The notes under the pieces are model-generated. The model made no database searches. It saw only the letters and a program-made list of their open reading frames with translations, and was not told where the DNA came from. A stretch of 64,000 nucleotides of DNA from Bacteroidetes bacterium RIFCSPLOWO2_12_FULL_37_12. GTDB lineage: Bacteria; Bacteroidota; Bacteroidia; 2-12-FULL-37-12. The position numbers were made by a program, and so were the translations under genes. Location of the stretch: contig MEPC01000038.1 in assembly GCA_001769655.1 (NCBI GenBank), positions 125,761 to 189,760 on the forward strand, in the 5' to 3' direction. Below, piece after piece: positions 1 to 64,000 of this stretch; within the stretch, counting starts at the first letter, position 1; every line of letters starts with the position of its first letter.

Positions 1-115
1 GGTATAGGGGTATAGGGGTATAGGGGTATAGGGGTATAGGGGTATAGGGGTATAGGGGTATAGGGGTATAGGGGTATAAATTATTATATTTTCCTTATAC
101 CTTTATACCTTTTCT
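1..115. repeat. TATAGGGG iteron array with facing arm (TATA repeat copy 1)
   Basis: Nine uninterrupted 8-bp TATAGGGG units fill the left edge (about 1-74). A short AT spacer follows, then degenerate CCTTATACC/CCTTTATACC units on the opposite strand, so the element can fold as a hairpin. The G4 runs spaced by TATA could also form a G-quadruplex on the plus strand. It runs off the window edge, so its full length is unknown. Related arrays lie near 15881, 23126, 32261, 33996 and 51721. Confidence 0.9.
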
Positions 116-588
116 ATTGACATTCTCATCAAAGTAATCTTTTCCTGTTCTTTCGCCGCAATTCTTAATTCGTCATTGTAATCATTTTTTATTCGCTTTT
201 CAAGTGAATCCAACATTTGCTCAGCCGTTTTTCCGGAGGCGCAAATTATGAAAATAAAACCAAATTTTTTCTTATATGCCCGGTTTAATTCCGCAAGCTG
301 TAGAAGGGTTTCTTTTGATGCTTTATTTACACCGGATTGCTCTTTGCCAGCCAGATGTTTTGTGGAAGAAAATTTTTTCCGCAACGATTTCATATTTCCT
401 ATTTCAGGATGATGGGAAAATGCTTCCAGCCAATCCTTATTATTTAATTGTGCAAATGATTTTTTGGCGGAGCGGTAAAGCGAAGTTTTATTGCGGAAGG
501 GGTAGTCCTTCATCATGCTGTTCACCCAATTCCGGGAACCGCAAAAGGTGGTTAGAAATTTTTTTGCCTGAAATTGAGTGTATAGCAT
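103..588 (-). CDS. uraD: 2-oxo-4-hydroxy-4-carboxy-5-ureidoimidazoline (OHCU) decarboxylase
   Basis: UraD decarboxylates OHCU to S-allantoin, the last step from urate to allantoin, in the cytoplasm. The 161-aa product has the family's usual length and hallmarks: HPEIG near residue 60, FGFIFIICASGK in the middle, and the C-terminal NDELRIAAKEQEK helix. It lies downstream of allantoicase on the same strand with about 100 bp between, so both probably belong to a ureide-catabolism operon continuing past the left edge. The last codons are AAG GTA TAA, and the stop is the first unit of the TATA repeat. Identification is by motif only and is strong. Confidence 0.93.
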   Translation of the reverse strand: MLYTQFQAKKFLTTFCGSRNWVNSMMKDYPFRNKTSLYRSAKKSFAQLNNKDWLEAFSHHPEIGNMKSLRKKFSSTKHLAGKEQSGVNKASKETLLQLAELNRAYKKKFGFIFIICASGKTAEQMLDSLEKRIKNDYNDELRIAAKEQEKITLMRMSIEKV

Positions 589-632
589 TTTAATGTCTGA
601 TATAATTATATATTTTCTATTTTAAAATCCCA

Positions 633-683
633 AACCTTCAAGGTTAGCCGGCGCCTCAAATCCATGCAAAACCTTGAAGGTTC
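633..683. repeat. ACCTTCAAGGT palindromic repeat, copy 1
   Basis: A 51-bp element: AACCTTCAAGGTT, a core containing AGCCGGCGCCTCAAATCC, then AACCTTGAAGGTT. A near-identical copy lies at 23500-23550, where it is inside the start of a TPR gene. Here it sits between alc and uraD. Confidence 0.85.
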
Positions 684-687
684 TTTT

Positions 688-1749
688 CTATTTTCTATTT
701 TCTATTTTTTCTACCCTCCCCCAAATCCGCAACCTCGCAATCCCGCCATCGGGATAAATATTCAGTTTAACATGAGAAAAGGGTCCGGAATTTTCTATTT
801 CGTTTTTAAAAAAATGTTTTGTGTCAGCATGTAGTTTTGTCTGTGGAAAAATCCTTTTCCAGATAACTGAATTATTCGAAATATCTTTGGGTTCTTTTGT
901 GAGCAGACAACCCAATAACTCACAACTATCCGGATAGTTTCCTTTAAAAAAGGCAGTGTCTATCAACACTTTTTTTATGAATCCTGGAAATCCAAGTTTT
1001 ACTATCACCCAGTCCACATTTCCTGGTTTTCGATTTCGTTTTGTTTCCCAACCATCGCCCATATTCAATGATTCTCCGGGTAAAATCAGATTATCCTTAG
1101 GACTGAAAAACATGTTATTGCATTTAAGCACGCAACCGCCGTTTAAGATCCCAGCTAAATCAATCAATTCATTCTTTTTAAATTCAGAAATATCTTTTTG
1201 AACATTTCCATAAACTTTAATGCGAGCTACTCCTCCATCGGGATAAATATTCAAACGCAGATGGGTGATTTTCTCTCCGTAATTTACCTTAAATAAATTC
1301 TGACTTCCCGGTTTTAAAGGCGATTTAGGAAGAATTTCTTTCCAGGTATTTCGATTATAGCTTTTTTGGGTTAGAACTTTATATGGGTCCGTTTTTTCCT
1401 CTTTCATCATCTCTTCTGAAATTCCATCCGGGGAATAACAGGCATCTACGGAAGCGAATGGAGGATGATTCCCAAGAAAATGGTTTGTGTCAATATCAAT
1501 TCCACGAATAATACCCGTAGCGCCAAGTTGAATGATGCACCAGTCATGACCGGGGATTCTTCTCCTTCGCGATTCCCATCCGTCCATCCATTTTCCATGG
1601 TCTGTGTATTTACCCTCAATAAAAATCCCTCTGCCGGGTTTTAGTAGATTTTCCTTAGGAGCAAAAAAATCATCGTTAGCGAAAAGTACTTTTCCACCGA
1701 TGCGTTCATCAGCAAGGTTAGGGAGAGATAAGAATCCGGGGGTTGGCAT
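688..1749 (-). CDS. alc: Allantoicase
   Basis: Allantoicase hydrolyses allantoate to ureidoglycolate and urea. The 353-aa protein shows the two-fold internal repeat typical of the family. Each half carries a variant of GGxVLxxxxxFFxPxxNLLxPG, a WExxRxRxPGxDWxIIxLG block (WESRRRRIPGHDWCIIQLG and WETKRNRKPGNVDWVIVKLG), and an xHxxLNIYPDGGxARxxxxG closing motif. No signal peptide is visible, so it is cytoplasmic. It is the first gene of the pair with uraD. The start MPTPGFLSLPNLADERIGG fits the family. The divergent fadN begins 134 bp away, across a small hairpin repeat. Confidence 0.93.
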   Translation of the reverse strand: MPTPGFLSLPNLADERIGGKVLFANDDFFAPKENLLKPGRGIFIEGKYTDHGKWMDGWESRRRRIPGHDWCIIQLGATGIIRGIDIDTNHFLGNHPPFASVDACYSPDGISEEMMKEEKTDPYKVLTQKSYNRNTWKEILPKSPLKPGSQNLFKVNYGEKITHLRLNIYPDGGVARIKVYGNVQKDISEFKKNELIDLAGILNGGCVLKCNNMFFSPKDNLILPGESLNMGDGWETKRNRKPGNVDWVIVKLGFPGFIKKVLIDTAFFKGNYPDSCELLGCLLTKEPKDISNNSVIWKRIFPQTKLHADTKHFFKNEIENSGPFSHVKLNIYPDGGIARLRIWGRVEKIENRK

Positions 1750-1810
1750 ATAATTTAAAATTTGAATGAATATTTGATCCGAAATAAAAATGAGAACTAT
1801 CTGAATTCAG

Positions 1811-1859
1811 CCACGAATTTACACAAATTGCCTCAAACTTAATTCGTGTTAATTCGTGG
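1811..1859. repeat. AATTCGTGG hairpin repeat
   Basis: CCACGAATTTACACAAATT is followed at short range by AATTCGTGTTAATTCGTGG, so the two arms pair. Related sequences occur near 29370, 41946-42002 and 53702, always intergenic. It lies between the divergent alc and fadN; a variant -7 box (TACCTTTA, about 1871) follows it, just before fadN. Confidence 0.7.
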
Positions 1860-1883
1860 ATAAAATTTCATACCTTTACCCCA

Positions 1884-4283
1884 ATGTTTTCCATCAAAAA
1901 AGTTGCAGTCCTTGGTTCCGGTATTATGGGTTCCCGGATTGCCTGTCATTTCGCCAATGCAGGGTTAGAAGTTTTTCTTCTTGATATATGCCCCGCCGAA
2001 CTACTTGAAAATGAAAAAAAAGCCGGACTTACGCTGGAACATCCTACAGTAAAAAACCGCATCGTTAATCAATCACTTAAGACAGCGATTAATTCAAATC
2101 CATCCCCGCTTTATAAAAAAAGTTTTGCTTCCCACATTCATACCGGTAATTTTACTGATAATCTCAACGAGATTGAAAGTGTTGACTGGATACTGGAAGC
2201 CGTTGTGGAAAACCTGGAAATAAAAAATAAAATTTTTACGGAAGTGGAAAAGTACCGCAAACCGGGTACAATCATAACTTCAAATACTTCCGGTATTCCC
2301 ATCCGGCTGATGTCCCAAAACCGTTCGGAAGATTTTCAACGGCATTTTTGTGGCACTCATTTTTTCAATCCTCCACGCTACCTTCCTTTATTGGAAATTA
2401 TTCCGGGTCCAAACACGGATAGTAAACTTATTGAGTTCCTGATGCATTACGGTGATTTATTTCTCGGCAAGACGACCGTCCTATGCAAAGACACTCCCGC
2501 ATTTATTGCCAACCGTATCGGAATTTTCGCCATCATGGATATTTTTCACACCATGCAATCCATGGGATTGACGGTGGACGAAACCGATGCCTTAACCGGT
2601 TCTGTCGTAGGAAGACCTAAATCCGCCACTTGCAGAACTACCGATGTCGTAGGATTGGATACCATGGTAAAAGTAGCTGTTTTTTTACATGAAGGTCTGA
2701 AGCAGGATGAGTCAAAAGAAATTTTCAAACTACCGGAATTCGTTGCTAAATTAAACGATAACCGTTGGTGGGGAGATAAGACACGTCAGGGTTTTTATAA
2801 AAAAGTGAAAACAGAAATGGGTTCTGAAATTCTCACACTGAATCTTCAAACTTTTGAATACTCCCAAAAATCAAAAGTAAAGTTTGCCTCTCTGGATGCG
2901 ACAAAGGCATTGGAAAACACTGCCCAAAAAATAAAACTTCTCTATAACAGCAAGGATAAAGCAGGTGAATTTATACGTGGCACTTTTAATCGTTTATTCG
3001 TTTATGCCACGAACCGCATACCGGAAATCAGCGGTGAACTTTATAAAATTGACCTTGCCGTAAAAGCCGGTTTTGGCTGGGAATTTGGTCCTTTTGAAAC
3101 CTGGGATTTACTTGGAATTGAGAATGTTCTGAATAGCATGGAAACCCAGGGTTTAAAACCTGCGGGTTGGATAACCGAAATGCTTAATACCGGATGTAAA
3201 CGGTTTTATGAAGTGGAAAAAGGTAGAAAAAAATATTATGATATCGTTAGTAAATCCAATCAATTTATTCCGGGCAGTGAAAATTTTATTCTTTTAGATA
3301 ATTATAGAAAATCCAATATTGTTGACTCAAATTCAGATGCATCCTTATTTGATATTGGCGATGGGGTATTATGTCTGGAATTTCATACGAAGATGAATGC
3401 CATTGGAGGTGGAATTACAGAAATGTTGCATCGCTCCATTGACCGCGCAGAGAAGGATGGTTGGAAGGGATTGGTTATCGGAAATCAGGCACCGAATTTT
3501 TCCGCAGGAGCAAATCTTGCCTTGCTGTTAATGTATGCCATAGAGCAGGAATACGATGAGATTGACATGATGATCAGATTGTTTCAGAAAACCACGATGC
3601 GTCTTCGCTATTCAGATATTCCTGTAATAGTGGCACCGCATGGATTGACACTGGGTGGCGGCTGTGAAGTGTCACTGCATGCCGATGGATTGCAAGCCGC
3701 GGCTGAGACCTATATTGGATTAGTGGAATTCGGTGTAGGATTAATTCCCGGCGGTGGTGGCACTAAGGAAATGTGTCTTCGTGCTTCGGATGCCATTCAC
3801 GAAGGTGACATTGAATTAAATCCGTTGAAGAATAATTTTTTAATGATAGGGATGGCTAAGGTTGCTACGTCAGCTCATGAAGCGTTTGACATGGGAATAA
3901 TGAGAAGGGGTGACCGCATCAGTATGAATAATAAGAGGCAGCTAGCAGATGCTAAATTATTTGCTCTTGATTTATATAATGCAGGATATAGCCGTCCTCA
4001 AATCCGGAAGGATATTCATGTGCTAGGTCGCGGAGGGTTAGGTGCATTTCTTGCCGGGGCTTATGGAATGTTTGCGGGTCATTATATTTCGGAGCATGAT
4101 AAAAAAATTTCTACCAAGCTTGCATGGATAATGTGCGGGGGGGACCTCAGTGCACCTACAAAGGTCTCCGAACAATACCTATTGGATTTGGAGCGGGAAG
4201 CATTTTTGTCTCTTTGCGGGGAAAGAAAAACATTGGAGAGAATACAGCATACCTTGGCTACGGGGAAACCGCTGAGGAATTAA
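1884..4283 (+). CDS. fadN: FadN-type 3-hydroxyacyl-CoA dehydrogenase / enoyl-CoA hydratase fusion
   Basis: Bifunctional beta-oxidation enzyme, 799 aa. Domain order is dehydrogenase first, hydratase last, as in FadN and opposite to FadB/FadJ. The N-terminal NAD-binding fold starts VAVLGSGIMGSRIA. HFFNPPRYLPLLEIIPG lies near residue 160 and the dehydrogenase C-terminal domain follows. The crotonase domain covers about residues 500-700, with SAGANLALLL near 541 and GLTLGGGCEVSLHADG near 590 forming the oxyanion hole and CoA site. The ending LERIQHTLATGKPLRN is the normal family ending. The downstream partner would be a thiolase, but none is in the window. The gene is followed by glpK after 69 bp, suggesting combined use of fatty acids and glycerol from lipids. 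Confidence 0.93.
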   Translation: MFSIKKVAVLGSGIMGSRIACHFANAGLEVFLLDICPAELLENEKKAGLTLEHPTVKNRIVNQSLKTAINSNPSPLYKKSFASHIHTGNFTDNLNEIESVDWILEAVVENLEIKNKIFTEVEKYRKPGTIITSNTSGIPIRLMSQNRSEDFQRHFCGTHFFNPPRYLPLLEIIPGPNTDSKLIEFLMHYGDLFLGKTTVLCKDTPAFIANRIGIFAIMDIFHTMQSMGLTVDETDALTGSVVGRPKSATCRTTDVVGLDTMVKVAVFLHEGLKQDESKEIFKLPEFVAKLNDNRWWGDKTRQGFYKKVKTEMGSEILTLNLQTFEYSQKSKVKFASLDATKALENTAQKIKLLYNSKDKAGEFIRGTFNRLFVYATNRIPEISGELYKIDLAVKAGFGWEFGPFETWDLLGIENVLNSMETQGLKPAGWITEMLNTGCKRFYEVEKGRKKYYDIVSKSNQFIPGSENFILLDNYRKSNIVDSNSDASLFDIGDGVLCLEFHTKMNAIGGGITEMLHRSIDRAEKDGWKGLVIGNQAPNFSAGANLALLLMYAIEQEYDEIDMMIRLFQKTTMRLRYSDIPVIVAPHGLTLGGGCEVSLHADGLQAAAETYIGLVEFGVGLIPGGGGTKEMCLRASDAIHEGDIELNPLKNNFLMIGMAKVATSAHEAFDMGIMRRGDRISMNNKRQLADAKLFALDLYNAGYSRPQIRKDIHVLGRGGLGAFLAGAYGMFAGHYISEHDKKISTKLAWIMCGGDLSAPTKVSEQYLLDLEREAFLSLCGERKTLERIQHTLATGKPLRN

Positions 4284-4352
4284 GAGATGACGATGTGTTT
4301 GTTTTTCCCACAATGGCAAGATTGAAGTGATAAAAGCAAGAGGTCTAATAAA

Positions 4353-5846
4353 ATGAAAAACAAATATATCATCGCCCTGGACCAGGGAACCACCAGCTCC
4401 CGTGCAATTCTCGTCAATTATAATTGCGAAATTGCAGGAATCGCTCAAAGAGAGTTTACACAGATATTTCCAAAACCCGGCTGGGTGGAACACAACCCTG
4501 AGGAAATATTCCAATCACAAATGGCTGTGTTAAATCAACTATTGCATGAAAAGAAAATTGCTCCTTCTGAAATCGCCGCTGTAGGTATCACCAACCAGCG
4601 AGAAACCACTGTGGTCTGGAATAAGAAAACGGGCTTACCTGTTTACAATGCCATCGTTTGGCAGGACCGCAGAACCGCACCTATATGCGAAGTGCTTAAA
4701 AAAAACAATCTGGAAAAATATGTAAAGAAAAATACCGGTCTCGTGATTGACGCTTATTTTTCAGGTACAAAAGTAAAATGGATATTGGATAATGTCAGTG
4801 GCACTCACAACCTTGCTAATAAAGGTGACCTTTTATTCGGAACCATTGATTCCTGGCTGATATGGAAGATGACTAAAGGGAAATGCCATGTCACTGATTA
4901 TTCTAACGCATCACGTACGATGTTGTATAACATTGTGGATTTGAAATGGGATAAGAAGATGCTTGATGCGCTCAACATCCCTGAGCAGATGCTACCGGAA
5001 GTTAAAAACTCATCGGGTTATTTCGGTTCCTTTGATTTGGATGGAGTGAATATTCCGATTACCGGGGTTGCCGGCGATCAGCAATCCGCACTTTTTGGTC
5101 AGACCTGTTTTGAAGAGGGTGAAGTAAAAAACACGTATGGCACCGGCTGCTTTATGCTGATGAACACCGGAGAACATATACAGCAAAGCAAATCCGGATT
5201 GCTATCAACGATTGCATGGGGACTGAATGGAAAGATAACGTACGCTCTGGAAGGTAGCGTGTTTATAGCCGGCGCCGCAATTCAATGGCTTCGTGATGGG
5301 TTAAAAATAATTGATACAGCAAGCGACTCAGAATACTTTGCGAATAAAACAGAAGATAACGGTGGCGTTTATGTAGTGCCAGCATTTGTAGGTCTTGGCG
5401 CTCCCTATTGGGATATGTATGCACGCGGTGCCATTTTCGGACTTACACGCGATACCACAAAGAACCACATTATAAGAGCTACACTGGAATCGCTCGCATA
5501 CCAGACAAAAGAAGTGCTTGATGCCATGCAAAAGAATTCCAATATTTCTCTGAAAAAATTAAAGGTTGACGGCGGTGCTTGTAGTAATAATCTGCTCATG
5601 CAGTTTCAGGCAGATATCCTCGGTGTCACTGTAGAACGACCTGCCATCGTTGAGTCCACTGCCCTCGGTGCCGCATATCTTGCAGGTATTGCATCCGGCT
5701 TATGGGATAAAAAGAAAATTTCAAAAAAACGAAAAGTAAATAAAATATTCCGCTCCTCTATGAATGATGAAAAAAGAAAACAACTTTTTTCCGAATGGCA
5801 GAAAGCAGTGACGCGGACGATGAGGTGGTTGGAAATTGGAAATTAG
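4353..5846 (+). CDS. glpK: Glycerol kinase
   Basis: Phosphorylates glycerol to sn-glycerol 3-phosphate with ATP. The 497-aa length matches the family. Visible motifs are the FGGY-kinase N-terminal phosphate loop [25 protein letters not shown] with IVWQDRRT, the mid-protein [12 protein letters not shown] near residue 262, and the C-terminal [20 protein letters not shown]. It is first in the glpK-glpD-glpF cluster. The last codons (ATT GGA AAT TAG) run into a GGAAATT/GGATATT repeat, so the natural C-terminal end has been set by the repeat; the enzyme's core is complete. Confidence 0.97.
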
Positions 5847-5882
5847 AAATTGGATATTGGATATTAGATATTGGATATTATC
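5825..5882. repeat. GGAAATT/GGATATT tandem repeat
   Basis: Short degenerate tandem units (TTGGAAATTGGAAATTAG, then GGATATT and AGATATT) run from the last codons of glpK into the glpK-glpD gap. The glpK stop codon TAG lies inside the repeat. Confidence 0.75.
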
Positions 5883-5936
5883 ATGTAAAATTTTTGCGAA
5901 CACCAACATCAAATATCAAAGTTATGTATTTTCACA

Positions 5937-7586
5937 ATGAATCTATTATCCTCCTTAAATCGCCCCTATCTACTGGAAAAATTAATTTCCTCAACGCATG
6001 ATCTGTTAATAATTGGTGGAGGAATTACGGGCGCCGGTATTGCATTAGATGCCGCTTCAAGGGGAATAAAGACATGTCTGATTGAAAAACAGGATTTTGC
6101 TTCGGGTACAAGTAGCCGTTCCACAAAACTTATCCACGGCGGATTGCGTTATCTTAAACAATTTGAATTTAATTTAGTCAGAGAGGTAGCCCATGAAAGG
6201 ACAACCACCTTCAACAATGCCCAGCATCTTGTTTTTCCTCAAAAGATGCTTTTACCTATACTGAAAAACGGTCCTTACGGAAAATTGTCTGCAACATTAG
6301 GACTTTGGATTTATGATTTTTTGGCTGGAATAAAAGAGCACGATTGGCGCTACAAGATACTTTCAAAAGAGGATACTGTGAATGAAGAACCGCTTCTGCG
6401 AAGGGACATCCTTAAAGGGAGCGGTTTATATATGGAATTCGGAACGGATGATGCGCGTCTTACCCTTGAGGTGATTAAAACAGCTGCAAGATATGGCGCT
6501 CTGCCGGCAAATTACCTCCGGTATAATAAATTTATTTACAAAAATAACTGCGTGTGCGGAGTGGAATGTGTTGACTTATTAACTGGGAAAATTTTAATTA
6601 TAAATGCAAATCAGGTAATCAATAGCACCGGTCCCTGGGTAGATGAGGTGCGCAGAAATGACCGCTTAATCACAGGCAAACGATTGCATCTCACAAAGGG
6701 CGCACATATTGTTGTCCGGCACATCAAACTGCCATTAAAATATTCCGTTTATTTTCCTGTCACCGGAGGTAGAATGGTTTTTGCAATTCCGCATGGTAAT
6801 GTAACCTATATCGGAACAACGGATACCAATTATACAGGCGATATGGAAACTCTGATTGCTTCAAAAGAAGATGCAACTTATCTTATCAATGCTGCAAATG
6901 AAATGTTTCCTTCCGTTACCTTGAAAATTTCAGATATTATTTCATCCTGGGCAGGAATACGCCCTTTGATACACGAGGAAGGGAAGACCCCATCGGATTT
7001 GCGGCGCAGGGATGAAATTTTTATCTCCGAAAGCGGACTGATTTCCATTGCCGGTGGTAAGCTTACCGGATACCGGAAAATGGCAGAAAAAATTGTAAAC
7101 ATTGTGAATAAAAACCTTATGAAGGTATCCGGAATTGCTTTTATCCATTGTAAAACAAGAGGAATAAAAATTAACGGTGGCGAATATACGAGTCAGCAGG
7201 AAGTCAATGAGCATATTAAAAAAATTTCTGAAAAAATAATAAGTGATGGCTTGGAAAATTCTTCCGCAAACTATTTAGTAAGAACTTATGGGAAACAATC
7301 GGATGAAATCTTGAACAAGTATTTTCTGATCTCCGGATCTGACTCCAAAATCCGTCTTGCAAAAGCACAATTGTGGTTTGCAGTAACTAATGAATCGGTT
7401 TATAAACTTCAGGATTTTTTTATCAGAAGAACCGGAATGTTTTTGTTTGAACCGGAATCGGTAAAAAAACTTTTACCCGCCATTGCAGAGGAAATGAAAA
7501 ATTATTTGCAGTGGGATACACAAAGGTGCGGCACTGAAATGGAAGAGATGGAAAATTTATTAAAAAAAATGGTTACTTTTGAATGA
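5937..7586 (+). CDS. glpD: Glycerol-3-phosphate dehydrogenase, FAD-dependent (aerobic type)
   Basis: Oxidises sn-glycerol 3-phosphate to dihydroxyacetone phosphate, passing electrons to the quinone pool at the inner face of the cytoplasmic membrane. The 549-aa protein has the FAD-binding Rossmann motif IIGGGITGAGIALDAASRG near residue 27, followed by the family signature GTSSRSTKLIHGGLRYLKQFEFNLVREVAHER. The substrate-domain element SISWAGIRPL-like (SSWAGIRPLIHEEGK) and ISIAGGKLTGYRKMAEK are present. The C-terminal helical domain is complete. It is the middle gene of the glp cluster, and its stop codon lies 13 bases before the preferred glpF start. Confidence 0.96.
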   Translation: MNLLSSLNRPYLLEKLISSTHDLLIIGGGITGAGIALDAASRGIKTCLIEKQDFASGTSSRSTKLIHGGLRYLKQFEFNLVREVAHERTTTFNNAQHLVFPQKMLLPILKNGPYGKLSATLGLWIYDFLAGIKEHDWRYKILSKEDTVNEEPLLRRDILKGSGLYMEFGTDDARLTLEVIKTAARYGALPANYLRYNKFIYKNNCVCGVECVDLLTGKILIINANQVINSTGPWVDEVRRNDRLITGKRLHLTKGAHIVVRHIKLPLKYSVYFPVTGGRMVFAIPHGNVTYIGTTDTNYTGDMETLIASKEDATYLINAANEMFPSVTLKISDIISSWAGIRPLIHEEGKTPSDLRRRDEIFISESGLISIAGGKLTGYRKMAEKIVNIVNKNLMKVSGIAFIHCKTRGIKINGGEYTSQQEVNEHIKKISEKIISDGLENSSANYLVRTYGKQSDEILNKYFLISGSDSKIRLAKAQLWFAVTNESVYKLQDFFIRRTGMFLFEPESVKKLLPAIAEEMKNYLQWDTQRCGTEMEEMENLLKKMVTFE

Positions 7587-7599
7587 AAAATCAATTTCC

Positions 7600-8391
7600 A
7601 TGACACCATTTTTAGGAGAATTTATCGGAACCATGATACTCATCATCTTCGGATGCGGAGTGGTGGCAGGAGTGTTGTTAAACAAATCAAAGTCGCAGAA
7701 TTCGGGATGGATTGTGATAACTTTCGGTTGGGGTCTGGGAGTTGCAATCGCAATTTATGCTGTCGGGAAGGTCAGCGGAGCACATATTAATCCGGCGGTG
7801 ACACTTGCATTAGCCGCCATAGGTGATTTCCCATGGGCAGATGTGCCTTTGTACATCACTGCTCAATTTGCAGGCGCTATTACCGGCGCTGTCATTATCT
7901 ATTTTCACTATTTATCCCATTGGAAAGTAACGGAAGACGAGTCGTTGAAACTGGCAGTGTTTTGCACCGCACCCGCAATCCGCAGTACATACTCAAATTT
8001 TGTCACCGAGATGACAGGTACCTTCGTGCTTGTGCTTGCTATACTTGCTATTGGAGCCAATGAATTTACTCAGGGCTTAAATCCGCTGATCATTGGACTT
8101 TTGATTGTGGCAATAGGCATTTCGCTTGGCGGACCTACGGGTTATGCTATTAATCCCGCCAGGGATTTAGGTCCACGCATTGCCCACTATTTTTTACCTA
8201 TTCATGGAAAAGGTAACTCCAATTGGGGATATGCCTGGATTCCTGTTTTTGCCCCGATAACCGGCGGTTTGTATGGCGGATTTTTTTATAAAGCCGTATT
8301 CAAAGGCGAACCATCAGTGACATTCTGGATTCTCAGCGCAGGGGTGCTTTCTATCTTGATCATTGCTTTTTTAAAGGAGAGGAGAAAATAA
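7600..8391 (+). CDS. glpF: Glycerol uptake facilitator, MIP/aquaporin family
   Basis: Channel for glycerol diffusion across the inner membrane. Both half-pore NPA motifs are present: GAHINPAVTLALA and GYAINPARDLGPR. The aspartate after the second NPA is characteristic of glycerol facilitators rather than water-only aquaporins. Six hydrophobic helices plus two half-helices can be traced. The ORF track starts at a TTG (7579) inside the end of glpD. I prefer the ATG at 7600 because MTPFLGEFIGTMILI is the usual start of the family. Glycerol entering here is trapped by GlpK and oxidised by GlpD. Confidence 0.94.
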   Translation: MTPFLGEFIGTMILIIFGCGVVAGVLLNKSKSQNSGWIVITFGWGLGVAIAIYAVGKVSGAHINPAVTLALAAIGDFPWADVPLYITAQFAGAITGAVIIYFHYLSHWKVTEDESLKLAVFCTAPAIRSTYSNFVTEMTGTFVLVLAILAIGANEFTQGLNPLIIGLLIVAIGISLGGPTGYAINPARDLGPRIAHYFLPIHGKGNSNWGYAWIPVFAPITGGLYGGFFYKAVFKGEPSVTFWILSAGVLSILIIAFLKERRK

Positions 8392-8402
8392 CTTGCAACA
8401 CG

Positions 8403-8500
8403 GCAAAAGTCCAGTGGGCTTTTGAGCGAAATTGTGCCAATGCTCAAAATTGCAAAAGACGGTATCCATCCAGTGGATGGATGAGCGAGAAAGTGCGGTT
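8403..8500. repeat. Paired AGT-loop hairpins at the glpF / RM boundary
   Basis: Two consecutive hairpins share one design. The first is AAAAGTCC-AGT-GGGCTTTT (8405-8423). The second is ATCCATCC-AGT-GGATGGAT (8464-8482). Each is followed by GAGCGA and, a few bases later, GTGC. Stem sequences differ but loop and trailing bases are kept, so structure appears conserved. They lie between convergent glpF and the RM operon and could act as a bidirectional terminator; lack of a clear U-run makes that uncertain. Confidence 0.65.
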
Positions 8501-8533
8501 GCTAAAAATGTAAAAATTATTTTGTTCCAATCT

Positions 8534-8923
8534 CTAAAACAAGGAAAGCTGACTATCATCAGCTTTTGGTTGGTAAACTTTTACCTTAGTTTTTTTAATA
8601 GGATTATGCGCTTCATTTACTATTTCCTGCCGTTCCTTTGCTTTGGCGGTGAATGTCTCAATATCGGCAATGGCAAGTTCAATTTCACTCGGAACATCGG
8701 CAATATTATTTTCTGCTTTGTAAATACGCGCTTCAATTATTTGTGTGCGCCATATCTCAAGGAGTTCTAATGAGCCGGTATTTTTTGCTTTATCGGCAAG
8801 CTCCATTTGTATATGAACCAAATTAATCCTCTTTGCCAATTCTTTGTCAGATTTGGTTGCCAATATCTTCACGTATTTATCGTGGTTATCAATACAATCT
8901 TTTATGCGTATGGCTATGCTCAT
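8534..8923 (-). CDS. Unknown 129-aa helical protein ending in a beta-clamp-binding motif
   Basis: I do not recognise a named family. The 129-aa product is strongly helical over residues 1-100, charged, with no membrane segment. A basic, probably flexible tail (KKTKVKVYQPKADDS) ends exactly in QLSLF. QL(S/D)LF is the established consensus by which many bacterial proteins dock on the beta sliding clamp (DnaN), and extreme C-terminal placement is common for it. It is the third and last gene on the strand of the RM gene, after a 60-bp gap. A role in replication-linked modification or nuclease control is inference. Confidence 0.8.
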   Translation of the reverse strand: MSIAIRIKDCIDNHDKYVKILATKSDKELAKRINLVHIQMELADKAKNTGSLELLEIWRTQIIEARIYKAENNIADVPSEIELAIADIETFTAKAKERQEIVNEAHNPIKKTKVKVYQPKADDSQLSLF

Positions 8924-8983
8924 ATAGTTTTAAATTTCATCTTGGAAATTTATTTTGTCTTAATTTTTTTTTAATATCTTTTT

Positions 8984-9631
8984 TTAACTATTTCTATTTG
9001 CCTTTTTTCTAATCTTATTTGCCACATCAATCTTGACAAAAGCCCCTTTTTTTTCATCGTAGTTGATATAATCAGGAAACATTTTTTTATCTGTGTTCCT
9101 TTCTTGAGTTTTAAGGTAAGTTAAAACTTTGTCAAGGGTTTCAGATGCTAATTTTTCACTGCCTTCTATTTGAACATTAATTCTTGTTTTCTCATCAAGA
9201 TTAACAGTTATTCCAAATTTTATTTTCTCATTAGCAATATGTGTTCGTGTATTAATCTTGTTCCATGTTTTCAGTATGACATATTTTAATATATCCCATA
9301 GTGCGTTCGATTTTACTTCATTGAGCAACTGGTAAATTTGATAGGAAATAACAAAAAATGTAGTTAGTGTATAATCATCTATTAAATTATAAATTATACC
9401 GGATTTGTTGTAGGAACTAAGCTGTAGATTTTCTTTTTTAAGAATTTCTTCTATTTCTTTCAGATCACTATCCTCTAATTGGTGACCTAAATAGGTTAAA
9501 TGAATAACATCTGCGCCTGATTTTAAGGTCTTACTTCTTTCCTCTAAAAGTTTTTCTTGTTCTTTATAAATATCACTATTCATAAATTCTTGTACAGTAT
9601 TAAGTAGCTCTTTTTTTGTTTCGCTCTTCAT
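8984..9631 (-). CDS. Unknown RM-associated protein, 215 aa
   Basis: No family recognised. The protein is soluble, helical in its first 60 residues (leucine- and glutamate-rich), and ends in a lysine-rich segment (KKGAFVKIDVANKIRKKANRNS) that could contact nucleic acid. It starts five bases after the stop of the 921-aa restriction-modification gene, so the two are almost surely co-transcribed and translationally linked. Accessory genes of unknown function are common beside type IIG and BREX-like methylases, but no specific role can be read here. The start MKSETKKELLN is the only reasonable one. Confidence 0.8.
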   Translation of the reverse strand: MKSETKKELLNTVQEFMNSDIYKEQEKLLEERSKTLKSGADVIHLTYLGHQLEDSDLKEIEEILKKENLQLSSYNKSGIIYNLIDDYTLTTFFVISYQIYQLLNEVKSNALWDILKYVILKTWNKINTRTHIANEKIKFGITVNLDEKTRINVQIEGSEKLASETLDKVLTYLKTQERNTDKKMFPDYINYDEKKGAFVKIDVANKIRKKANRNS

Positions 9632-9636
9632 TTTAT

Positions 9637-12402
9637 TTATTCCTCCACAATTTTAATTTCTTCTTTTGTTAAATTATATAATTCATAAACTAATTCGTTT
9701 ATTTTTTCTTCGCTGTGTTCTATGTGTTGTTTTATCTGCTCAATCTTATTCTGCAATTTTTCTTCTTTTAATTCTTCATTGAGTTTTAATAATAAATTAA
9801 CGTGTTTTGCAATTTCATTTTGACTTTTTTCATTCGTTATTGCAATTGGAAGTTGTTCTAATTGCCCCATCAGCACTTGTGGAAATCCTTGTGCGTTTGT
9901 TATAAGCCGTTTTGATAAATAGAATGAAAGTAATTTCGAATTAAGTAAGCCCAAAAGAAATTTTAAATTTATTTTTTCACTGCGAAGAATATAGATGGTG
10001 CTTTCAATCAGTTCTTGTTTTTCCGAATAAGTCACACATAAATTACTTCCAGTTCTGCGAATTAACAAACGAGGTATTGAAATATGTTTATCTAAATCTC
10101 TTGTTCCTCCAATAATATCTAACTTTTCATATTCAGCATACTTATCATAATGATAATAATATCGGGTCATGCAATTACCTAATAGAAACGGGAGAGATTT
10201 TTTTGATAGTGATTTAGTAAGAATATCATTTCTATCTTTTACGACCATTCCCTTTGACATTTCAACTAATTCTCCCATTAACTTAGATGAATTCAGAATT
10301 TTCTTAAAAAGAGTTTTGCTGGTATTATCTAAAGAAACATCCCATGGGTCAGTGCCTTTGTTCAATTTTATTTCTTGACTAATACTTTGATTTTGGGAAT
10401 CATGAATTTTAACAATTTTTGTTTTTTCTTTTGATTCTTTTTCTCCAACAACGATTGTTGTTCCTATCGTTGCGTCCTGAAATACAAAGTGGTCAAAAAT
10501 TACTACCGAATTAATATTGAAGTTCTCTAAAAGAATTTCTCTGATTTTTCCGTTACTCTCCGTTGTAAGCAAAGCTTCTGGAATGATAAACGAAAATATT
10601 TTTGGATCTAAATGAGTAACTCTTTCTAAGAATAATTGAAATAAATTTTTTGAACTTCCTCCCGAATAAGATTTATATTTCTTTTCGTAGTAAGATAGTA
10701 TTTCGCCATCAATATTATTGGCTGTAAGTTTTAAATAGGGCGGATTCCCAATCACTACATCAAAACCACCCTGCTTAAATACATCTTGAAATCCATTCTT
10801 CCAGCTGAACGGTTTAATTTTTTTCTCAAACCCTAACTCCATTTCGCTGTCATAAATATCTGTATCAACTAAACTATTACCAACTTTAATATTATAATCA
10901 AGATCTGGTAGAACTCTTTCACGAAATAAGCTCATCTGTTGATTAATGCTGGCTTCGGTTTCGCCTTCCATACATTTGAGGAGCAAACCGAGTTTGGTTA
11001 CTTCAACTGCGTTAGCGTCAATGTCAACTCCAAAAATATTGCTGAGAAGTATGCGTTTCTTTTCGTGTGTTGTTAAAGTTCCCTGAGGAGTGAAGGGATT
11101 ATCTTTTTCTTTTTTAGTTGCGTAACCTTTATGGTGATACCAGTTAATGTGATAGTTCAATAAATATTCAAACGCGCCCAACAAAAAAGAACCACTTCCG
11201 CAAGCGGGGTCAACAATTTTTATCTTCTCAATTTCCTTTGGGGATTTTCCGTCAACGAGTTTTCCAACAGTATTTTTTACAATGTATTCAACTATGTATT
11301 GAGGCGTGTAATAAACTCCACCCGCTTTACGCACTTCGGGCTTTTCTTCAATCCGTACACTTCGCGCGGGCGTAATACGAATTACCTTTCCAAGAAACTG
11401 CTCGTAGGCGTTTCCGAGAACTTCTACGGGCATTACGGAAAATTCGTACCGGCAGATTGGAGAATAAAGGTCTTCAATTATTGATTTGATTACTTTATTA
11501 TCAACCTTAAGATGAGGAGTAATTAAATCTTTCTTGAAATCGAAAAGTCCTGAATTGTATTTATCATCTGCAAGTTTGAAAAGATGAAAAAGATTTTGAT
11601 AGGCATTTCCTTTTGAGGCCTCTTTTTGCAACTGTGCATAAGGTTCTACCGCTCGGTCTTCGCAGAAGCGCAGGAAAATCAGTCGGTCAATGGTTTGCTG
11701 AACAGCAAAATTTATTTCTTCGTCATTTAATTTTCGGTTGTTGTGCGCAATGCTTACGGCAAGGTATCTGCGCCATTCATCTAAACTCTGAACAAATTCT
11801 TTATCGAGCGTTTGGCTTCCTTTTTTATTAGTATCGCTTTGTACATACTTGTCGAACTTGCCATGCGTAACTGCTTCGTGCGAAAAGGTGTCGTAAATAA
11901 AATCAAACTCATCAAGATATTTTTCAAAGTGAATGTGCTTTAGTTTTGCAACGCTCGCGCTGTCGTGCAGATTTGGAACGCGCGAACAATCGTAAACAAT
12001 AAAATCTTCAAAGTTTGTGAGAATGGAAATATATGCCTGCGCACTGCTTCCGTAACGCCTCAACTGATAGGCGGATTCTTTATTTGCTTTGAGTGAAACG
12101 GATGGCTTTTTTGCTTCTACATAAAACAATCTTTTCTTCGCGCTTCCTGAAAGCCGAAATCCGTAGTCGGGCGCTTTTGCTTTTCCTTTAACTACAACTT
12201 TATCTTCATAAATTACTTCGCGGTATGCTTCGCTGTCGCCTTTCTCGTTGTCAATGTCCCATCCCAGTGCCTTGAAAAACGGATTGATGAAATCCTGACG
12301 GGTTTTTGCTTCGTTGTAATCGGGCAAATGATAGTCGTTCTGATGCTCTCGGAAGCGTTCAACTAACTTTTCTATGGTGGCTTTCGCCAGGTCTCTGGTC
12401 AT
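9637..12402 (-). CDS. Type IIG-like restriction-modification enzyme (nuclease + N6-adenine methylase)
   Basis: A single 921-aa chain combines cleavage and methylation. Residues about 30-140 carry an HsdR-N-like PD-(D/E)xK nuclease fold: PD at 78-79 and FYVEAKKP with E96/K98. Residues about 360-560 are an N6-adenine methylase: VYYTPQYIVEYIV, SAM-binding motif I DPACGSGSFLLGAFE at about 398-410, and catalytic motif IV IGNPPYLKL at 552-559. The C-terminal third resembles a TaqI-like specificity domain (LLGLLNSKLLSFYL...QLEQLPI) followed by a coiled coil. The layout is typical of Eco57I/type IIG enzymes and of methylase-nuclease defence proteins. It heads a three-gene operon with a strong -7 box upstream and interrupts a lipid-catabolic neighbourhood. 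Confidence 0.9.
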   Translation of the reverse strand: MTRDLAKATIEKLVERFREHQNDYHLPDYNEAKTRQDFINPFFKALGWDIDNEKGDSEAYREVIYEDKVVVKGKAKAPDYGFRLSGSAKKRLFYVEAKKPSVSLKANKESAYQLRRYGSSAQAYISILTNFEDFIVYDCSRVPNLHDSASVAKLKHIHFEKYLDEFDFIYDTFSHEAVTHGKFDKYVQSDTNKKGSQTLDKEFVQSLDEWRRYLAVSIAHNNRKLNDEEINFAVQQTIDRLIFLRFCEDRAVEPYAQLQKEASKGNAYQNLFHLFKLADDKYNSGLFDFKKDLITPHLKVDNKVIKSIIEDLYSPICRYEFSVMPVEVLGNAYEQFLGKVIRITPARSVRIEEKPEVRKAGGVYYTPQYIVEYIVKNTVGKLVDGKSPKEIEKIKIVDPACGSGSFLLGAFEYLLNYHINWYHHKGYATKKEKDNPFTPQGTLTTHEKKRILLSNIFGVDIDANAVEVTKLGLLLKCMEGETEASINQQMSLFRERVLPDLDYNIKVGNSLVDTDIYDSEMELGFEKKIKPFSWKNGFQDVFKQGGFDVVIGNPPYLKLTANNIDGEILSYYEKKYKSYSGGSSKNLFQLFLERVTHLDPKIFSFIIPEALLTTESNGKIREILLENFNINSVVIFDHFVFQDATIGTTIVVGEKESKEKTKIVKIHDSQNQSISQEIKLNKGTDPWDVSLDNTSKTLFKKILNSSKLMGELVEMSKGMVVKDRNDILTKSLSKKSLPFLLGNCMTRYYYHYDKYAEYEKLDIIGGTRDLDKHISIPRLLIRRTGSNLCVTYSEKQELIESTIYILRSEKINLKFLLGLLNSKLLSFYLSKRLITNAQGFPQVLMGQLEQLPIAITNEKSQNEIAKHVNLLLKLNEELKEEKLQNKIEQIKQHIEHSEEKINELVYELYNLTKEEIKIVEE

Positions 12403-12418
12403 TTGTTAAAAAAGTGAC

Positions 12419-12426
12419 CAAATATA
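12419..12426 (-). promoter_or_regulatory. TATATTTG -7 box of the RM operon
   Basis: On the minus strand TATATTTG matches the Bacteroidota -7 consensus TAnnTTTG and sits 16 bases before the RM start codon. No obvious -33 box was seen. Confidence 0.65.
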
Positions 12427-12430
12427 CAAT

Positions 12431-13396
12431 TTATGAAGGAGAAATTCTGAGATTTGGGAGATTTTTTAGAGCGACTGTCTGCAAGGATTGGGACAAAATA
12501 ATCTCTAAAACCCTCTCAGGGTAGTCAGTGATAATGCCATTCACACCGAGGCGCAAAAGTTTTAAAATTTCATCCTTCTCATTGACCGTCCATGGGATTA
12601 CTTTCATGTTATTCTTTTTCGCATAGTTAATTAATTCTTTATTCACAAACGTATAGTCAGGACTGTAAATATTGGGTATAAATCCGAGCAAGCTAATGGA
12701 TTTCTCCGCCGGTACAGGCGTTTCAATAAGCAATGCCAGTTGAAAATCAGGATATTTCCTGTGAATGTATTGCAGGGGTCTCAAATCAAACGATTGAATT
12801 ATCACTCTGCCGGAAATATTTTTTTCTTTTATCACGGACAATACCAACTCTGCGTATTCAACTACGGGCGGGTGGAATATGCTGTCTGTTTCTGCACTGC
12901 TTTTTATTTCAATATTATACCATATAGGATTGAGCGAATGGCTCCTCAAATAATTTTCCGATGAATCAATCACTTCGCCTAAGAGCGGTTTATAGACAGG
13001 TATCTTTTGCTGTTCAGGAAAGCGATCGTGGGGCTTTGTACCACAATCACATAACCTAATTTCGTCATAATTCATAGTATAAAGGTTGAGAAGATGCTCC
13101 TCTTTTTCAGAAATAATTTTACCCTCCGGGGTAAGGCATATTTCGTGAGATAAAAACGGCTCATGTGATACAACAACTTTTTTATCCTTAGAAATGATTA
13201 CATCCATTTCAAGAGTAGTGACACCAATTTCCAGCGCTTTGATCATTGCAGGCACGCTGTTTTCGGGCATTATTCCACGGCATCCGCGGTGTCCCTGGAT
13301 ATCTATTGAATTTTTACGGTCGCCCTTTTGGGTACATCCGGAAAGGATGATATAAACAACCATAATGATATGATTCCAGGATAATTTTATTTTCAT
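12431..13396 (-). CDS. Glycerophosphodiester phosphodiesterase lipoprotein
   Basis: Hydrolyses glycerophosphodiesters (deacylated phospholipids) to sn-glycerol 3-phosphate and an alcohol. The 321-aa protein starts with a lipoprotein signal peptide ending in the lipobox ILSGC, so it should be anchored in the cell envelope. The GDPD core is clear: QGHRGCRGIMPENSVPAM (catalytic HR), then LEMDVIISKDKKVVVSHEP (metal-binding E/D and catalytic H). NIEIKS follows, and WTVNEKDEILKLLRLGVNGIITDYPE closes the barrel. Its ATG overlaps the hydroxybutyryl-CoA dehydrogenase stop by four bases (ATGA), implying translational coupling. Its product feeds GlpD, encoded 5 kb away. Confidence 0.92.
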   Translation of the reverse strand: MKIKLSWNHIIMVVYIILSGCTQKGDRKNSIDIQGHRGCRGIMPENSVPAMIKALEIGVTTLEMDVIISKDKKVVVSHEPFLSHEICLTPEGKIISEKEEHLLNLYTMNYDEIRLCDCGTKPHDRFPEQQKIPVYKPLLGEVIDSSENYLRSHSLNPIWYNIEIKSSAETDSIFHPPVVEYAELVLSVIKEKNISGRVIIQSFDLRPLQYIHRKYPDFQLALLIETPVPAEKSISLLGFIPNIYSPDYTFVNKELINYAKKNNMKVIPWTVNEKDEILKLLRLGVNGIITDYPERVLEIILSQSLQTVALKNLPNLRISPS

Positions 13397-14259
13397 TTTG
13401 TTGTGTATTCATAAAACCCTTTCCCCGTTTTAATTCCAAGCAATCCGGCTTCAACCATCTTTTGCTGAATGGGATTTGGTTTAAATCGTGGCTCTCCATT
13501 AAATGAGTTATAAAGCGATGCGGATACTGCGTAATTAACATCGTTTCCTATTAAATCCATCAACCGGAAGGGACCCATCTTAAAACCGGCATTCACAAGC
13601 AGATTATCCATACCGGAAATATCACAGGCGGATTCCCCGAGAAGTTGCAAACTTTCGAGGTAGTAATGGCGTGCCACTCTGTTTACAATAAATCCCGGGC
13701 GGTCTTTTACCAGCACAAATTCTTTTCCGCATTTTTCCGCTAATTCTCCGACTGTTTTTAGTATATCAGGTGATGTTTTTTCTCCGGAGATCAGCTCTAC
13801 TAATTTCATCAGCGGAGCCGGATTAAAAAAGTGCATTCCGAGTAAACGTTTCGGGTACTTTAATCCTTCTGCTATTTGAGAAACAGGAATGGTAGAAGTA
13901 TTGGTAGCAAAAATAACTTCCGGGGAATTTATTTTTTCGACTGTTAAAAAAAATTGTTGTTTTGCATTTAGATCTTCAACGATTGCTTCCAGAATCAAAT
14001 CTCCTTTTAATTCTTTCTCATCAGATGTAAAGGAAATCAATGAAAGCAGTTTTTCTTTATTTTCCTGAGTAAGTTTTCCTTTTTGAATGGCGCGGTCAAG
14101 ACCGGAAATAATATTTTTCTCCGCTTTTTCTAACGCGGTGGAGTTTATGTCAAAAATTTTAACATGAATTCCTGCCGTGGCAAATACCTGAGCAATACCT
14201 GTTCCCATGGTACCGGAGCCGCCGATGGCGATGGAGCGTATATGAGTAATTTTATTCAT
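13393..14259 (-). CDS. hbd: 3-hydroxybutyryl-CoA dehydrogenase
   Basis: NAD(P)-dependent oxidation of 3-hydroxybutyryl-CoA to acetoacetyl-CoA, or the reverse. The 288-aa single-domain-pair enzyme has the usual length. It contains the dinucleotide motif IAIGGSGTMGTGIAQ (family GxGxMG), LILEAIVEDL, FATNTSTIPVSQIA, the signature GMHFFNPAPLMKLVE and the C-terminal VKDRPGFIVNRVARHYYLES. It lacks any hydratase domain, unlike the fadN product nearby. It is the first gene of a two-gene operon with the phosphodiesterase lipoprotein. The paralogous name paaH would also be possible, but no phenylacetate genes are present. Confidence 0.9.
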   Translation of the reverse strand: MNKITHIRSIAIGGSGTMGTGIAQVFATAGIHVKIFDINSTALEKAEKNIISGLDRAIQKGKLTQENKEKLLSLISFTSDEKELKGDLILEAIVEDLNAKQQFFLTVEKINSPEVIFATNTSTIPVSQIAEGLKYPKRLLGMHFFNPAPLMKLVELISGEKTSPDILKTVGELAEKCGKEFVLVKDRPGFIVNRVARHYYLESLQLLGESACDISGMDNLLVNAGFKMGPFRLMDLIGNDVNYAVSASLYNSFNGEPRFKPNPIQQKMVEAGLLGIKTGKGFYEYTTK

Positions 14260-14269
14260 ATCAAATCCT

Positions 14270-14510
14270 CAAAAATGTTTCGTTCCTACGGAACTCAAGG
14301 GGCTGAAGTCAGACGTTACAACAACGGACTGAAGTCCGTTGTTACAACATATTTCGTTCCTACGGAACTCGTTTTGTTTCTCTTATTTTTATGATACAAA
14401 TTTAACGTTACAACAACGTACTGAAGTCCGTTATTACAATATATTTCGTTCCTACGGAACTCGTTTTTGTTTCTCTTATTTTTATGATACAAATTTAATC
14501 TTTTTTCATA
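14270..14510. repeat. GTTCCTACGGAAC palindrome cluster with ~100-bp direct repeat
   Basis: The 387-bp gap before mutY holds three copies of the palindrome GTTCCTACGGAAC, alternating with ACGGACTGAAGTCCGT-type hairpins. The last two palindromes lie in a direct repeat of about 100 bp (from about 14345 and 14445) that also includes TTTCTCTTATTTTTATGATA. Relatives with GTTCCGTAGGAAC occur at 29040-29130 and 57365-57395. The remaining 14520-14647 is AT-rich with nothing recognisable. Confidence 0.85.
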
Positions 14511-14647
14511 AGATTAGCGATTGAACCAAACAAAAATTTAGGACATCCTGTTGGTAAGTTTGGTTTTCTAAAAGGCCTAAAATTATTTTCCCTAAAATAT
14601 CTTAAACTTGCATTAAGTTATAAGAATATTCCGGATAAATTTAATTC

Positions 14648-15766
14648 ATGACAAAGGTAGCACTATTAAATAATAAAATACACTTTCTTAAAAACCTCTT
14701 CGCCTGGTATCACAAAAACAAACGGGACCTGCCATGGAGAAATATACAAGACCCTTATAAAATATGGGTATCTGAAATTATTCTTCAGCAAACGAGAGTG
14801 AATCAGGGTCTTCCCTACTATCTGAATTTTATAAAAGAATTCCCGGATGTTTATTCATTAGCCGGAGCGGAAGAACGAAAGGTCTTAAAAATCTGGCAGG
14901 GCTTGGGTTATTATTCGCGTGCGAGGAATATGCACGAAACCGCCCGGAAAATCGTGAGTGAATTTCATGGAAAATTTCCTCCTTCCTTTGAACAATTGTT
15001 AAAATTAAAAGGAATAGGCAATTACACTGCCGCGGCAATTGCATCTTTTGCCTGGAAAATTCCTGTGCCGGTATTAGATGGAAATGTAATTCGTGTGCTC
15101 AGCCGGATTCTTGCTTATCGTAAACCGGTCAATACAAGTATTGCCGTAAAATATTTTCAACAAGTTGCACAAAAGCTAATTTCAGTAAAACAACCGGATA
15201 TATTTAATCAGGCAATGATGGAAATGGGCGCTATGATGTGCACTCCCGTTAATCCCGCATGTGTTATTTGTCCTGTAAATAAATATTGTCTTGCCTATAA
15301 CAAAAAAATTCAGGGAAAAATACCCGTAATTCAAAAAAACATAAAAATTAAAAAACGATTTTTTAATTATGCCGTGATCCGGTGCAAAAATAAATTCCTG
15401 ATACATGAAAGAACAGAAGGGGATATTTGGAAAGGGCTTTATGAATTTTATTTGATGGAAACGGATCCACCCCCTACCCCCTCCAGCGGGGGACAAGATT
15501 CACTGACTACTATTTTACAGAAATTAAATTCAGTAGGATTTTCAAAGATAAAATTTATTCAGGAATCAAAAACAATTCGTCATGTTTTGAGTCATCAGAT
15601 AATTTACACAAAATTTTATGAATTTGAATTATTACAGGAGACAAAACCGGAGGGGATGGGTGACTATAAATGGGTATCTGAAAAAGAATTAAAAAGTTTC
15701 CCCTGGTCTCGGTTGACGGAGAAGTACAGGGATAGGGGAAAAGATATATCTGGTTTAGGTCTGTAG
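14648..15766 (+). CDS. mutY: Adenine DNA glycosylase
   Basis: Removes adenine mispaired with 8-oxoguanine. The 372-aa protein has the HhH-GPD fold: catalytic Glu43 in SEIILQQTRV, helix-hairpin-helix LLKLKGIGNYTAAAIAS near 118-134, and catalytic Asp144 in VLDGNVIRVL. The [4Fe-4S] loop is C198-x6-C205-x2-C208-x5-C214. A NUDIX-like C-terminal domain follows for 8-oxoG recognition. Between them, about residues 273-285, the linker PPPTPSSGG is encoded by a C-rich/G-rich mini-hairpin that looks like an inserted dispersed repeat, in frame. The start MTKVALLNNK is reasonable but KNLFAWYHKNKRDLPW is where family similarity begins. Confidence 0.95.
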   Translation: MTKVALLNNKIHFLKNLFAWYHKNKRDLPWRNIQDPYKIWVSEIILQQTRVNQGLPYYLNFIKEFPDVYSLAGAEERKVLKIWQGLGYYSRARNMHETARKIVSEFHGKFPPSFEQLLKLKGIGNYTAAAIASFAWKIPVPVLDGNVIRVLSRILAYRKPVNTSIAVKYFQQVAQKLISVKQPDIFNQAMMEMGAMMCTPVNPACVICPVNKYCLAYNKKIQGKIPVIQKNIKIKKRFFNYAVIRCKNKFLIHERTEGDIWKGLYEFYLMETDPPPTPSSGGQDSLTTILQKLNSVGFSKIKFIQESKTIRHVLSHQIIYTKFYEFELLQETKPEGMGDYKWVSEKELKSFPWSRLTEKYRDRGKDISGLGL

Positions 15767-15880
15767 CCAGGTAAGTGCAGTTGCGACTTAAACCTTGTAA
15801 TAGGAAAAAGTTCATTACATGTAGGTTTAAGTACCTACCGCACAAACTTAGCTACATACTTAAACCAGATTCATGTCTTT
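15767..15880. repeat. ACTTAAACC / GGTTTAAGT inverted repeat after mutY
   Basis: Downstream of mutY, ACTTAAACCTTG is followed by TAGGTTTAAGTACC and a second ACTTAAACC, and the mutY stop lies near a GGTTTAGG variant. It looks like a folded dispersed element of about 100 bp, but no second copy is in the window. Confidence 0.5.
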
Positions 15881-15925
15881 CCCATATACCTCTATACCCC
15901 TATACCTTATACCCCTATACCTTCT
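15881..15925. repeat. TATA repeat, single arm
   Basis: Pyrimidine-strand units (CCTCTATACCCC, CCTTATACCCC and similar). On the minus strand this supplies the final GTA TAG codons of the 45-aa gene that follows. Confidence 0.85.
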
Positions 15926-16052
15926 TATCCGTCGAGCACTTACTGCAATGGGGTTCATTTTTTTTGGAAAAAAAATTACGATAAATGATTCTTCCTACAT
16001 AAAACAGGCAGAATGCAAATAATGCAAAAACAATTATTTTCTGGATAAACAT
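15915..16052 (-). CDS. Small Cys-containing membrane protein, FeoB-associated-like (45 aa)
   Basis: Too short for the ORF track. Reading 16052 down to 15915 gives 45 codons plus TAG. A single transmembrane helix (IIVFALFAFCLFYVGRIIY) is followed by a basic stretch (RNFFSKKNE), then CSKC and a short tail. This plan (one helix, KK-rich junction, C-terminal Cys pair) resembles the small FeoB-associated Cys-rich membrane proteins, but no feoB is in the window, so the family call is tentative. Support for a real gene: a TAAATTTG -7 box lies five bases before the ATG, and the gene fills the gap between mutY and the TPR gene. The stop codon comes from the adjacent TATA repeat. Confidence 0.65.
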   Translation of the reverse strand: MFIQKIIVFALFAFCLFYVGRIIYRNFFSKKNEPHCSKCSTDKKV

Positions 16053-16057
16053 AATGG

Positions 16058-16065
16058 CAAATTTA
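16058..16065 (-). promoter_or_regulatory. TAAATTTG -7 box of the 45-aa gene
   Basis: TAAATTTG matches TAnnTTTG on the minus strand, five bases before the ATG at 16052, implying a leaderless or nearly leaderless transcript. Confidence 0.55.
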
Positions 16066-16094
16066 CATAAAAAAATTCTTTATAACGGTTTACA

Positions 16095-19000
16095 TTACGT
16101 TTTATATCTTTTTGATATTTTCTTTTTCATAAATATTTCAGCAGGAAAAATTAAAGCCGCCAAAACGGAATTTATTACCAATTTGAAAAAGGGTTCGTCC
16201 TGAGTTAAATTATATGTATAAAGTTCGCTTAACAATAAAACATATTGAAATAGTATTAACAATGAAAAGGAAACCATTCCATTCATAAAGTTTAATGGTA
16301 TTTTGAAATATCCCGAAAAAAGGATGATAAAAAATAATATAATAATAAATACGAAAGAAAAACCATATTGTAAATGATTCTCGTGTAATTTTTTTTCGAC
16401 CTCAGCTTTTTTGATTTGCTCTTCTTTGAGTTCCTTCCGGTATTCTTCCATTTCCAGTTCATACATTGTCTCTAATTTTCCTATTTCGCGGTTTCTATCA
16501 TCGCTGAAAATGGAATCTTTTGCTTTCAGATATTCCTTAAAGTGCGAATATGCCATTTTGTAATTATTCATTTTTTCATACAGTTCACTGAATGCTTCTT
16601 CAAATTGTAATTTATAACCCAAATGTCCCAAACTATCAATAAGTGAAGTGACCTGATGAAAGCAGTTTTCTGATTCTTTAAATTTCTCTGTTTTACTAAA
16701 TAGAATTCCCATGTTTATTAAATGCCTTGCAATTTCTTTTTTATCGTTAATTTCTTTTGCAATTTTCAATGCATTTGCATAATACTCATACCCCATTGAA
16801 TATAAACGGTTGGATTGAGCCGTATCCTTCGATTTTATACTGTCACCTAAATCTATATATAGAGCCCCGATGTTTCCATAAGATCCAGATACGTTGCTTT
16901 TATCCCCGGTTTGTTTTCTTAAATCAAGAATTTTTTTCTGAATTTCAATTACTTTTTCTAAATCCCCGGTACTTTCCTCAATGGTAGCTATAATTTCAAG
17001 TGAACCGGCAATTCCTCTTTTATCACCCGATTTCTCATCCATTTTCAATGACTTTAATGCTATTTCTTTTGCTTTTTGAACATTATTTAAATAATAGTAC
17101 AACGTAGCAATATTCCTCATTGTAAAAGGAATTTTCAAAGAATCTTTAGCCCTTTCTAAAATTTTGAGGGCTCTTAACTGGTATTCCAATGATTTGGGAT
17201 AGTTTCCCTGTTGAAAATAAATGACACCAATGTTTCCCAGAATAGACGGAATCCTCTCTATATTATTAATACTTTCTAAAATTCTTACCGACTCCATGTA
17301 ATTGTTAAGTGCATTAGTTAAATGACCCATTTCGTTAAAAATATTTCCCAGATTTGCTTTTGCAATAGCAATACCTTTTTTATCATTTAATTTTTCCCGG
17401 ATTTTCAACTCTTTATCATAATAGTAACGGGCGGAATCAAGTTCGTGGGTTAGAAAATATATCGTTCCTATAGCATGCACGGATAATGCAATGTTTTTCT
17501 GCTTCTCTACCATCATTTTTTTTGAATCTTCGGGTAGTTTTAAAGAAACCCACAATGCTTGCCTTCCAAGCAAAAGCGCAGCATTCGGATTATTGCTTTG
17601 AATTCGTATAATTTCATCAGTTATTTCATCTATCAGTACAGTATCATTTGCGCTTATTTTATTATAATTAATACGGTTTTTTGAAATTTTTAACAAGCTG
17701 TCTGATTTATTCAATTCAAATCCCGAGAATGTAAAAAAAATAATGAACATCAGTATTCCTGCAACGCCGTTCATTGCCGTAGGTGTCTTTATAGATTTTA
17801 TTTGTTCAGATAGGACGATGAAACGTTTTCTCCATTTTTTTTCCCAATACTGATGAAAGGGAATTATTAATAAAGCAAGAACAGAGTTGAGGAGCAAATT
17901 CCAGAAAGGGGTGTTTCCAGTTATCCGTTCAATGTATGGCTCCGCAAATAATAATACAAATTCAAAGAAAAGTAATGTTGAAATGAAAAAGGAAATTGCA
18001 AAAACCCACTCTGGTAAATATATTTTTGTAATATAAAAAGTAAATGAAAACAGGATTATTAAAACAACCAGAATTATAGAATACTGCATTGTATTTTTCC
18101 TGCTTTTCTCTTCAGTATCACGTTTGATTTTTAAAAATTCTTCATTTTTTCTTTTAATTTCTGCCATAGTAAATTCATGTTTTGCCTCGTAATTGCCTAT
18201 GGCAGTGTTTTTATCTTCATTAAACAACGAATCGTTCAATCTTGCAAACGATTTTAAAAAAGTAAAGGCATCCTTCCAGTTTTCGTTAATTGAAAATAAA
18301 TCACTCAATTTCTCGTTCCAGTTTTTCCGGGCTTCAGTAAAGCCAATGCTGTCTGCTATTAACAGGGCTTTGGTCAGATAATTCTCTGCTTTCCGGTTTT
18401 CTTTCCTGATAATAAATAATGAGCCAAGATTTCCCAGGTTGGTGGTAACAAGATTCAATTCCCCCGATTTTTCGCTTACCTCTACAGCACTTAAATAATA
18501 GTGTTCTGCTTCCTGAAATAATGAATCCGTATTCCTGAATTTTCCGTTTTGCAAATTTTTATTAGCAGAAATAATAATTTCACCCATCAATTTTTTTATG
18601 TTGCCCAAATTCCCCATCCAGACAGCTATGTAATATGGGTCATTTATTTCCTCAGCAATTTTCAGGGCGCTCGAATAGGATTCATCTGCCTTTATGCAAA
18701 ACTGATATGCTTTTTTTAGGTCACCTTTGTCTTTTAGGGAATCTGCCAGGTCATCATATATAATACCGATATTGCCTAACCCGGATGCCAAAGCACTTTT
18801 ATTATTCAACTCCCTGTAAATAGCAACGGATGATTTGTAATATTCAATGGATTTTGCAAAATCTGCGATTTTATAATAAACTATCCCAATATTATTCAGG
18901 GTGTTGGCTTCAATGTCTTTCGCATAACTAACCCTTGCTTTTGTAAGTGATTTAAAAAAAAATTTAATGGCTTCCGGGTAATTTCCCAGTTTCTGATAAA

Positions 19001-19400
19001 CCTGCCCTATATGTGCAAAAGAAGATGCAATGCCCTGTACATCATTAATTTTTTCACGGATTTTCAAACATTTTTCCCAGTTAATTAATGCTTGTTGGTA
19101 ATTGTCTTTTTTATAATAAATTCTTCCTTTGGTAAGATAACCCACATTTAATCCATGAAGCCAGTTCTTTTTATGTGACAGATCAAGTACTTTGTCAATG
19201 AAGAAAAGCGCTGAATCCGGATTTGTTGTCTTGTATTCATTGGATAGTTGAATTAAAAGTTTAATATGATTAGTATCTTCGTTTCCTGTAGAAGGGAGTT
19301 GTTTTTTTATTAGTTGAACAGATAGAGAATCCGCATAGATAAACACTATTGATTGAAGGGAAAAATATAAAATCGCCAGATATTTTATAATAGCTCGCAT
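16095..19400 (-). CDS. Double-module TPR / coiled-coil / 3-TM membrane protein (family member 1)
   Basis: An 1101-aa protein with two copies of one module. It has an N-terminal signal peptide (IIKYLAILYFSLQSIVFIYA), TPR units (IASSFAHIGQVYQKLGNYPEAIKFF) to about residue 390, the motif SLFNEDKNTAIGNYEAKHE, a lysine/glutamate coiled coil, and three helices at about 437-520. A new hydrophobic segment (VAGILMFIIFFTFSGF) and second TPR array follow, then SIFSDDRNREIGKLETMYE, a coiled coil and three helices near 1007-1095. The TM block keeps EP-Y-I then N-x-x-LA-hydrophobic-P. No kinase, cyclase or phosphatase domain is present. It is the most diverged member of the five, and its linker shows no repeat DNA. 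Function unknown; a periplasmic TPR scaffold is inference. Confidence 0.85.
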   Translation of the reverse strand: MRAIIKYLAILYFSLQSIVFIYADSLSVQLIKKQLPSTGNEDTNHIKLLIQLSNEYKTTNPDSALFFIDKVLDLSHKKNWLHGLNVGYLTKGRIYYKKDNYQQALINWEKCLKIREKINDVQGIASSFAHIGQVYQKLGNYPEAIKFFFKSLTKARVSYAKDIEANTLNNIGIVYYKIADFAKSIEYYKSSVAIYRELNNKSALASGLGNIGIIYDDLADSLKDKGDLKKAYQFCIKADESYSSALKIAEEINDPYYIAVWMGNLGNIKKLMGEIIISANKNLQNGKFRNTDSLFQEAEHYYLSAVEVSEKSGELNLVTTNLGNLGSLFIIRKENRKAENYLTKALLIADSIGFTEARKNWNEKLSDLFSINENWKDAFTFLKSFARLNDSLFNEDKNTAIGNYEAKHEFTMAEIKRKNEEFLKIKRDTEEKSRKNTMQYSIILVVLIILFSFTFYITKIYLPEWVFAISFFISTLLFFEFVLLFAEPYIERITGNTPFWNLLLNSVLALLIIPFHQYWEKKWRKRFIVLSEQIKSIKTPTAMNGVAGILMFIIFFTFSGFELNKSDSLLKISKNRINYNKISANDTVLIDEITDEIIRIQSNNPNAALLLGRQALWVSLKLPEDSKKMMVEKQKNIALSVHAIGTIYFLTHELDSARYYYDKELKIREKLNDKKGIAIAKANLGNIFNEMGHLTNALNNYMESVRILESINNIERIPSILGNIGVIYFQQGNYPKSLEYQLRALKILERAKDSLKIPFTMRNIATLYYYLNNVQKAKEIALKSLKMDEKSGDKRGIAGSLEIIATIEESTGDLEKVIEIQKKILDLRKQTGDKSNVSGSYGNIGALYIDLGDSIKSKDTAQSNRLYSMGYEYYANALKIAKEINDKKEIARHLINMGILFSKTEKFKESENCFHQVTSLIDSLGHLGYKLQFEEAFSELYEKMNNYKMAYSHFKEYLKAKDSIFSDDRNREIGKLETMYELEMEEYRKELKEEQIKKAEVEKKLHENHLQYGFSFVFIIILFFIILFSGYFKIPLNFMNGMVSFSLLILFQYVLLLSELYTYNLTQDEPFFKLVINSVLAALIFPAEIFMKKKISKRYKT

Positions 19401-19413
19401 GAATTTTAAACCA

Positions 19414-19421
19414 CAAATCTA
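19414..19421 (-). promoter_or_regulatory. TAGATTTG -7 box of the 1101-aa TPR gene
   Basis: TAGATTTG on the minus strand lies 13 bases before the ATG at 19400 and fits TAnnTTTG. Confidence 0.6.
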
Positions 19422-19440
19422 ATCAATGTTAATATTATAT

Positions 19441-19647
19441 GCCCTGCAAGGGCTTAACTTCATAACACGGGGCATCGCCCTGTGTAGAATAAACTTACAC
19501 TTAACCCTGAAAGGGTTACACTTCTAATCCCTAAGGTAACTAAAGCATCGAATGATAAAAGTTACGCCCTTTCAGGGCTAAGGGAATCACCGAACTTACA
19601 TCACACAGGGCGTTGCCCTGTGTTAATATGTTACGCCCTTTCAGGGC
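19441..19647. repeat. Cluster of six GC-rich palindromes (GCCCTTTCAGGGC / ACAGGGCGTTGCCCTGT)
   Basis: In about 200 bp, six palindromes of two types mostly alternate: GCCCTGCAAGGGC, ACACGGGGCATCGCCCTGTGT, AACCCTGAAAGGGTT, GCCCTTTCAGGGC, ACACAGGGCGTTGCCCTGTGT, GCCCTTTCAGGGC. They are GC-rich islands in AT-rich surroundings. Farther on, 19760-19808 holds degenerate repeats AAATCTGTG / AAATCTGCG. No gene is visible between 19401 and 19866. Confidence 0.85.
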
Positions 19648-19866
19648 TAAATGAAAATTCAGGGAGAATCAGGGAGAGGTTACATTTGCAAAATCGCTAT
19701 CTTTCATAGAGAGAAATGTAGTATTTTTGTGTTTTGTAGAACAACAGTGAAAAAAAATAAAAAAATCTGTGTTTAAAATCTGCGTAAATCGGTGAAATCT
19801 GTGGCAAGAAAAACAATTCTGAACAGTAACTAAAAATAGAACCCTTATTTTAATAAAAGATTAAAT

Positions 19867-20112
19867 ATGTATTTTATCAGGAGTGTAAAATATATTAAAG
19901 AATATCAATTACTGCTTTCCTTTAACACAGGTGAAAAAAAGTTGGTTGATGTAAAACCTTATTTAGGTGGCGAAATTTTTGCACCTCTGAAAAATTTAAA
20001 ATATTTTAAGAAAGCCACTTTAAATAAAGACATTGATACAGTTGTATGGGATAATGGTGCAGATTTTTCACCGGACTTTTTGTATAAAATAGGAAAAGTG
20101 GTAAAGAAATAG
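19867..20112 (+). CDS. DUF2442 domain protein
   Basis: An 81-aa protein matching DUF2442: an N-terminal beta-strand region ending in VDVKPYLGGEIFAPL, and the family's closing motif VVWDNGADFSPDFLYKIG. Members are small, soluble and of unknown function. They are often paired with a DUF4160 gene in a toxin-antitoxin-like arrangement, but no such partner is adjacent. It faces dxr tail to tail with 44 bp between. A dense palindrome cluster lies upstream. Confidence 0.85.
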   Translation: MYFIRSVKYIKEYQLLLSFNTGEKKLVDVKPYLGGEIFAPLKNLKYFKKATLNKDIDTVVWDNGADFSPDFLYKIGKVVKK

Positions 20113-20156
20113 AACGCCATGCGCTCACCTCGCAGATCGCCGTAGCACTCGCTTAA

Positions 20157-21302
20157 CTACCTGGCAATTTTCCGCGTCTCACCATCCGTACTCACAAAGT
20201 CATCCAACGACGGACTATCAATAAATTTAATTTTTTCAAGGCACCTGCTTATGATTTCCGGAATATCCGAAAAGCGGATTTCTCCATTTAAAAATCGCTG
20301 AACAGCAATTTCATTTGCCGCATTTAATACACAGGGAGCATTTCCTCCTTTTTCCAGCGCCTGATATGATAATTTCAGACAGGGAAATGCCACTAAATCC
20401 GGTTTCTCAAAGGTGAGTCCTCCATTATTAAAAAAATCATATCGCGGAAAATTGGATTTTAACCGCTTGGGATATGACAACGCATAGTGTATAGGCAGGC
20501 GCATGTCAGGCAAACCCATCTGGGCTTTTATGGAACCGTCCTGAAATTGTACCATGGAATGAATGATGGATTGGGGATGTATGACCACCTGAATTTTTGA
20601 GGGATGCAGATTAAATAACCAATGGGCTTCAATCACCTCTAACCCCTTGTTCATTAAAGTAGCAGAGTCAATGGTAATCTTTTTTCCCATGTTCCAGTTA
20701 GGATGATTCAGTGCTTGTTCTTTAGTGACACTTAAAAGCTGATGAGATGTTTTCCCTCTGAAAGGACCGCCGCTTGCAGTGAGAATAATTTTTTCTACCG
20801 GATTTTCTTTTTCCCCTACGAGACATTGAAAAATGGCTGAATGTTCTGAATCCACTGGCAGAATGAGTACATTTTTTTTCTTCGCCAATTGTGTCACAAG
20901 CTCGCCGGCAACCACCAGCGTTTCTTTATTGGCAAGCGCAATTTGCTTTTTTGAATTAATAGCCGTTAAAACAGGTTTCAACCCGGCAAAACCTACGATT
21001 GCCGCTATAACCATCTCCACTGGTTTTTCTTTCACAATATCTTCAATGGCGTTTTCACCCGCATGTACTTTAGTGTCACTACCCGACAATTCTTTTTTTA
21101 AAAATTTATATTTTGTTTCATCAGCAATAACGGCATGCTTGGGCTTAAACTCCTTTACCTGGAAAAGCAACATTTCTGCATTGGTGCCGGCAGTTATTGC
21201 GAAAATAGAAAACTTATCCGGATGGTTCCGGATTACTTCCAACGATTGGATACCGATGGAGCCGGTGGAACCGAGAAGGACAATTTGTTTTGGGGGGGGC
21301 AT
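20157..21302 (-). CDS. dxr: 1-deoxy-D-xylulose-5-phosphate reductoisomerase
   Basis: Second enzyme of the non-mevalonate (MEP) isoprenoid pathway: rearranges and reduces DXP to MEP with NADPH. The 381-aa length is normal. NADPH fold LLGSTGSIGIQSLEVI; LANKETLVVAGE; catalytic metal/substrate region LPVDSEHSAIFQCL; LTASGGPFRGK; MGKKITIDSATLMNKGLEVIEAHWLF. All key residues appear intact. Codons 2-4 lie in a run of eight C immediately after the ATG, which is a potential slippage site. No other MEP gene is nearby. It may be followed by rseP in other Bacteroidota, but rseP is 19 kb away here. Confidence 0.96.
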   Translation of the reverse strand: MPPPKQIVLLGSTGSIGIQSLEVIRNHPDKFSIFAITAGTNAEMLLFQVKEFKPKHAVIADETKYKFLKKELSGSDTKVHAGENAIEDIVKEKPVEMVIAAIVGFAGLKPVLTAINSKKQIALANKETLVVAGELVTQLAKKKNVLILPVDSEHSAIFQCLVGEKENPVEKIILTASGGPFRGKTSHQLLSVTKEQALNHPNWNMGKKITIDSATLMNKGLEVIEAHWLFNLHPSKIQVVIHPQSIIHSMVQFQDGSIKAQMGLPDMRLPIHYALSYPKRLKSNFPRYDFFNNGGLTFEKPDLVAFPCLKLSYQALEKGGNAPCVLNAANEIAVQRFLNGEIRFSDIPEIISRCLEKIKFIDSPSLDDFVSTDGETRKIAR

Positions 21303-21571
21303 TTAAGTTGGAGTCGTTAATTCAAAAACAACTCAAGTTTAAAAAAAACATAAAACATTTAACAAAAAATTAAAAATGTTTAAGTATAGACGCATCGCAA
21401 AAAACAATCATAAAAATTTGAATTGTGAACTCCTTTAGTAATTTATTGTTAAGTGTTATATGTTATTCATTATTTTTTTAAAAACTTGTTTGTCTTTGGC
21501 ATAATACCATGTTGATATTAATTTGGAGTTATCGTTTCCAAAAGTAGTAATATTTATTCATAGTATACCCT

Positions 21572-21612
21572 TAACCCCTCTCCACTTTTTTGGAGAGGGG
21601 CTGGGGTGAGGT
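21572..21612. repeat. CCCCTCTCC...GGAGAGGGG hairpin repeat, copy 1
   Basis: AACCCCTCTCC, a T-rich loop, then GGAGAGGGGCTGGGGTGAGG. A near-identical copy lies at 52318-52358. It lies in the 325-bp gap between dxr and the GH3 gene, which otherwise shows only AT-rich sequence. Confidence 0.85.
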
Positions 21613-21627
21613 CTTTTAAGTTGACGC

Positions 21628-23121
21628 TTATACCTTCCACCTCCCCATCTTATCCACCACACTTCTGTCATTGCTGAGCCGCGGAGGTTTATTTTGACCT
21701 CCCAATTTCCCTTCTTCCTTCATAAATTCCAGAAACCCGCCTTTGCGAATCAACGTTACCACAAGCGGTTTAAGAATATTCCCTTTGATTAAATCCCGGT
21801 AGTAAATGTTTTTATCAGCCATCGCCTGATTCAAATCCATCGCAAATGAAGAAATGTCAGAAGGGTGTTCTGAAAATTCAACAAACCATTCGTGATAGGG
21901 CAATCCTTCTGCCGGGTTAACCTGCGGTGCCACTGTGAATTCTGTGATTTTTAAATTATGTTTATTAATAGCAAGCTCCATGGCTTTCTCCACTTCCTCC
22001 GCAATCACATGTTCCCCAAAGGCAGAAATGAAATGTTTGATTCTTCCTGTCACTTGAATGCGGGGAGGAGTTTGAGAAATAAATTTTACAGTGTCACCGA
22101 TGGAATATCCCCATAAACCGGCATTAGAATTAATAATCAAGGCATAATTAACTCCGGTTTTGACTTCCTCAATAGTAAGACGGGGAGGATTGGGCTGAAA
22201 AAATTTTTCGGCTGGAATAAATTCGTAAAATATACCTGAATTAACGAGCATCAAAAGTCCTTTTTCAATCTCAGCATCCTGATACGCAATAAAACCCTCT
22301 GAGGCAGGATATAACTCAAGTGTATCCACTTTTCCGCCAAAATATTCTTCAAATTTTTTTCGATACGGTTCAAAGCTGACTCCTCCATAAACAAACAGCG
22401 AAAAATGCGGAAACACTTCTTTGATTTTTTTTCCTGTTTTTCGGATCACTTTTTCAAAATACATCTGCACCCAGGGCGGAATGCCACTAAACAACGTCAT
22501 GCGCCGTGGCAAGGTTTCTTCCACAATAGCATCAATTTTTTGCTCCCAATCCTCTATGCAATTGGTCTTATAGGAAGGCATCTGGTTAGTTCTTAAATAA
22601 GCAGGGACATGGTGATTTACAATTCCTGACAGTCGGCCTGTCAACACAGAACCTGTTTTGTACATTTCGGGACTCCCGCTGAAAAAAATCCATTTGCCTT
22701 TTAAAAAACCGGATTTCCCGGTGCGGTGAATATAATGGAGAATGGCTGAACGGGTTGAATTAATATGATTGGGCATGGAATCCTTTGTGATAGGAATGTA
22801 TTTTACACCGGAAACAGTACCGGAGGTTTTACAGAAATACAGTGGCACTCCGGGCCATAAAACATTTGATTCGCCTTGTTTGATTAGTTCTATATATGGT
22901 TTAAATTCTTCATAGTCGCGAACAGGAACCCGTGCTTTAAAATCCTCGTAGTTTTTTATGAAATTAAAATTATGTTCTTTTCCGAATTTTGTTTTTTTTC
23001 CTTCCCGGATCAGACGGTTAAAAATTTTTTTCTGATAGAACGAAGGATGATTGCTTTGCCGTTCTATTTTGCCGATAGAATAGGTAGCGACTGGACGGCT
23101 GAGGAGGGTTAGAAGTGACAT
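21628..23121 (-). CDS. GH3 auxin-responsive promoter family protein (acyl-adenylating-type)
   Basis: GH3-family proteins are related to acyl-adenylating enzymes; the bacterial members' substrates are unknown. The 497-aa protein shows the family pattern: FGKEHNFNFIKNYEDFKARVPVRDYEEFKPYI, the nucleotide-loop-like YFCKTSGTVSGVKYIPIT, LYPASEGFIAYQD in the middle, and WGYSIGDTVKFIS plus TGRIKHFISAFGEHVIAEEVEKAM late. The ORF track begins at TTG 23208, but its first 29 residues (LYPYTLIPLYPYTLIPYTF) are translated TATA repeat. The real start is the ATG at 23121 (MSLLTLLSRPVATYSIGKIERQ). The last codons AAG GTA TAA form a single TATA-repeat unit. Confidence 0.9.
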   Translation of the reverse strand: MSLLTLLSRPVATYSIGKIERQSNHPSFYQKKIFNRLIREGKKTKFGKEHNFNFIKNYEDFKARVPVRDYEEFKPYIELIKQGESNVLWPGVPLYFCKTSGTVSGVKYIPITKDSMPNHINSTRSAILHYIHRTGKSGFLKGKWIFFSGSPEMYKTGSVLTGRLSGIVNHHVPAYLRTNQMPSYKTNCIEDWEQKIDAIVEETLPRRMTLFSGIPPWVQMYFEKVIRKTGKKIKEVFPHFSLFVYGGVSFEPYRKKFEEYFGGKVDTLELYPASEGFIAYQDAEIEKGLLMLVNSGIFYEFIPAEKFFQPNPPRLTIEEVKTGVNYALIINSNAGLWGYSIGDTVKFISQTPPRIQVTGRIKHFISAFGEHVIAEEVEKAMELAINKHNLKITEFTVAPQVNPAEGLPYHEWFVEFSEHPSDISSFAMDLNQAMADKNIYYRDLIKGNILKPLVVTLIRKGGFLEFMKEEGKLGGQNKPPRLSNDRSVVDKMGRWKV

Positions 23122-23125
23122 TGAA

Positions 23126-23183
23126 AAGGTATAGGGTATAAGGGTATAGGGGTATAAGGGTATAAGGGTATAAGGATATAAGG
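23126..23183. repeat. TATA repeat, single purine arm
   Basis: GGTATAGGGTATAAGGGTATAGG-type units immediately upstream of the GH3 start codon. Translated on the minus strand they create the false N-terminal extension of the GH3 ORF. Confidence 0.9.
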
Positions 23184-23242
23184 TGCGAAAGTTGGTTTCA
23201 CACTCCAAAATTCCAACATTCCTTAATAAAACGCAAATAATA

Positions 23243-23338
23243 TGTCACGCAAAGGCGCAAAGTGCGCAAAGCATTAAGTACGCAGAGAAAAAAAATCAAC
23301 TGATTTTTTTCTTTGCGCTCTCTGCGACTTTGCGTGAG
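23243..23338. repeat. TGTCACGCAAAG hairpin repeat, copy 1
   Basis: TGTCACGCAAAG, CGCAGAG, an A-rich and T-rich core, then CTTTGCG and CTTTGCGTGAG. A second, tighter copy lies at 49361-49442. Intergenic, between the GH3 gene and the TPR gene cluster. Confidence 0.85.
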
Positions 23339-23398
23339 AATTTTTTTTTTGCTGATATAGTTACTAATTTTCGTTATCAGAATATGTTTTATTTCCTA

Positions 23399-23406
23399 TA
23401 AATTTG
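23399..23406 (+). promoter_or_regulatory. TAAATTTG -7 box of the 815-aa TPR gene
   Basis: TAAATTTG fits TAnnTTTG and lies about 58 bases before the ATG at 23465, consistent with that ATG being the translated start. Confidence 0.6.
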
Positions 23407-23464
23407 CAATAGTTAAAATATTAATAATATCCCAGTCCTATAAAAACAATTCAACTGCAATAGC

Positions 23465-25912
23465 ATGTTACGCCGATTCTTTTTAAATTTTAGATTTCAA
23501 ACCTTCAAGGTTAGCCGGCGCCTCAAATCCTTGCTAAACCTTGAAGGTTCTTTTTTATTTTTCCTTTTTCCTTTTATCTTTTTCCTTTTACCTTTTCACC
23601 CTCCCCCTTCCTACTCTCAAATCCCAAAAGCTGACTCCCTCATCGCCCTTCTTTCCCAGACGATTCACGATACCGATAGAGTACACACACTCAACACTCT
23701 TGCTATGGAATACAAATATAGCAACCCCGACACTTCATATATTATTTTAACGGACGCACTCCGAATAGCAGAAAAACTAAAATGGGATATGGGAAAAGCC
23801 AATACCCTGAGGAATATTGGCTCCCTCTACGCTGAGACCGGTAGGTACAAATCAGCAGAGAAATATTTAGACAGTGCACTTTTAATTTTGCAAGAAATTG
23901 GAACGAATGACATTGCTTGGATTTACGAAGATCTTTCAGTATTATTTGAAAAACAAAAGAAATATAAATTGGCTAATGAAAATTTTAAGCATGCCTCAAA
24001 ATGGAACGACTCGCTCTTCAACGAAGAGAAAAGCAAAGAAATAGGCGGGTTGGAAGCAAGACACGAGTGGCAAATTATGGAGCTGGAAAAAGCAAAGCAG
24101 GAGGCAGTAAGAAAAAGGCAGGAGGCAGTGGCACTCAACAGGAGAAATATGATGCAATATGCAGGAATTGCATTGGTGTTATCCATTCTATTGTTATCTC
24201 TTCTTAACAGTAAACGTATTTTCAATAAGTTGCCTGAAAAAATTTGGCGAATTAAACTCAACAGAAAATCCATTGTCTTGGGTTTGCTCTTTGCCACTAT
24301 ATTCATTGCGTTTGAAACACTTCTTATTTTCTTTGATGCAGAAATTACGACATTCACCCGAAACAAAGTTGTGTATAAAACATTGATGAGTTGTTTGTTT
24401 GCCGGAATGGTTTCGGTTGTGTATTATTTTTCTGAAAAAAGGATGGCTATGACGTTGGGGTTTAATTTTAAACACAAAGAGCACGAAGGAAGCACAAAGA
24501 ACACAAAGTTTTTTATCCTTTTCTTTGTGTTTTTTCTTAGTGCCTTCGTGTCTTCATGGCAAAACAAAACAGATTCGTTGAAGATGGAATTGCAAAAAAA
24601 TTTAGCCGATACCACCAGGATAAAAACACTCAACAATCTTTCATGGGAAGAAAGCAGTAACGATCCATCGCAAGCAATTAAATATGCTAAAAAAGCATTA
24701 GTGCTTGCCATTAAAATAAAAAATGATAAACAAATAGCTAATTCTTTTCATCATATTGCCTGGGATGTTTACATTCAAGGTAATTTTCTTCAATCACTTA
24801 ATTATAACTTCAAAGCCCTTAAAATAAGAAAAAAAATTGATGATAAAATAGGAATTTCTTCTTCATTGGGTAACATTGGTCTTGTTTACTATTATTCAGG
24901 AGACAATCCTAATGCTTTAAAACACTACATGGAAGCATTAGAAATTGACAAAGCATCAGAAAATAAAAATGGAATGGCAAGACATATAAGCAATATCGGC
25001 AATGTTTATTTGGTTCAAGGAAACTTTACACACGCTTTAAAAAATTATTTTGTCGCATTGGAAATTGAAAAAGAGTTGGGTAATAAAGATCATATTGCAA
25101 TAATTACCGGTAATATCGGTAATGTTTATGTTAAAATGGGCGACTTCCCCAAAGCCCTGCGCCATTACTTTGAAGCGTTAGAAATTGCTAAAGCGTTTAA
25201 TAATAAAAATCATATTTCCTATTGGTTTGGGAGCATTGGTTCACTCTATGGAGACATGAGTAGATATAAAGAAGCTGAAGCATATCTCGACAGTGCATTA
25301 CAGTTTGGGAAAATCGCAGGAGATTTATTTAGAGTAATGGAGGTATATAATAACTTTAGTTACCTCTACGAAAATACCGCCCGCTACGAACTCGCCTTAT
25401 ATCACTACAAAAAATACGATGCCACCAAGGACTCATTATTCAACGAGGAGAAAAGCAAAGAGATTGGAAAGTTAGAAACGAGACATCTTATGGATTTAGA
25501 GGAATTTGAGCGCAAGAAAAAATCAGAGCAGGAAACCGCCGCCGCTCTTATTGTTAAAGCAAGAGAAGACAAGATCGGTTATACACTTGTACTCATGGGA
25601 TTTATTGTTGTACTGATAATCAGCATGCTCCTGAGTCGTCTCGCATTACCGTCTGCCGTAATACAAATCGCAACCACTGTGCCTTTTCTGCTGTTATTTG
25701 AAGCAGTTATCGTTTTCACGGACCCCTTCTTAGAGCAATTTGCGGCAAATGCACCTGCATGGAAACTTACCGGTAATTTTATGTTGGGATTATTGCTTTT
25801 TCCGTTGCATGAAAAAGCAGAGGAATTGTTGAAGAAATTATTCAGGAGGAAATTGGAAATTTTTAAACACAAAGACACGAAGACACGAGGTGTCCACAAA
25901 GTTTTTTCTTAG
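23465..25912 (+). CDS. Double-module TPR / coiled-coil / 3-TM membrane protein (family member 2)
   Basis: An 815-aa protein with a short first module and a longer second. Module 1 has a signal-like segment (FLFFLFPFIFFLLPF), about two TPRs, SLFNEEKSKEIGGLEARHE, a coiled coil and three helices from about 228. Module 2 has a second hydrophobic segment (FFILFFVFFLSAFVSS), TPRs in the SSSLGNIGLVYYYSGDNPNALKHY style, SLFNEEKSKEIGKLETRH, a coiled coil and three helices from about 704. Dispersed repeats are coding at three points: residues 12-29 at the N-terminus (ACCTTCAAGGT repeat), the module junction near residue 335-363 (CACAAAG hairpin), and the C-terminal tail. The only in-frame early start is the ATG at 23465. 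Probably co-transcribed with the next gene. Confidence 0.85.
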   Translation: MLRRFFLNFRFQTFKVSRRLKSLLNLEGSFLFFLFPFIFFLLPFHPPPSYSQIPKADSLIALLSQTIHDTDRVHTLNTLAMEYKYSNPDTSYIILTDALRIAEKLKWDMGKANTLRNIGSLYAETGRYKSAEKYLDSALLILQEIGTNDIAWIYEDLSVLFEKQKKYKLANENFKHASKWNDSLFNEEKSKEIGGLEARHEWQIMELEKAKQEAVRKRQEAVALNRRNMMQYAGIALVLSILLLSLLNSKRIFNKLPEKIWRIKLNRKSIVLGLLFATIFIAFETLLIFFDAEITTFTRNKVVYKTLMSCLFAGMVSVVYYFSEKRMAMTLGFNFKHKEHEGSTKNTKFFILFFVFFLSAFVSSWQNKTDSLKMELQKNLADTTRIKTLNNLSWEESSNDPSQAIKYAKKALVLAIKIKNDKQIANSFHHIAWDVYIQGNFLQSLNYNFKALKIRKKIDDKIGISSSLGNIGLVYYYSGDNPNALKHYMEALEIDKASENKNGMARHISNIGNVYLVQGNFTHALKNYFVALEIEKELGNKDHIAIITGNIGNVYVKMGDFPKALRHYFEALEIAKAFNNKNHISYWFGSIGSLYGDMSRYKEAEAYLDSALQFGKIAGDLFRVMEVYNNFSYLYENTARYELALYHYKKYDATKDSLFNEEKSKEIGKLETRHLMDLEEFERKKKSEQETAAALIVKAREDKIGYTLVLMGFIVVLIISMLLSRLALPSAVIQIATTVPFLLLFEAVIVFTDPFLEQFAANAPAWKLTGNFMLGLLLFPLHEKAEELLKKLFRRKLEIFKHKDTKTRGVHKVFS
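23500..23550. repeat. ACCTTCAAGGT palindromic repeat, copy 2, inside a coding region
   Basis: Nearly identical to 633-683. It lies in frame within codons 12-29 of the 815-aa TPR gene, directly before the hydrophobic core of the signal peptide. Confidence 0.85.
24470..24553. repeat. CACAAAG/CTTTGTG hairpin repeat at the module junction
   Basis: AAACACAAAGAGCACGAAGG with further CACAAAG units is followed by a T-rich loop and CTTTGTG...CCTTCGTG. The element is read through in frame; its T-rich right arm encodes the hydrophobic segment that begins module 2. Confidence 0.8.
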
Positions 25913-25948
25913 TGTGTTTCTTAGTTTCTTTGTGTCATTGTGTTTAAA
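25862..25948. repeat. CACAAAG/CTTTGTG hairpin repeat at the gene 3' end
   Basis: TTTAAACACAAAGACACGAAG pairs with CTTTGTGTCATTGTGTTTAAA. The last codons and the stop of the 815-aa TPR gene lie inside it. Same family as the element at 24470-24553. Confidence 0.85.
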
Positions 25949-25989
25949 TTTTATTTATTTTTTTTGACTTACGCAAGAGGTCTATTACG

Positions 25990-28900
25990 ATGATAAATAA
26001 AACGCTCACGTTTTTATTTTTTACTCCAATGATTTTTTGCAGTTGCCTCGCGCTAACTGCCAATGCAGATACTCTGCAAGATTCCTCCAACAATCCGACA
26101 ACTCAACAATTGAATAATGCTAAAATTGACTCCCTCAAAACCCTCTTATCCACCACCAAAACTGCCTGCCCCGAACCTTGCATCGGAGACACCTCCAAAA
26201 TTAAATTATTAAGACAAATAGGCAATGTATTAAACCAATCTAAAGAATCCCTCCCTTACTTCCAACAAGCACTTGAGCTCAGCCAAAAAATAAAACATTT
26301 AAAATTAGAAGCAGAGTGTTACAATGATATTGGAATTGTTCAGGATAATCTCTCCAACTACCCACTGGCATTGGATAATTACCTAAAAGCATTAAGAATA
26401 AATGAATCACTTGGAATGGAAAACAGTAATGGATACGCAATCAGTTTGAATAATATCGGGGAAGTTTATAGAATATTAAGCGAATATGATCGCGCATTGG
26501 ACTTTTATCAGAGAAGTTTATCAATATATGAATCCCTTGGAATGGAAAACAGCGAAGTTTATGCAAGCAGTTTGAATAATATCGGGAATGTTCATTGGGC
26601 AAAAGGCAAATATGACCTCGCATTGAATTTTTATCAGAGAAGTTTAAGAATATATGAATCCCTTGGAATGGAAAACACCAAAGAGAATGCAAACAGTTTG
26701 AATAATATCGGGGTTGTACATTATTATCAAAATAAAAAAGACAGTGCACTTTATTATTTTATCCTTGCATTGAAAATAGATGAAGAAATGGGTAATAAAT
26801 CAGGGGTTGCAGCAAGTATGGGTAACATTGGTGAATTATTTAGTGAGTTGGGGAAATATGATAAAGCCCTTGAATATTTATTAAAGGGATTAGATATTTC
26901 AAAAGAGATTGGAGATAAATATACGGTAATGGCTACTACTGCAAACCTTGCCGAAACCTACGCTCAATTAGACAACCACAAAGCCGCCTACCAATACCAT
27001 CAGGAATTTTCTACATACAAGGATTCTATATTTAATGAAGAAAAAAGCAAGGAAATAGGGGCGTTGGAAACCCGCTACGAGTTAGATAAGCAAAAAGAAA
27101 TCAGCGAGCGAGAAGCAAAACAAGCACGAGTGCTTGCAGAGGAGTCAGCGTTCAGGAGCAGGATGATATCGTTTTCGTGGAGTTTTCTGGGCATCATTGC
27201 TTTTATTTTTATCGTTATATTTTTAGTGAGAAAGAAGTTTCCGGTAGTATGGGCGGCACGACTGCTTTTCTTTGCGTTCATGATGTTGTTAGAACTAACC
27301 CTGCTCATCCTTGAACCGCAAATTCTAAAATTGGCACAAGAGAAAATCCTTGCACTATTTGCACTCAACTGCGTTGTAGCAGGCATTTTTTTTCCTGCAC
27401 ATAAGTGGTTGGAGAAGCGGGTGAGCAGATACCTTGCGAAGTTTGGGGGTAGTGGCAGTGGCAGTGGCAGTGGCAGTGGGCAGTCGCCAACGAGCAATGA
27501 GCAGTCGGCAACATCAAACATCCAACATCCAACATCTAATACTTTGGGCTCATTTATCATCTACTTGCTTCTTTCTTGTACCGCATTACCCTTCTTATCC
27601 TCCTTCGTTAGTGACACACAAACGAACACCGACTCTCCGCAAGATTCCTCCAACAATATAACAATTCAACAAGTTAACAATGCTAAAATAGATTCACTAA
27701 AAACCATATTATCTGCCACTAACGAAGACACCACCAAAATTAAATTATTAAGAGAAATAGGCGATGTATTAAACGATTCAAAAGAATCTCTCCCCTACTT
27801 CCAACAAGCTCTTGATCTCAGCCAAAAAATAAAATATTCAAAATTAGAAGCATTTTGTTACAATGATATTGGAAGGGTTCAGAAAAATCTCTCCAACTAC
27901 CCGCAGGCATTGGCTCATTACCTTAAATCATTAAGAATATATGATTCCCTTGGAATGGAAAACACCAAAGGTTATGCAATCAATTTGAATAATATCGGGA
28001 ATGTTTATGACTTGATAAGCGAATATGATCGTGCATTGGACTTTTATCAGAGAAGTTTATCAATAAAGGAATCCCTTGGAATGGAAAACAGTAAAGGATA
28101 TGCAATGAGTTTGAATAATATCGGAAATATTTATAATACTAAAGGTGAATATGACCGTGCATTGGATTTTTATCTGAGAAGTTTAAGAATAAAGGAATCC
28201 ATTGGGATGGGAAACAGCGTAGATTATGCAACGAGTTTGAATAATATCGGAATTGTCTATTATTATCAAAACAAAAAAGACAGTGTGCTGTATTATTTTA
28301 TCCGGTCACTGAAAATAAAAGAAGAAATTGGTAATAAAGCAGGAGTTGCAACAAGTATGAATAACATTGGTGAATTATTCAGTGAGATGGGGAATTATGA
28401 TAACGCCCTTGATTATTTATTAAAGGGATTAGATGTTTCAAAAGAGATAGGAGATAAATATACGGTAATGCTCACCTCTGAAAATCTTGCCAAAACCTAC
28501 GCTCAATTAAACAACCACAAAGCCGCTTACCAATACCATCAGGAATTTTCCAATTACAAGGATTCCATATTCAATGAAGAAAAAAGCAAGGAAATTGGGG
28601 GTTTGGAAGAAAAGTACGAGTGGGAAAAGCAGGAACGGCAACGAAAATACCAGGAAGAGGACTTGGCAAAAATAGCAGAAGAAAAAAAACAAAGAAACGA
28701 TATGCTCACTGTGTCCGGAGCGTTTATTGTGATTGTGATATTAATAGTTGGCTTGCTACTCTATGCGGTTAATCTTCCCTTATCCATCCATTTTATAGAG
28801 GGCTTGGTATTCGTGGCGTTCATGATGTTTTTTGAATTAACACTGGTTTTTTTAAATCCATATATAGATATGTTGGCAGATGGCAAGCCAATCATAAACC

Positions 28901-29016
28901 TGCTCGCCAACTCTGTCATAGCCGCGTGTCTTGCACCTTTGCATGAAATATTGGAGGGGCAGATGAAGAGGAAGATTTTGAGGGATAAGAGGAGGAGGAT
29001 ACACATAACACATTAA
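25990..29016 (+). CDS. Double-module TPR / coiled-coil / 3-TM membrane protein (family member 3)
   Basis: A 1008-aa protein whose halves are clearly homologous, including the region after the signal peptide (DSSNNPTTQQLNNAKIDSLK versus DSSNNITIQQVNNAKIDSLK). Each half has TPRs built on YDRALDFYQRSLSIYESLG and SLNNIGNVY, then SIFNEEKSKEIG(A/G)LE, a coiled coil and three helices (from about 391 and 904). The linker, about 485-537, is (GS)-rich, encoded by GGCAGT tandem repeats, then QSPTSNEQSATSNIQHPTSN, then a signal-peptide-like segment FIIYLLLSCTALPFLSSF. That order indicates fusion of two tandem genes through their intergenic repeat. It starts 77 bp after the previous TPR gene. Function unknown. 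Confidence 0.85.
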   Translation: MINKTLTFLFFTPMIFCSCLALTANADTLQDSSNNPTTQQLNNAKIDSLKTLLSTTKTACPEPCIGDTSKIKLLRQIGNVLNQSKESLPYFQQALELSQKIKHLKLEAECYNDIGIVQDNLSNYPLALDNYLKALRINESLGMENSNGYAISLNNIGEVYRILSEYDRALDFYQRSLSIYESLGMENSEVYASSLNNIGNVHWAKGKYDLALNFYQRSLRIYESLGMENTKENANSLNNIGVVHYYQNKKDSALYYFILALKIDEEMGNKSGVAASMGNIGELFSELGKYDKALEYLLKGLDISKEIGDKYTVMATTANLAETYAQLDNHKAAYQYHQEFSTYKDSIFNEEKSKEIGALETRYELDKQKEISEREAKQARVLAEESAFRSRMISFSWSFLGIIAFIFIVIFLVRKKFPVVWAARLLFFAFMMLLELTLLILEPQILKLAQEKILALFALNCVVAGIFFPAHKWLEKRVSRYLAKFGGSGSGSGSGSGQSPTSNEQSATSNIQHPTSNTLGSFIIYLLLSCTALPFLSSFVSDTQTNTDSPQDSSNNITIQQVNNAKIDSLKTILSATNEDTTKIKLLREIGDVLNDSKESLPYFQQALDLSQKIKYSKLEAFCYNDIGRVQKNLSNYPQALAHYLKSLRIYDSLGMENTKGYAINLNNIGNVYDLISEYDRALDFYQRSLSIKESLGMENSKGYAMSLNNIGNIYNTKGEYDRALDFYLRSLRIKESIGMGNSVDYATSLNNIGIVYYYQNKKDSVLYYFIRSLKIKEEIGNKAGVATSMNNIGELFSEMGNYDNALDYLLKGLDVSKEIGDKYTVMLTSENLAKTYAQLNNHKAAYQYHQEFSNYKDSIFNEEKSKEIGGLEEKYEWEKQERQRKYQEEDLAKIAEEKKQRNDMLTVSGAFIVIVILIVGLLLYAVNLPLSIHFIEGLVFVAFMMFFELTLVFLNPYIDMLADGKPIINLLANSVIAACLAPLHEILEGQMKRKILRDKRRRIHITH
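27448..27545 (+). repeat. GGCAGT tandem repeat and CATCCAACAT repeat forming the protein linker
   Basis: GGCAGTGGCAGT units followed by CATCCAACATCCAACAT lie in frame between the two modules. Related GCCACTGC units are intergenic at 58292-58316. Confidence 0.75.
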
Positions 29017-29035
29017 ACATTGAATAAAAAATTAA

Positions 29036-29280
29036 CCGAGTTCCATAGGAACGATACATTTTGTAACAACTGCCTTCAGTCCGTTGTGGTAACGCTGACT
29101 TCAAACAATTGAGTTCCGTAGGAACGATACATATATGTTAATGTTTGATATGAATCGTGCCGGAGTTTACCCTGACGAAGGAAGGGGCACTTTTTGACTA
29201 TACCGTGTACACGCTGATGGATGGACTAAAGTCCATCCATACAAAATAAATCGTGCCTACGGCACTTGCATATTAAGTAC
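29036..29280. repeat. Intergenic palindrome cluster after the TPR pair
   Basis: The 397-bp gap (29017-29413) holds several folded repeats. They are GTTCCATAGGAACG and GTTCCGTAGGAACG with a CTTCAGTCCGTTG core between; the hairpin ATGGATGGACT-AA-AGTCCATCCAT (29217-29240); and GTGCCTACGGCAC. An AATTCGTG unit lies near 29370. No gene is visible. Confidence 0.8.
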
Positions 29281-29413
29281 CTTAAACCCGATGGGAAAAT
29301 TACGAATCCCTTGAGTTGACTTCTATGGTGGCTGGAACGAGGTCGGTTTGTTTTTTTTTCAATTCGTGTAATTCGTGGCTATACTTTTATTACAATGAAC
29401 TGTAACCATTTTC

Positions 29414-30196
29414 TCAAATCACCCCACTACCAAGTAACATTGAAAAAACAATTAATAAAACAGCTACTAACAAATGAACCGTGGTCGTAGATATTTTTTT
29501 CAGAAATTTATTTCCTAAAAAAGCTCCCGCAAAAGCAGACAGTGCCGGAAAAAGCCAATGCGAGTAACTGATTTCTGAAGAATGTGTATTTACAATCTGT
29601 GAATACAAAGAAATTCTTGCCAGATCGGTGATTACTGCAATGGTAACACCCGTCGCTATGAATGCCTCTTTTGATAGTCCAGCTCTAAGCAAAAAGGCAC
29701 TACGCAATGCCCCTTGATTTCCGGAAAGTCCTCCAAAAAAACCACTTAATAACCCCCCTAAGGGAATATATTTTTTGTCAAATTCCATCCGGTTAAACGC
29801 AGGGATTAAATCCCACAATGCAAATACAAACATCAAAAATGCAATTACCAATTTCAGCGGAGTAATAAAGCAATCGCGGTTTCCTATCGTATAATGAAAT
29901 AGTGATTCTCCAACCGATAATTTTGTAAGCAGGTATGCGCCCAGAAATGCAGTAATAACCGAAGGAATTCCAAACTTCAAAATGATTTCCTTGTTTGCAT
30001 TTTTTCCCAGTAATCCCAGTTTAAAAATATTATTAAGCAGATGAACAATGGCTGTGAGTGACACTGCAAGGTCTGCCGGAAAAAAAAAGCAGAAGACAGG
30101 AACGAGAATGGTTCCCAACCCGAAACCACTGAATAACGTAAGCGAGGAGGCGAGGAATGCGGTAGTGCATATAATTAGAATGTCGGTGAGATTCAT
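29414..30196 (-). CDS. TauE/SafE-family anion exporter
   Basis: A 260-aa polytopic inner-membrane protein of the TauE/SafE (sulfite exporter) family. It has the two-fold repeat of the family: FLASSLTLFSGFGLGTILVPVF in the N-terminal half and LGGLLSGFFGGLSGNQGALRSAFLL in the C-terminal half, each followed by hydrophobic helices, about seven or eight in all. Members move sulfite, sulfoacetate or related anions outward; the substrate here cannot be told. It stands alone, transcribed away from the choice-of-anchor-B gene, with a perfect 30-bp palindrome in the shared upstream region. Confidence 0.88.
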   Translation of the reverse strand: MNLTDILIICTTAFLASSLTLFSGFGLGTILVPVFCFFFPADLAVSLTAIVHLLNNIFKLGLLGKNANKEIILKFGIPSVITAFLGAYLLTKLSVGESLFHYTIGNRDCFITPLKLVIAFLMFVFALWDLIPAFNRMEFDKKYIPLGGLLSGFFGGLSGNQGALRSAFLLRAGLSKEAFIATGVTIAVITDLARISLYSQIVNTHSSEISYSHWLFPALSAFAGAFLGNKFLKKISTTTVHLLVAVLLIVFSMLLGSGVI

Positions 30197-30240
30197 AAAT
30201 CTGAACGATGTGAAATAATTCGAAATATAAATGAAAATTA

Positions 30241-30270
30241 TGTAGAAACACGGTGCACCGTGTTTCTACA
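30241..30270. repeat. Perfect 30-bp palindrome between divergent genes
   Basis: TGTAGAAACACGGTG is followed directly by its exact reverse complement with no loop. It lies between the divergent TauE-family and choice-of-anchor-B genes, 45 bp from one start and 49 bp from the other. It could be a dimer operator or a dispersed repeat; only one copy is in the window. Confidence 0.85.
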
Positions 30271-30318
30271 CCGTCAATAAAATTCCCATTTCCATTTATT
30301 TTCCTACCTTTACCGCTT

Positions 30319-31749
30319 ATGAAAATCACAACCTCCTTTATCATCGTTTTTTTATCAGCCATTACTGTGCGGGCACAGTATGCGTCTGAATACATTAAAT
30401 TACTAAGCCATTGGGATTCATCAGGCGCTCCCGCTGAACCCATATATGATATTCGTTATTCCAGTTGCTGGGGCTATTCGGACCCTGTAAAGGCAAAAAA
30501 ATATGGCATCATTGGTTCTTCCATGGGAACCCATTTCATAGAAATTACTGACCCTTCCAAGCCGGTACAACGTGACTATGTTGCGGGAAGAAGAGATAAC
30601 TGCATCTGGAGAGAATATAAAACCTATAAAAATTTTCTTTATATGGTAAGCGACGACCAGGCGCCTAACAGTTTACAGATAGCGGACCTTTCTTACCTGC
30701 CCGATTCCGTTAATATAATTCATGATTCAGATTCCATACTCCAGCGGGCGCATACTGTTTTTATTGAAGGTGATAATTTGTATTGTGCTTCGGTTAAAGG
30801 CGGTTCCGTTGGCAGTGCCACTATGGCTGTTTTCGATTTATGGGAAAATCCAGGCAAACCAAAACTTCTCAGAAAACTAAATGATGATTATCCTGGCTTA
30901 GTGGGTCATGTGCACGATATGTTTGTGCGCAATGACACGGTGTATGCTTCCTGTGGCTTCGATGGTTTGTATATTTTCCGTTTTGAAAACCGTTCCAAGT
31001 TTGTGCAGATTGGTTCTTTCACCGGATACCCCAGAGGAGGATATAATCATAGCAGTGTATTAACGCCCGATGGTAACTATTTGATTTTTGCAGATGAAGT
31101 TCCCCGTTCACTTCCTGTAAAAGTGTTGGATGTGACAGATTTTTCAAACCTGACTATAACAGATACGATTGTCACAAGACCTGGTACCTATCCTGGTTCC
31201 ACTCCTCACAATCCATTCATGAAAGGCAATGTTTTATTCATTTCCGCTTATTTAGACGGAGTTTATTCTTATTCCATGAATGACCCATTAAATCCCAAAC
31301 AGGTTGGATTTTTTGACACCTATCCGCAAAATGGAAATAACTACCCCGATGACAATGTTTACCAGGGTTGCTGGAGCGTTTATGTGGATTACCAGGAAGA
31401 TATCATCATAGCAAGTGATATGACCAATGGGATGTTTGTACTGGATGTTTCTCTGGCTATGCCGGTTTCGGAAACGGAAATTAAGAAAAATGGCTACGTT
31501 TTTAAGGTAAGCAACCTGCTTATCAATAATTATGCAAACCTTCTTATAGAGTCACCTGAGAATGAATCTATAGAGTATGAATGGAAGGATATACTGGGAA
31601 AAAATATCGCTATCGGTAAGATAAATTTACAAAAAGGAACTAATCACAGCAGTATCTCCGTGCCACAAACTATTTCTTCCGGGATTTATCTGTTGAATTT
31701 ACGTTCGGAAAAAGTTTCAACGGTAGTGAAGATGGTGAAAGCCCCTTAA
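30319..31749 (+). CDS. Choice-of-anchor B family exported protein with T9SS sorting domain
   Basis: A 476-aa secreted protein. The signal peptide MKITTSFIIVFLSAITVRAQ is cleaved before YASEY. The body is a beta-propeller-like LVIVD/choice-of-anchor-B domain: HFIEITDPSKPVQ, CIWREYKTYKNFLYMVSD, GHVHDMFVRNDTVYASCGFDGLYIF, YNHSSVLTPDGNYLIFADE. The last ~80 residues are a type IX sorting domain ending in ISSGIYLLNLRSEKVSTVVKMV, so it should be exported across the outer membrane. The ORF track start (30253) lies in the palindrome and adds a false leader; the ATG at 30319 begins the signal peptide and follows a TACCTTTA variant -7 box. Biochemical role unknown. Confidence 0.88.
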   Translation: MKITTSFIIVFLSAITVRAQYASEYIKLLSHWDSSGAPAEPIYDIRYSSCWGYSDPVKAKKYGIIGSSMGTHFIEITDPSKPVQRDYVAGRRDNCIWREYKTYKNFLYMVSDDQAPNSLQIADLSYLPDSVNIIHDSDSILQRAHTVFIEGDNLYCASVKGGSVGSATMAVFDLWENPGKPKLLRKLNDDYPGLVGHVHDMFVRNDTVYASCGFDGLYIFRFENRSKFVQIGSFTGYPRGGYNHSSVLTPDGNYLIFADEVPRSLPVKVLDVTDFSNLTITDTIVTRPGTYPGSTPHNPFMKGNVLFISAYLDGVYSYSMNDPLNPKQVGFFDTYPQNGNNYPDDNVYQGCWSVYVDYQEDIIIASDMTNGMFVLDVSLAMPVSETEIKKNGYVFKVSNLLINNYANLLIESPENESIEYEWKDILGKNIAIGKINLQKGTNHSSISVPQTISSGIYLLNLRSEKVSTVVKMVKAP

Positions 31750-31752
31750 ATC

Positions 31753-32154
31753 TCATTCAACCAATCGCAAATTTATAGCGGCTGTCTTTCCTCTTTTCTG
31801 GTCATCCTCTGAAATATTAAAAAGAACTTTCATGCCTGGTCTGGGAGGTTTTGTCGTATTCTTCCAGTTTTTTATATGAAAAAATATTTCGTTATTCCCA
31901 TTGAAAGTAATAAAGCCGAATCCCTTGTCGTTTTTCATGAGCCGGATTACTCCCGGTATATCTTCTTTTTGTTTTACCTGAGGATCTTTTTTTTCTTCGG
32001 GTAAAGAAGTTTTTCCGTTAGGGGTGGGTTTTAAACTTCCTGGAGTTTTTACAACAGGGGCGTAGTTTTTTCGTTGAGCCCGGGCAAGATATAATCCTAT
32101 GCCAATGCCTGCAAGCATTCCGATAATCAATGAAATGATAATTGAAACTGTCAT
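31753..32154 (-). CDS. Membrane-anchored cold-shock-domain protein
   Basis: A 133-aa protein with an N-terminal transmembrane helix (IIISLIIGMLAGIGIGLYLA), a proline/lysine-rich spacer of about 40 residues, and a cold-shock domain from about residue 66. The domain has RNA-binding motifs RNP1 (KGFGFITF) and RNP2 (EIFFHI), and the final strand AAINLRLVE. Classical Csp proteins are about 70 aa and soluble, so the anchor is unusual; it would hold a single-stranded RNA/DNA-binding domain at the cytoplasmic face of the membrane. It faces the preceding gene tail to tail with three bases between. TAAGTTTG boxes lie about 60-70 bases upstream. Confidence 0.88.
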   Translation of the reverse strand: MTVSIIISLIIGMLAGIGIGLYLARAQRKNYAPVVKTPGSLKPTPNGKTSLPEEKKDPQVKQKEDIPGVIRLMKNDKGFGFITFNGNNEIFFHIKNWKNTTKPPRPGMKVLFNISEDDQKRGKTAAINLRLVE

Positions 32155-32217
32155 GATATTTTATGTAAACGGTTTTTTACTGAAACTCAGGTAAAAGGTT
32201 ATTTTTCAAACTTAATA

Positions 32218-32225
32218 CAAACTTA
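32218..32225 (-). promoter_or_regulatory. TAAGTTTG -7 box of the cold-shock gene
   Basis: On the minus strand CATGTAAGTTTG occurs here, with a second TAAGTTTG 11 bases downstream (32207-32214). The same CATGTAAGTTTG string lies before rseP, and a close variant before rsfS. Confidence 0.55.
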
Positions 32226-32260
32226 CATGAAAAAAATATAATTAACACGTTGGGGTTGTA

Positions 32261-32372
32261 AAGGGTATAGGGGTATAGGGGTATAGGGGTATAGGGGAAA
32301 AATATTTGTATTTCAATTTTCCCTTATACCCCTATACCTTTATACCCTATACCTTTTTGCCCTATACCCCTT
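32261..32372. repeat. TATA repeat, full two-arm hairpin
   Basis: Four GGGTATAGG-type units, then GGGGAAAAATATTTG and a short spacer, then the complementary arm TTTTCCCTTATACCCCTATACC and further TATACC units. The best example of the full element: two facing iteron arms around an AT-rich core. Confidence 0.9.
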
Positions 32373-32390
32373 TATTTTAAAATTAATAAG

Positions 32391-32398
32391 TATATTTG
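32391..32398 (+). promoter_or_regulatory. TATATTTG -7 box of the ferredoxin gene
   Basis: Consensus TAnnTTTG, 26 bases before the ATG at 32425, immediately after a TATA repeat element. Confidence 0.65.
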
Positions 32399-32424
32399 CC
32401 CTCTTGTAAATCACTTCATAAACT

Positions 32425-32718
32425 ATGGCACTATTCATAGACAAAGAATGTATCAATTGCGGCGCTTGCGAACCCGAATGTCCTAACACCGCAATATATG
32501 CCGGCGGTGCTGAGTTTGAATATTTTGGGAAGAAATTCGAAGCGCTTTCCGGCGATTTGTATTACATAGTTCCTGAAAAATGCACTGAATGTATTGGTTT
32601 TCATGAAGAGCCCCAATGCGCCGCTGTTTGTCCGGTGGACGTATGTATAAAAGATCCTGATTGGGTAGAAGATAATTCACAGCTCATAGCTAAAAAAGTT
32701 GATTTGCATCCCGCGTAG
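32425..32718 (+). CDS. 2[4Fe-4S] ferredoxin
   Basis: A 97-aa low-potential electron carrier. Two cluster motifs are present: CINCGACEPECPNTAIY at the N-terminus, and CTECIGFHEEPQCAAVCPVDVC in the second half. The longer spacing inside the second motif (eight residues between the second and third Cys) and the C-terminal extension match the Allochromatium-type ferredoxins rather than clostridial ones. It has its own consensus promoter. The next gene is an unrelated Met/Cys-rich membrane protein 69 bp downstream. The redox partner cannot be read from the neighbourhood. Confidence 0.93.
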   Translation: MALFIDKECINCGACEPECPNTAIYAGGAEFEYFGKKFEALSGDLYYIVPEKCTECIGFHEEPQCAAVCPVDVCIKDPDWVEDNSQLIAKKVDLHPA

Positions 32719-32787
32719 TAGAAGCGGGTTTAAAACCCGTTTGTACAGTCATTAGTAATTTGTCATTAGTAATTAACCCTAAAAACC

Positions 32788-33204
32788 ATGCTCTGTATCA
32801 TTCAAATTTCACTGACATTGCTCGCTATAGTGGCGGGTATGTTTCTGCTTGCAAAAGCACAAAAAGACAATCTCAATACCTTGTATAAAGCCATTGCTTA
32901 CGGGGTTATTGTGGTTGGATTTATTACATTTATCTGTGCCGTTTCTTGCGCACTTTGCAACTCACGTTGCTATGAACGAGGCGGACAAAAATGTATGATG
33001 AATAATGGTTTTAACCAGGGAGGAGGTAGTTGCAGTATGATGAACCAAATGAGTAACTGCGGAAACGGCATGATGATGGACTGTCACCGGGGAATGGGGA
33101 TGAAAAACTGCGAAATGAAATGTGAAAAATACAGCCGCTGGAATTGTCATAATGACGATGATAATGAGGAAACAGAAGAAACAAAAGATACCACAGCCCA
33201 TTGA
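32788..33204 (+). CDS. Two-TM membrane protein with Met/Cys/His-rich tail
   Basis: No known family recognised. The 138-aa protein has two transmembrane helices (about 3-22 and 36-57), then an unusual tail. It contains 12 Cys in all and 11 Met in the tail, in clusters such as CMMNN, CSMMNQM and GMMMDCHRGMGM, plus several His, and ends with an acidic stretch DDDNEETEE. Such Met/Cys clusters are typical of proteins that bind soft metals, notably Cu(I); that role here is inference. Its stop overlaps the following SDR gene by four bases (TTGA), so the two are translationally coupled. Overall composition is unlike its neighbours. Confidence 0.8.
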   Translation: MLCIIQISLTLLAIVAGMFLLAKAQKDNLNTLYKAIAYGVIVVGFITFICAVSCALCNSRCYERGGQKCMMNNGFNQGGGSCSMMNQMSNCGNGMMMDCHRGMGMKNCEMKCEKYSRWNCHNDDDNEETEETKDTTAH

Positions 33205-34004
33205 AAACTGTCCTTATCACCGGTGGCACCTCCGGGATTGGGAAAGCCCTCGCAGAGGTTTTTGCAAAAAATAAATTTCGTGTGATTATCACTGGACGCG
33301 ATGAGAACCGGCTACGGGTTACCTATGAGGAACTTTCAGAAATGGGAACCGAAATCCATACTATCAAATGCGATGTCAGCCGTGAAGAAGATGTAAAAAA
33401 TCTTTATCTTAAAGTTCACACCCTAACAGATTCATTGGATATTCTGGTAAATAATGCTGGAATTTCAATGCGAGCGTTATTTCAGGAACTCGATTTAAAA
33501 GTTATCAGGGAAGTAATGGATATTAATTTCTGGGGGACGGTTTATTGCACCAACTATTTTCTAAAAGATATTCTTAACTCAAAAGGAAGCATCATCGTAA
33601 TATCTTCCGGCGCCGGATTGAGGGGTATTCCTGCAAGAACGGGTTATTCGGCTTCAAAATTTGCCCTTCATGGTTTTTTTGAATCATTACGTACCGAACT
33701 CCTCTACAAAGGAGTTCACATACTTTTAGCTTGTCCCGGGTACACTGCTTCAAATATTCGTAAATCCGCTTTGAATGGGAAAGGAGTGGCGCAAGGGGAA
33801 ACACCTCTCGAAGAATCAAAATTAATGTCGGCTGAAAGGGTAGCAGAAAAAATTTTTAAGGCGTGGAAGAATAAAAAAAAGCTACTTCTTATCAGCCGTG
33901 AAGTAAAATTTATTCGCTTGGTTAATTTTTTATTTCCTTCCTGGATGGATAGGATAATGTTTAATCATATCGCCAGGGAAAAGGGAACGGCTTTGAAGGT
34001 ATAG
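33201..34004 (+). CDS. Short-chain dehydrogenase/reductase (SDR)
   Basis: A classical SDR of 267 aa, an NAD(P)-dependent oxidoreductase. Cofactor motif TGGTSGIG at 7-14, LVNNAGIS near 88, catalytic Ser in VISSGAG and YSASK as the Tyr-x3-Lys pair. The substrate cannot be predicted. The start is a TTG overlapping the upstream stop (TTGA); there is no ATG before the glycine-rich loop, so TTG is forced. The final codons AAG GTA TAG run straight into a TATA repeat, which supplies the stop. Confidence 0.9.
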   Translation: MKTVLITGGTSGIGKALAEVFAKNKFRVIITGRDENRLRVTYEELSEMGTEIHTIKCDVSREEDVKNLYLKVHTLTDSLDILVNNAGISMRALFQELDLKVIREVMDINFWGTVYCTNYFLKDILNSKGSIIVISSGAGLRGIPARTGYSASKFALHGFFESLRTELLYKGVHILLACPGYTASNIRKSALNGKGVAQGETPLEESKLMSAERVAEKIFKAWKNKKKLLLISREVKFIRLVNFLFPSWMDRIMFNHIAREKGTALKV

Positions 34005-34117
34005 GGTATAAGGTATAGGGTATAAGGTATAGGGTATAAGGGAAAATAGAAGTCCAAATATTTTTTCCATATACCTTTATACCCCTATACCTTATACCTT
34101 TATACCCCTATACCCTT
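33996..34117. repeat. TATA repeat, full two-arm hairpin
   Basis: Alternating GGTATAGGGTATAA units, a GGGAAAATAG...TTTTTTCC core, then the facing CCTTTATACCCC arm. It fills the whole gap between the SDR and the 384-aa TPR gene, supplying the SDR stop. Confidence 0.9.
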
Positions 34118-34127
34118 CCCTCCTCAC

Positions 34128-35282
34128 ATGCAACTCCTAATCATCTTTTTTTCAATATTAATAACCGTTCAATCGGTTGCTCAACCCACGGGGGATAAAA
34201 TTCTTCTTATGAATACAGAAGAAGTCCGCATTGATGCTATGAACGCCGTAAACGATATGTATAATTTTGAATTTGAAAAATCCGAAAAAGAATTCCGATG
34301 GTTAAAACAGCAATATCCTGCTCATCCTCTGCCCTATTTTTTGATGGGACTTAGCCAGTGGTGGAAAATGTTACCCGATTTCGATAATGTACATAATGAT
34401 GATGTTTTTGTTTCCTATATGGACACTGTACTTTCATTATGTGATCAACTTTTTGAAAAAAATGAAAAAGACATTGAAGCGACATTTTTTGCGGCCGCGG
34501 CGTATGGTTTTAAAGGAAGAATGTATGGGGAAAGACATAAATGGACCAAAGCGGTCTATAACGGATTCAAAGCCCTTCAATATATTTTGGATGGGGAAGA
34601 ACTTGGCGAATTTAGTTATGAATTCAAATTCGGTTCCGGTATTTATTATTATTATGCTGTATGGATTCCTGAGAATTACAAATGGGTAAAGCCGTTGATG
34701 TTTTTTAAGGCAGAAGGCGACAAGAAAAAAGGGCTTGACTTATTGCAATTCGTTTCCAACAATGCTTTTTATACCCGGACAGAAGCACAATATTTTCTGA
34801 TGCGGATTTTTTCGAATGAAGAAAATGACGCCGGTAAAGCGTATCCTATGGCTGAATACCTTCATCGTACATTTCCAAACAATTCATACTTTCATCGCTC
34901 TTACGCAAGAATCGCCTTCTGGAAAGGCGAATTAAATAAAGCCGAAGAGCTTGCGCGGGAAATAATTGCCTGTATTGAAAACAAAAAAACCGGGTATGCT
35001 TCCACCGATGGGAGGTATGCCAATTATTTTCTGGGGTACATTTATGAGTATTACAAAAGAGATAAGCCAACCGCCAAAAAATATTACGAGCAGACCTTAT
35101 ATTTTTCTGAAACCGGAAACGCACTCGAATCAGGTTATTACCATGCCGCACTTTGCCGGCTGGCTAAAATGGCGATAGAAGAGAATAATTCTAAAGAGGC
35201 AAAAAAATATTATAAAAAAGTGTTGAAACACGCTGAGAAGGATAGTAAATATTACAAGGAGGCAAAAGAAAAATTACGGTAA
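34128..35282 (+). CDS. Exported tetratricopeptide-like repeat protein, 384 aa
   Basis: A predicted periplasmic protein with a signal peptide (LLIIFFSILITVQSVAQ). Helical repeats run from about residue 45 to the end, including FEFEKSEKEFRWLKQQYPAHPLPYFLMG, AYPMAEYLHRTFPNNSYFHRSYARIAFWKGELNKAEELAREII and a C-terminal TPR SKEAKKYYKKVLKHAEKDSKYY. It has no coiled coil or C-terminal membrane block, so it does not belong to the five-member TPR/3-TM family beside it. Such proteins usually serve as protein-interaction platforms; no specific partner can be read here. Confidence 0.82.
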   Translation: MQLLIIFFSILITVQSVAQPTGDKILLMNTEEVRIDAMNAVNDMYNFEFEKSEKEFRWLKQQYPAHPLPYFLMGLSQWWKMLPDFDNVHNDDVFVSYMDTVLSLCDQLFEKNEKDIEATFFAAAAYGFKGRMYGERHKWTKAVYNGFKALQYILDGEELGEFSYEFKFGSGIYYYYAVWIPENYKWVKPLMFFKAEGDKKKGLDLLQFVSNNAFYTRTEAQYFLMRIFSNEENDAGKAYPMAEYLHRTFPNNSYFHRSYARIAFWKGELNKAEELAREIIACIENKKTGYASTDGRYANYFLGYIYEYYKRDKPTAKKYYEQTLYFSETGNALESGYYHAALCRLAKMAIEENNSKEAKKYYKKVLKHAEKDSKYYKEAKEKLR

Positions 35283-35293
35283 TTATTAATACA

Positions 35294-35370
35294 ATGGTTA
35301 TATGATTAAATGGTTATTTAGTTATATGGTTATTTAGATTTTTGATGAAATTTGATCTGTTTACAGTATA
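35294..35370. repeat. ATGGTTATATG dispersed repeat, copy 1
   Basis: ATGGTTAT units followed by AGATTTTTGATGAAATTTG and TTTACAGTATA. An inverted copy with the same order lies at 58343-58415. Confidence 0.8.
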
Positions 35371-35437
35371 ATAAAAAACACGCATGACAATGGATAGAAA
35401 GATAAACACAGATTTCTTTTTCGTGAAAATACATTCC

Positions 35438-38400
35438 ATGCGTTCCATCCGTATTCTATCTTTCTTTTTTTACTTCACCCTTCATTATTCCTTGTTCGGT
35501 ATTCATTATTCTTTTGCCCAAACCGAAAAAACCGACTCCCTTACCGCCCGCCTCACCAAATCCCTTCACGATACGGATCGTGTAAAATCCCTTAACGCAC
35601 TCTTTAGCGAACACATCTCCTCCAAACCGGAGAAAGCATTGGAATATGCTCAACGGGCATTGGAACTGGCAGAAAATACAAAGTGGAAAAAAGGCATTGC
35701 CGCCACTCTCGGCAACGTCGGACTTGTCTATTGGAATCAAGGCGACTACCCCAAGGCATTGGAATATTATTTCAGGGCATTGAAAATAGATAAAGAACTT
35801 GGAAATAAAAACGGAATTGCAGGACACCTCGGCAACATCGGAATTGTCTATTGGAATCAAGGCGACTACCCCAAAGCACTAAACTATTATTTCAGAACAT
35901 TGAAAATTGGAGAAGAGTTAGGCGATAAAAAAAGAATTGCAATCCAACTCGGCAACATCGGACTTGTCTATGATGAGCAAGGCAACAACCCCAAAGCATT
36001 GGACTATTATTTCAGGGCATTGAAAATAAATGAAGAACTCGGTAATAAAAATGGTATTGCAATATGTCTCGGCAACATCGGAATTGTCTATCATGAGCAA
36101 GGCGACTATCCCAAAGCATTGGATTATTATTTCAAGGCATTTAATATGGATGAAGAACTTGGAAATAAAAACGGTATTGCAAGACACCTCGGCAACATTG
36201 GAATTGTCTATAGGAATCAAGGCGATTACCCCAAAGCATTGGAATATTATTTCAAAGTATTGAAAATGGCAGAAGAACTTGGCAATAAGAACAGTATTTC
36301 AGCCATCCTCGGCAACATCGGTTTACTCTATACCAAAACCGGAAATTTTCAAAAAGCAGAAAGCTATTTGGAAAGTGCGCTAATTGTAAGCGACAGCATT
36401 GGAGCACTTTTTTATCAAAAAAACCACCACGAAGCCCTCACCCGCCTCTACGACACAACCGCCCACATTGCCTATCGTTCCAGCAATTACAAATCAGCCG
36501 CCCTACTCTACAAAAGCGCACTTACGCACAACAGGAAAGCCGGCATGGCAAAAGACACACTCTTCAATGAAGAAAAAAGCAAAGAAATCGGTGGCTTGGA
36601 GCAAAAGCATATTTTTGAAATGTCAGCAATGAAAAAAAGGCAGGCAGAAACTGAAAAAAACAGGCAGGTGGCAGTAGCAGTAAGCAGGAGGAATTTGTTG
36701 CAACACAGTGGCATCATGCTTGGTCTCTTACTGCTCGGCTCTGTCCTCTTTTTGTTAGCACGTTTCCATATACCGCTATGGTTGTTGGAGGGCATTGTCT
36801 TCTTCTTCTTTCTGCTCACTTTTGAATTTATACTAGTCCTTCTGAACCCTTACATTGAAAAATGGAGCGGCGGAGCGCCTGTTTGGAATCTGCTGTTTAA
36901 TTCGTTGATTGCAGTGGTGATATTTCCGTTGCATAGGTATTTTGAGGGGGTGCTGAAAAGACGCATTCTAAAGACAAGTCCGGTTGAAAGGGAGAAAGGG
37001 AGAAAGGGGGAAAGGGAGAAGGGGAGAATGGGAGAATGGGAAAACGAGAAAACGGGAAACCAGCCGCCAGCCACTAACATCGTTTTCATTTTCCTTCTAA
37101 CAACGCTTGTGTTTATCAACAGTGGGTTTGATAATAAAGTTGATTCGTTAAAAGTAGAACTTCAAAAAGACTTGCACGATTCCACGCAGGTGAATACCCT
37201 CCACGCGCTTTTTAACCAATACATTTCTATCTCTCCCGATACAGCGTTACACTATGCACAGCAAGCACTATCACTTGCAGAAAAGATAAAATGGGAAAAA
37301 GGCACCAGCAATTCTTTCCATGCGATCGGTCATTATTATTACACACAGGGCGATTACTCCAATGCACTTACTTACTGGTTAAAAGTGTTGAACGCAAGAG
37401 AAGCCCTCAATGACAATAACGGCATTGCCGCATCCCTCGGCAACATCGGAGTTGTCTATCAAGAGCAAGGCAACTTTTCCAAAGCATTGGATTATTATTT
37501 CAGGGCATTGAAAATAAATGAAGAACTCGGAAATAAAAACAGTATTGCAATACGTCTCGGTAACATCGGAATTGTCTATATGGAGCAAGGCGACTATCCC
37601 AAAGCGTTGGATTATTATTTCAGGGCATTGAAAATAAATGAAGAACTCGGAAATAAAAACAGTATTGCAATACGTCTCGGTAACATTGGTGTTGTCTATA
37701 TGGAGCAAGGCGACTACCCCAAAGCGTTAGATTATTATTTCAGAGCATTGAAAATGGATGATGAACTCGGAAATAAAAACAGTATTGCAATACGTCTTGG
37801 TAACATCGGACTTGTCTATTATTATCAAACCGACTACTCCAAAGCATTGGAGTATTATTTCAGGGCATTGAAAATGAAAGAAGTATTAGGAAATAAAAGC
37901 GAAATTGCAATTACCCTCGGCAACATCGGAATTGTTTATAAAGAGCAAGGCGACAACCCTAAAGCATTGGAGTATTATTTCAGGGCATTGAAAATGGATC
38001 AAGAACTTGGAAATAAAGACGGTATTGCAAGACACCTCGGCAACATCGGCTCGCTCTATATCAAAACAGGAAAATTCCAAAAGGCAGAAAGCTACTTAGA
38101 CAATGCGCTAAGTGTAAGTGACAGCATTGGTGCACTTCTTTATCAAAAAGACCACCATGAAATGTTTACCCAGCTCCACGACACCACCGCACACCTCGCC
38201 TTTCAAGCCGGCAATTATAAAGAAGCCGCCAGACGCTACGAAAGTGCCCTTACGCACAACAAAAAAGCAGGCACGGCAAAAGACACACTCTTCAATGAAG
38301 AAAAAAGTAAAGAGATTGGTGGCCTGGAGCAAAAGCATATTTTTGAGATGGAGACGTTGAAGAAAGAGCAGGCAGAAGCTGAGAAAAGTAGGCAGGAAGC

Positions 38401-38716
38401 AGTAGCAGTAAGCAGGAGGAATTTATTGCAAAACAGTGGCATCATGCTTGGTCTCTTGTTACTCGGTTCTGCCCTCTTGCTACTGGCACGTTTCCATATA
38501 CCGCTATGGTTGTTGGAGGGCATTGTATTCTTCTTCTTCCTGCTCAGCTTTGAATTTATACTCGTCCTTATTAACCCTTACATTGATGCGTGGAGCGGAG
38601 GAGCACCCGTGTGGAATCTGCTGTTTAATTCGCTGATTGCAGTGGTGATATTTCCGTTGCACAGGTATTTTGAGGGGGTGCTGAAAAGACGGATTCTCAA
38701 AACTGTGAACATTTGA
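35438..38716 (+). CDS. Double-module TPR / coiled-coil / 3-TM membrane protein (family member 4)
   Basis: The clearest member: about 1092 aa from the ATG at 35438, which begins a normal signal peptide (MRSIRILSFFFYFTLHYSLF, then SFAQ). The track start at 35384 adds 18 unlikely residues. Each module has about six regular 40-aa TPR units of the form LGNIGIVYxxQGDYPKALxYYFRALK, a capping region, TLFNEEKSKEIGGLEQKHIFEM, a coiled coil and three helices. The two TM blocks are nearly identical at DNA level, so the duplication is recent. The linker is encoded by AGAAAGGG-type repeat DNA and is very basic (EKGRKGEREKGRMGE), followed by a second hydrophobic start VFIFLLTTLVFINSG. The stop TGA lies in a GAACATTTGAAC repeat. 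Confidence 0.87.
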   Translation: MRSIRILSFFFYFTLHYSLFGIHYSFAQTEKTDSLTARLTKSLHDTDRVKSLNALFSEHISSKPEKALEYAQRALELAENTKWKKGIAATLGNVGLVYWNQGDYPKALEYYFRALKIDKELGNKNGIAGHLGNIGIVYWNQGDYPKALNYYFRTLKIGEELGDKKRIAIQLGNIGLVYDEQGNNPKALDYYFRALKINEELGNKNGIAICLGNIGIVYHEQGDYPKALDYYFKAFNMDEELGNKNGIARHLGNIGIVYRNQGDYPKALEYYFKVLKMAEELGNKNSISAILGNIGLLYTKTGNFQKAESYLESALIVSDSIGALFYQKNHHEALTRLYDTTAHIAYRSSNYKSAALLYKSALTHNRKAGMAKDTLFNEEKSKEIGGLEQKHIFEMSAMKKRQAETEKNRQVAVAVSRRNLLQHSGIMLGLLLLGSVLFLLARFHIPLWLLEGIVFFFFLLTFEFILVLLNPYIEKWSGGAPVWNLLFNSLIAVVIFPLHRYFEGVLKRRILKTSPVEREKGRKGEREKGRMGEWENEKTGNQPPATNIVFIFLLTTLVFINSGFDNKVDSLKVELQKDLHDSTQVNTLHALFNQYISISPDTALHYAQQALSLAEKIKWEKGTSNSFHAIGHYYYTQGDYSNALTYWLKVLNAREALNDNNGIAASLGNIGVVYQEQGNFSKALDYYFRALKINEELGNKNSIAIRLGNIGIVYMEQGDYPKALDYYFRALKINEELGNKNSIAIRLGNIGVVYMEQGDYPKALDYYFRALKMDDELGNKNSIAIRLGNIGLVYYYQTDYSKALEYYFRALKMKEVLGNKSEIAITLGNIGIVYKEQGDNPKALEYYFRALKMDQELGNKDGIARHLGNIGSLYIKTGKFQKAESYLDNALSVSDSIGALLYQKDHHEMFTQLHDTTAHLAFQAGNYKEAARRYESALTHNKKAGTAKDTLFNEEKSKEIGGLEQKHIFEMETLKKEQAEAEKSRQEAVAVSRRNLLQNSGIMLGLLLLGSALLLLARFHIPLWLLEGIVFFFFLLSFEFILVLINPYIDAWSGGAPVWNLLFNSLIAVVIFPLHRYFEGVLKRRILKTVNI
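35700..36310 (+). repeat. 120-bp tandem coding repeats, module 1 of the 1110-aa TPR ORF
   Basis: About five 120-bp units in exact register, each encoding one 40-aa TPR. Units are similar but distinguishable. Confidence 0.85.
36985..37065 (+). repeat. AGAAAGGG-type purine repeat forming the protein linker
   Basis: Degenerate GGGAGAAAGGGA units, then GGGAGAATGGGA and GGGAAAACGAGA, in frame between modules 1 and 2 of the TPR protein. Composition and periodicity resemble intergenic repeat DNA, not coding sequence. Confidence 0.75.
37430..38050 (+). repeat. 120-bp tandem coding repeats, module 2, partly identical
   Basis: Five to six 120-bp units. The 60-base segments 37501-37560 and 37621-37680 are identical, and the segment at 37741 differs at few positions, indicating very recent unit duplication or gene conversion. 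Confidence 0.9.
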
Positions 38717-38818
38717 ACATTTGAACAATAGAACATTTGAACAATAGAACATTTGAACAGTAGAAGTAAGAGCTTAAGCTCCCGTTCAACATTCACTATT
38801 CAAATGTTCTGTCGTTCT
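38707..38818. repeat. GAACATTTGAACAATA hairpin repeat, copy 1
   Basis: Four to five GAACATTTGAACAATA units, a short spacer, then CAACATTCACTATTCAAATGTTCTGTCGTTC as the facing arm. Same family as 60679-60765. The upstream TPR gene stops inside it. Confidence 0.85.
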
Positions 38819-38884
38819 AAAATCTTTTTTATTTGTTTTATATAAAAATATTTTCACAAATCTGTTTAAGACCAGTATAACTTC

Positions 38885-40531
38885 ATGTTCATTTTCCTGC
38901 TATCTGCATTTGTGTTAATCAACAGTGGGTTTGATAATAAAATTGACTCGTTGGAACATGCATTGAACAAAACCGAAATGCACGATACCACCCGCATAAA
39001 CACCCTCAACGAGCTCGCATGGGAATTGCGAATTACTGAAAGAGAAAGAGCATCTGAATATTCCAGGCAAGCAATGGTACTTGCAGAAAAAACAAATTTC
39101 AAAAAGGGAATTGAAGCAGTTTACCGGACTCTTGCCAGTTTGAATTATAACCAAGGCAATTATTCGATGGCATTGGAATACCATTTCAAAACATTAAAGC
39201 TTGCGGAAGAACTCGGCAATAAAACCGAAATAGCGGCAATCCTCGGCAATATAGGACTTGTCTATAAGGAGCAAGCCAACTTTCCCAACGCATTAAAATA
39301 TTTTTTCGAGGCACTAAAAAAAGATGAAGAACAAGGAAATAAAAAAGGTATTGCACGTCATCTCGGCAACTTAGGGAATGTTTATAATACTCAAGCCGAC
39401 TACCCTAAGGCACTTAGCTATTATTTCCGGTCACTAAAAATGAAAGAGGATTTAGGAGATAAAGAAGAAATTGCAAAAACTCTCGGGAATATCGGAGCAG
39501 TTTATTTAAACCAATTAAACCATTCCAAAGCACTGAAATATTATTTCCGTGCGCTGAAAATTGGAGAAGAACTCGGTGATAAAAAAGGAATTGCCTTGCG
39601 TCTCGGAAACATCGGGATTGTGTATTATGATCAAGCCGACTATACTAAAGCTATTGACTATTATTTCAGAGCGCTGAAAGTAGCTGAAGAACTTGGCGAT
39701 AAAAACAGAATTGCTATCTGGCTTGGGAATATTGGCAATGTCTATAATAAAAAAGCTGTCATTCAGAAAACAGAGGAGGTAAGGGCATCCCTGTTTAAGA
39801 AAGCAGTTGAGTATTATTTAAAGGCGTTGGAAATGGACGAAGATCTTGCCGCAAAAAATTTAATTGTCATAAATCTGGGAAACCTGGGTGCGCTTTATAT
39901 TACAACAGGAAAGTTCAAAGAGGCAGAGGAAATTTTAAAACGCTCTCTCGCAATTGCTGATACCATTGGTTCTTTAGACGATATCAGGGTGGGACATCAA
40001 CACCTTACCCGCCTCTACGACACCACAGGTCGTACCCTACTCGCCTTTGAGCATTACAAAAAATATTGTGCGGCAAAAGACAGCATCTTTAATGAAGAAA
40101 AAAGTAAGGACATAGGCAAATTGGAGATGCAGCACGAATTAGAAATAGCAGAGTTTGAGCGACAAAAAAGAGCAGAAGAAGAAACACGTTTAGCAAAAAT
40201 AGAAAAAGTACGTGAAGATAAAATTGGTTATTCATTCATTCTCATTGCAGTGCTTGCCTTGCTCGGTGGTGTCACTCTGCTGGTTAGAATTTCCATACCG
40301 CAGTCATTATTGCAAATCGCTACTACCGTTCCCTTCTTGCTCCTTTTTGAGACGGTCATCGTATTCATGAATCCCTACATAGAGCAATTTGCGGCAAACG
40401 ATCCGGCGTGGAAACTCGGGTCAAACTTTTTGCTTTCACTGGTGATTTATCCGATACACGAAAGAGTGGAGAGGTTTGTGAGGAGGAGGGTGGGGAGGGT
40501 TACGAAAAAAACGCCCACACTATATCGTTGA
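38885..40531 (+). CDS. Single-module TPR / coiled-coil / 3-TM membrane protein (family member 5)
   Basis: The only one-module member, 548 aa. Its N-terminus MFIFLLSAFVLINSGFDNKIDSL closely matches the internal junction of the preceding protein (VFIFLLTTLVFINSGFDNKVDSL), so junction and free gene start are the same sequence in two settings. About seven TPRs (LGNIGLVYKEQANFPNALKYF) follow, then SIFNEEKSKDIGKLEMQHELE, a coiled coil and three helices from about residue 447 (IGYSFILIAVLALLGGVTLLV and two more). The membrane block resembles that of the 815-aa member. The 3' end overlaps convergent rseP by 32 bp. Function unknown. Confidence 0.85.
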   Translation: MFIFLLSAFVLINSGFDNKIDSLEHALNKTEMHDTTRINTLNELAWELRITERERASEYSRQAMVLAEKTNFKKGIEAVYRTLASLNYNQGNYSMALEYHFKTLKLAEELGNKTEIAAILGNIGLVYKEQANFPNALKYFFEALKKDEEQGNKKGIARHLGNLGNVYNTQADYPKALSYYFRSLKMKEDLGDKEEIAKTLGNIGAVYLNQLNHSKALKYYFRALKIGEELGDKKGIALRLGNIGIVYYDQADYTKAIDYYFRALKVAEELGDKNRIAIWLGNIGNVYNKKAVIQKTEEVRASLFKKAVEYYLKALEMDEDLAAKNLIVINLGNLGALYITTGKFKEAEEILKRSLAIADTIGSLDDIRVGHQHLTRLYDTTGRTLLAFEHYKKYCAAKDSIFNEEKSKDIGKLEMQHELEIAEFERQKRAEEETRLAKIEKVREDKIGYSFILIAVLALLGGVTLLVRISIPQSLLQIATTVPFLLLFETVIVFMNPYIEQFAANDPAWKLGSNFLLSLVIYPIHERVERFVRRRVGRVTKKTPTLYR

Positions 40532-41825
40532 ACAGTGCAAAGAGCATTAGCGTACCCAGAATAACCATTCCCACCCACTGCGCTTTTTCGAGAAATTTAT
40601 CACTGGGACGTTTTCCGGTTACAAATTCGGGCAGAAGAAAAAGTATATGCCCGCCGTCTAATGCGGGAATAGGCAGTACATTCATTACAGCAAGCACCAT
40701 GGAAAGCGAAGCAGTTAAAAGCCAGAATCTGCGCCAATCCCAACTTGCATCAAACACTGAGCCGATGCGGATAAAACTTCCGAGAGAATTTTTTGCTTTT
40801 GTTTCTCCGCGAAAAATTTTTTTTAATCCGTTGTATTGATCACTTATTACGCCAAATGCCTTTTTGGTTCCTAATGTCATTGCTGTTAAGAGACCAAATT
40901 TTGTTGTATTAAAATCCATTAATGGTACCGGTGCAAATCCTATTTTTCCGGCGCTGTCAACTAATACGGTAATTTCCTTCTTTGACCCTCTTCTTAATAT
41001 CTCAACTTTAATTTCAGAATTTTTATTCAACATCAATTCTTCTCTGAATTCATGAAACAGAAAAAAATTTTTTCCATTGATAACTGTAATTTCATCCTCA
41101 GTCATCAATCCCGATTTTTCAGCATTACTTCCAGGCAAAATTTGTCCTACTTTAAATTTAAAAGCAAATGTAAAAACACCTTGATTGCTGTTCTCGATTA
41201 TTAAATCGATAAGATTTTCCGGAATTGGCAATTCAAAAATACTGTCCCCGCGTTGAATGGTATATGAGTTTTTAGAGCGAAGTATGGGAATTCTCAACGC
41301 ATCCTCAAAACGCTCCAGTTCTTTTCCGTTTACCTTTACTATCTTATCGCCCGATTGAAGTCCAATTTGTTTTCCGATTTCCAATGCTTCAATGCCATAT
41401 TTTACATTTTTATTTAGCAGGTATTGTTCTCCCCAATACAAATAAATTCCGGTAAAAATAATGATACCGAGTATGAGGTTCATGATAACCCCACCTGAGA
41501 TAATGATTAACCTTTGCCAGGCAGGTTTTGCGCGGTATTCCCATGACTCTGGAATGGGTTTTAGATTTTTTACATCCATGGATTCATCAACCATTCCTGC
41601 AATTTTTACATATCCTCCCAACGGAAGCCATCCTACCCCGTATTCTGTATCACCTCTTTTAAAACTGAAAAGTTTAAACTGGCTTACATCAAAAAAAAGA
41701 AAAAATTTTTCTACCCGGGTTTTAAAAATTCTTGCGGGAATAAAATGCCCTAATTCGTGTAGAATCACAAGAATTGAAAGGCAGGTGATTAGCTGTGATG
41801 CCTTGATTAGAATATCCTGAGTCAT
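40500..41825 (-). CDS. rseP: Site-2 intramembrane metalloprotease RseP
   Basis: Zinc protease that cleaves anti-sigma factors or signal-peptide remnants inside the inner membrane. Starting at the ATG 41825 the product is 441 aa: catalytic HELGH at residues 23-27 in the first helix, a central PDZ region (LQSGDKIVKVNGKELE and a second around SGLMTEDEITVINGK), and the second active-site motif NVLPIPALDGGHILFLLPE near the C-terminus. The ORF-track start at 41846 is a TTG inside the TAAGTTTG promoter box, so it is rejected. It overlaps the end of the convergent single-module TPR gene. Confidence 0.94.
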   Translation of the reverse strand: MTQDILIKASQLITCLSILVILHELGHFIPARIFKTRVEKFFLFFDVSQFKLFSFKRGDTEYGVGWLPLGGYVKIAGMVDESMDVKNLKPIPESWEYRAKPAWQRLIIISGGVIMNLILGIIIFTGIYLYWGEQYLLNKNVKYGIEALEIGKQIGLQSGDKIVKVNGKELERFEDALRIPILRSKNSYTIQRGDSIFELPIPENLIDLIIENSNQGVFTFAFKFKVGQILPGSNAEKSGLMTEDEITVINGKNFFLFHEFREELMLNKNSEIKVEILRRGSKKEITVLVDSAGKIGFAPVPLMDFNTTKFGLLTAMTLGTKKAFGVISDQYNGLKKIFRGETKAKNSLGSFIRIGSVFDASWDWRRFWLLTASLSMVLAVMNVLPIPALDGGHILFLLPEFVTGKRPSDKFLEKAQWVGMVILGTLMLFALFNDIVWAFFS

Positions 41826-41843
41826 GCAGTTGAATTTGGGTGA

Positions 41844-41851
41844 CAAACTTA
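41844..41851 (-). promoter_or_regulatory. TAAGTTTG -7 box of rseP
   Basis: Minus-strand TCATGTAAGTTTG, 18 bases before the ATG. It is preceded by GAAATCAAAATTTTCA, which also precedes the rsfS box, so the two genes share an extended promoter sequence. Confidence 0.65.
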
Positions 41852-41945
41852 CATGAAAATTTTGATTTCCACATAAACAGGATAAAATACAGAAACATTC
41901 TCACACTTTATTAGTATTTTGTTACTTTCCAGTTCAATAAATTCT

Positions 41946-42002
41946 TAGCCACGAATTACACTACTTAAAAAATAAAATAACTAATTCGTATAATTAGTGG
42001 TT
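41946..42002. repeat. AATTCGTGG hairpin repeat
   Basis: TAGCCACGAATTACAC faces TAATTCGTATAATTAGTGGTTA. Same family as 1811-1859. Confidence 0.7.
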
Positions 42003-42070
42003 AAAAAATAAACCGACCGAGCAGTAAAGAAAACAGTAGAAATTGCAGGTATTCAATAAAAATAAGGGCT

Positions 42071-43078
42071 TTATTTTTCTCTATACGATTTTATGATTTC
42101 CAATACATAATCCGTATATTTTGCCAATGCTTCCAAAGAGGTTTTTTTGTAAGCATCTCTGTTTGCTGTCAAAACGAATGTCCCCATCTGGATTTGCCCT
42201 CCGAATATTTTTCCCCTCGTTTGTGCAAATGCTGATTTATCAGCAAATTTAGGTGACTTCTCGTCATACTTTTCAGTGAGAGCTTCATATGTTGCCGTTA
42301 CCGGTTTTGCCTGTATAAATTGTGCAGACAGATATTTTTTTGTTCCGAGCACTAAGCCACCGGTAGTTATGGGACCACCCAATTGCCGTCCTTCGTGATA
42401 AACATCGCTCGTGATTTTTATCATGGGTAGAGCACTGGCTGTATAGTTGTATCCAACTTCCCCGCCAGCATTGATTTTTGTTTTTGTGCCTTCGGTTTCA
42501 AACTGTACAAAGTCAACTGTGAGTCGAAGTGTAGCCGCGCCTCCTTCATTGTCCTGCGCGAATTTGAAAATTTTCATTCCACCCTGATAAAAGAAAGGCA
42601 TGTTGTCGTTGGTATAAACATGTGCCGTACCAAAATCCTTGTCGTTAAAATTTCTTTCCGCCGGTTCTTCAAGAAATTTTTTATAGGTTTTTCCCTCCAT
42701 CACTTTTGCAAAATCTATTATTGTGATTCCTGTTTCTTTCATTTTTGCTAAAAAAATTTGTGTGAACTCATTGGTAATTTCCTGGCACAACAATGAATCC
42801 ACTCCCGAAAGAATCGCATAAGTCGGCGCTTCTACCACCTGGTCCTTGTCCAATGCAGTTCTGCCTTTTACGGTGATGTATCGTTGCACGGAAGCTGTCC
42901 TGAATTTGAGGGCAATGTATGGAAATGCCTGTGGGTCGGGTTCTTTTAAGACCTTTTTATCTACGTTCTGAACTCCGCCCGGAACATTGAGATATTCCTG
43001 TGCTTCTTTTAATTTGTCCTGTGCCGTTGCAGTAATAATGGTTACTGCCAAAAAGAGCGTGCTGATTGTTTGCTTCAT
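42071..43078 (-). CDS. Exported protein of unknown function, 335 aa
   Basis: No family recognised. The ATG at 43078 gives a clean signal peptide (MKQTISTLFLAVTIITATAQ, cut before DKLKEA); the track start four codons earlier is less likely. The mature part has mixed alpha/beta character with no membrane segment, no lipobox and no T9SS tail, so it is probably periplasmic. A central stretch (GGAATLRLTVDFVQFETEG) and MIKITSDVYHEGRQLGGPITTGGLVLG suggest a beta-rich domain. It follows the T9SS gene by only 27 bp on the same strand, so the two are probably co-transcribed. Confidence 0.8.
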   Translation of the reverse strand: MKQTISTLFLAVTIITATAQDKLKEAQEYLNVPGGVQNVDKKVLKEPDPQAFPYIALKFRTASVQRYITVKGRTALDKDQVVEAPTYAILSGVDSLLCQEITNEFTQIFLAKMKETGITIIDFAKVMEGKTYKKFLEEPAERNFNDKDFGTAHVYTNDNMPFFYQGGMKIFKFAQDNEGGAATLRLTVDFVQFETEGTKTKINAGGEVGYNYTASALPMIKITSDVYHEGRQLGGPITTGGLVLGTKKYLSAQFIQAKPVTATYEALTEKYDEKSPKFADKSAFAQTRGKIFGGQIQMGTFVLTANRDAYKKTSLEALAKYTDYVLEIIKSYREK

Positions 43079-43105
43079 AAAAAATTGCATTTTATTATTG
43101 GTTAA

Positions 43106-44386
43106 TTATTCTTTGATAAATTTTAATGCCTTCTGTTTCCCTTTTTTCTGCATATTCATAAAATAAATCCCTGACGGAAATTTTTGTATGGAAAAAATTA
43201 TTTGCCGTCTGGTGATTTTTTCTTTCTGCATCACTTGTCCCAGAGAATTGTAAATAGTATATTCGCCACCGAGCATCTCTTCGTGTACCCGTAAATAGAT
43301 TTCAAAAACTGCAGAATTAGGAAAAATATTTGATTCTTCATCCATAGAAACTTCCCTCCATCCTGTTCCACCACTGCTAAGGGTATATAGCGTTGAATTA
43401 ACACCCGCAAAAATTTTTCCCCATGTAGAATAAATCATTTGAGTCGGTGATGGCAAGCCAACAATAAATGGTGAGAAAGTAACACCTTTGTCAATAGAAC
43501 GGTAAATCTGGTTACTCTTGCCGAAATACACATTCAGCGATTCATCAATACCCCAGTTATGTTGTCCCAATTCTTTAAAATTTTGTATGCTCTTTAATAT
43601 CCAAGTATTGCCATAATCACTGGAATAGAAAAAAGCATCGTATTCATCCGTTCCGTTGTTTTTAAGCACATTTCCCATTGCGAAACAATCACTTCCCACA
43701 CAATCAATATTGTCAAACTCTTCCACCGAATCAGTTGCATAACTATAGACCAGGTTCCAGGTTGCCCCTTCATCCAAGCTTTTATATGTACCTGCCATGT
43801 CAAAAGTTACAACACCCCCGTTTACCTGTGTTTCCACTCTTGCAAAAACACCGCCATCGGGTGACATGCCCACAAGATTGCAACCGTATGGACTGGAAAA
43901 TACGGACGTGAATGTAGTACCGTCGTTAATAGAGTTGTATAGTGTATCCTTTCCACCTTTTGCATTTTTCTTCCTGTAATACAGCACGCCTGTAGTGGAA
44001 TACATCATTGCGTCGCTGTAAGAAAAAGTGCCGTAATTGGAGCCAATGGTTGTTTGAACAGAGTCCATTTTTCTTACCCACCATGGAGCGCCAAAACCAT
44101 TGTAGGCACGATAGACAAGAGCGCCATTTGTTTTACTTACCTGCACCATTTCGCGTGGGTAACCTAATCCTGCATAATAGGACGAATCAAGCATGGATTG
44201 CGAAGAATAACCGCAGATTAACAGTTTGTTGGTTGTGCTAAAAATGAAAACAGTGTCTTGTCCATAAACTGAACCAATGCATTGTACACCGCCCGTTTTT
44301 ACCTTAGTAGAATCAAATGTCGTCCATTGCGCTGATACTGTCATAACATAGTTTAAAAGTACCAGCAAGAGTAAATTTTTTTTCAT
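43106..44386 (-). CDS. Exported BNR-like repeat protein with T9SS sorting domain
   Basis: A 426-aa secreted protein. Signal peptide KKNLLLLVLLNYVMTVSAQ. The body has sialidase/BNR-like Asp-box repeats in which a start-and-time pattern recurs: SINDGTTFTSVF, SLDEGATWNLVYSY, SSDYGNTWILKSI, SIDKGVTFSPFI, consistent with a beta-propeller. The last 80 residues form a type IX sorting domain ending FPSGIYFMNMQKKGKQKALKFI. The product is thus likely released or surface-attached through T9SS. No catalytic residues for glycoside cleavage can be assigned. It is the upstream gene of a pair with the 335-aa exported protein. Confidence 0.87.
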   Translation of the reverse strand: MKKNLLLLVLLNYVMTVSAQWTTFDSTKVKTGGVQCIGSVYGQDTVFIFSTTNKLLICGYSSQSMLDSSYYAGLGYPREMVQVSKTNGALVYRAYNGFGAPWWVRKMDSVQTTIGSNYGTFSYSDAMMYSTTGVLYYRKKNAKGGKDTLYNSINDGTTFTSVFSSPYGCNLVGMSPDGGVFARVETQVNGGVVTFDMAGTYKSLDEGATWNLVYSYATDSVEEFDNIDCVGSDCFAMGNVLKNNGTDEYDAFFYSSDYGNTWILKSIQNFKELGQHNWGIDESLNVYFGKSNQIYRSIDKGVTFSPFIVGLPSPTQMIYSTWGKIFAGVNSTLYTLSSGGTGWREVSMDEESNIFPNSAVFEIYLRVHEEMLGGEYTIYNSLGQVMQKEKITRRQIIFSIQKFPSGIYFMNMQKKGKQKALKFIKE

Positions 44387-44430
44387 TTTCGTTTGTTATT
44401 GGTTAACTAACTTATTACGGTACAAAGGTT

Positions 44431-47400
44431 TTGCTTTCGGTAATGTTGTACAATAAGGCATTTGTCGTATTTTCGCTTTCCATTTCAGCTTTAGGAATGA
44501 AAATAAATATTTTTCAAAAGGTAAAATCTATGCTTCATCCACTCACTGCGGGAATTATTAAGCAATCTCCCTCCATTCATAGATTAACCGGATCGTGCTT
44601 CTTACACACTAAAAAATTCTTTTTCAAATTCTTTTTCTCCATTATATTTTTTCTTCTTTCGTTATCCTTATTTTCTCAGTACCGCATCAAACACATAGGG
44701 CTGGAACAAGGGCTGTCACAAAGCTCTGTTCATTGCATATTCAAGGACACTGATGGCTTGATGTGGTTCGGCACGCAGGACGGGCTTAATCGCTTTGACG
44801 GATACTCTTTCAAAATTTTCCATCATGACAAAAACGACTCTACCACAATTTCCGATGATTTTGTTTTAGAAATTATTGAAGACAACACAAACAACTTATG
44901 GGTATGTACTAGAAATGGATTAAACCGGTTTGATAAAAAAACGGAAACATTCACCCGCATTTTTTTAGAAGGCATGGATAAAAATTATTATCACAACATA
45001 TTTAGAAGTTTTTTTAAAGATAATAACGGCGACCTCGTTTTCCATTCGGTTGGAAAAACCGGTATTGCCTTGATTGGTGATGACGGAAATTTTCAAATCA
45101 AATCCGAACCTTCGCAATTCTGGAAACATGATATTTTTTGTTACGACAGTAACGGGAATATTTTTATCAGCGATTCACTCGGTATTTGGTTTTACGAATA
45201 CAAGAATAATTCATACGCAAAGCCAAAAGAATTATTTCTTCCGGCAATAACAAATTTACATGTTACCGCAATGACGGTCAGCAATAAAAATCAGTTGTGG
45301 GTTGGGGAAAAAAACAAGTTGCATGTAATCAACATTGAAAATAAAAAGCATCAAACACTCTCCCTTCCCCTTGAACTGATACAAAGAATAAGTGAATCTC
45401 ACGATGGAAATTACTGGGTTGGTGGAGAAAACGGCATTTGTGTTTTGGATTCACAGCTTAATAGTATCACACTATTGAAAAATTCTCCCGAAGATGAAAA
45501 AGATTTGACCTCTTATTCCTTTACACAGATATATCACGACCGTAATGGTTTGGTCTGGCTTGGCACAAGTGACAATGGTCTTTCAGTATTTAATCCACAA
45601 AAAATTTTCACGACATTTAAAATGAAAAAAAATGATAAAAACTCATTGTCTGATAATAGTGTCTGGTCAATTTTTCAAAATGGTAAACGACTTTTTATCG
45701 GGACAAATTCCGGATTGAATGTTTTTTTCCTGAACTCAGAAAATTTTTTCAACTACAAAAAATTTGAAGACAACATTCTTTCAAAACAAATCTTACCCTA
45801 TGAACTTCTTGCTTTCAACACAAGGGCAATTACAATAGACAAAAGCGAAAATATATGGATAGGTGGGAGCAAAGGGATTATGGTGTTGGATTTAAGCGGA
45901 AAAATCCTAAAAACTTTTACAACTGAAAATTCCGGGTTAAGCCACAACAACATTTTTCATCTTCTTACAACAAAAGACGGAAGTATCTGGATTTCCACTC
46001 CGTTTTGCCTAAACCGTTACAATCCGAAAACAAATAGTTTTGAAATATATAAGAATGACAGCAGTAATAATTCTCTTCCCGTAAATTACATTATAAGCAC
46101 AATGGAAGATCAGGGCGGAATACTCTGGATTTCCACTTCCAATGGATTATCACTTTTTAATCCAAATACAAAAGTTTTTAAAAATCATCTCTCGGAATAC
46201 AACAGCAAAAAAAGTTTAAGTTACAACATCGTCAGTTCGGTTCTGGAAGATAAAAGAGGGCGGATATGGGTTTCTACGCTTGGCGGAGGCATTAACTTTT
46301 TTGACAGGGAAAAAGAAATTTTTACATCTTACACAACTGCAGATGGTCTGTTAAACAATGTCATTTACGGAATTGTGGAAGATGAAAAAGGAACCTTGTG
46401 GATGAGCAGTAATCGCGGGATTTCTTCATTCAATCCCGATACAAAAGTTTTCTCAAATTACAATGTCAATGATGGAATTGTATCCAACGAATTTTCACAA
46501 AATTCTTTTTTTAAAAATGATAACGGGGAAATATTTTTCGGTTCTCCTGAAGGATTGCTCATATTCAACCCTGATGAACTCATTGAGCAAAATATACTTC
46601 CGAAGCTGGTGCTGACAGGTGTTTCTGTGAATTACAGAAAAATCATTCCTTATGAAATTGCCAGAAAAAAATCGATTGACCTTTTTTACGGCGACAAAAC
46701 TATTTCGTTTGAATTTGCGGAACCGGATTTTATCAATGCCGAAAAAATTTCATATTCCTTTCTACTGGAAGGATTCAATAAAAAATGGGTGGAAGTGAAT
46801 TCCGGCCAGCGAATAGCTACTTTCACCAATCTTCCTTACAGAAAATTTAAGTTCAAGGTCAGAACAAAAAAGAATAACAACAGGTGGTCTGAACCTGCTT
46901 TGAACATCACAGTTAATGTCATTCCACCGTTCTGGATGAGAGGATGGTTTATTACCACAGGCGCGTTTTTTTTTCTTTTGATACTGATTTTCACCGTGAA
47001 ATTTTTTTCACAGAGAAAACTGCGGAAGAAGTTGCGTGAAATAGAATTGCAGAGAAAAATACAAATGGAACGGGAAAGAATTTCCCGTGATTTGCATGAT
47101 AATGTCGGCTCACATCTGACCTACATTGTTACTTCATTGGACAATATTTCACACAAACTGGAAAAGGGAGAAAAGGGAATTTCTGAAGAAAAAATTTCGT
47201 CCTTGTCTGATTTTTCAAGAGAAACCATCCAACAGTTGCGGGAAACCATCTGGGCGATCAACAAGGAATCTATCTTGCTTTCCGAATTAAAAGACAAGGT
47301 GAATGATCATTTTTTAAAAATACACGATTTGACTGAGCACATCAATTTTTCCGTTGAAATGGAAAGTGAAAATAACAACGAGTTGAAACCTTCCACTGCT

Positions 47401-47670
47401 ATTCATCTTTTCCGAATTGTACAGGAAGCGGTAAATAATTGCGTTAAACATTCCGGAGCTAAAACTATTTCAGTTAAGATTTCAACGATGGGAAACTATT
47501 TGACTATAATTATTGCTGATGATGGAAAAGGGATTGTTCAAACTGAAAACGGCAACAACCATTGTGGTTTGGAGAATATGAAGATACGAATGAAAGAAAT
47601 CGGTGGTGTATTTGCATTAAATTCAAAGGATGGAGTGGGGACAGAGGTAATTATTTCTCTATGTTTGTAA
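44431..47670 (+). CDS. Two-component sensor histidine kinase (reg_prop propeller / Y_Y_Y / HisKA_3)
   Basis: A 1079-aa sensor. A signal sequence (FFSIIFFLLSLSLFSQ) precedes a large periplasmic two-bladed-propeller sensor made of reg_prop repeats (GLMWFGTQDGLNRFDG, NLWVCTRNGLNRFD, GRIWVSTLGGGINFFD, GTLWMSSNRGISSFN). A Y_Y_Y domain (SYSFLLEGFNKKWVEV), one helix near residue 833, the HisKA_3 phosphoacceptor RDLHDNVGSHL near 888 and an HATPase_c domain (FRIVQEAVNNCVKHSG, IIADDGKGI, GLENMKIRMKEIGG) follow. It lacks the AraC output of true hybrid systems and acts with the response regulator next door. Start is uncertain: ATGs at 44431, 44443, 44497 and 44530 all precede the hydrophobic segment. Confidence 0.92.
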   Translation: MLSVMLYNKAFVVFSLSISALGMKINIFQKVKSMLHPLTAGIIKQSPSIHRLTGSCFLHTKKFFFKFFFSIIFFLLSLSLFSQYRIKHIGLEQGLSQSSVHCIFKDTDGLMWFGTQDGLNRFDGYSFKIFHHDKNDSTTISDDFVLEIIEDNTNNLWVCTRNGLNRFDKKTETFTRIFLEGMDKNYYHNIFRSFFKDNNGDLVFHSVGKTGIALIGDDGNFQIKSEPSQFWKHDIFCYDSNGNIFISDSLGIWFYEYKNNSYAKPKELFLPAITNLHVTAMTVSNKNQLWVGEKNKLHVINIENKKHQTLSLPLELIQRISESHDGNYWVGGENGICVLDSQLNSITLLKNSPEDEKDLTSYSFTQIYHDRNGLVWLGTSDNGLSVFNPQKIFTTFKMKKNDKNSLSDNSVWSIFQNGKRLFIGTNSGLNVFFLNSENFFNYKKFEDNILSKQILPYELLAFNTRAITIDKSENIWIGGSKGIMVLDLSGKILKTFTTENSGLSHNNIFHLLTTKDGSIWISTPFCLNRYNPKTNSFEIYKNDSSNNSLPVNYIISTMEDQGGILWISTSNGLSLFNPNTKVFKNHLSEYNSKKSLSYNIVSSVLEDKRGRIWVSTLGGGINFFDREKEIFTSYTTADGLLNNVIYGIVEDEKGTLWMSSNRGISSFNPDTKVFSNYNVNDGIVSNEFSQNSFFKNDNGEIFFGSPEGLLIFNPDELIEQNILPKLVLTGVSVNYRKIIPYEIARKKSIDLFYGDKTISFEFAEPDFINAEKISYSFLLEGFNKKWVEVNSGQRIATFTNLPYRKFKFKVRTKKNNNRWSEPALNITVNVIPPFWMRGWFITTGAFFFLLILIFTVKFFSQRKLRKKLREIELQRKIQMERERISRDLHDNVGSHLTYIVTSLDNISHKLEKGEKGISEEKISSLSDFSRETIQQLRETIWAINKESILLSELKDKVNDHFLKIHDLTEHINFSVEMESENNNELKPSTAIHLFRIVQEAVNNCVKHSGAKTISVKISTMGNYLTIIIADDGKGIVQTENGNNHCGLENMKIRMKEIGGVFALNSKDGVGTEVIISLCL

Positions 47671-47711
47671 ATATGGCAATTGCCTTATTGAATAAGATAA
47701 AAGACACTAAT

Positions 47712-47719
47712 ACTTTTGC
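47712..47719 (+). promoter_or_regulatory. TACTTTTG -7 box of the response regulator
   Basis: TAnnTTTG match three bases before the ATG at 47723, with a TTG about 19 bases upstream as a possible -33 element. The regulator may be transcribed separately from the kinase, with a nearly leaderless mRNA. Confidence 0.55.
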
Positions 47720-47722
47720 AGA

Positions 47723-48361
47723 ATGAAAATCAAAGTTGCAATAGCGGAAGACAATCTTAACCTTGCCCGCTCTGTCCGGGAAAATATTTCTTCTTTTGAA
47801 TCAGCGGAAGTTTTGTTTATTGCGGAGAATGGAAAAGAATTACTTCAAAAAATCACTACTTGTGTTCCTGACATAATACTGATGGATATTAATATGCCTG
47901 AAATGGATGGCATTGAAGCTACTAAAGCAGTGAAACATCATTTCCCCGATGTAAAAATTATAATGCTGACAATTTTTGATGAGGAAGAAAAGATTTTTCA
48001 ATCCATTCTTGCAGGAGCTACGGGTTATTTGTTAAAAGATGATAAACCCTCCAAAATTATTTCTGCGCTAGAGGAAGCAATGAACGGTGGTGCGCCGATG
48101 TCTCCCGTAATTGCAAGTAAAGCGTTACAGATGATCAGAGGTAAGAGAACCGAAACACCCGGAAATAATTTTAACCTTACTAAAAGAGAGTTGGAGATTC
48201 TGGAGCTGATTGCTGTGGGAAACAATTACCAGAAAATCGCCGGCACGTTATTCATCAGCCCGCGAACCGTCCGAAAACATATTGAAAATATTTACACCAA
48301 ACTTCAGGTACATAACAAAGTAGAAGCTATTCAGATAGCAACTAAAAATAAACTTCTGTAG
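47723..48361 (+). CDS. NarL/LuxR-family response regulator
   Basis: Cytoplasmic DNA-binding partner of the HisKA_3 kinase encoded just upstream. The 212-aa protein has a receiver domain with acidic pair near D10, phosphoacceptor D55 in IILMDINMP, switch Thr in MLTIFDEEE and conserved K105 in GYLLKDDKP. A C-terminal LuxR-type helix-turn-helix follows (LTKRELEILELIAVGNNYQKIAGTLFISPRTVRKHIENIYTKLQVHNKVEAIQIA). Length and layout are standard. Its target genes cannot be read; the sensor's propeller suggests an extracellular signal such as a glycan, by analogy with the family. Confidence 0.94.
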   Translation: MKIKVAIAEDNLNLARSVRENISSFESAEVLFIAENGKELLQKITTCVPDIILMDINMPEMDGIEATKAVKHHFPDVKIIMLTIFDEEEKIFQSILAGATGYLLKDDKPSKIISALEEAMNGGAPMSPVIASKALQMIRGKRTETPGNNFNLTKRELEILELIAVGNNYQKIAGTLFISPRTVRKHIENIYTKLQVHNKVEAIQIATKNKLL

Positions 48362-48468
48362 TATTCTGTTATTTTTTTTATCATTTTAGGATTGTAAGAA
48401 ATCCGGTATTCCCTTTTTTCACTTTTTTCATTCTGAATAACCTCTGCTATTTCACTGACAAAAAAATC

Positions 48469-49122
48469 TCATCCCCTCCTTTCATCAATCAAATACACAT
48501 ATAGTTCCTTCGGTCCATGCGCACCCAGAACCAACGTTTTTTCTATATCGGCTGTCCGGCTTGGACCTGTAACTATGCTTAGCATGGACGGAAATTGTTG
48601 TTTGTATTTCTCTTTCATAAGATTTAATGCGTCATCAATATCTTCGACCAACTGATTTATGTATGCCACTACAATATGTACCGGCGGAAAAATTGTAAGT
48701 CGTCTGCCTGCTGATTGTTTAGAACTTACCAGCACTGATCCGGTTCTTGCAATAAGCGCCTCACAAAGAGTGACACCCGCTTCAACTTTTATTAACTGTT
48801 TATCATCTGGAAAATATCGTATGCCAAACTTGTCTAATGTTACCTGCAACATGGTTTCCCAACAAAAAACACTTGACCATTGATTTTGTTCGATAAGACC
48901 TGCAAGGTGCTGTAGAAATTCTGTTTCATTTACACAAAACACAAAGTGCCCTTTTACCGCAAGTAGTGCCTGAGCGAACCGGATATCAAGGGGTTCAGTG
49001 GAAGAAGCAAATACATCCACGGTAGTATTTACAGGCGGGGCTGGTTTAGGATTTTTTTGAATCAATGCGGCGCGGATTTTCTTCAGCACTTTTTCGCGGT
49101 CAGTGATTTCGGGAAATTCCAT
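48469..49122 (-). CDS. LUD-domain protein (LutC/YkgG-like)
   Basis: LUD-domain proteins include LutC of the lactate-utilisation complex. The 217-aa product shows GVTLCEALIARTGSVLVSSKQSAGRRLTIFPPVHIVVA and the closing SIVTGPSRTADIEKTLVLGAHGPKELYVYLID. No LutA or LutB partner is nearby; instead it follows ftsH, an order common in Bacteroidota, so a role outside lactate use is possible. The ATG at 49122 (MEFPEITDREKVLKKIR) is preferred, because the 12 extra residues in the track come from an AAGTTTTTAG repeat. Soluble, cytoplasmic. Confidence 0.87.
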   Translation of the reverse strand: MEFPEITDREKVLKKIRAALIQKNPKPAPPVNTTVDVFASSTEPLDIRFAQALLAVKGHFVFCVNETEFLQHLAGLIEQNQWSSVFCWETMLQVTLDKFGIRYFPDDKQLIKVEAGVTLCEALIARTGSVLVSSKQSAGRRLTIFPPVHIVVAYINQLVEDIDDALNLMKEKYKQQFPSMLSIVTGPSRTADIEKTLVLGAHGPKELYVYLIDERRG

Positions 49123-49137
49123 GGGATTAATTGTGGG

Positions 49138-49570
49138 GTGAGAAGTTTTTAGTTGCAAGTTTTAAGTTGCAAGTTGCTGTAAGATAAAAGATTTTCACCT
49201 ATAATAAAGTATTATGGTTCTTTATATAATTGAGTGGGCAATATATGGGAAGGGTTTTCATAAACGTTACTTAATTCCTGAAACATCATTCTTGTTCTGT
49301 ATGCCTTTAAAAAACTTAAATAATAACTACTCCGGTGTGTATTATTTCTCACAAATATAATGTCACGCAAAGAATTAAGACCGCAGAGAAAAAAAAATCA
49401 TAAATGATTTTTTTCTTTGCGACTTTGCGACTTTGCGTGACAACTTTTATAGATGCTTAGCTGTTACCTTATAAGTTATTTTTTATCCTAATTTACCCAC
49501 TCAATTTTATAAAGAACCAGTATTATTATAACTTGAAACTTGAAACTTAAAACCTGAAACTTGAAACTCT
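49138..49570. repeat. Nested inverted repeats between LUD gene and ftsH
   Basis: Three folded elements are set one inside another. Outer: AGTTTTTAGTTGCAAG-type units (49143-49176) facing AACTTGAAACTTAAAAC units (49530-49569). Middle: GGTTCTTTATATAATTGAGTGGG (49216-49238) facing CCCACTCAATTTTATAAAGAACC (49496-49518). Inner: a perfect TGTCACGCAAAG / CTTTGCGTGACA pair (49361-49442). The 416-bp gap holds no gene. Confidence 0.85.
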
Positions 49571-49574
49571 TTTT

Positions 49575-51704
49575 TCAAACAACCCCGGCGGTTTCCTGCT
49601 TTCCCGGAATCACTTCGGTTTTTATTCCAGTGCCATTGGTGTTTTGTCCATTTTCTCCTTTCATATTTTGCATGGTATCGGTGTGATGAGCAGTGCCGAA
49701 TGGACGTTTTCCTAACAATTCCTCCAGATCGCTAAGAAAAATAACCTCTCTTTTCAGCAACTCACTTGCCACTAATTCCAAATGATGCTTGTGTTCTGAA
49801 AGGAGTTTTTTTGTGTAAATATATGCATCATCAATAATTTTGCGGACTTCTATATCAATGGTTTGAGCGGTTGCTTCAGAATACGGTTTTTCAAAAACAA
49901 ATTCAGAGGGATTTTGTGTATTGGTAAAAGATACATGCCCTACTTTCTCATTCATCCCGAAAACCGTTACCATGGCATAAGCCATTTTTGTGATTCTTTC
50001 CAGATCATTCTGAGCGCCTGTGGATATCTCATTAAAAATTATATCTTCAGCCACTCTCCCTCCCAACGCCATGCACATGCCATCTGTTAATTGTTCCCGT
50101 GTGTACAGGAATTGTTCTTTCGGTAAATATTGAGCATATCCTAATGCCGCTAAACCCCTTGGAACAATGCTGACCTTTACCAATGGGTCTGCGTGCTTTA
50201 AAAACCAACCCGCCACCGCATGACCTGCCTCGTGGTAAGCGACAATGTTTTTTTCTTCGGGTGAAATTATTTTGCTTTTCTTTTCAAGACCTCCAATCAC
50301 TCTGTCAATGGCATCTTGAAAATCCTGCATACCCACTAATTCTTTGTTTTTACGTGCCGCGATCAGAGCGGCTTCGTTGCATACATTCGCTATATCAGCT
50401 CCAGCGAATCCTGGTGTTTGCGCCGCTAATTTTGCTGAATTAACCGTTTGGTCAATTTTTATGGGCTTGGCATGCACTACAAAAATTTGTTCTCTTCCGG
50501 CAAGATCGGGTTTATCAATTCCGATTTGACGGTCAAAGCGCCCGGCTCTTAACAAAGCAGGGTCTAAAACATCGGGTCGATTGGTAGCGGCAAGAATAAT
50601 AACTCCGGTGTCGGTACCGAAACCATCCATTTCAACTAATAGCTGATTAAGGGTGTTTTCCCGCTCATCATTTCCACCGTGTATTACATTTTTACCCCGT
50701 GAACGACCGATGGCATCAATTTCATCAATGAAAATAATGCACGGTGCCTTGTCTCTTGCATTTTTAAAAAGATCTCTTACTCTGGCGGCGCCCACGCCAA
50801 CAAACATTTCTACAAAGTCAGACCCCGAAATAGTAAAAAAAGGAACACCGGCTTCACCGGCAACGGCTTTGGCAAGAAGAGTTTTTCCAGTACCAGGAGG
50901 ACCTACTAACAGACAACCCTTAGGAATTTTACCTCCGAGATTGGTAAATTTTTTGGGATTCTGTAAAAATTCAACAATCTCCTTTACCTCTACTTTTGCT
51001 TCGTCAAGCCCAGCCACATCCTGAAATGTTATTTTGATTTGATTTTCAATGTCAAATAATGCCGCTTTTGATTTTCCTATCGAAAATATTCCTCCTCCGG
51101 GTCCTCCCATTCCTGACATTCTGCGGAGAATATACCAAAAGCCAAATATCAAAAGGAAAAGAAAGCCCCACTGAAAAAAGTTATCACGCCAATCCTGACG
51201 GGTTTCTACTTTATAATCAATCTGATTGTCTTTGTGTGTTTTATTGTATTCTTTTAAATCAGTGATAAGTGCTGAGCCGGATTGTACTTTAAATTCATAT
51301 TGTGCTTTTGAGGGTAGAACCACCTTTTTATCGGTGGCGGATTTTCCTCTCCAATCTTTAAGGTATTTTTCATTGGTAAGCGCTTCTTCTTTCAGGTTTA
51401 CTTCGACATTTACATCATTAAAAAGAACAATGCTCTCAACATCGTGAGAGGAAACCATCTGCTCAAACCGGCTTTCTGTTATCACAATGCTCCTTTTTTC
51501 GCTACCGCCAAACCATAAAACAACTGTAAATACAAGAAGAATAATCAATATCCACATCTGGGCATTGGGCATGCCTTGAGAACCGGACTTCCTGAGTTGC
51601 CTGAACGGATTGCTTTTCTTTTTATCTATCGTATTTTTCTCCTCTTTCTTTTCTTCTTTAGGTTTACCTACGGGAGTTGGGGTTTTATTTTCTTTTGGAT
51701 CCAT
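49575..51704 (-). CDS. ftsH: ATP-dependent zinc metalloprotease FtsH
   Basis: Membrane-anchored AAA+ protease that extracts and degrades membrane and regulatory proteins. The product is 709 aa from the ATG at 51704. An N-terminal charged region is followed by TM1 ([17 protein letters not shown]), a periplasmic domain and TM2 near residue 170. The AAA module has Walker A GPPGTGKT near 270, Walker [13 protein letters not shown] and the pore motif region [14 protein letters not shown]. The zinc site HEAGH lies near 493. The ORF-track start (51767) adds 21 residues ([19 protein letters not shown]) that are translated TATA repeat. It is encoded between rsfS and the LUD gene, all on the minus strand. 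Confidence 0.96.
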
Positions 51705-51720
51705 AATATTGAACGGAAAT

Positions 51721-51811
51721 GGGTATAGAGGTATAGGGGTATAGGGAAATAGGGGTATAGGGAACAATCGCGTTTTATACCTTATACCCTATACCTATAT
51801 ACCTTATACCT
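51721..51811. repeat. TATA repeat, full two-arm element between ftsH and rsfS
   Basis: GGTATAGAGGTATAGGGG units, a GGGAACAATCGCG core, and facing CCTTATACCCTATACC units. On the minus strand it produces the false FtsH N-terminal extension. Confidence 0.9.
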
Positions 51812-51845
51812 GTGTTAAAAGAGTGTAAAGATACACTTTTTTTCT

Positions 51846-52223
51846 TTAAGGGCTTACTTTCTCTATCTCTGCATCGCCCCATAATTCTTCTAACCCGTAA
51901 AATTCTCTTTTTTCACGTAGAAAAATGTGTACTATTACATCAAAATAATCCAATAAAACCCATTCTGATAACTTGATACCTTCTTTTCTGTTTACCGCCA
52001 ATCCTGTTTTTTTAAAAATCGTTTCTTCAACCGACTCAGCAAGCGCACGGGCATGGCGGTCCGATTCTCCTGTACAAACGATTAAATAATCAGCCATCGG
52101 GTTTTTATTTTTTCTCAAATCAATACGAACAATGTCATTCCCTTTTTTTTCCACGAGACCTTGTATAACGTAGCGGCAAAGAATGGATGACTTAGTGTTG
52201 GAGGGATGGGATGATTTCTTCAA
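51846..52223 (-). CDS. rsfS: Ribosome silencing factor RsfS
   Basis: Binds ribosomal protein uL14 and blocks subunit joining when nutrients are scarce. The 125-aa protein has the family core ADYLIVCTGESDRHARALAESVEE, the EGIKLSEWVLLDYFDVIVHIF strand-helix unit, and a FYGLEELWGDA ending. The start must be TTG (52223): an in-frame stop lies a short distance upstream and the next Met is at residue 43, inside the domain. A TAAGTTTG box 38 bases upstream supports this. It is followed by ftsH on the same strand and is divergent from birA, the usual Bacteroidota arrangement. Confidence 0.93.
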   Translation of the reverse strand: MKKSSHPSNTKSSILCRYVIQGLVEKKGNDIVRIDLRKNKNPMADYLIVCTGESDRHARALAESVEETIFKKTGLAVNRKEGIKLSEWVLLDYFDVIVHIFLREKREFYGLEELWGDAEIEKVSP

Positions 52224-52260
52224 ATGATATATTTTTGCAGTTGAAAGAGGAAGTCACATG

Positions 52261-52268
52261 CAAACTTA
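52261..52268 (-). promoter_or_regulatory. TAAGTTTG -7 box of rsfS
   Basis: Minus-strand GTAAGTTTG preceded by GAAATCAAAATTTTCA, the same 16-base string that precedes the rseP box. Confidence 0.6.
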
Positions 52269-52317
52269 CTGAAAATTTTGATTTCAAAATAAACATCATA
52301 AAAATTCAACAAATTTC

Positions 52318-52358
52318 TCACCCCTCTCCAGCTTTTTGGAGAGGGGCTGGGGTGAGGT
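52318..52358. repeat. CCCCTCTCC...GGAGAGGGG hairpin repeat, copy 2
   Basis: Nearly identical to 21572-21612. It lies in the divergent rsfS/birA intergenic region, 30 bases before birA. Confidence 0.85.
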
Positions 52359-52387
52359 AGGATTTATAGAAAAAGTTACATTATTTT

Positions 52388-53143
52388 ATGAAAAGACAAC
52401 CCGCCATCATTGGCTCACATTTTTTCGAGATAGATGCCTGCGATTCAACAAACCGGACCCTGCAGGAGTGGTTAAAAACCCATCCTTTACCGGAGGGAAC
52501 TGTACTTAGGACACATCAGCAAAATGCTGGGAGAGGACAAGGTACAAACACCTGGATATCAGAGCCAGGACAAAATCTGACCTTCAGTTGTGTCCTTTTT
52601 CCTGAGAATCTTAATTTATCGCATGCGTTTATCCTGAACATGGCTATCACCTTGGGAATATATGATTACTTAACAGGATTTTTCCATGACCATGTTAAAA
52701 TTAAATGGCCCAATGATTTATTGGTAAATCAAAAAAAAATTGCCGGAATTCTTTTTGAAAACACCATTCGTGATCAGAAAGTCACCCAATCGGTCATCGG
52801 AATTGGGATAAACATGAATCAGGAAAAATTTCATGATTTGCCAAATGCTGTCTCCTTGTTTGTATTATTAAAACAAAAAAAAGTGCTGGCGGATGAGTTA
52901 GTTCGGCTGTTGAAATGCCTTGATGAGAGGTACCGATTATTTCGCGAAGGAAAGTTTGAAGAAATCAGGGTTGAATTTTCCCGTTCCCTGTTGGGGTATC
53001 ACGAGCCCTGTAATTTTTTTAAAGAGGATGTCGGCTTTACGGCGAGCATAATGGGAGTGAACACTGAGGGCAAATTGGCGCTACATGAGGGCGATACGCT
53101 GAATTATTACTCGCATCAGGAAATAAAACAAAGTTGGGGATGA
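52388..53143 (+). CDS. birA: Biotin--[acetyl-CoA-carboxylase] ligase
   Basis: Attaches biotin to the carboxyl-carrier protein through biotinyl-AMP. The 251-aa product lacks the N-terminal helix-turn-helix of E. coli BirA, so it is a ligase only, not a repressor. Motifs: CDSTN near 18-22, the biotinyl-AMP loop NAGRGQG near 46-52, KWPNDLLVNQKKIAGILFE near 106-124 and VIGIGINMN. A short C-terminal cap domain follows. A CCCCTCTCC hairpin repeat lies just upstream. The next gene starts 31 bases after its stop and has its own promoter box overlapping the gap. Confidence 0.94.
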   Translation: MKRQPAIIGSHFFEIDACDSTNRTLQEWLKTHPLPEGTVLRTHQQNAGRGQGTNTWISEPGQNLTFSCVLFPENLNLSHAFILNMAITLGIYDYLTGFFHDHVKIKWPNDLLVNQKKIAGILFENTIRDQKVTQSVIGIGINMNQEKFHDLPNAVSLFVLLKQKKVLADELVRLLKCLDERYRLFREGKFEEIRVEFSRSLLGYHEPCNFFKEDVGFTASIMGVNTEGKLALHEGDTLNYYSHQEIKQSWG

Positions 53144-53146
53144 TGT

Positions 53147-53154
53147 ATATTTGC
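53147..53154 (+). promoter_or_regulatory. TATATTTG -7 box of the cupin gene
   Basis: Perfect TAnnTTTG, 20 bases before the ATG at 53175. It contains the TTG used as a start in the ORF track, which is therefore wrong. Confidence 0.7.
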
Positions 53155-53174
53155 AAAAATTTTTCCAAGAAATC

Positions 53175-53645
53175 ATGAACATAAAATCATATCGCCTCCC
53201 GCTTTTTACCTTGTTTTTTTTCCTTGTAATCGCTGGTTTTTCCTATATTAATGAATCGGAAACCACCGGAAATAAAGGTACCTTAGTAAGTTTTGAAACC
53301 GCTCCTTTTTTCTCGGCTAAAAATGACTCTTTGCAAGCCACTATTATTTCGAGTGCATTATTAAACGAGGGTCCTAAGGATGTTTATGCCGGTAAAATTT
53401 TTCTAAAAAAAGGAACAAAAGTAGCTGAACACACTCATTCGTGCACAGAAATATTATGCGTAGAAACAGGTGCCGGTAAATTGATGGTTGCAGATACTAT
53501 CTATCAAATGCAAAAAGGAACAGCAGTAATAATTCCTGCCGGAGCTCCTCATTCTTTTTTTGCCGAGGAAGATTTTTCATCCGTGCAGATATATGGTGAA
53601 TCCGGGCAAGAGCAAAAATATTTGAATTGGAAAAGGGTGAGGTAG
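53175..53645 (+). CDS. Membrane-anchored or exported cupin-domain protein
   Basis: A 156-aa protein with an N-terminal hydrophobic segment (LPLFTLFFFLVIAGFSYI) that is a signal anchor or uncleaved signal, then a single cupin barrel. The metal-binding motif is AEHTHSCTEILCVETGAGKLM (His-x-His-x4-Glu), with the second-motif histidine in IPAGAPHSFFAEED. Substrate and function are unknown; such small cupins range from sugar isomerases to metal sensors. The ATG at 53175 is chosen because the upstream TTG is part of the -7 box. Confidence 0.85.
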   Translation: MNIKSYRLPLFTLFFFLVIAGFSYINESETTGNKGTLVSFETAPFFSAKNDSLQATIISSALLNEGPKDVYAGKIFLKKGTKVAEHTHSCTEILCVETGAGKLMVADTIYQMQKGTAVIIPAGAPHSFFAEEDFSSVQIYGESGQEQKYLNWKRVR

Positions 53646-53765
53646 GGGCTAACTATTCAGCAGAGAATTTGGCCATTAATTCCATCTATGATAATCAAAA
53701 ATTAATTCGTACATTTCGTGGTAATAATATTCATCTTCTGAGTAGTTAATATAACCTCAAAAACA

Positions 53766-56700
53766 ATGAAAGAAACAATCACAATCTTATCAATGGTTTT
53801 ATTAACCATTAACACTTTTGCGCAAATGCCACACTGGTCATGGGCAAAGTCAGCAGGCGGTGCTTCTTGGGATTTGGGTTACAGTGTTTCAACCGATGCA
53901 AGCGGGAATGTATATATGACGGGCAGGTTTAATATTTCTACCATCACCTTCGGAACAACTACTTTAACGAATGCAGGCGATTATGATATTTTTATTGTGA
54001 AATACGATGCCGCTGGAAATGTACTATGGGCAAAGTCAGCAGGTGGTACTTCTTCAGATGTGGGCACTTGCGTTTCCACCGATGCAAGCGGGAATGTACT
54101 TATGACTGGCTCTTTTCAAAGTCCTGCCATTACCTTTGGAACAACTACTTTAACCAGTGTTGGTTATGGAGATATTTTTATTGTAAAATTCGATGCTACT
54201 GGAAATATACTATGGGCAAAGTCAGCAGGTGGTATTGAGAGTGATCTTAGCATCAGCATTTCCACCGATGCAAACGGGAATGTATTTATGACAGGCGGGT
54301 TTTTTAGTCCTACAATTAATTTTGGAACAACTACATTAACTAATGCAAATAATTCAGGAAATTATTATGATATTTTTATTGCGAAATACGATGTAACCGG
54401 AAATGTGGTATGGGCAAAATCAGCAGGCGGTATTTCTTATGATGAGGGTGTCAATGTTTCAACCGATGCAAGCGGCAACGCATATATGACTGGATATTTT
54501 CAAAGTTCTAATATCACTTTCGGAACAACTACCTTAACTAATGCAAATTATCAGAATATCTTTATTGTGAAATACGATGCTTCAGGAAATGTGCTGTGGG
54601 CTAAGTCAGCAGGCGGTACTTCTTATGATTATAGCAATAGCGTTTCCACTAATGCAAGCGACAATGTATATATGACGGGATGTTTTTTCAGTCCTACCAT
54701 CACCTTCGGAACAACTACTTTAACGAATGCTGGCGATTATGATATTTTTATTGTGAAATACGATGCTACCGGAAATGTGCTATGGGCTAAGTCAGCAGGC
54801 GGTGTTTATGGTGATATTGGCAAAAGCGTTTCCAGCGATGCAAGCGGGAATGTATATATGACGGGCTCGTTTAGTAGTCCTACCATCACCTTCGGAACAA
54901 CTACTTTAACCAATACCAGTCCAGACTTTCCAGACTCTTCTGATATTTTTATTATTAAATACGATGCTAGTGGAAATGTGCTATGGGCAAAGTCAGCAGG
55001 AGGTGCTTCTTCAGATGAGGGTTTAAGTATGTCCGCTGATGCAAGTGGGGATGTATATATAACGGGATATTTTAACAGTAATACCATCACTTTTGGAACA
55101 ACTACTTTAACCAATGCAAATAATACAGGAGATACTTATGATATTTTTATTGCAAAACTAAAACAAGCAAATATTTATGGAAGTGTTTTTAACGATATCA
55201 GCAATGATTGTGTAAATGACTCAAACGAAACCGGTTTATCCAGACGAAATTTATTAATCAATCCCGGTAATATGATTATGCAAACCTATTCGGATGGCAC
55301 CTGGACTTTAGATTCTCTTCCTGCCGGAAATTATTCAATCACTGCTGATACCTCCGGCTCATGGAAACGAACTTGCCCACTTTCACAAAATTTTACAGTT
55401 ATAGCTCCAGATTCTGTTACTTCTGCTCCTTCTTTTGGTTTCATCTCTACAGAAACCTGTCCCCAGCCAAATGTTTCTATAAATATGCCATTCATTCGTC
55501 GCTGTTTCAACAACCAGAATGTTTATGTAAATGCCTGTAATGAAAATATTGCTACAGGCACTTTAAATAATGCATATATACTTGTTCAATTGGATTCGTT
55601 GCTGAGTGTACAATCCTCCACCCTATCCTACCTTGATTTAGGAGACAATACATTTCGTTTTGATATCGGAAATTTAAATCCTGGCCAATGTCAGAATTTC
55701 TCTATTGCCTGCTCATTAAGCTGTAATGCCCTTCTGGGTCAGACCTTGTGCATGTCAGCCAATTTGTTCCCTGCCGACTCCTGCGTTTTTGACACTATTC
55801 CTGATATACCCACAGGAGTGTCACTCTGCACGTTGCCATGGGATAAATCATCGTTGAAAGTAGAAGCAAGTTGCATTAGTGACACTACCGGTGATAAAGC
55901 AGTACGCTTTGTGATTTATAACATAGGAGAACCTGGTGACGGTGACATGAAGTGTCACAGTCCGGTTCGTTTATACGTTGATGGTGTTTTAACCAAGGTG
56001 GATTCTGTAAAACTAAATGGCGGTGACAGTACGATTTTTGTTTATTCGGGCGACGGGAGAACTTATCGCCTGGAGACAGACCAGCATCCTCTACATCCCG
56101 GAAATTCACATCCAAATGCAAGCATAGAATTATGCGGTGGAACTATGAACTGGCAACCGGGTTTAATTACCGCTCTTCCTGAGGATGATGCCGATCCGAT
56201 AGTTGATATTTATTGCGGAGCGGTCAGAGGCAGTTACGATCCCAACGACAAAGCGGGCTATCCTACCGGCGTGGACTCAACAAACAATTTATATCCCAAC
56301 CAAGCGCTGGAATATTTAATACGATTCCAGAACACCGGCACCGATACTGCCTTTACTGTAGTAATCCGCGATACGTTAGATACGGATTTGGATATTTTTA
56401 CGGTACAATCAGGGGCATCCAGTCATACTTACACCTTCCGGCTCTATGGACAAAGAATATTGGAATGGACTTTTAATAATATTCTTTTACCCGACAGCAA
56501 TAAGAATGAACCCGGTAGTCACGGGTTTGTAAGCTTTAGGGCAGAACAAAACAAAAATCTTCCCAACAATACACTGATTAAAAACACTGCAGGAATATAT
56601 TTTGATTTCAACGATCCGGTGTTGACCAATGTCACAGTGCATACCGTTAATGACGGAGTGAAAAAAATTAGTACGGGTACTAAAGTGAATCCTGTTCCAA

Positions 56701-56969
56701 AAAGCAAAAATAATGTTGTAAAAATTTATCCCAATCCCTTTCATAGTTCAACGGTAATAAAAATAAACGGTCTTTTGGGGGGTTATAGTAAAACTATTGA
56801 TTGTAAGATTTATAATTTGTTAGGCAAAGAGGTGACAACCTTATGTAAATTGGGCAGAAAAGGAGATGAGTACATTATAGAACGGGGTGGCTTGAAGAGT
56901 GGTGTTTATTTTTATCGTGTCAGTGGCACTAATATTAATTCAGCGAACGGGATGATGGTGGTGGAGTAG
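53766..56969 (+). CDS. Giant SBBP-repeat secreted protein with T9SS sorting domain
   Basis: A 1067-aa secreted protein. After a short signal peptide (ILSMVLLTINTFAQ) come seven SBBP-type repeats of about 64 residues, each with WAKSAGG, VSTDASGNVYMTGxF and ITFGTTTLT(N), probably a beta-propeller. From about residue 465 an SdrD-B/Cna-like domain follows (IYGSVFNDISNDCVNDSNETGL...). Next comes a conserved-repeat (DUF7619-type) domain (YLIRFQNTGTDTAFTVVIRDTLD, KNTAGIYFDFNDPVLTN), and finally a type IX sorting domain beginning KIYPNPFHSSTVIKI. All parts fit a large surface or released protein; ligand unknown. It stands alone with 120 and 579 bp of flanking non-coding DNA. Confidence 0.9.
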   Translation: MKETITILSMVLLTINTFAQMPHWSWAKSAGGASWDLGYSVSTDASGNVYMTGRFNISTITFGTTTLTNAGDYDIFIVKYDAAGNVLWAKSAGGTSSDVGTCVSTDASGNVLMTGSFQSPAITFGTTTLTSVGYGDIFIVKFDATGNILWAKSAGGIESDLSISISTDANGNVFMTGGFFSPTINFGTTTLTNANNSGNYYDIFIAKYDVTGNVVWAKSAGGISYDEGVNVSTDASGNAYMTGYFQSSNITFGTTTLTNANYQNIFIVKYDASGNVLWAKSAGGTSYDYSNSVSTNASDNVYMTGCFFSPTITFGTTTLTNAGDYDIFIVKYDATGNVLWAKSAGGVYGDIGKSVSSDASGNVYMTGSFSSPTITFGTTTLTNTSPDFPDSSDIFIIKYDASGNVLWAKSAGGASSDEGLSMSADASGDVYITGYFNSNTITFGTTTLTNANNTGDTYDIFIAKLKQANIYGSVFNDISNDCVNDSNETGLSRRNLLINPGNMIMQTYSDGTWTLDSLPAGNYSITADTSGSWKRTCPLSQNFTVIAPDSVTSAPSFGFISTETCPQPNVSINMPFIRRCFNNQNVYVNACNENIATGTLNNAYILVQLDSLLSVQSSTLSYLDLGDNTFRFDIGNLNPGQCQNFSIACSLSCNALLGQTLCMSANLFPADSCVFDTIPDIPTGVSLCTLPWDKSSLKVEASCISDTTGDKAVRFVIYNIGEPGDGDMKCHSPVRLYVDGVLTKVDSVKLNGGDSTIFVYSGDGRTYRLETDQHPLHPGNSHPNASIELCGGTMNWQPGLITALPEDDADPIVDIYCGAVRGSYDPNDKAGYPTGVDSTNNLYPNQALEYLIRFQNTGTDTAFTVVIRDTLDTDLDIFTVQSGASSHTYTFRLYGQRILEWTFNNILLPDSNKNEPGSHGFVSFRAEQNKNLPNNTLIKNTAGIYFDFNDPVLTNVTVHTVNDGVKKISTGTKVNPVPKSKNNVVKIYPNPFHSSTVIKINGLLGGYSKTIDCKIYNLLGKEVTTLCKLGRKGDEYIIERGGLKSGVYFYRVSGTNINSANGMMVVE
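53830..55160 (+). repeat. ~190-bp coding tandem repeats (SBBP repeats)
   Basis: Seven units sharing TGGGCAAAGTCAGCAGG, GATGCAAGCGGGAATGTA and TTCGGAACAACTACTTTAAC. DNA-level identity is high between neighbours, so unit number could change by recombination. Confidence 0.85.
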
Positions 56970-57228
56970 GAGGCGTGAAGTCCGGGTATTCCGATGCCAT
57001 AGGGTCGGACAAATAAATCAAATTTGTATCTTTGTCTTAAATCCTTTGCAATATTGTCCAATGATTCTTTGTTTTTTCTGTTAATGAGGTTTCGATTTCA
57101 ATAATTATAATGAACAAAAAATATGTTTAACATTGAAAAAATTTCACCCTTACAAATTTACGAAAAAAATTTACTTTTCTATCTTTGTTTACAAAGTGGG
57201 TTAGTTTATTATTGACGTGCATTATTGA

Positions 57229-57396
57229 TCTGCCTGAAAACTTCAGGCAGTCCCGTTTGGGACAAAATATCGGTAGAAAGAAATTTCCATGTCTTACCTT
57301 TGAGTGCCGTAGTTACGAAACATGTTGTAACAACGCTCTTCATTCCGTAGTTGTAACATCTGGCTTCACACAATTGAGTTCCGTAGGAACGAATTA
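57229..57396. repeat. Palindrome cluster in the 579-bp gap before the HEPN/MNT genes
   Basis: CTGCCTGAAAACTTCAGGCAG, GTCCCGTTTGGGAC, an AACGCTCTTCATTCCG core, and GTTCCGTAGGAACG. This continues the GTTCC(G/T)A(C/G)GGAAC family of 14270 and 29036. The rest of 56970-57548 holds two isolated TATCTTTG boxes (57027, 57180) with no ORF behind them. Confidence 0.75.
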
Positions 57397-57515
57397 AGAA
57401 GAAAACAAAAACTATGGCAAACACAAATCATAAGGTAAATTCCACTCAGGAAAAACATCAAAATAAGAATTAACCCATTCAGGGCTACAGATGGGAAAAA
57501 TTTGAATTTTTTACT

Positions 57516-57523
57516 TACCTTTG
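57516..57523 (+). promoter_or_regulatory. TACCTTTG -7 box of the HEPN/MNT operon
   Basis: TAnnTTTG match, 25 bases before the ATG at 57549. Confidence 0.65.
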
Positions 57524-57548
57524 CAATTATTGATTTATTTTAACTAAA

Positions 57549-57956
57549 ATGCAACATTCAGATATCCGCTGGAAACAAAGATTTAAAAATTTTGAAAAAG
57601 CATTTATGTCTTTAAAGGAGGCACTTTTAAAACAGGACTTAAATGAACTCGAACGAAACGGACTTATCCAACGATTTGAATTTACCATCGATTTATCCTG
57701 GAAAGTGCTGAAAGATTACTTAGAAGAAGAGGGCTTTGTTTTCAAGCAATCACCTAAAGAAACATTCCGCCAGGCACAGGAAGCCGGATTTATTGATTAT
57801 GCTCAGGAATTGATTGATGGATTAGATACAAGAAATGATTTATCCCATGACTATAGCGAAGAAAAATTTTTAAAATCAGAAATTATTTTAAGACAACAGG
57901 TCTTTCATGCCCTGGAAAAATTATATCTTTTTCTTCTTTCAGAACACAAAAAATAA
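57549..57956 (+). CDS. HEPN toxin-type protein, HI0074 family
   Basis: A 135-aa four-helix-bundle protein of the HI0074/HEPN family, first gene of a HEPN/MNT (type VII) toxin-antitoxin pair. The RNase-like motif is present as RNDLSHDY: R95-x4-H100 with Y102. The family has been described as substrate-binding subunit of a nucleotidyltransferase; in characterised pairs the HEPN protein cleaves RNA and is neutralised when the MNT partner AMPylates the tyrosine of this motif. It starts 25 bases after a consensus -7 box and is followed by the MNT gene after 17 bases. Confidence 0.92.
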   Translation: MQHSDIRWKQRFKNFEKAFMSLKEALLKQDLNELERNGLIQRFEFTIDLSWKVLKDYLEEEGFVFKQSPKETFRQAQEAGFIDYAQELIDGLDTRNDLSHDYSEEKFLKSEIILRQQVFHALEKLYLFLLSEHKK

Positions 57957-57973
57957 GAATTATTCCCATTAAG

Positions 57974-58279
57974 ATGAATACGTTTGGATTAAAAGACAGG
58001 GATGTTAACACGTTATTGAGTGTTTTTGCAAAATATCCTGAAATAAAAGTGGTTCATCTTTATGGGAGCAGAGCAAAGGGAAATTTCAAAACGGGAAGCG
58101 ATATTGATATTGCCATAATGAATAAAGGCATAAATGAAAAAACACTTTGGAATTTAAAATTTGATTTGGAAGAAGGAAGTTTGCCTTATAGGGTGGACAT
58201 CACTAATTACCCTGCTCTCACCTATCCGGATTTGAAAGAACATATTGAACGGGTAGGAATTTTGATTTACCCTGTTTGA
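57974..58279 (+). CDS. MNT nucleotidyltransferase antitoxin
   Basis: A 101-aa minimal nucleotidyltransferase of the HI0073 family, partner of the HEPN protein. Catalytic signature GSRAKGNFKTGSDIDIAI at 31-48 with metal ligands D43 and D45 and third acid D75 in YRVDIT. In characterised pairs MNT transfers AMP onto the HEPN toxin. The GS-x10-DxD arrangement is intact, so it should be active. Co-transcribed with the HEPN gene, 17 bp apart. The RM genes of this window are 45 kb away, so no shared defence island is implied. Confidence 0.92.
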   Translation: MNTFGLKDRDVNTLLSVFAKYPEIKVVHLYGSRAKGNFKTGSDIDIAIMNKGINEKTLWNLKFDLEEGSLPYRVDITNYPALTYPDLKEHIERVGILIYPV

Positions 58280-58342
58280 TTGTATTAACCCTGCTACTGC
58301 CACTGCTACTGCCACTTTTTAAATATTGAAAATAAATTTTGC

Positions 58343-58415
58343 TATACTGTAAATGGAGCAAATTTCATCAAAAATCTATATAACCATATAACCATTTAAC
58401 AATCTTCATAACCAT
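58343..58415. repeat. ATGGTTATATG dispersed repeat, inverted copy 2
   Basis: Minus-strand copy of 35294-35370, sharing CAAATTTCATCAAAAATCTA and the AACCATATAACCAT units. A GCCACTGC tandem repeat lies just before it (58292-58316). Confidence 0.8.
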
Positions 58416-58469
58416 GTAGCATTCATCCTGAGTACACGAAAATTTATACCGATTGCAATATAATTCTCC

Positions 58470-60662
58470 TCATTTCCAAAACCTAATCAACAATACCTCT
58501 CCCAAAAGAAAGAATAAACACCCCATCAAACAATATTCCCAGAGGGGTTTTCCCCAGCGGTATTCTGAAATGTAACTTTTTAGCGCTCCTTCTTTTACTT
58601 CCGGAAAATGAATATGCATGGTGTTAGGAAAAATGGCTTTCAATTCATCCTTTGTATAGGAACTCAACTGTGATTCTTCTTTGCCTGCATTCAGTGACAC
58701 AATCGTATTTTCAATTCCTGACAAAAGGTAATGTCCTGCCTGTGTAATTTCTCTGGGAATGTCAAGATATAATTTTCCTCCGGATATTCGCGATTGTGGA
58801 ATAAGTTCAAGCTGATTTCCTTTTAATTTAATAATTGCTTCCTTGGGTGCGGTGGATATTGGAATTTCAATAATTGGATATTGCAAGGACCATGCAATAG
58901 GAATATTTTTTATGCTTGAAATTGCCATTTTGTAAACCATGGGTACAAATAAAGCATGTAAGGCAAGATTACAGTCCTTGCTCTGTATTTCTGATGCAAA
59001 TAAATATATTTTTCCATTTTCTGCATTAAAAACAGAAAAATAGGGCTCATCGTTTCTGAACTTAATAATAGGTTGCTGACTCACCTTGTTTGAATTTTCC
59101 CAGCGAATACGTGCCACTGCCCTTGGCATATCCATGCTTTCCGTCAGGGCTCCCTTTTTTGCTTTACCCTTTGCTGAAATATCAAATACTCCTTCCCAAA
59201 AATCAGATGCATTCACATGAACCGGCGCCAGATTTGAATAGTCAGTGACACTCTCATCACTTGTTTCATTAAGAATATACGTTGAATCGTCCTCGTCTTC
59301 TTCTGAGGAAAAATTTTTAATTTCTGATTGATTGCCTTCCAGCCCTGATTTCCAGACAGGGGATGGAAATGAAATTTTATCAAAAAAAGAAGTGAAAAAT
59401 AGATTTGTTTTGAGCGTGTTTCCTGTGGTCAGATTTTCCGGTGACACTTCTTTAGGTGGGAAAATAGATAGGGCGCCGCCTCGCTCTATGTGCTTTAATA
59501 ATAAAACAGAAAGCGCTTCGCTTGGGTTCCATACTCCATCAAGTATAATCAGGTTCATTCCCTCAAGATAACTATAATCAATGGCATGGTAAGAAAAAGA
59601 GCGGAAATGAAAAACACTATCCGATGAAAAAACTTTTTTCATGTAATTTTTTTCTGCTCCTTCATAAATATATGCTATGTTAATATTTCTGCTGGGCTTA
59701 AATGAAAAAAAATAATTATTATCAAACGCAATGGGATTGTCATCAAATTCAATAGTGCCTTTTTTCCAGTTATCGTCATATACAGTAAAATTAAATTCAG
59801 CCACTCCCTTGCCTTTAGGCGGAATAGTCAACTGGGAAGTTCCGGCTCTCAAACTATCGAGCATCATGCGCACCGTCAGGTTTTTTACTTCCTTGCTTCC
59901 TTCGTTCACTAAGCGAACGTACAAACGGTTACGGGTGCCCGGTCTGATAAATGGATTTTCAGTATATACAGAGTCAACATACAAATTCTGGTCTGAAGCG
60001 CTTTGTAGGGGAATCATAAAAAAAGAAATGGAGGTGTCCGGTTGAATTTTTGTTAAATCCGCCGCGGTGCTTTTATTAAAATCACTGAGCCAAAAAATAT
60101 ATTTATCGCTTTCTTTTTGTTGAGAAAAAAAAGAAAGCTGTCGTTGATACACACTTTCCATAGAGCGAAAAATCTGTGAAATTTTTACTTCCGCTAACCT
60201 TGATAAAATTTTTCTTGATGATTGAACCGTGTGCGATCCGGCTTTATATTCGTTGGTCAATAACTGAAATTTTGTTTGCGGAGTGAAGCCGGATATAATC
60301 TCTTCTGCTTTTTTTAATCCCTGATAAAAAAGAGGTCCCTCGCTGTTTTCAGCGGTCATGCTTTGGGAATTGTCGAGATAGATGCTTACTAAGGTTTCTT
60401 TTTGAGTATTGGTTTTATCAGTTCCCGGTATAAAAGGTTGCGCAAAAAGAAATACAAGCATTGTCAGAAATAGGACCCTGCATAAAAGAATCAACCAGTG
60501 TTTTAATTTTCTTCTGCGCGAGGAGCTTTCTTTTACTTCTTTCAGAAATTTAAGCTGGGTAAACCAAACTACCTTGTCTTTTTGCAGATTAAAAAAATGT
60601 ATGATAACCGGAATAGAAAGAGTAAATAATGCAAAAAGAAAAGAAGGGTAAACAAATGACAT
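58470..60662 (-). CDS. BatA-domain / VWA-like membrane protein
   Basis: A 730-aa protein of the aerotolerance BatA-N type. The N-terminus has the double-transmembrane BatA domain (SFVYPSFLFALFTLSIPVIIHFFNLQK, then a basic loop and LIMLCRVLFLTMLVFLF-like helix). A von Willebrand-like domain follows (VSIYLDNSQSMTAENS, a MIDAS-like DxSxS pattern). A long periplasmic region with a beta-sandwich and glutamine-amidotransferase-like part (LIILDGVWNPSEALSVLLLKHIERGGALSIFP) leads to a final membrane helix at the C-terminus. Members are often near MoxR and other Bat genes; none is here. Role in envelope integrity is a family-level inference. Confidence 0.88.
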   Translation of the reverse strand: MSFVYPSFLFALFTLSIPVIIHFFNLQKDKVVWFTQLKFLKEVKESSSRRRKLKHWLILLCRVLFLTMLVFLFAQPFIPGTDKTNTQKETLVSIYLDNSQSMTAENSEGPLFYQGLKKAEEIISGFTPQTKFQLLTNEYKAGSHTVQSSRKILSRLAEVKISQIFRSMESVYQRQLSFFSQQKESDKYIFWLSDFNKSTAADLTKIQPDTSISFFMIPLQSASDQNLYVDSVYTENPFIRPGTRNRLYVRLVNEGSKEVKNLTVRMMLDSLRAGTSQLTIPPKGKGVAEFNFTVYDDNWKKGTIEFDDNPIAFDNNYFFSFKPSRNINIAYIYEGAEKNYMKKVFSSDSVFHFRSFSYHAIDYSYLEGMNLIILDGVWNPSEALSVLLLKHIERGGALSIFPPKEVSPENLTTGNTLKTNLFFTSFFDKISFPSPVWKSGLEGNQSEIKNFSSEEDEDDSTYILNETSDESVTDYSNLAPVHVNASDFWEGVFDISAKGKAKKGALTESMDMPRAVARIRWENSNKVSQQPIIKFRNDEPYFSVFNAENGKIYLFASEIQSKDCNLALHALFVPMVYKMAISSIKNIPIAWSLQYPIIEIPISTAPKEAIIKLKGNQLELIPQSRISGGKLYLDIPREITQAGHYLLSGIENTIVSLNAGKEESQLSSYTKDELKAIFPNTMHIHFPEVKEGALKSYISEYRWGKPLWEYCLMGCLFFLLGEVLLIRFWK

Positions 60663-60678
60663 AAAGAATTAGAAATTA

Positions 60679-60765
60679 GAACATTTGAACAATAGAACAT
60701 TTGAACAATAGAATTAAGAATTGAAACGCAATTCAACATTCACTATTCAAATGTTCTATTGTTCT
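60679..60765. repeat. GAACATTTGAACAATA hairpin repeat, copy 2
   Basis: Two to three GAACATTTGAACAATA units face CAACATTCACTATTCAAATGTTC. It lies between the BatA-like gene and hldE. The hldE stop codon (GAA CAA TAG on the minus strand) is part of it. Confidence 0.85.
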
Positions 60766-61739
60766 TTATTTCCCATCACAGTTTTTAGTAATTCTTCCTT
60801 GTTTACAGGCACGGCTCCGATTTTTTCGCATACCAATCCGGCGGCGAGATTTGCTAATTCTACTGCGACCTTTGGCGTTGCACCAGCCCCCATGCACAAT
60901 GCCATCACACTTATTACCGTGTCACCCGCGCCGGAAACGTCGGAAACCGAACGAACTTTTGCAGAAATGCGGAATGATTCGTTTTTATCGAGATAAAAAA
61001 TACCTTTTTCCGCCAGGGTTAATAAAACCGAATCCAATGACATTAAATTAAGCAGGCGTTGAGAGATTTTCCGGAGAGCGGTATCTGATTCTGAATCAAC
61101 CTCCACTTTCATTCCTTCTTTCAACTCCTTGAGATTGGGTTTTAAAAGAGTGGCACCTTTGTAATGGGAAAAATTTCTTTTTTTGGGATCTACCAGAACC
61201 GGAATTTTCTTTTGCTTTGCCATCTTAATTATCGCTGAAATATTTTTTTTATTTAAAACCCCCTTGTCATAATCCTGAAATATTACTGCATGGGCTTTGG
61301 ATAAATATCTTCGCACGGAAGCTAAAAATTGAACATTGATTTCTTTTTCCAGCTCATGGTCATCTTCCGAATCAATTCTCAGCATTTGCTGGTGGCTTGC
61401 GATAATTCTTTGTTTAACCGTTGTTTTTCTGTATTTATCACAAATAATCCCTTCTGTATGAATTTTATTTTTTTTAAGAATTTCCAACAATTCCTCTCCT
61501 TCAATGTCACTGCCAATTACCGAGCATATAAGAGGTTTTGCGCCGAGTGACACAATATTCATTAATACATTTCCTGCTCCTCCCGGACGATTTTCTTTCC
61601 GGTTTACATTGACGATGGGAATGGGCGCTTCCGGTGACACTCTTTCCACCTTACCCCAAAGATAAGTGTCGAGCATGAGGTCGCCGATGACGAGAATATT
61701 TAAATCTTCAAAGCGGGAAAAGAGGACGTTAATGGACAT
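60756..61739 (-). CDS. rfaE1: D-glycero-beta-D-manno-heptose-7-phosphate kinase (HldE N-terminal type)
   Basis: PfkB-family kinase that phosphorylates heptose 7-phosphate for ADP-heptose and LPS core synthesis. The 327-aa length fits the stand-alone kinase domain, without the nucleotidyltransferase half of bifunctional HldE. Motifs: VIGDLMLDTYLWGKVERVSPEAP at the N-terminus, RPGGAGNVLMNIVSLG, and the PfkB signature DVSGAGDTVISVMAL with the catalytic Asp near residue 270. The second domain could be a separate gene elsewhere. The last codons (GAA CAA TAG) come from the GAACATTTGAACAATA repeat. Confidence 0.92.
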   Translation of the reverse strand: MSINVLFSRFEDLNILVIGDLMLDTYLWGKVERVSPEAPIPIVNVNRKENRPGGAGNVLMNIVSLGAKPLICSVIGSDIEGEELLEILKKNKIHTEGIICDKYRKTTVKQRIIASHQQMLRIDSEDDHELEKEINVQFLASVRRYLSKAHAVIFQDYDKGVLNKKNISAIIKMAKQKKIPVLVDPKKRNFSHYKGATLLKPNLKELKEGMKVEVDSESDTALRKISQRLLNLMSLDSVLLTLAEKGIFYLDKNESFRISAKVRSVSDVSGAGDTVISVMALCMGAGATPKVAVELANLAAGLVCEKIGAVPVNKEELLKTVMGNKEQ

Positions 61740-61770
61740 AAGATTGTGATACGATTGTGATACGATTATT

Positions 61771-63273
61771 TTAAAACCTCATAGCAAACCCAAAATGAAA
61801 ATCTGCGCCTGCCTGAATGCTGGTAAGAAACCAATTTCCGATTTGCTCCGACCCAACGTAAAAATCCACTCCCGGGGATTCAAAAATAAATTGCGCTCCT
61901 AATTCAGTGTGGTTTTCAGTTCCTACGCCTACATTGGTATTTAATAGAAACCATTTCCAAATCCTTATCCTGTTCAATAATGTAAATTGAACATTCCCAA
62001 AACGATGTACTTTATGAATAAGGAGTCCCGAATAAAGCCAACTGTTCCAGTTATATCCTCCTCCCAATTCAAAAGTTAAAGGAAGCGGTGAATAATAACT
62101 TCCGGGTATTGTATCTGTGACATTAGAAAAAATCATGCTGTCAATATATCTAACTTTTTGTTCCACTTCTGAACCCATGAGCGCCGAAGTGTCCAATAGG
62201 GGTTTCAGTGTCAACGCTGTGTCGTAAATTACCTGAAAAAATCCTTTGAATGTGCTGTCCATTTTGAAGGGGAACCGCACAGAATTAGGATTCCAGCTCA
62301 TATAGCCAAGGTCCTTAACTGCGGCTGTAAGCGTTAACTTTTTTGTGATATCATACGATGCTCCCATTGAAAAACCTCTGCCCCCTTGTTTGAAAATTCC
62401 CTGTAATAAAGCTCGCTTTAAAGCGGCGCTGATACTTTCACCGAAACCACTTCCTACGTTTTGTGCGCTGTAGAAACTATCAAATATTTTTTGGAATGTG
62501 GAATCTTTAAAATTAAAAAAACTGGATAATTGCCCTCGTAGATGTAATTCCGTGTACTCGCCATTAGGAGCGGTATAAAAATAGGATTCTGTAATTTCAG
62601 AACGAATATCATGAATACCAAGATACCGGTGATAATTAATTCCCAACGATAGTTTTTCGGTAATATCCCGTTTCCACCCATACGTAATTTTAAAATAAGA
62701 GGTGGTGTATGAATCATAATTCATGAGGTTGTGCATTTTCTCTCCGGCATAAGGACCATTTCCAACAATAATCATATTGAGAAAATTACCCGACATGCTT
62801 GCCTGATTCTGAATCAACAACTGCCAGCCATACGTTAGTTCGGTCTTAGGGTCTCTCTTTCCCGGTTTCGCCCTCCATTTAAAACGAACGACTCCAAAAT
62901 TAAATTTATAATCATTATTAAAACGATTGGGAGCCGATGCCAGCGGCAAGTCCTCGCGGGTTAAATTTTTCTCATAGTGCGTCAGGAAGTTTGTAAAAAG
63001 CGTCATGTTGGGACCTGTCATCCCTGCATTAAAATAGAATGTGGTAAAATTAAACGCAAATTTTTTCTGATTATCCGTCATCACTTTTTTTTCTTTATCG
63101 AAAAATATTTTTTTCTCTTTATCAGTAACGAATGCACTTTGATAAGGATTTTCAAACGCATCCGACAATGTTCCGGTTTGATACAACTGAAAACGTTGTG
63201 CGTGCAAGGGTGATAGTGACACTGAAATCAAAGCAACTAAAAAAAGAAGGATATGAAATTTTTCATTATTCAT
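61771..63273 (-). CDS. DUF5723 outer-membrane beta-barrel protein
   Basis: A 500-aa exported protein. The signal peptide is ILLFLVALISVSLSPLHA, cut before QRFQLYQTG. The rest alternates hydrophobic and polar residues in many amphipathic strands (SYFKITYGWKRDITEKLSLGINYHRYLG, LTFELGGGYNWNSWLYSGLLIHKVHRFG) and ends with a C-terminal phenylalanine (HFGFAMRF), a classical outer-membrane insertion signal. It matches the DUF5723 family of unknown function. It lies directly downstream of the truncated exported protein on the minus strand (38 bp gap), so they may form one operon. Confidence 0.88.
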   Translation of the reverse strand: MNNEKFHILLFLVALISVSLSPLHAQRFQLYQTGTLSDAFENPYQSAFVTDKEKKIFFDKEKKVMTDNQKKFAFNFTTFYFNAGMTGPNMTLFTNFLTHYEKNLTREDLPLASAPNRFNNDYKFNFGVVRFKWRAKPGKRDPKTELTYGWQLLIQNQASMSGNFLNMIIVGNGPYAGEKMHNLMNYDSYTTSYFKITYGWKRDITEKLSLGINYHRYLGIHDIRSEITESYFYTAPNGEYTELHLRGQLSSFFNFKDSTFQKIFDSFYSAQNVGSGFGESISAALKRALLQGIFKQGGRGFSMGASYDITKKLTLTAAVKDLGYMSWNPNSVRFPFKMDSTFKGFFQVIYDTALTLKPLLDTSALMGSEVEQKVRYIDSMIFSNVTDTIPGSYYSPLPLTFELGGGYNWNSWLYSGLLIHKVHRFGNVQFTLLNRIRIWKWFLLNTNVGVGTENHTELGAQFIFESPGVDFYVGSEQIGNWFLTSIQAGADFHFGFAMRF

Positions 63274-63311
63274 TTCTTGTTATGTGTTTTATGTTATTTA
63301 TTTCTATGATT

Positions 63312-64000
63312 TCACTTCACCAACCCACTCACCTTCAACTTCAAATCTCCCGCCAGGTGAAACCGGATTCTGTAATCGGCAAAAAAGAGCGCCGTATTCG
63401 TATTTCCCGTGAACGGTGTGTTTAATTCCGCTTTCGCAATTATTTTTTTTGTTTTGTTAAGCGCTGTTGCTAATTTCCCTTCAATCTTAAACACAGTGGC
63501 ACTTCTTGTCCCCGGTGACTTAACTTTTTTTGTAACGGGATCCGGAAGACCGGGACCTACCCGGATGGGTGATTTATGTATCGAATCAACCACTGTAAAT
63601 GAACTGTCCACAAGAAATATTTTCATGCTTACTTCCAATGGAAACTGATTGTATAAAATGACATGAAGAGAACCATCTTCTATTCCGTATTCTGAAAATT
63701 CTGGCGCTGATACCCCTGCTGTATCCTCTCCGCTTCCGGTCAATTTTCCCACAGAAAAATTCACTGTGTCAGTTAGAGTGACATTAGTTAATGAAATGGA
63801 AAGAGGAAAATTAACCTGAAATTTTCCTATCAGGTCACTGCTTCTGTACACAAAATTATCCAACCGGTCTTTTGCCGCAGGATCCGGGTTTATTTGTGCC
63901 GACATGTCTATCACTATGGTCTTAGGAAAATTAGCAAATACATCCGCCATGTTTGGTATAGTATAGGAATATAATGTGGGTGTATAGGGAAGATTTTCGA
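63312..64000 (-). CDS. Exported/surface protein, 5'-truncated by the window
   Basis: The ORF track gives 212 aa (63312-63950), but the reading frame stays open from the ATG at 63950 to the window edge, so the true N-terminus lies outside. The visible part has repeated beta-strand domains: IVIDMSAQINPDPAAKDRL, then FQVNFPLSISLTNVTLTDTVNFSVGK, LHVILYNQFPLEVSMKIFLVDSSF and IAKAELNTPFTG. This is typical of large Bacteroidota envelope proteins. The extra upstream codons (PYTPTLYSYTIPN) could be genuine or partly translated TATA-repeat DNA. The gene lies upstream of the DUF5723 outer-membrane protein. Function unknown. Confidence 0.6.
   Translation of the reverse strand, partial: ENLPYTPTLYSYTIPNMADVFANFPKTIVIDMSAQINPDPAAKDRLDNFVYRSSDLIGKFQVNFPLSISLTNVTLTDTVNFSVGKLTGSGEDTAGVSAPEFSEYGIEDGSLHVILYNQFPLEVSMKIFLVDSSFTVVDSIHKSPIRVGPGLPDPVTKKVKSPGTRSATVFKIEGKLATALNKTKKIIAKAELNTPFTGNTNTALFFADYRIRFHLAGDLKLKVSGLVK

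Follow-up and report, generated by a model that had tools for sequence, protein, structure and literature searches.

The window, a 64,000-nucleotide stretch of a Bacteroidetes genome, contains an operon of three genes, all transcribed from the minus strand. The first gene encodes a type IIG restriction-modification enzyme of 921 amino acids (aa; positions 9637-12402). A 215-aa gene (8984-9631) starts 5 bases past the IIG gene and a 129-aa gene (8534-8923, ATG start) another 60 bases on; the plus strand of 8534-8923 contains no open reading frame (ORF). The 129-aa protein ends in ...KVYQPKADDSQLSLF followed by the stop codon, its last residues being ADDSQLSLF, with the QLSLF codons (residues 125-129) at 8537-8551. 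The first-pass annotation had placed this protein downstream of a type IIG-like enzyme and had read its C-terminus as a docking peptide for the DnaN sliding clamp. Both statements hold: the two genes run in the same direction, the IIG enzyme is intact, a single gene separates them, and the peptide, which equals QL[S/D]LF, is real and conserved.

The product of 9637-12402 carries a nuclease, an adenine methylase and a target-recognition domain in one chain with intact catalytic motifs, which is what defines a type IIG enzyme. It matches the Pfam families Eco57I, N6_Mtase, TaqI_C and HSDR_N, and its best PADLOC match is REase_MTase_IIG (PDLC03604, 3.4e-181). The nuclease motif, PD-x(n)-EAK (residues 78-98; 12109-12171), is kept in 15 of 15 aligned members of the clade described below, and P78, D79, E96 and K98 are invariant in a 22-row alignment. 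Methylase motifs I (DPACGSGSF, residues 398-406; 11185-11211) and IV (NPPY, residues 553-556; 10735-10746) are intact, and the TaqI_C target-recognition domain spans residues 738-853 (9844-10191). A reading of the enzyme as the BREX protein PglX was rejected, as the PglX model scores 119 bits against a cut-off of 500 and the other two ORFs of the operon belong to no BREX family. The enzyme also contains an internal QMSLF (residues 489-493; 10924-10938, minus strand). This was not counted as a second clamp motif: a Q[LMIT]x[LMV]F sequence is semi-conserved at this place in many related IIGs, whether or not they have the partner, and it lies in a low-confidence part of the structural model. Its role is probably structural.

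The 129-aa protein matches nothing above threshold in Pfam, NCBIfam, PADLOC or PHROGs. A PDDEXK_2 (Rpn) nuclease identity was considered and discarded, the score being 16.7 bits against a Pfam gathering cut-off of 27.4 and the hit appearing in only one of ten homologues. A PDB sequence search returned no match, and no PDB or viral fold matched at E≤0.001. The AlphaFold model shows a core of five helices in residues 1-105 (8609-8923), at positions 3-12, 14-22, 26-45, 49-71 and 80-105, with pLDDT values of 85-91 for residues 1-70 and 57-70 for residues 71-100. The remainder, residues 106-129 (8537-8608), has pLDDT below 50 and is predicted to be disordered. This tail differs in length between homologues and is divergent save for the motif, with a mean pairwise identity of 32% over residues 106-124 versus 51% for the core. 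The clamp motif is thus predicted to sit in an accessible, unstructured stretch at the extreme C-terminus, and a helical core with a flexible tail bearing a docking peptide is, as far as the model goes, the anatomy of an adaptor.

Homologues of the 129-aa protein were collected from a scan of genome contigs, which gave nine loci with 48-79% identity, and from 395 genomes of the class searched with a profile, 18 of which gave a match. The same profile run on a phylum-wide draw of 396 genomes found none except the window's own. Phages, plasmids and viral contigs yielded no homologue either, which disfavours an origin as a phage gene. A 92-aa gene beside another locus (L134) was tested as a distant relative and rejected. 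The copies picked as full-length (22, with 29-84% identity to the window copy) were aligned. Residues Q1, L4 and F5 of the motif are invariant in all of them, while position 2 is L, M, F or T. Experiments established QL[S/D]LF as the clamp-binding consensus, with positions 1, 4 and 5 mattering most (PMC12309361); the window's QLSLF equals this consensus, and those three positions are the ones invariant among the homologues. The copies left out of the alignment fall into two sorts: L072 and L078 are damaged and still encode QLSLF past a frameshift or stop, and L073 (decayed), L076 and L077 (short, the whole tail missing) lack the motif.

On the scale of the genome, the DNA pattern for QLxLF followed by a stop occurs 48 times, versus 45 for a reversed-pattern control. 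Among the matches read, all save one at a contig edge, only the window's ends an ORF of at least 60 aa. The related loci contain 343 distinct complete ORFs of at least 100 aa; a Q..[LMI]F ending occurs in 24, namely 22 members of the partner family and two PDC-M19B proteins (see below). Because the window's match is the sole one of those read to end an ORF of at least 60 aa, because such endings are rare among the ORFs of related loci and because Q1, L4 and F5 never vary, we take the QLSLF ending, judged at the sequence level, to be more than chance.

A maximum-likelihood tree of 55 IIG proteins was built on the nuclease and the initial half of the methylase. All 17 members of one clade (support 100/100) have the partner gene, and the 38 IIGs outside it all lack one. 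Its presence requires one change on this tree, against 14.8 when the labels are shuffled. Conservation of the motif beside restriction genes, on which the first-pass annotation had made its idea depend, is borne out: the motif is present in each of the 16 intact clade members, and in the 17th it is still encoded beyond a frameshift. At seven loci (L005, L008, L009, L012, L063, L067 and L075) the partner and IIG genes adjoin or overlap, the arrangement one would expect of translationally coupled genes. At the other loci (the window, L006, L007, L010, L011, L062, L064, L065, L068 and L069) the two are separated by one to three unrelated genes, including DUF559 nuclease-like, PDDEXK_3, AbiU2-like, RES and Bro-N genes, a REP-type transposase (named by eye) and others without a family. 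The window's own insert in this slot, the 215-aa gene, behaves as variable cargo; it matches no family in Pfam, NCBIfam or PADLOC, and a plasmid search gave no homologue of its product. The partner is retained in spite of these insertions. A search for IIG proteins with the partner fused to them, among chains of up to 1182 aa, found none.

Sequence divergence of the partner follows that of the IIG nuclease (r 0.80) and methylase (r 0.75; both p ~0.0005) and is uncorrelated with that of the target-recognition domain (r -0.04); such co-divergence is evidence of co-inheritance, not of contact. The recognition domain is the part that the IIGs of the clade exchange. Median pairwise identity within the clade is 26% for this domain, versus 74% for the nuclease, 63% for the methylase and 71% for the C-terminal helices. 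The window enzyme and that of L065 are 92% identical over residues 700-860 (9823-10305 in the window) and 70% in the nuclease part; for L062 the pattern is inverted, with 23% and 96%, respectively. Read from these alignments, target-recognition domains are swapped within the clade. Since the partner's divergence tracks nuclease and methylase and not the recognition domain, the partner goes with the catalytic body, whatever sequence is recognised.

The same genome encodes a second IIG (locus L136), which falls outside the clade and has no clamp-motif partner. As IIGs outside the clade, this one included, manage without the partner, clamp tethering is not a general requirement of such enzymes. 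Two genes downstream of the second IIG lies a gene for a motif-less 125-aa protein (2114-2491 of that locus, minus strand) that resembles the first ~60 residues of the partner core; this one weak match scores 26.6 bits, versus 10.4 for the best of 5000 shuffles. It is the one exception, a remote one, to the rule that relatives of the partner encoded near a IIG keep the motif. Judging from this resemblance, the core could be the older part, already associated with IIGs, and the tail an addition in one clade.

How do the enzymes of this clade mark DNA? A regular-expression scan for ORFs with methylase motifs I and IV recognised no second methylase in the flanks of the clade loci or in the first 25 kb of the window. 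Relatives of this design, with a single recognition domain and a lone methylase, mark one strand only. With a single methylase and a single target-recognition domain per enzyme, and no further methylase recognised close by, the clade IIGs probably modify just one of the two strands at an asymmetric site. If so, each round of replication would leave one daughter duplex wholly unmarked. The problem has been recognised in a review: enzymes that mark one strand only would fail to distinguish newly replicated host DNA from phage DNA, and the pairing of sites head to head has been proposed as a solution (PMC3874165). Clamp tethering would be a second solution.

Altogether, these observations suggest a form of restriction confined to one clade, in which a small partner with a clamp-docking tail ties the defence enzyme to freshly copied DNA. 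The helical core would hold the IIG enzyme, or the IIG-DNA complex, and the QLSLF of the disordered tail would dock in the hydrophobic pocket of DnaN. Sliding clamps are loaded at forks and stay on freshly made DNA; a IIG tethered to them would hence be concentrated on newborn duplexes, and its methylase could re-mark the daughter duplex before the nuclease in the same chain cuts it. The genome encodes an ordinary DnaN, as well as a Y-family polymerase with QKNLF and a DnaE with QKHFNLF, peptides that are motif-like and less canonical than the partner's. The elements of this scheme differ in strength. From its sequence, the tail very probably binds DnaN. Physical coupling of the 129-aa protein to the IIG enzyme is a reasonably good bet, and there is about an even chance that the arrangement serves to methylate newborn DNA. 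Methylation after replication is favoured here over cleavage limited to the fork because no second methylase was recognised, there is a single recognition domain and the relatives mark one strand. The composite proposition, that the 129-aa protein is a dedicated clamp-docking adaptor of one IIG clade serving re-methylation before cutting, we hold to be evenly poised between right and wrong.

The same parts could be put to the opposite use. The partner might bring the nuclease to the forks of replicating phages or plasmids that borrow the host's DnaN, so that cleavage is coupled to replication. The anatomy would be identical to that of an adaptor for methylation, the nuclease motif is intact in every clade member tested, and swapping of the target-recognition domains is as expected for a defence enzyme. 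Host forks, however, carry the same clamps and, with an enzyme that marks one strand, unmarked sites as well; a nuclease brought there would be dangerous unless methylation always won. On balance we regard clamp-guided cleavage as unlikely, though it is the strongest of the competing accounts.

Nearly on a par with it, and a shade less probable, is the idea that the small protein is a repair or replication factor with a DnaN-dependent job of its own, merely carried along with the IIG gene. It draws on four motif-bearing copies for which no IIG was seen: L066 (QLTLF), L070 (QLGLF), L071 (QFDLF) and L074 (QTSLF). The L066 copy is on a 3.5-kb contig of a genome that is 67% complete; the genomes of the other three have no IIG match at 1e-100. 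Three of the four peptides (QLGLF, QFDLF and QTSLF) are less canonical. Against an independent job stand the clade-exact link to one IIG lineage, the overlapping genes and the co-divergence, and also the fact that the motif-less copies (L073, L076 and L077) likewise have no IIG alongside. The protein tree of the partner itself has few resolved branches, and no argument for lateral transfer was drawn from it. The orphan copies have varied neighbours: a Schlafen-type helicase at L070, an AbiU2-like protein at L071 and metK at L074. The L070 neighbour (4771-7014 of that locus, minus strand) is a 747-aa protein with Schlafen-group-3 helicase, GIY-YIG-like and peptidase-S24-like domains, and is plausibly a defence gene itself.

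Improbable, in our estimate, is a clamp-blocking toxin or fork brake that would halt replication should the restriction system fail or be lost. Such an activity has precedent in SocB and RipA, two toxins that act on the pocket of the sliding clamp (PMC12795458), and the gene is small and operon-linked. By description, SocB and RipA are also encoded beside a partner and act on the hydrophobic pocket. Yet they are replication-blocking toxins paired with antitoxins, whereas the gene in the window has a restriction enzyme for its partner, and some genomes keep such a gene by itself; these orphan copies persist without a IIG or an obvious antitoxin, and the motif end resembles an ordinary docking peptide.

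Two further accounts of the motif do without DnaN and have very little in their favour. In one, the acidic tail and terminal Phe mimic the C-terminal tip of SSB and bind SSB partners instead. Several tails do read DDDSQLSLF or DDSQLSLF, which places a hydrophobic end with a final Phe behind acidic residues. An invariant Gln is not a component of the SSB tip, whereas the Gln never varies here; L012 and L067 have few acids ahead of the motif; and L007 (LFE) and L075 (LFDES) extend past the Phe, which led us to reject a mimic of the acidic run and terminal hydrophobic dipeptide with its free carboxylate. In the other, the peptide is a by-product without a binding role, for example of a terminator overlapping the last codons, as does the terminator-like hairpin found in the window at 8545-8566 (minus strand; AAAGCTGATGATAGTCAGCTTT plus a T-rich tail), which covers part of the motif; this too was rejected, since the motif codons vary synonymously among homologues while the peptide is kept (Q, L and F in 22 of 22 full-length copies) and the background of the motif in neighbouring ORFs is near zero.

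To return to the adaptor for methylation, its components are familiar and their combination is not. The enzyme resembles type IIG/IIL enzymes of the Eco57I and MmeI families, in which one polypeptide holds a PD-(D/E)xK nuclease, a gamma-class adenine methylase and a C-terminal target-recognition domain. Eco57I depends on a second methylase (PMC3874165); no companion methylase was recognised near the window IIG, in which it is like the MmeI-type systems. No type IIG/IIL enzyme described in the open papers searched comes with a separate subunit whose tail would dock on DnaN, as is proposed for the window system. The 129-aa protein carries a QLSLF-type peptide at its extreme C-terminus, as do PolC and several transposases: Bacillus subtilis PolC has exactly QLSLF (PMC12309361) and many transposases end in QLxLF (PMC4549789). 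In those proteins the motif is on the enzyme itself, whereas here a restriction enzyme's small partner, to all appearances not an enzyme itself, carries it. The first-pass annotation knew of no type IIG system with a clamp-docking subunit, and this survived a search of the open literature, which turned up clamp motifs in polymerases, transposases and repair proteins, toxins directed at the clamp, and plasmid methylases whose partner is polymerase I, and described no restriction-modification enzyme so equipped. What the window presents is therefore a type IIG system whose clade-specific partner, bearing a clamp motif, has no precedent in these papers.

The nearest parallels come from methyltransferases. 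For the plasmid enzymes M.EcoGIX and M.BceJIII, action at the fork through a replication protein has been proposed, and they co-immunoprecipitated with DNA polymerase I (PMC7736820). They resemble the adaptor proposed here in that a methyltransferase is brought to the fork through a replication protein; they differ in being single-strand-specific, in having no nuclease and in their partner, PolI, the clamp being merely a suggested intermediary. In eukaryotes, DNMT1 is tied to the sliding clamp PCNA and restores marks on newly replicated DNA. The proteins are unrelated, and DNMT1 has no nuclease and acts on hemimethylated CpG rather than on wholly unmarked sites. Tentatively, and at somewhat less than an even chance, we propose that a dedicated clamp adaptor sends a one-strand IIG to newborn DNA, where the unmarked daughter would be re-marked before the enzyme's own nuclease cuts, making the system a bacterial counterpart, on the side of defence, of clamp-coupled maintenance methylation.

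A clamp-type motif likewise ends the proteins of a separate family, PDC-M19B, which PADLOC lists as a defence candidate and which is paired with a DUF488 protein (1805-2632, minus strand, in L137; 12349-13161, plus strand, in L076; also L152, L153 and L155). The endings are QQSLF and QTKLF in Bacteroidota, EQLSLF on two cyanobacterial plasmids and a partial FQLF in Streptomyces; the copies read from Rhizobium and Sulfolobus lack a clamp-type motif. Because several PDC-M19B copies also end in QLSLF or QxxLF, clamp docking may have been recruited into phage defence more than once. For the system in the window, the sister IIG without a partner in the same genome offers a built-in comparison. To our knowledge, no other restriction system is wired to the replisome, and this one would be the first. 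If true, it would provide a concrete, testable answer to the one-strand puzzle, namely that of a wholly unmarked daughter duplex that resembles phage DNA (PMC3874165).
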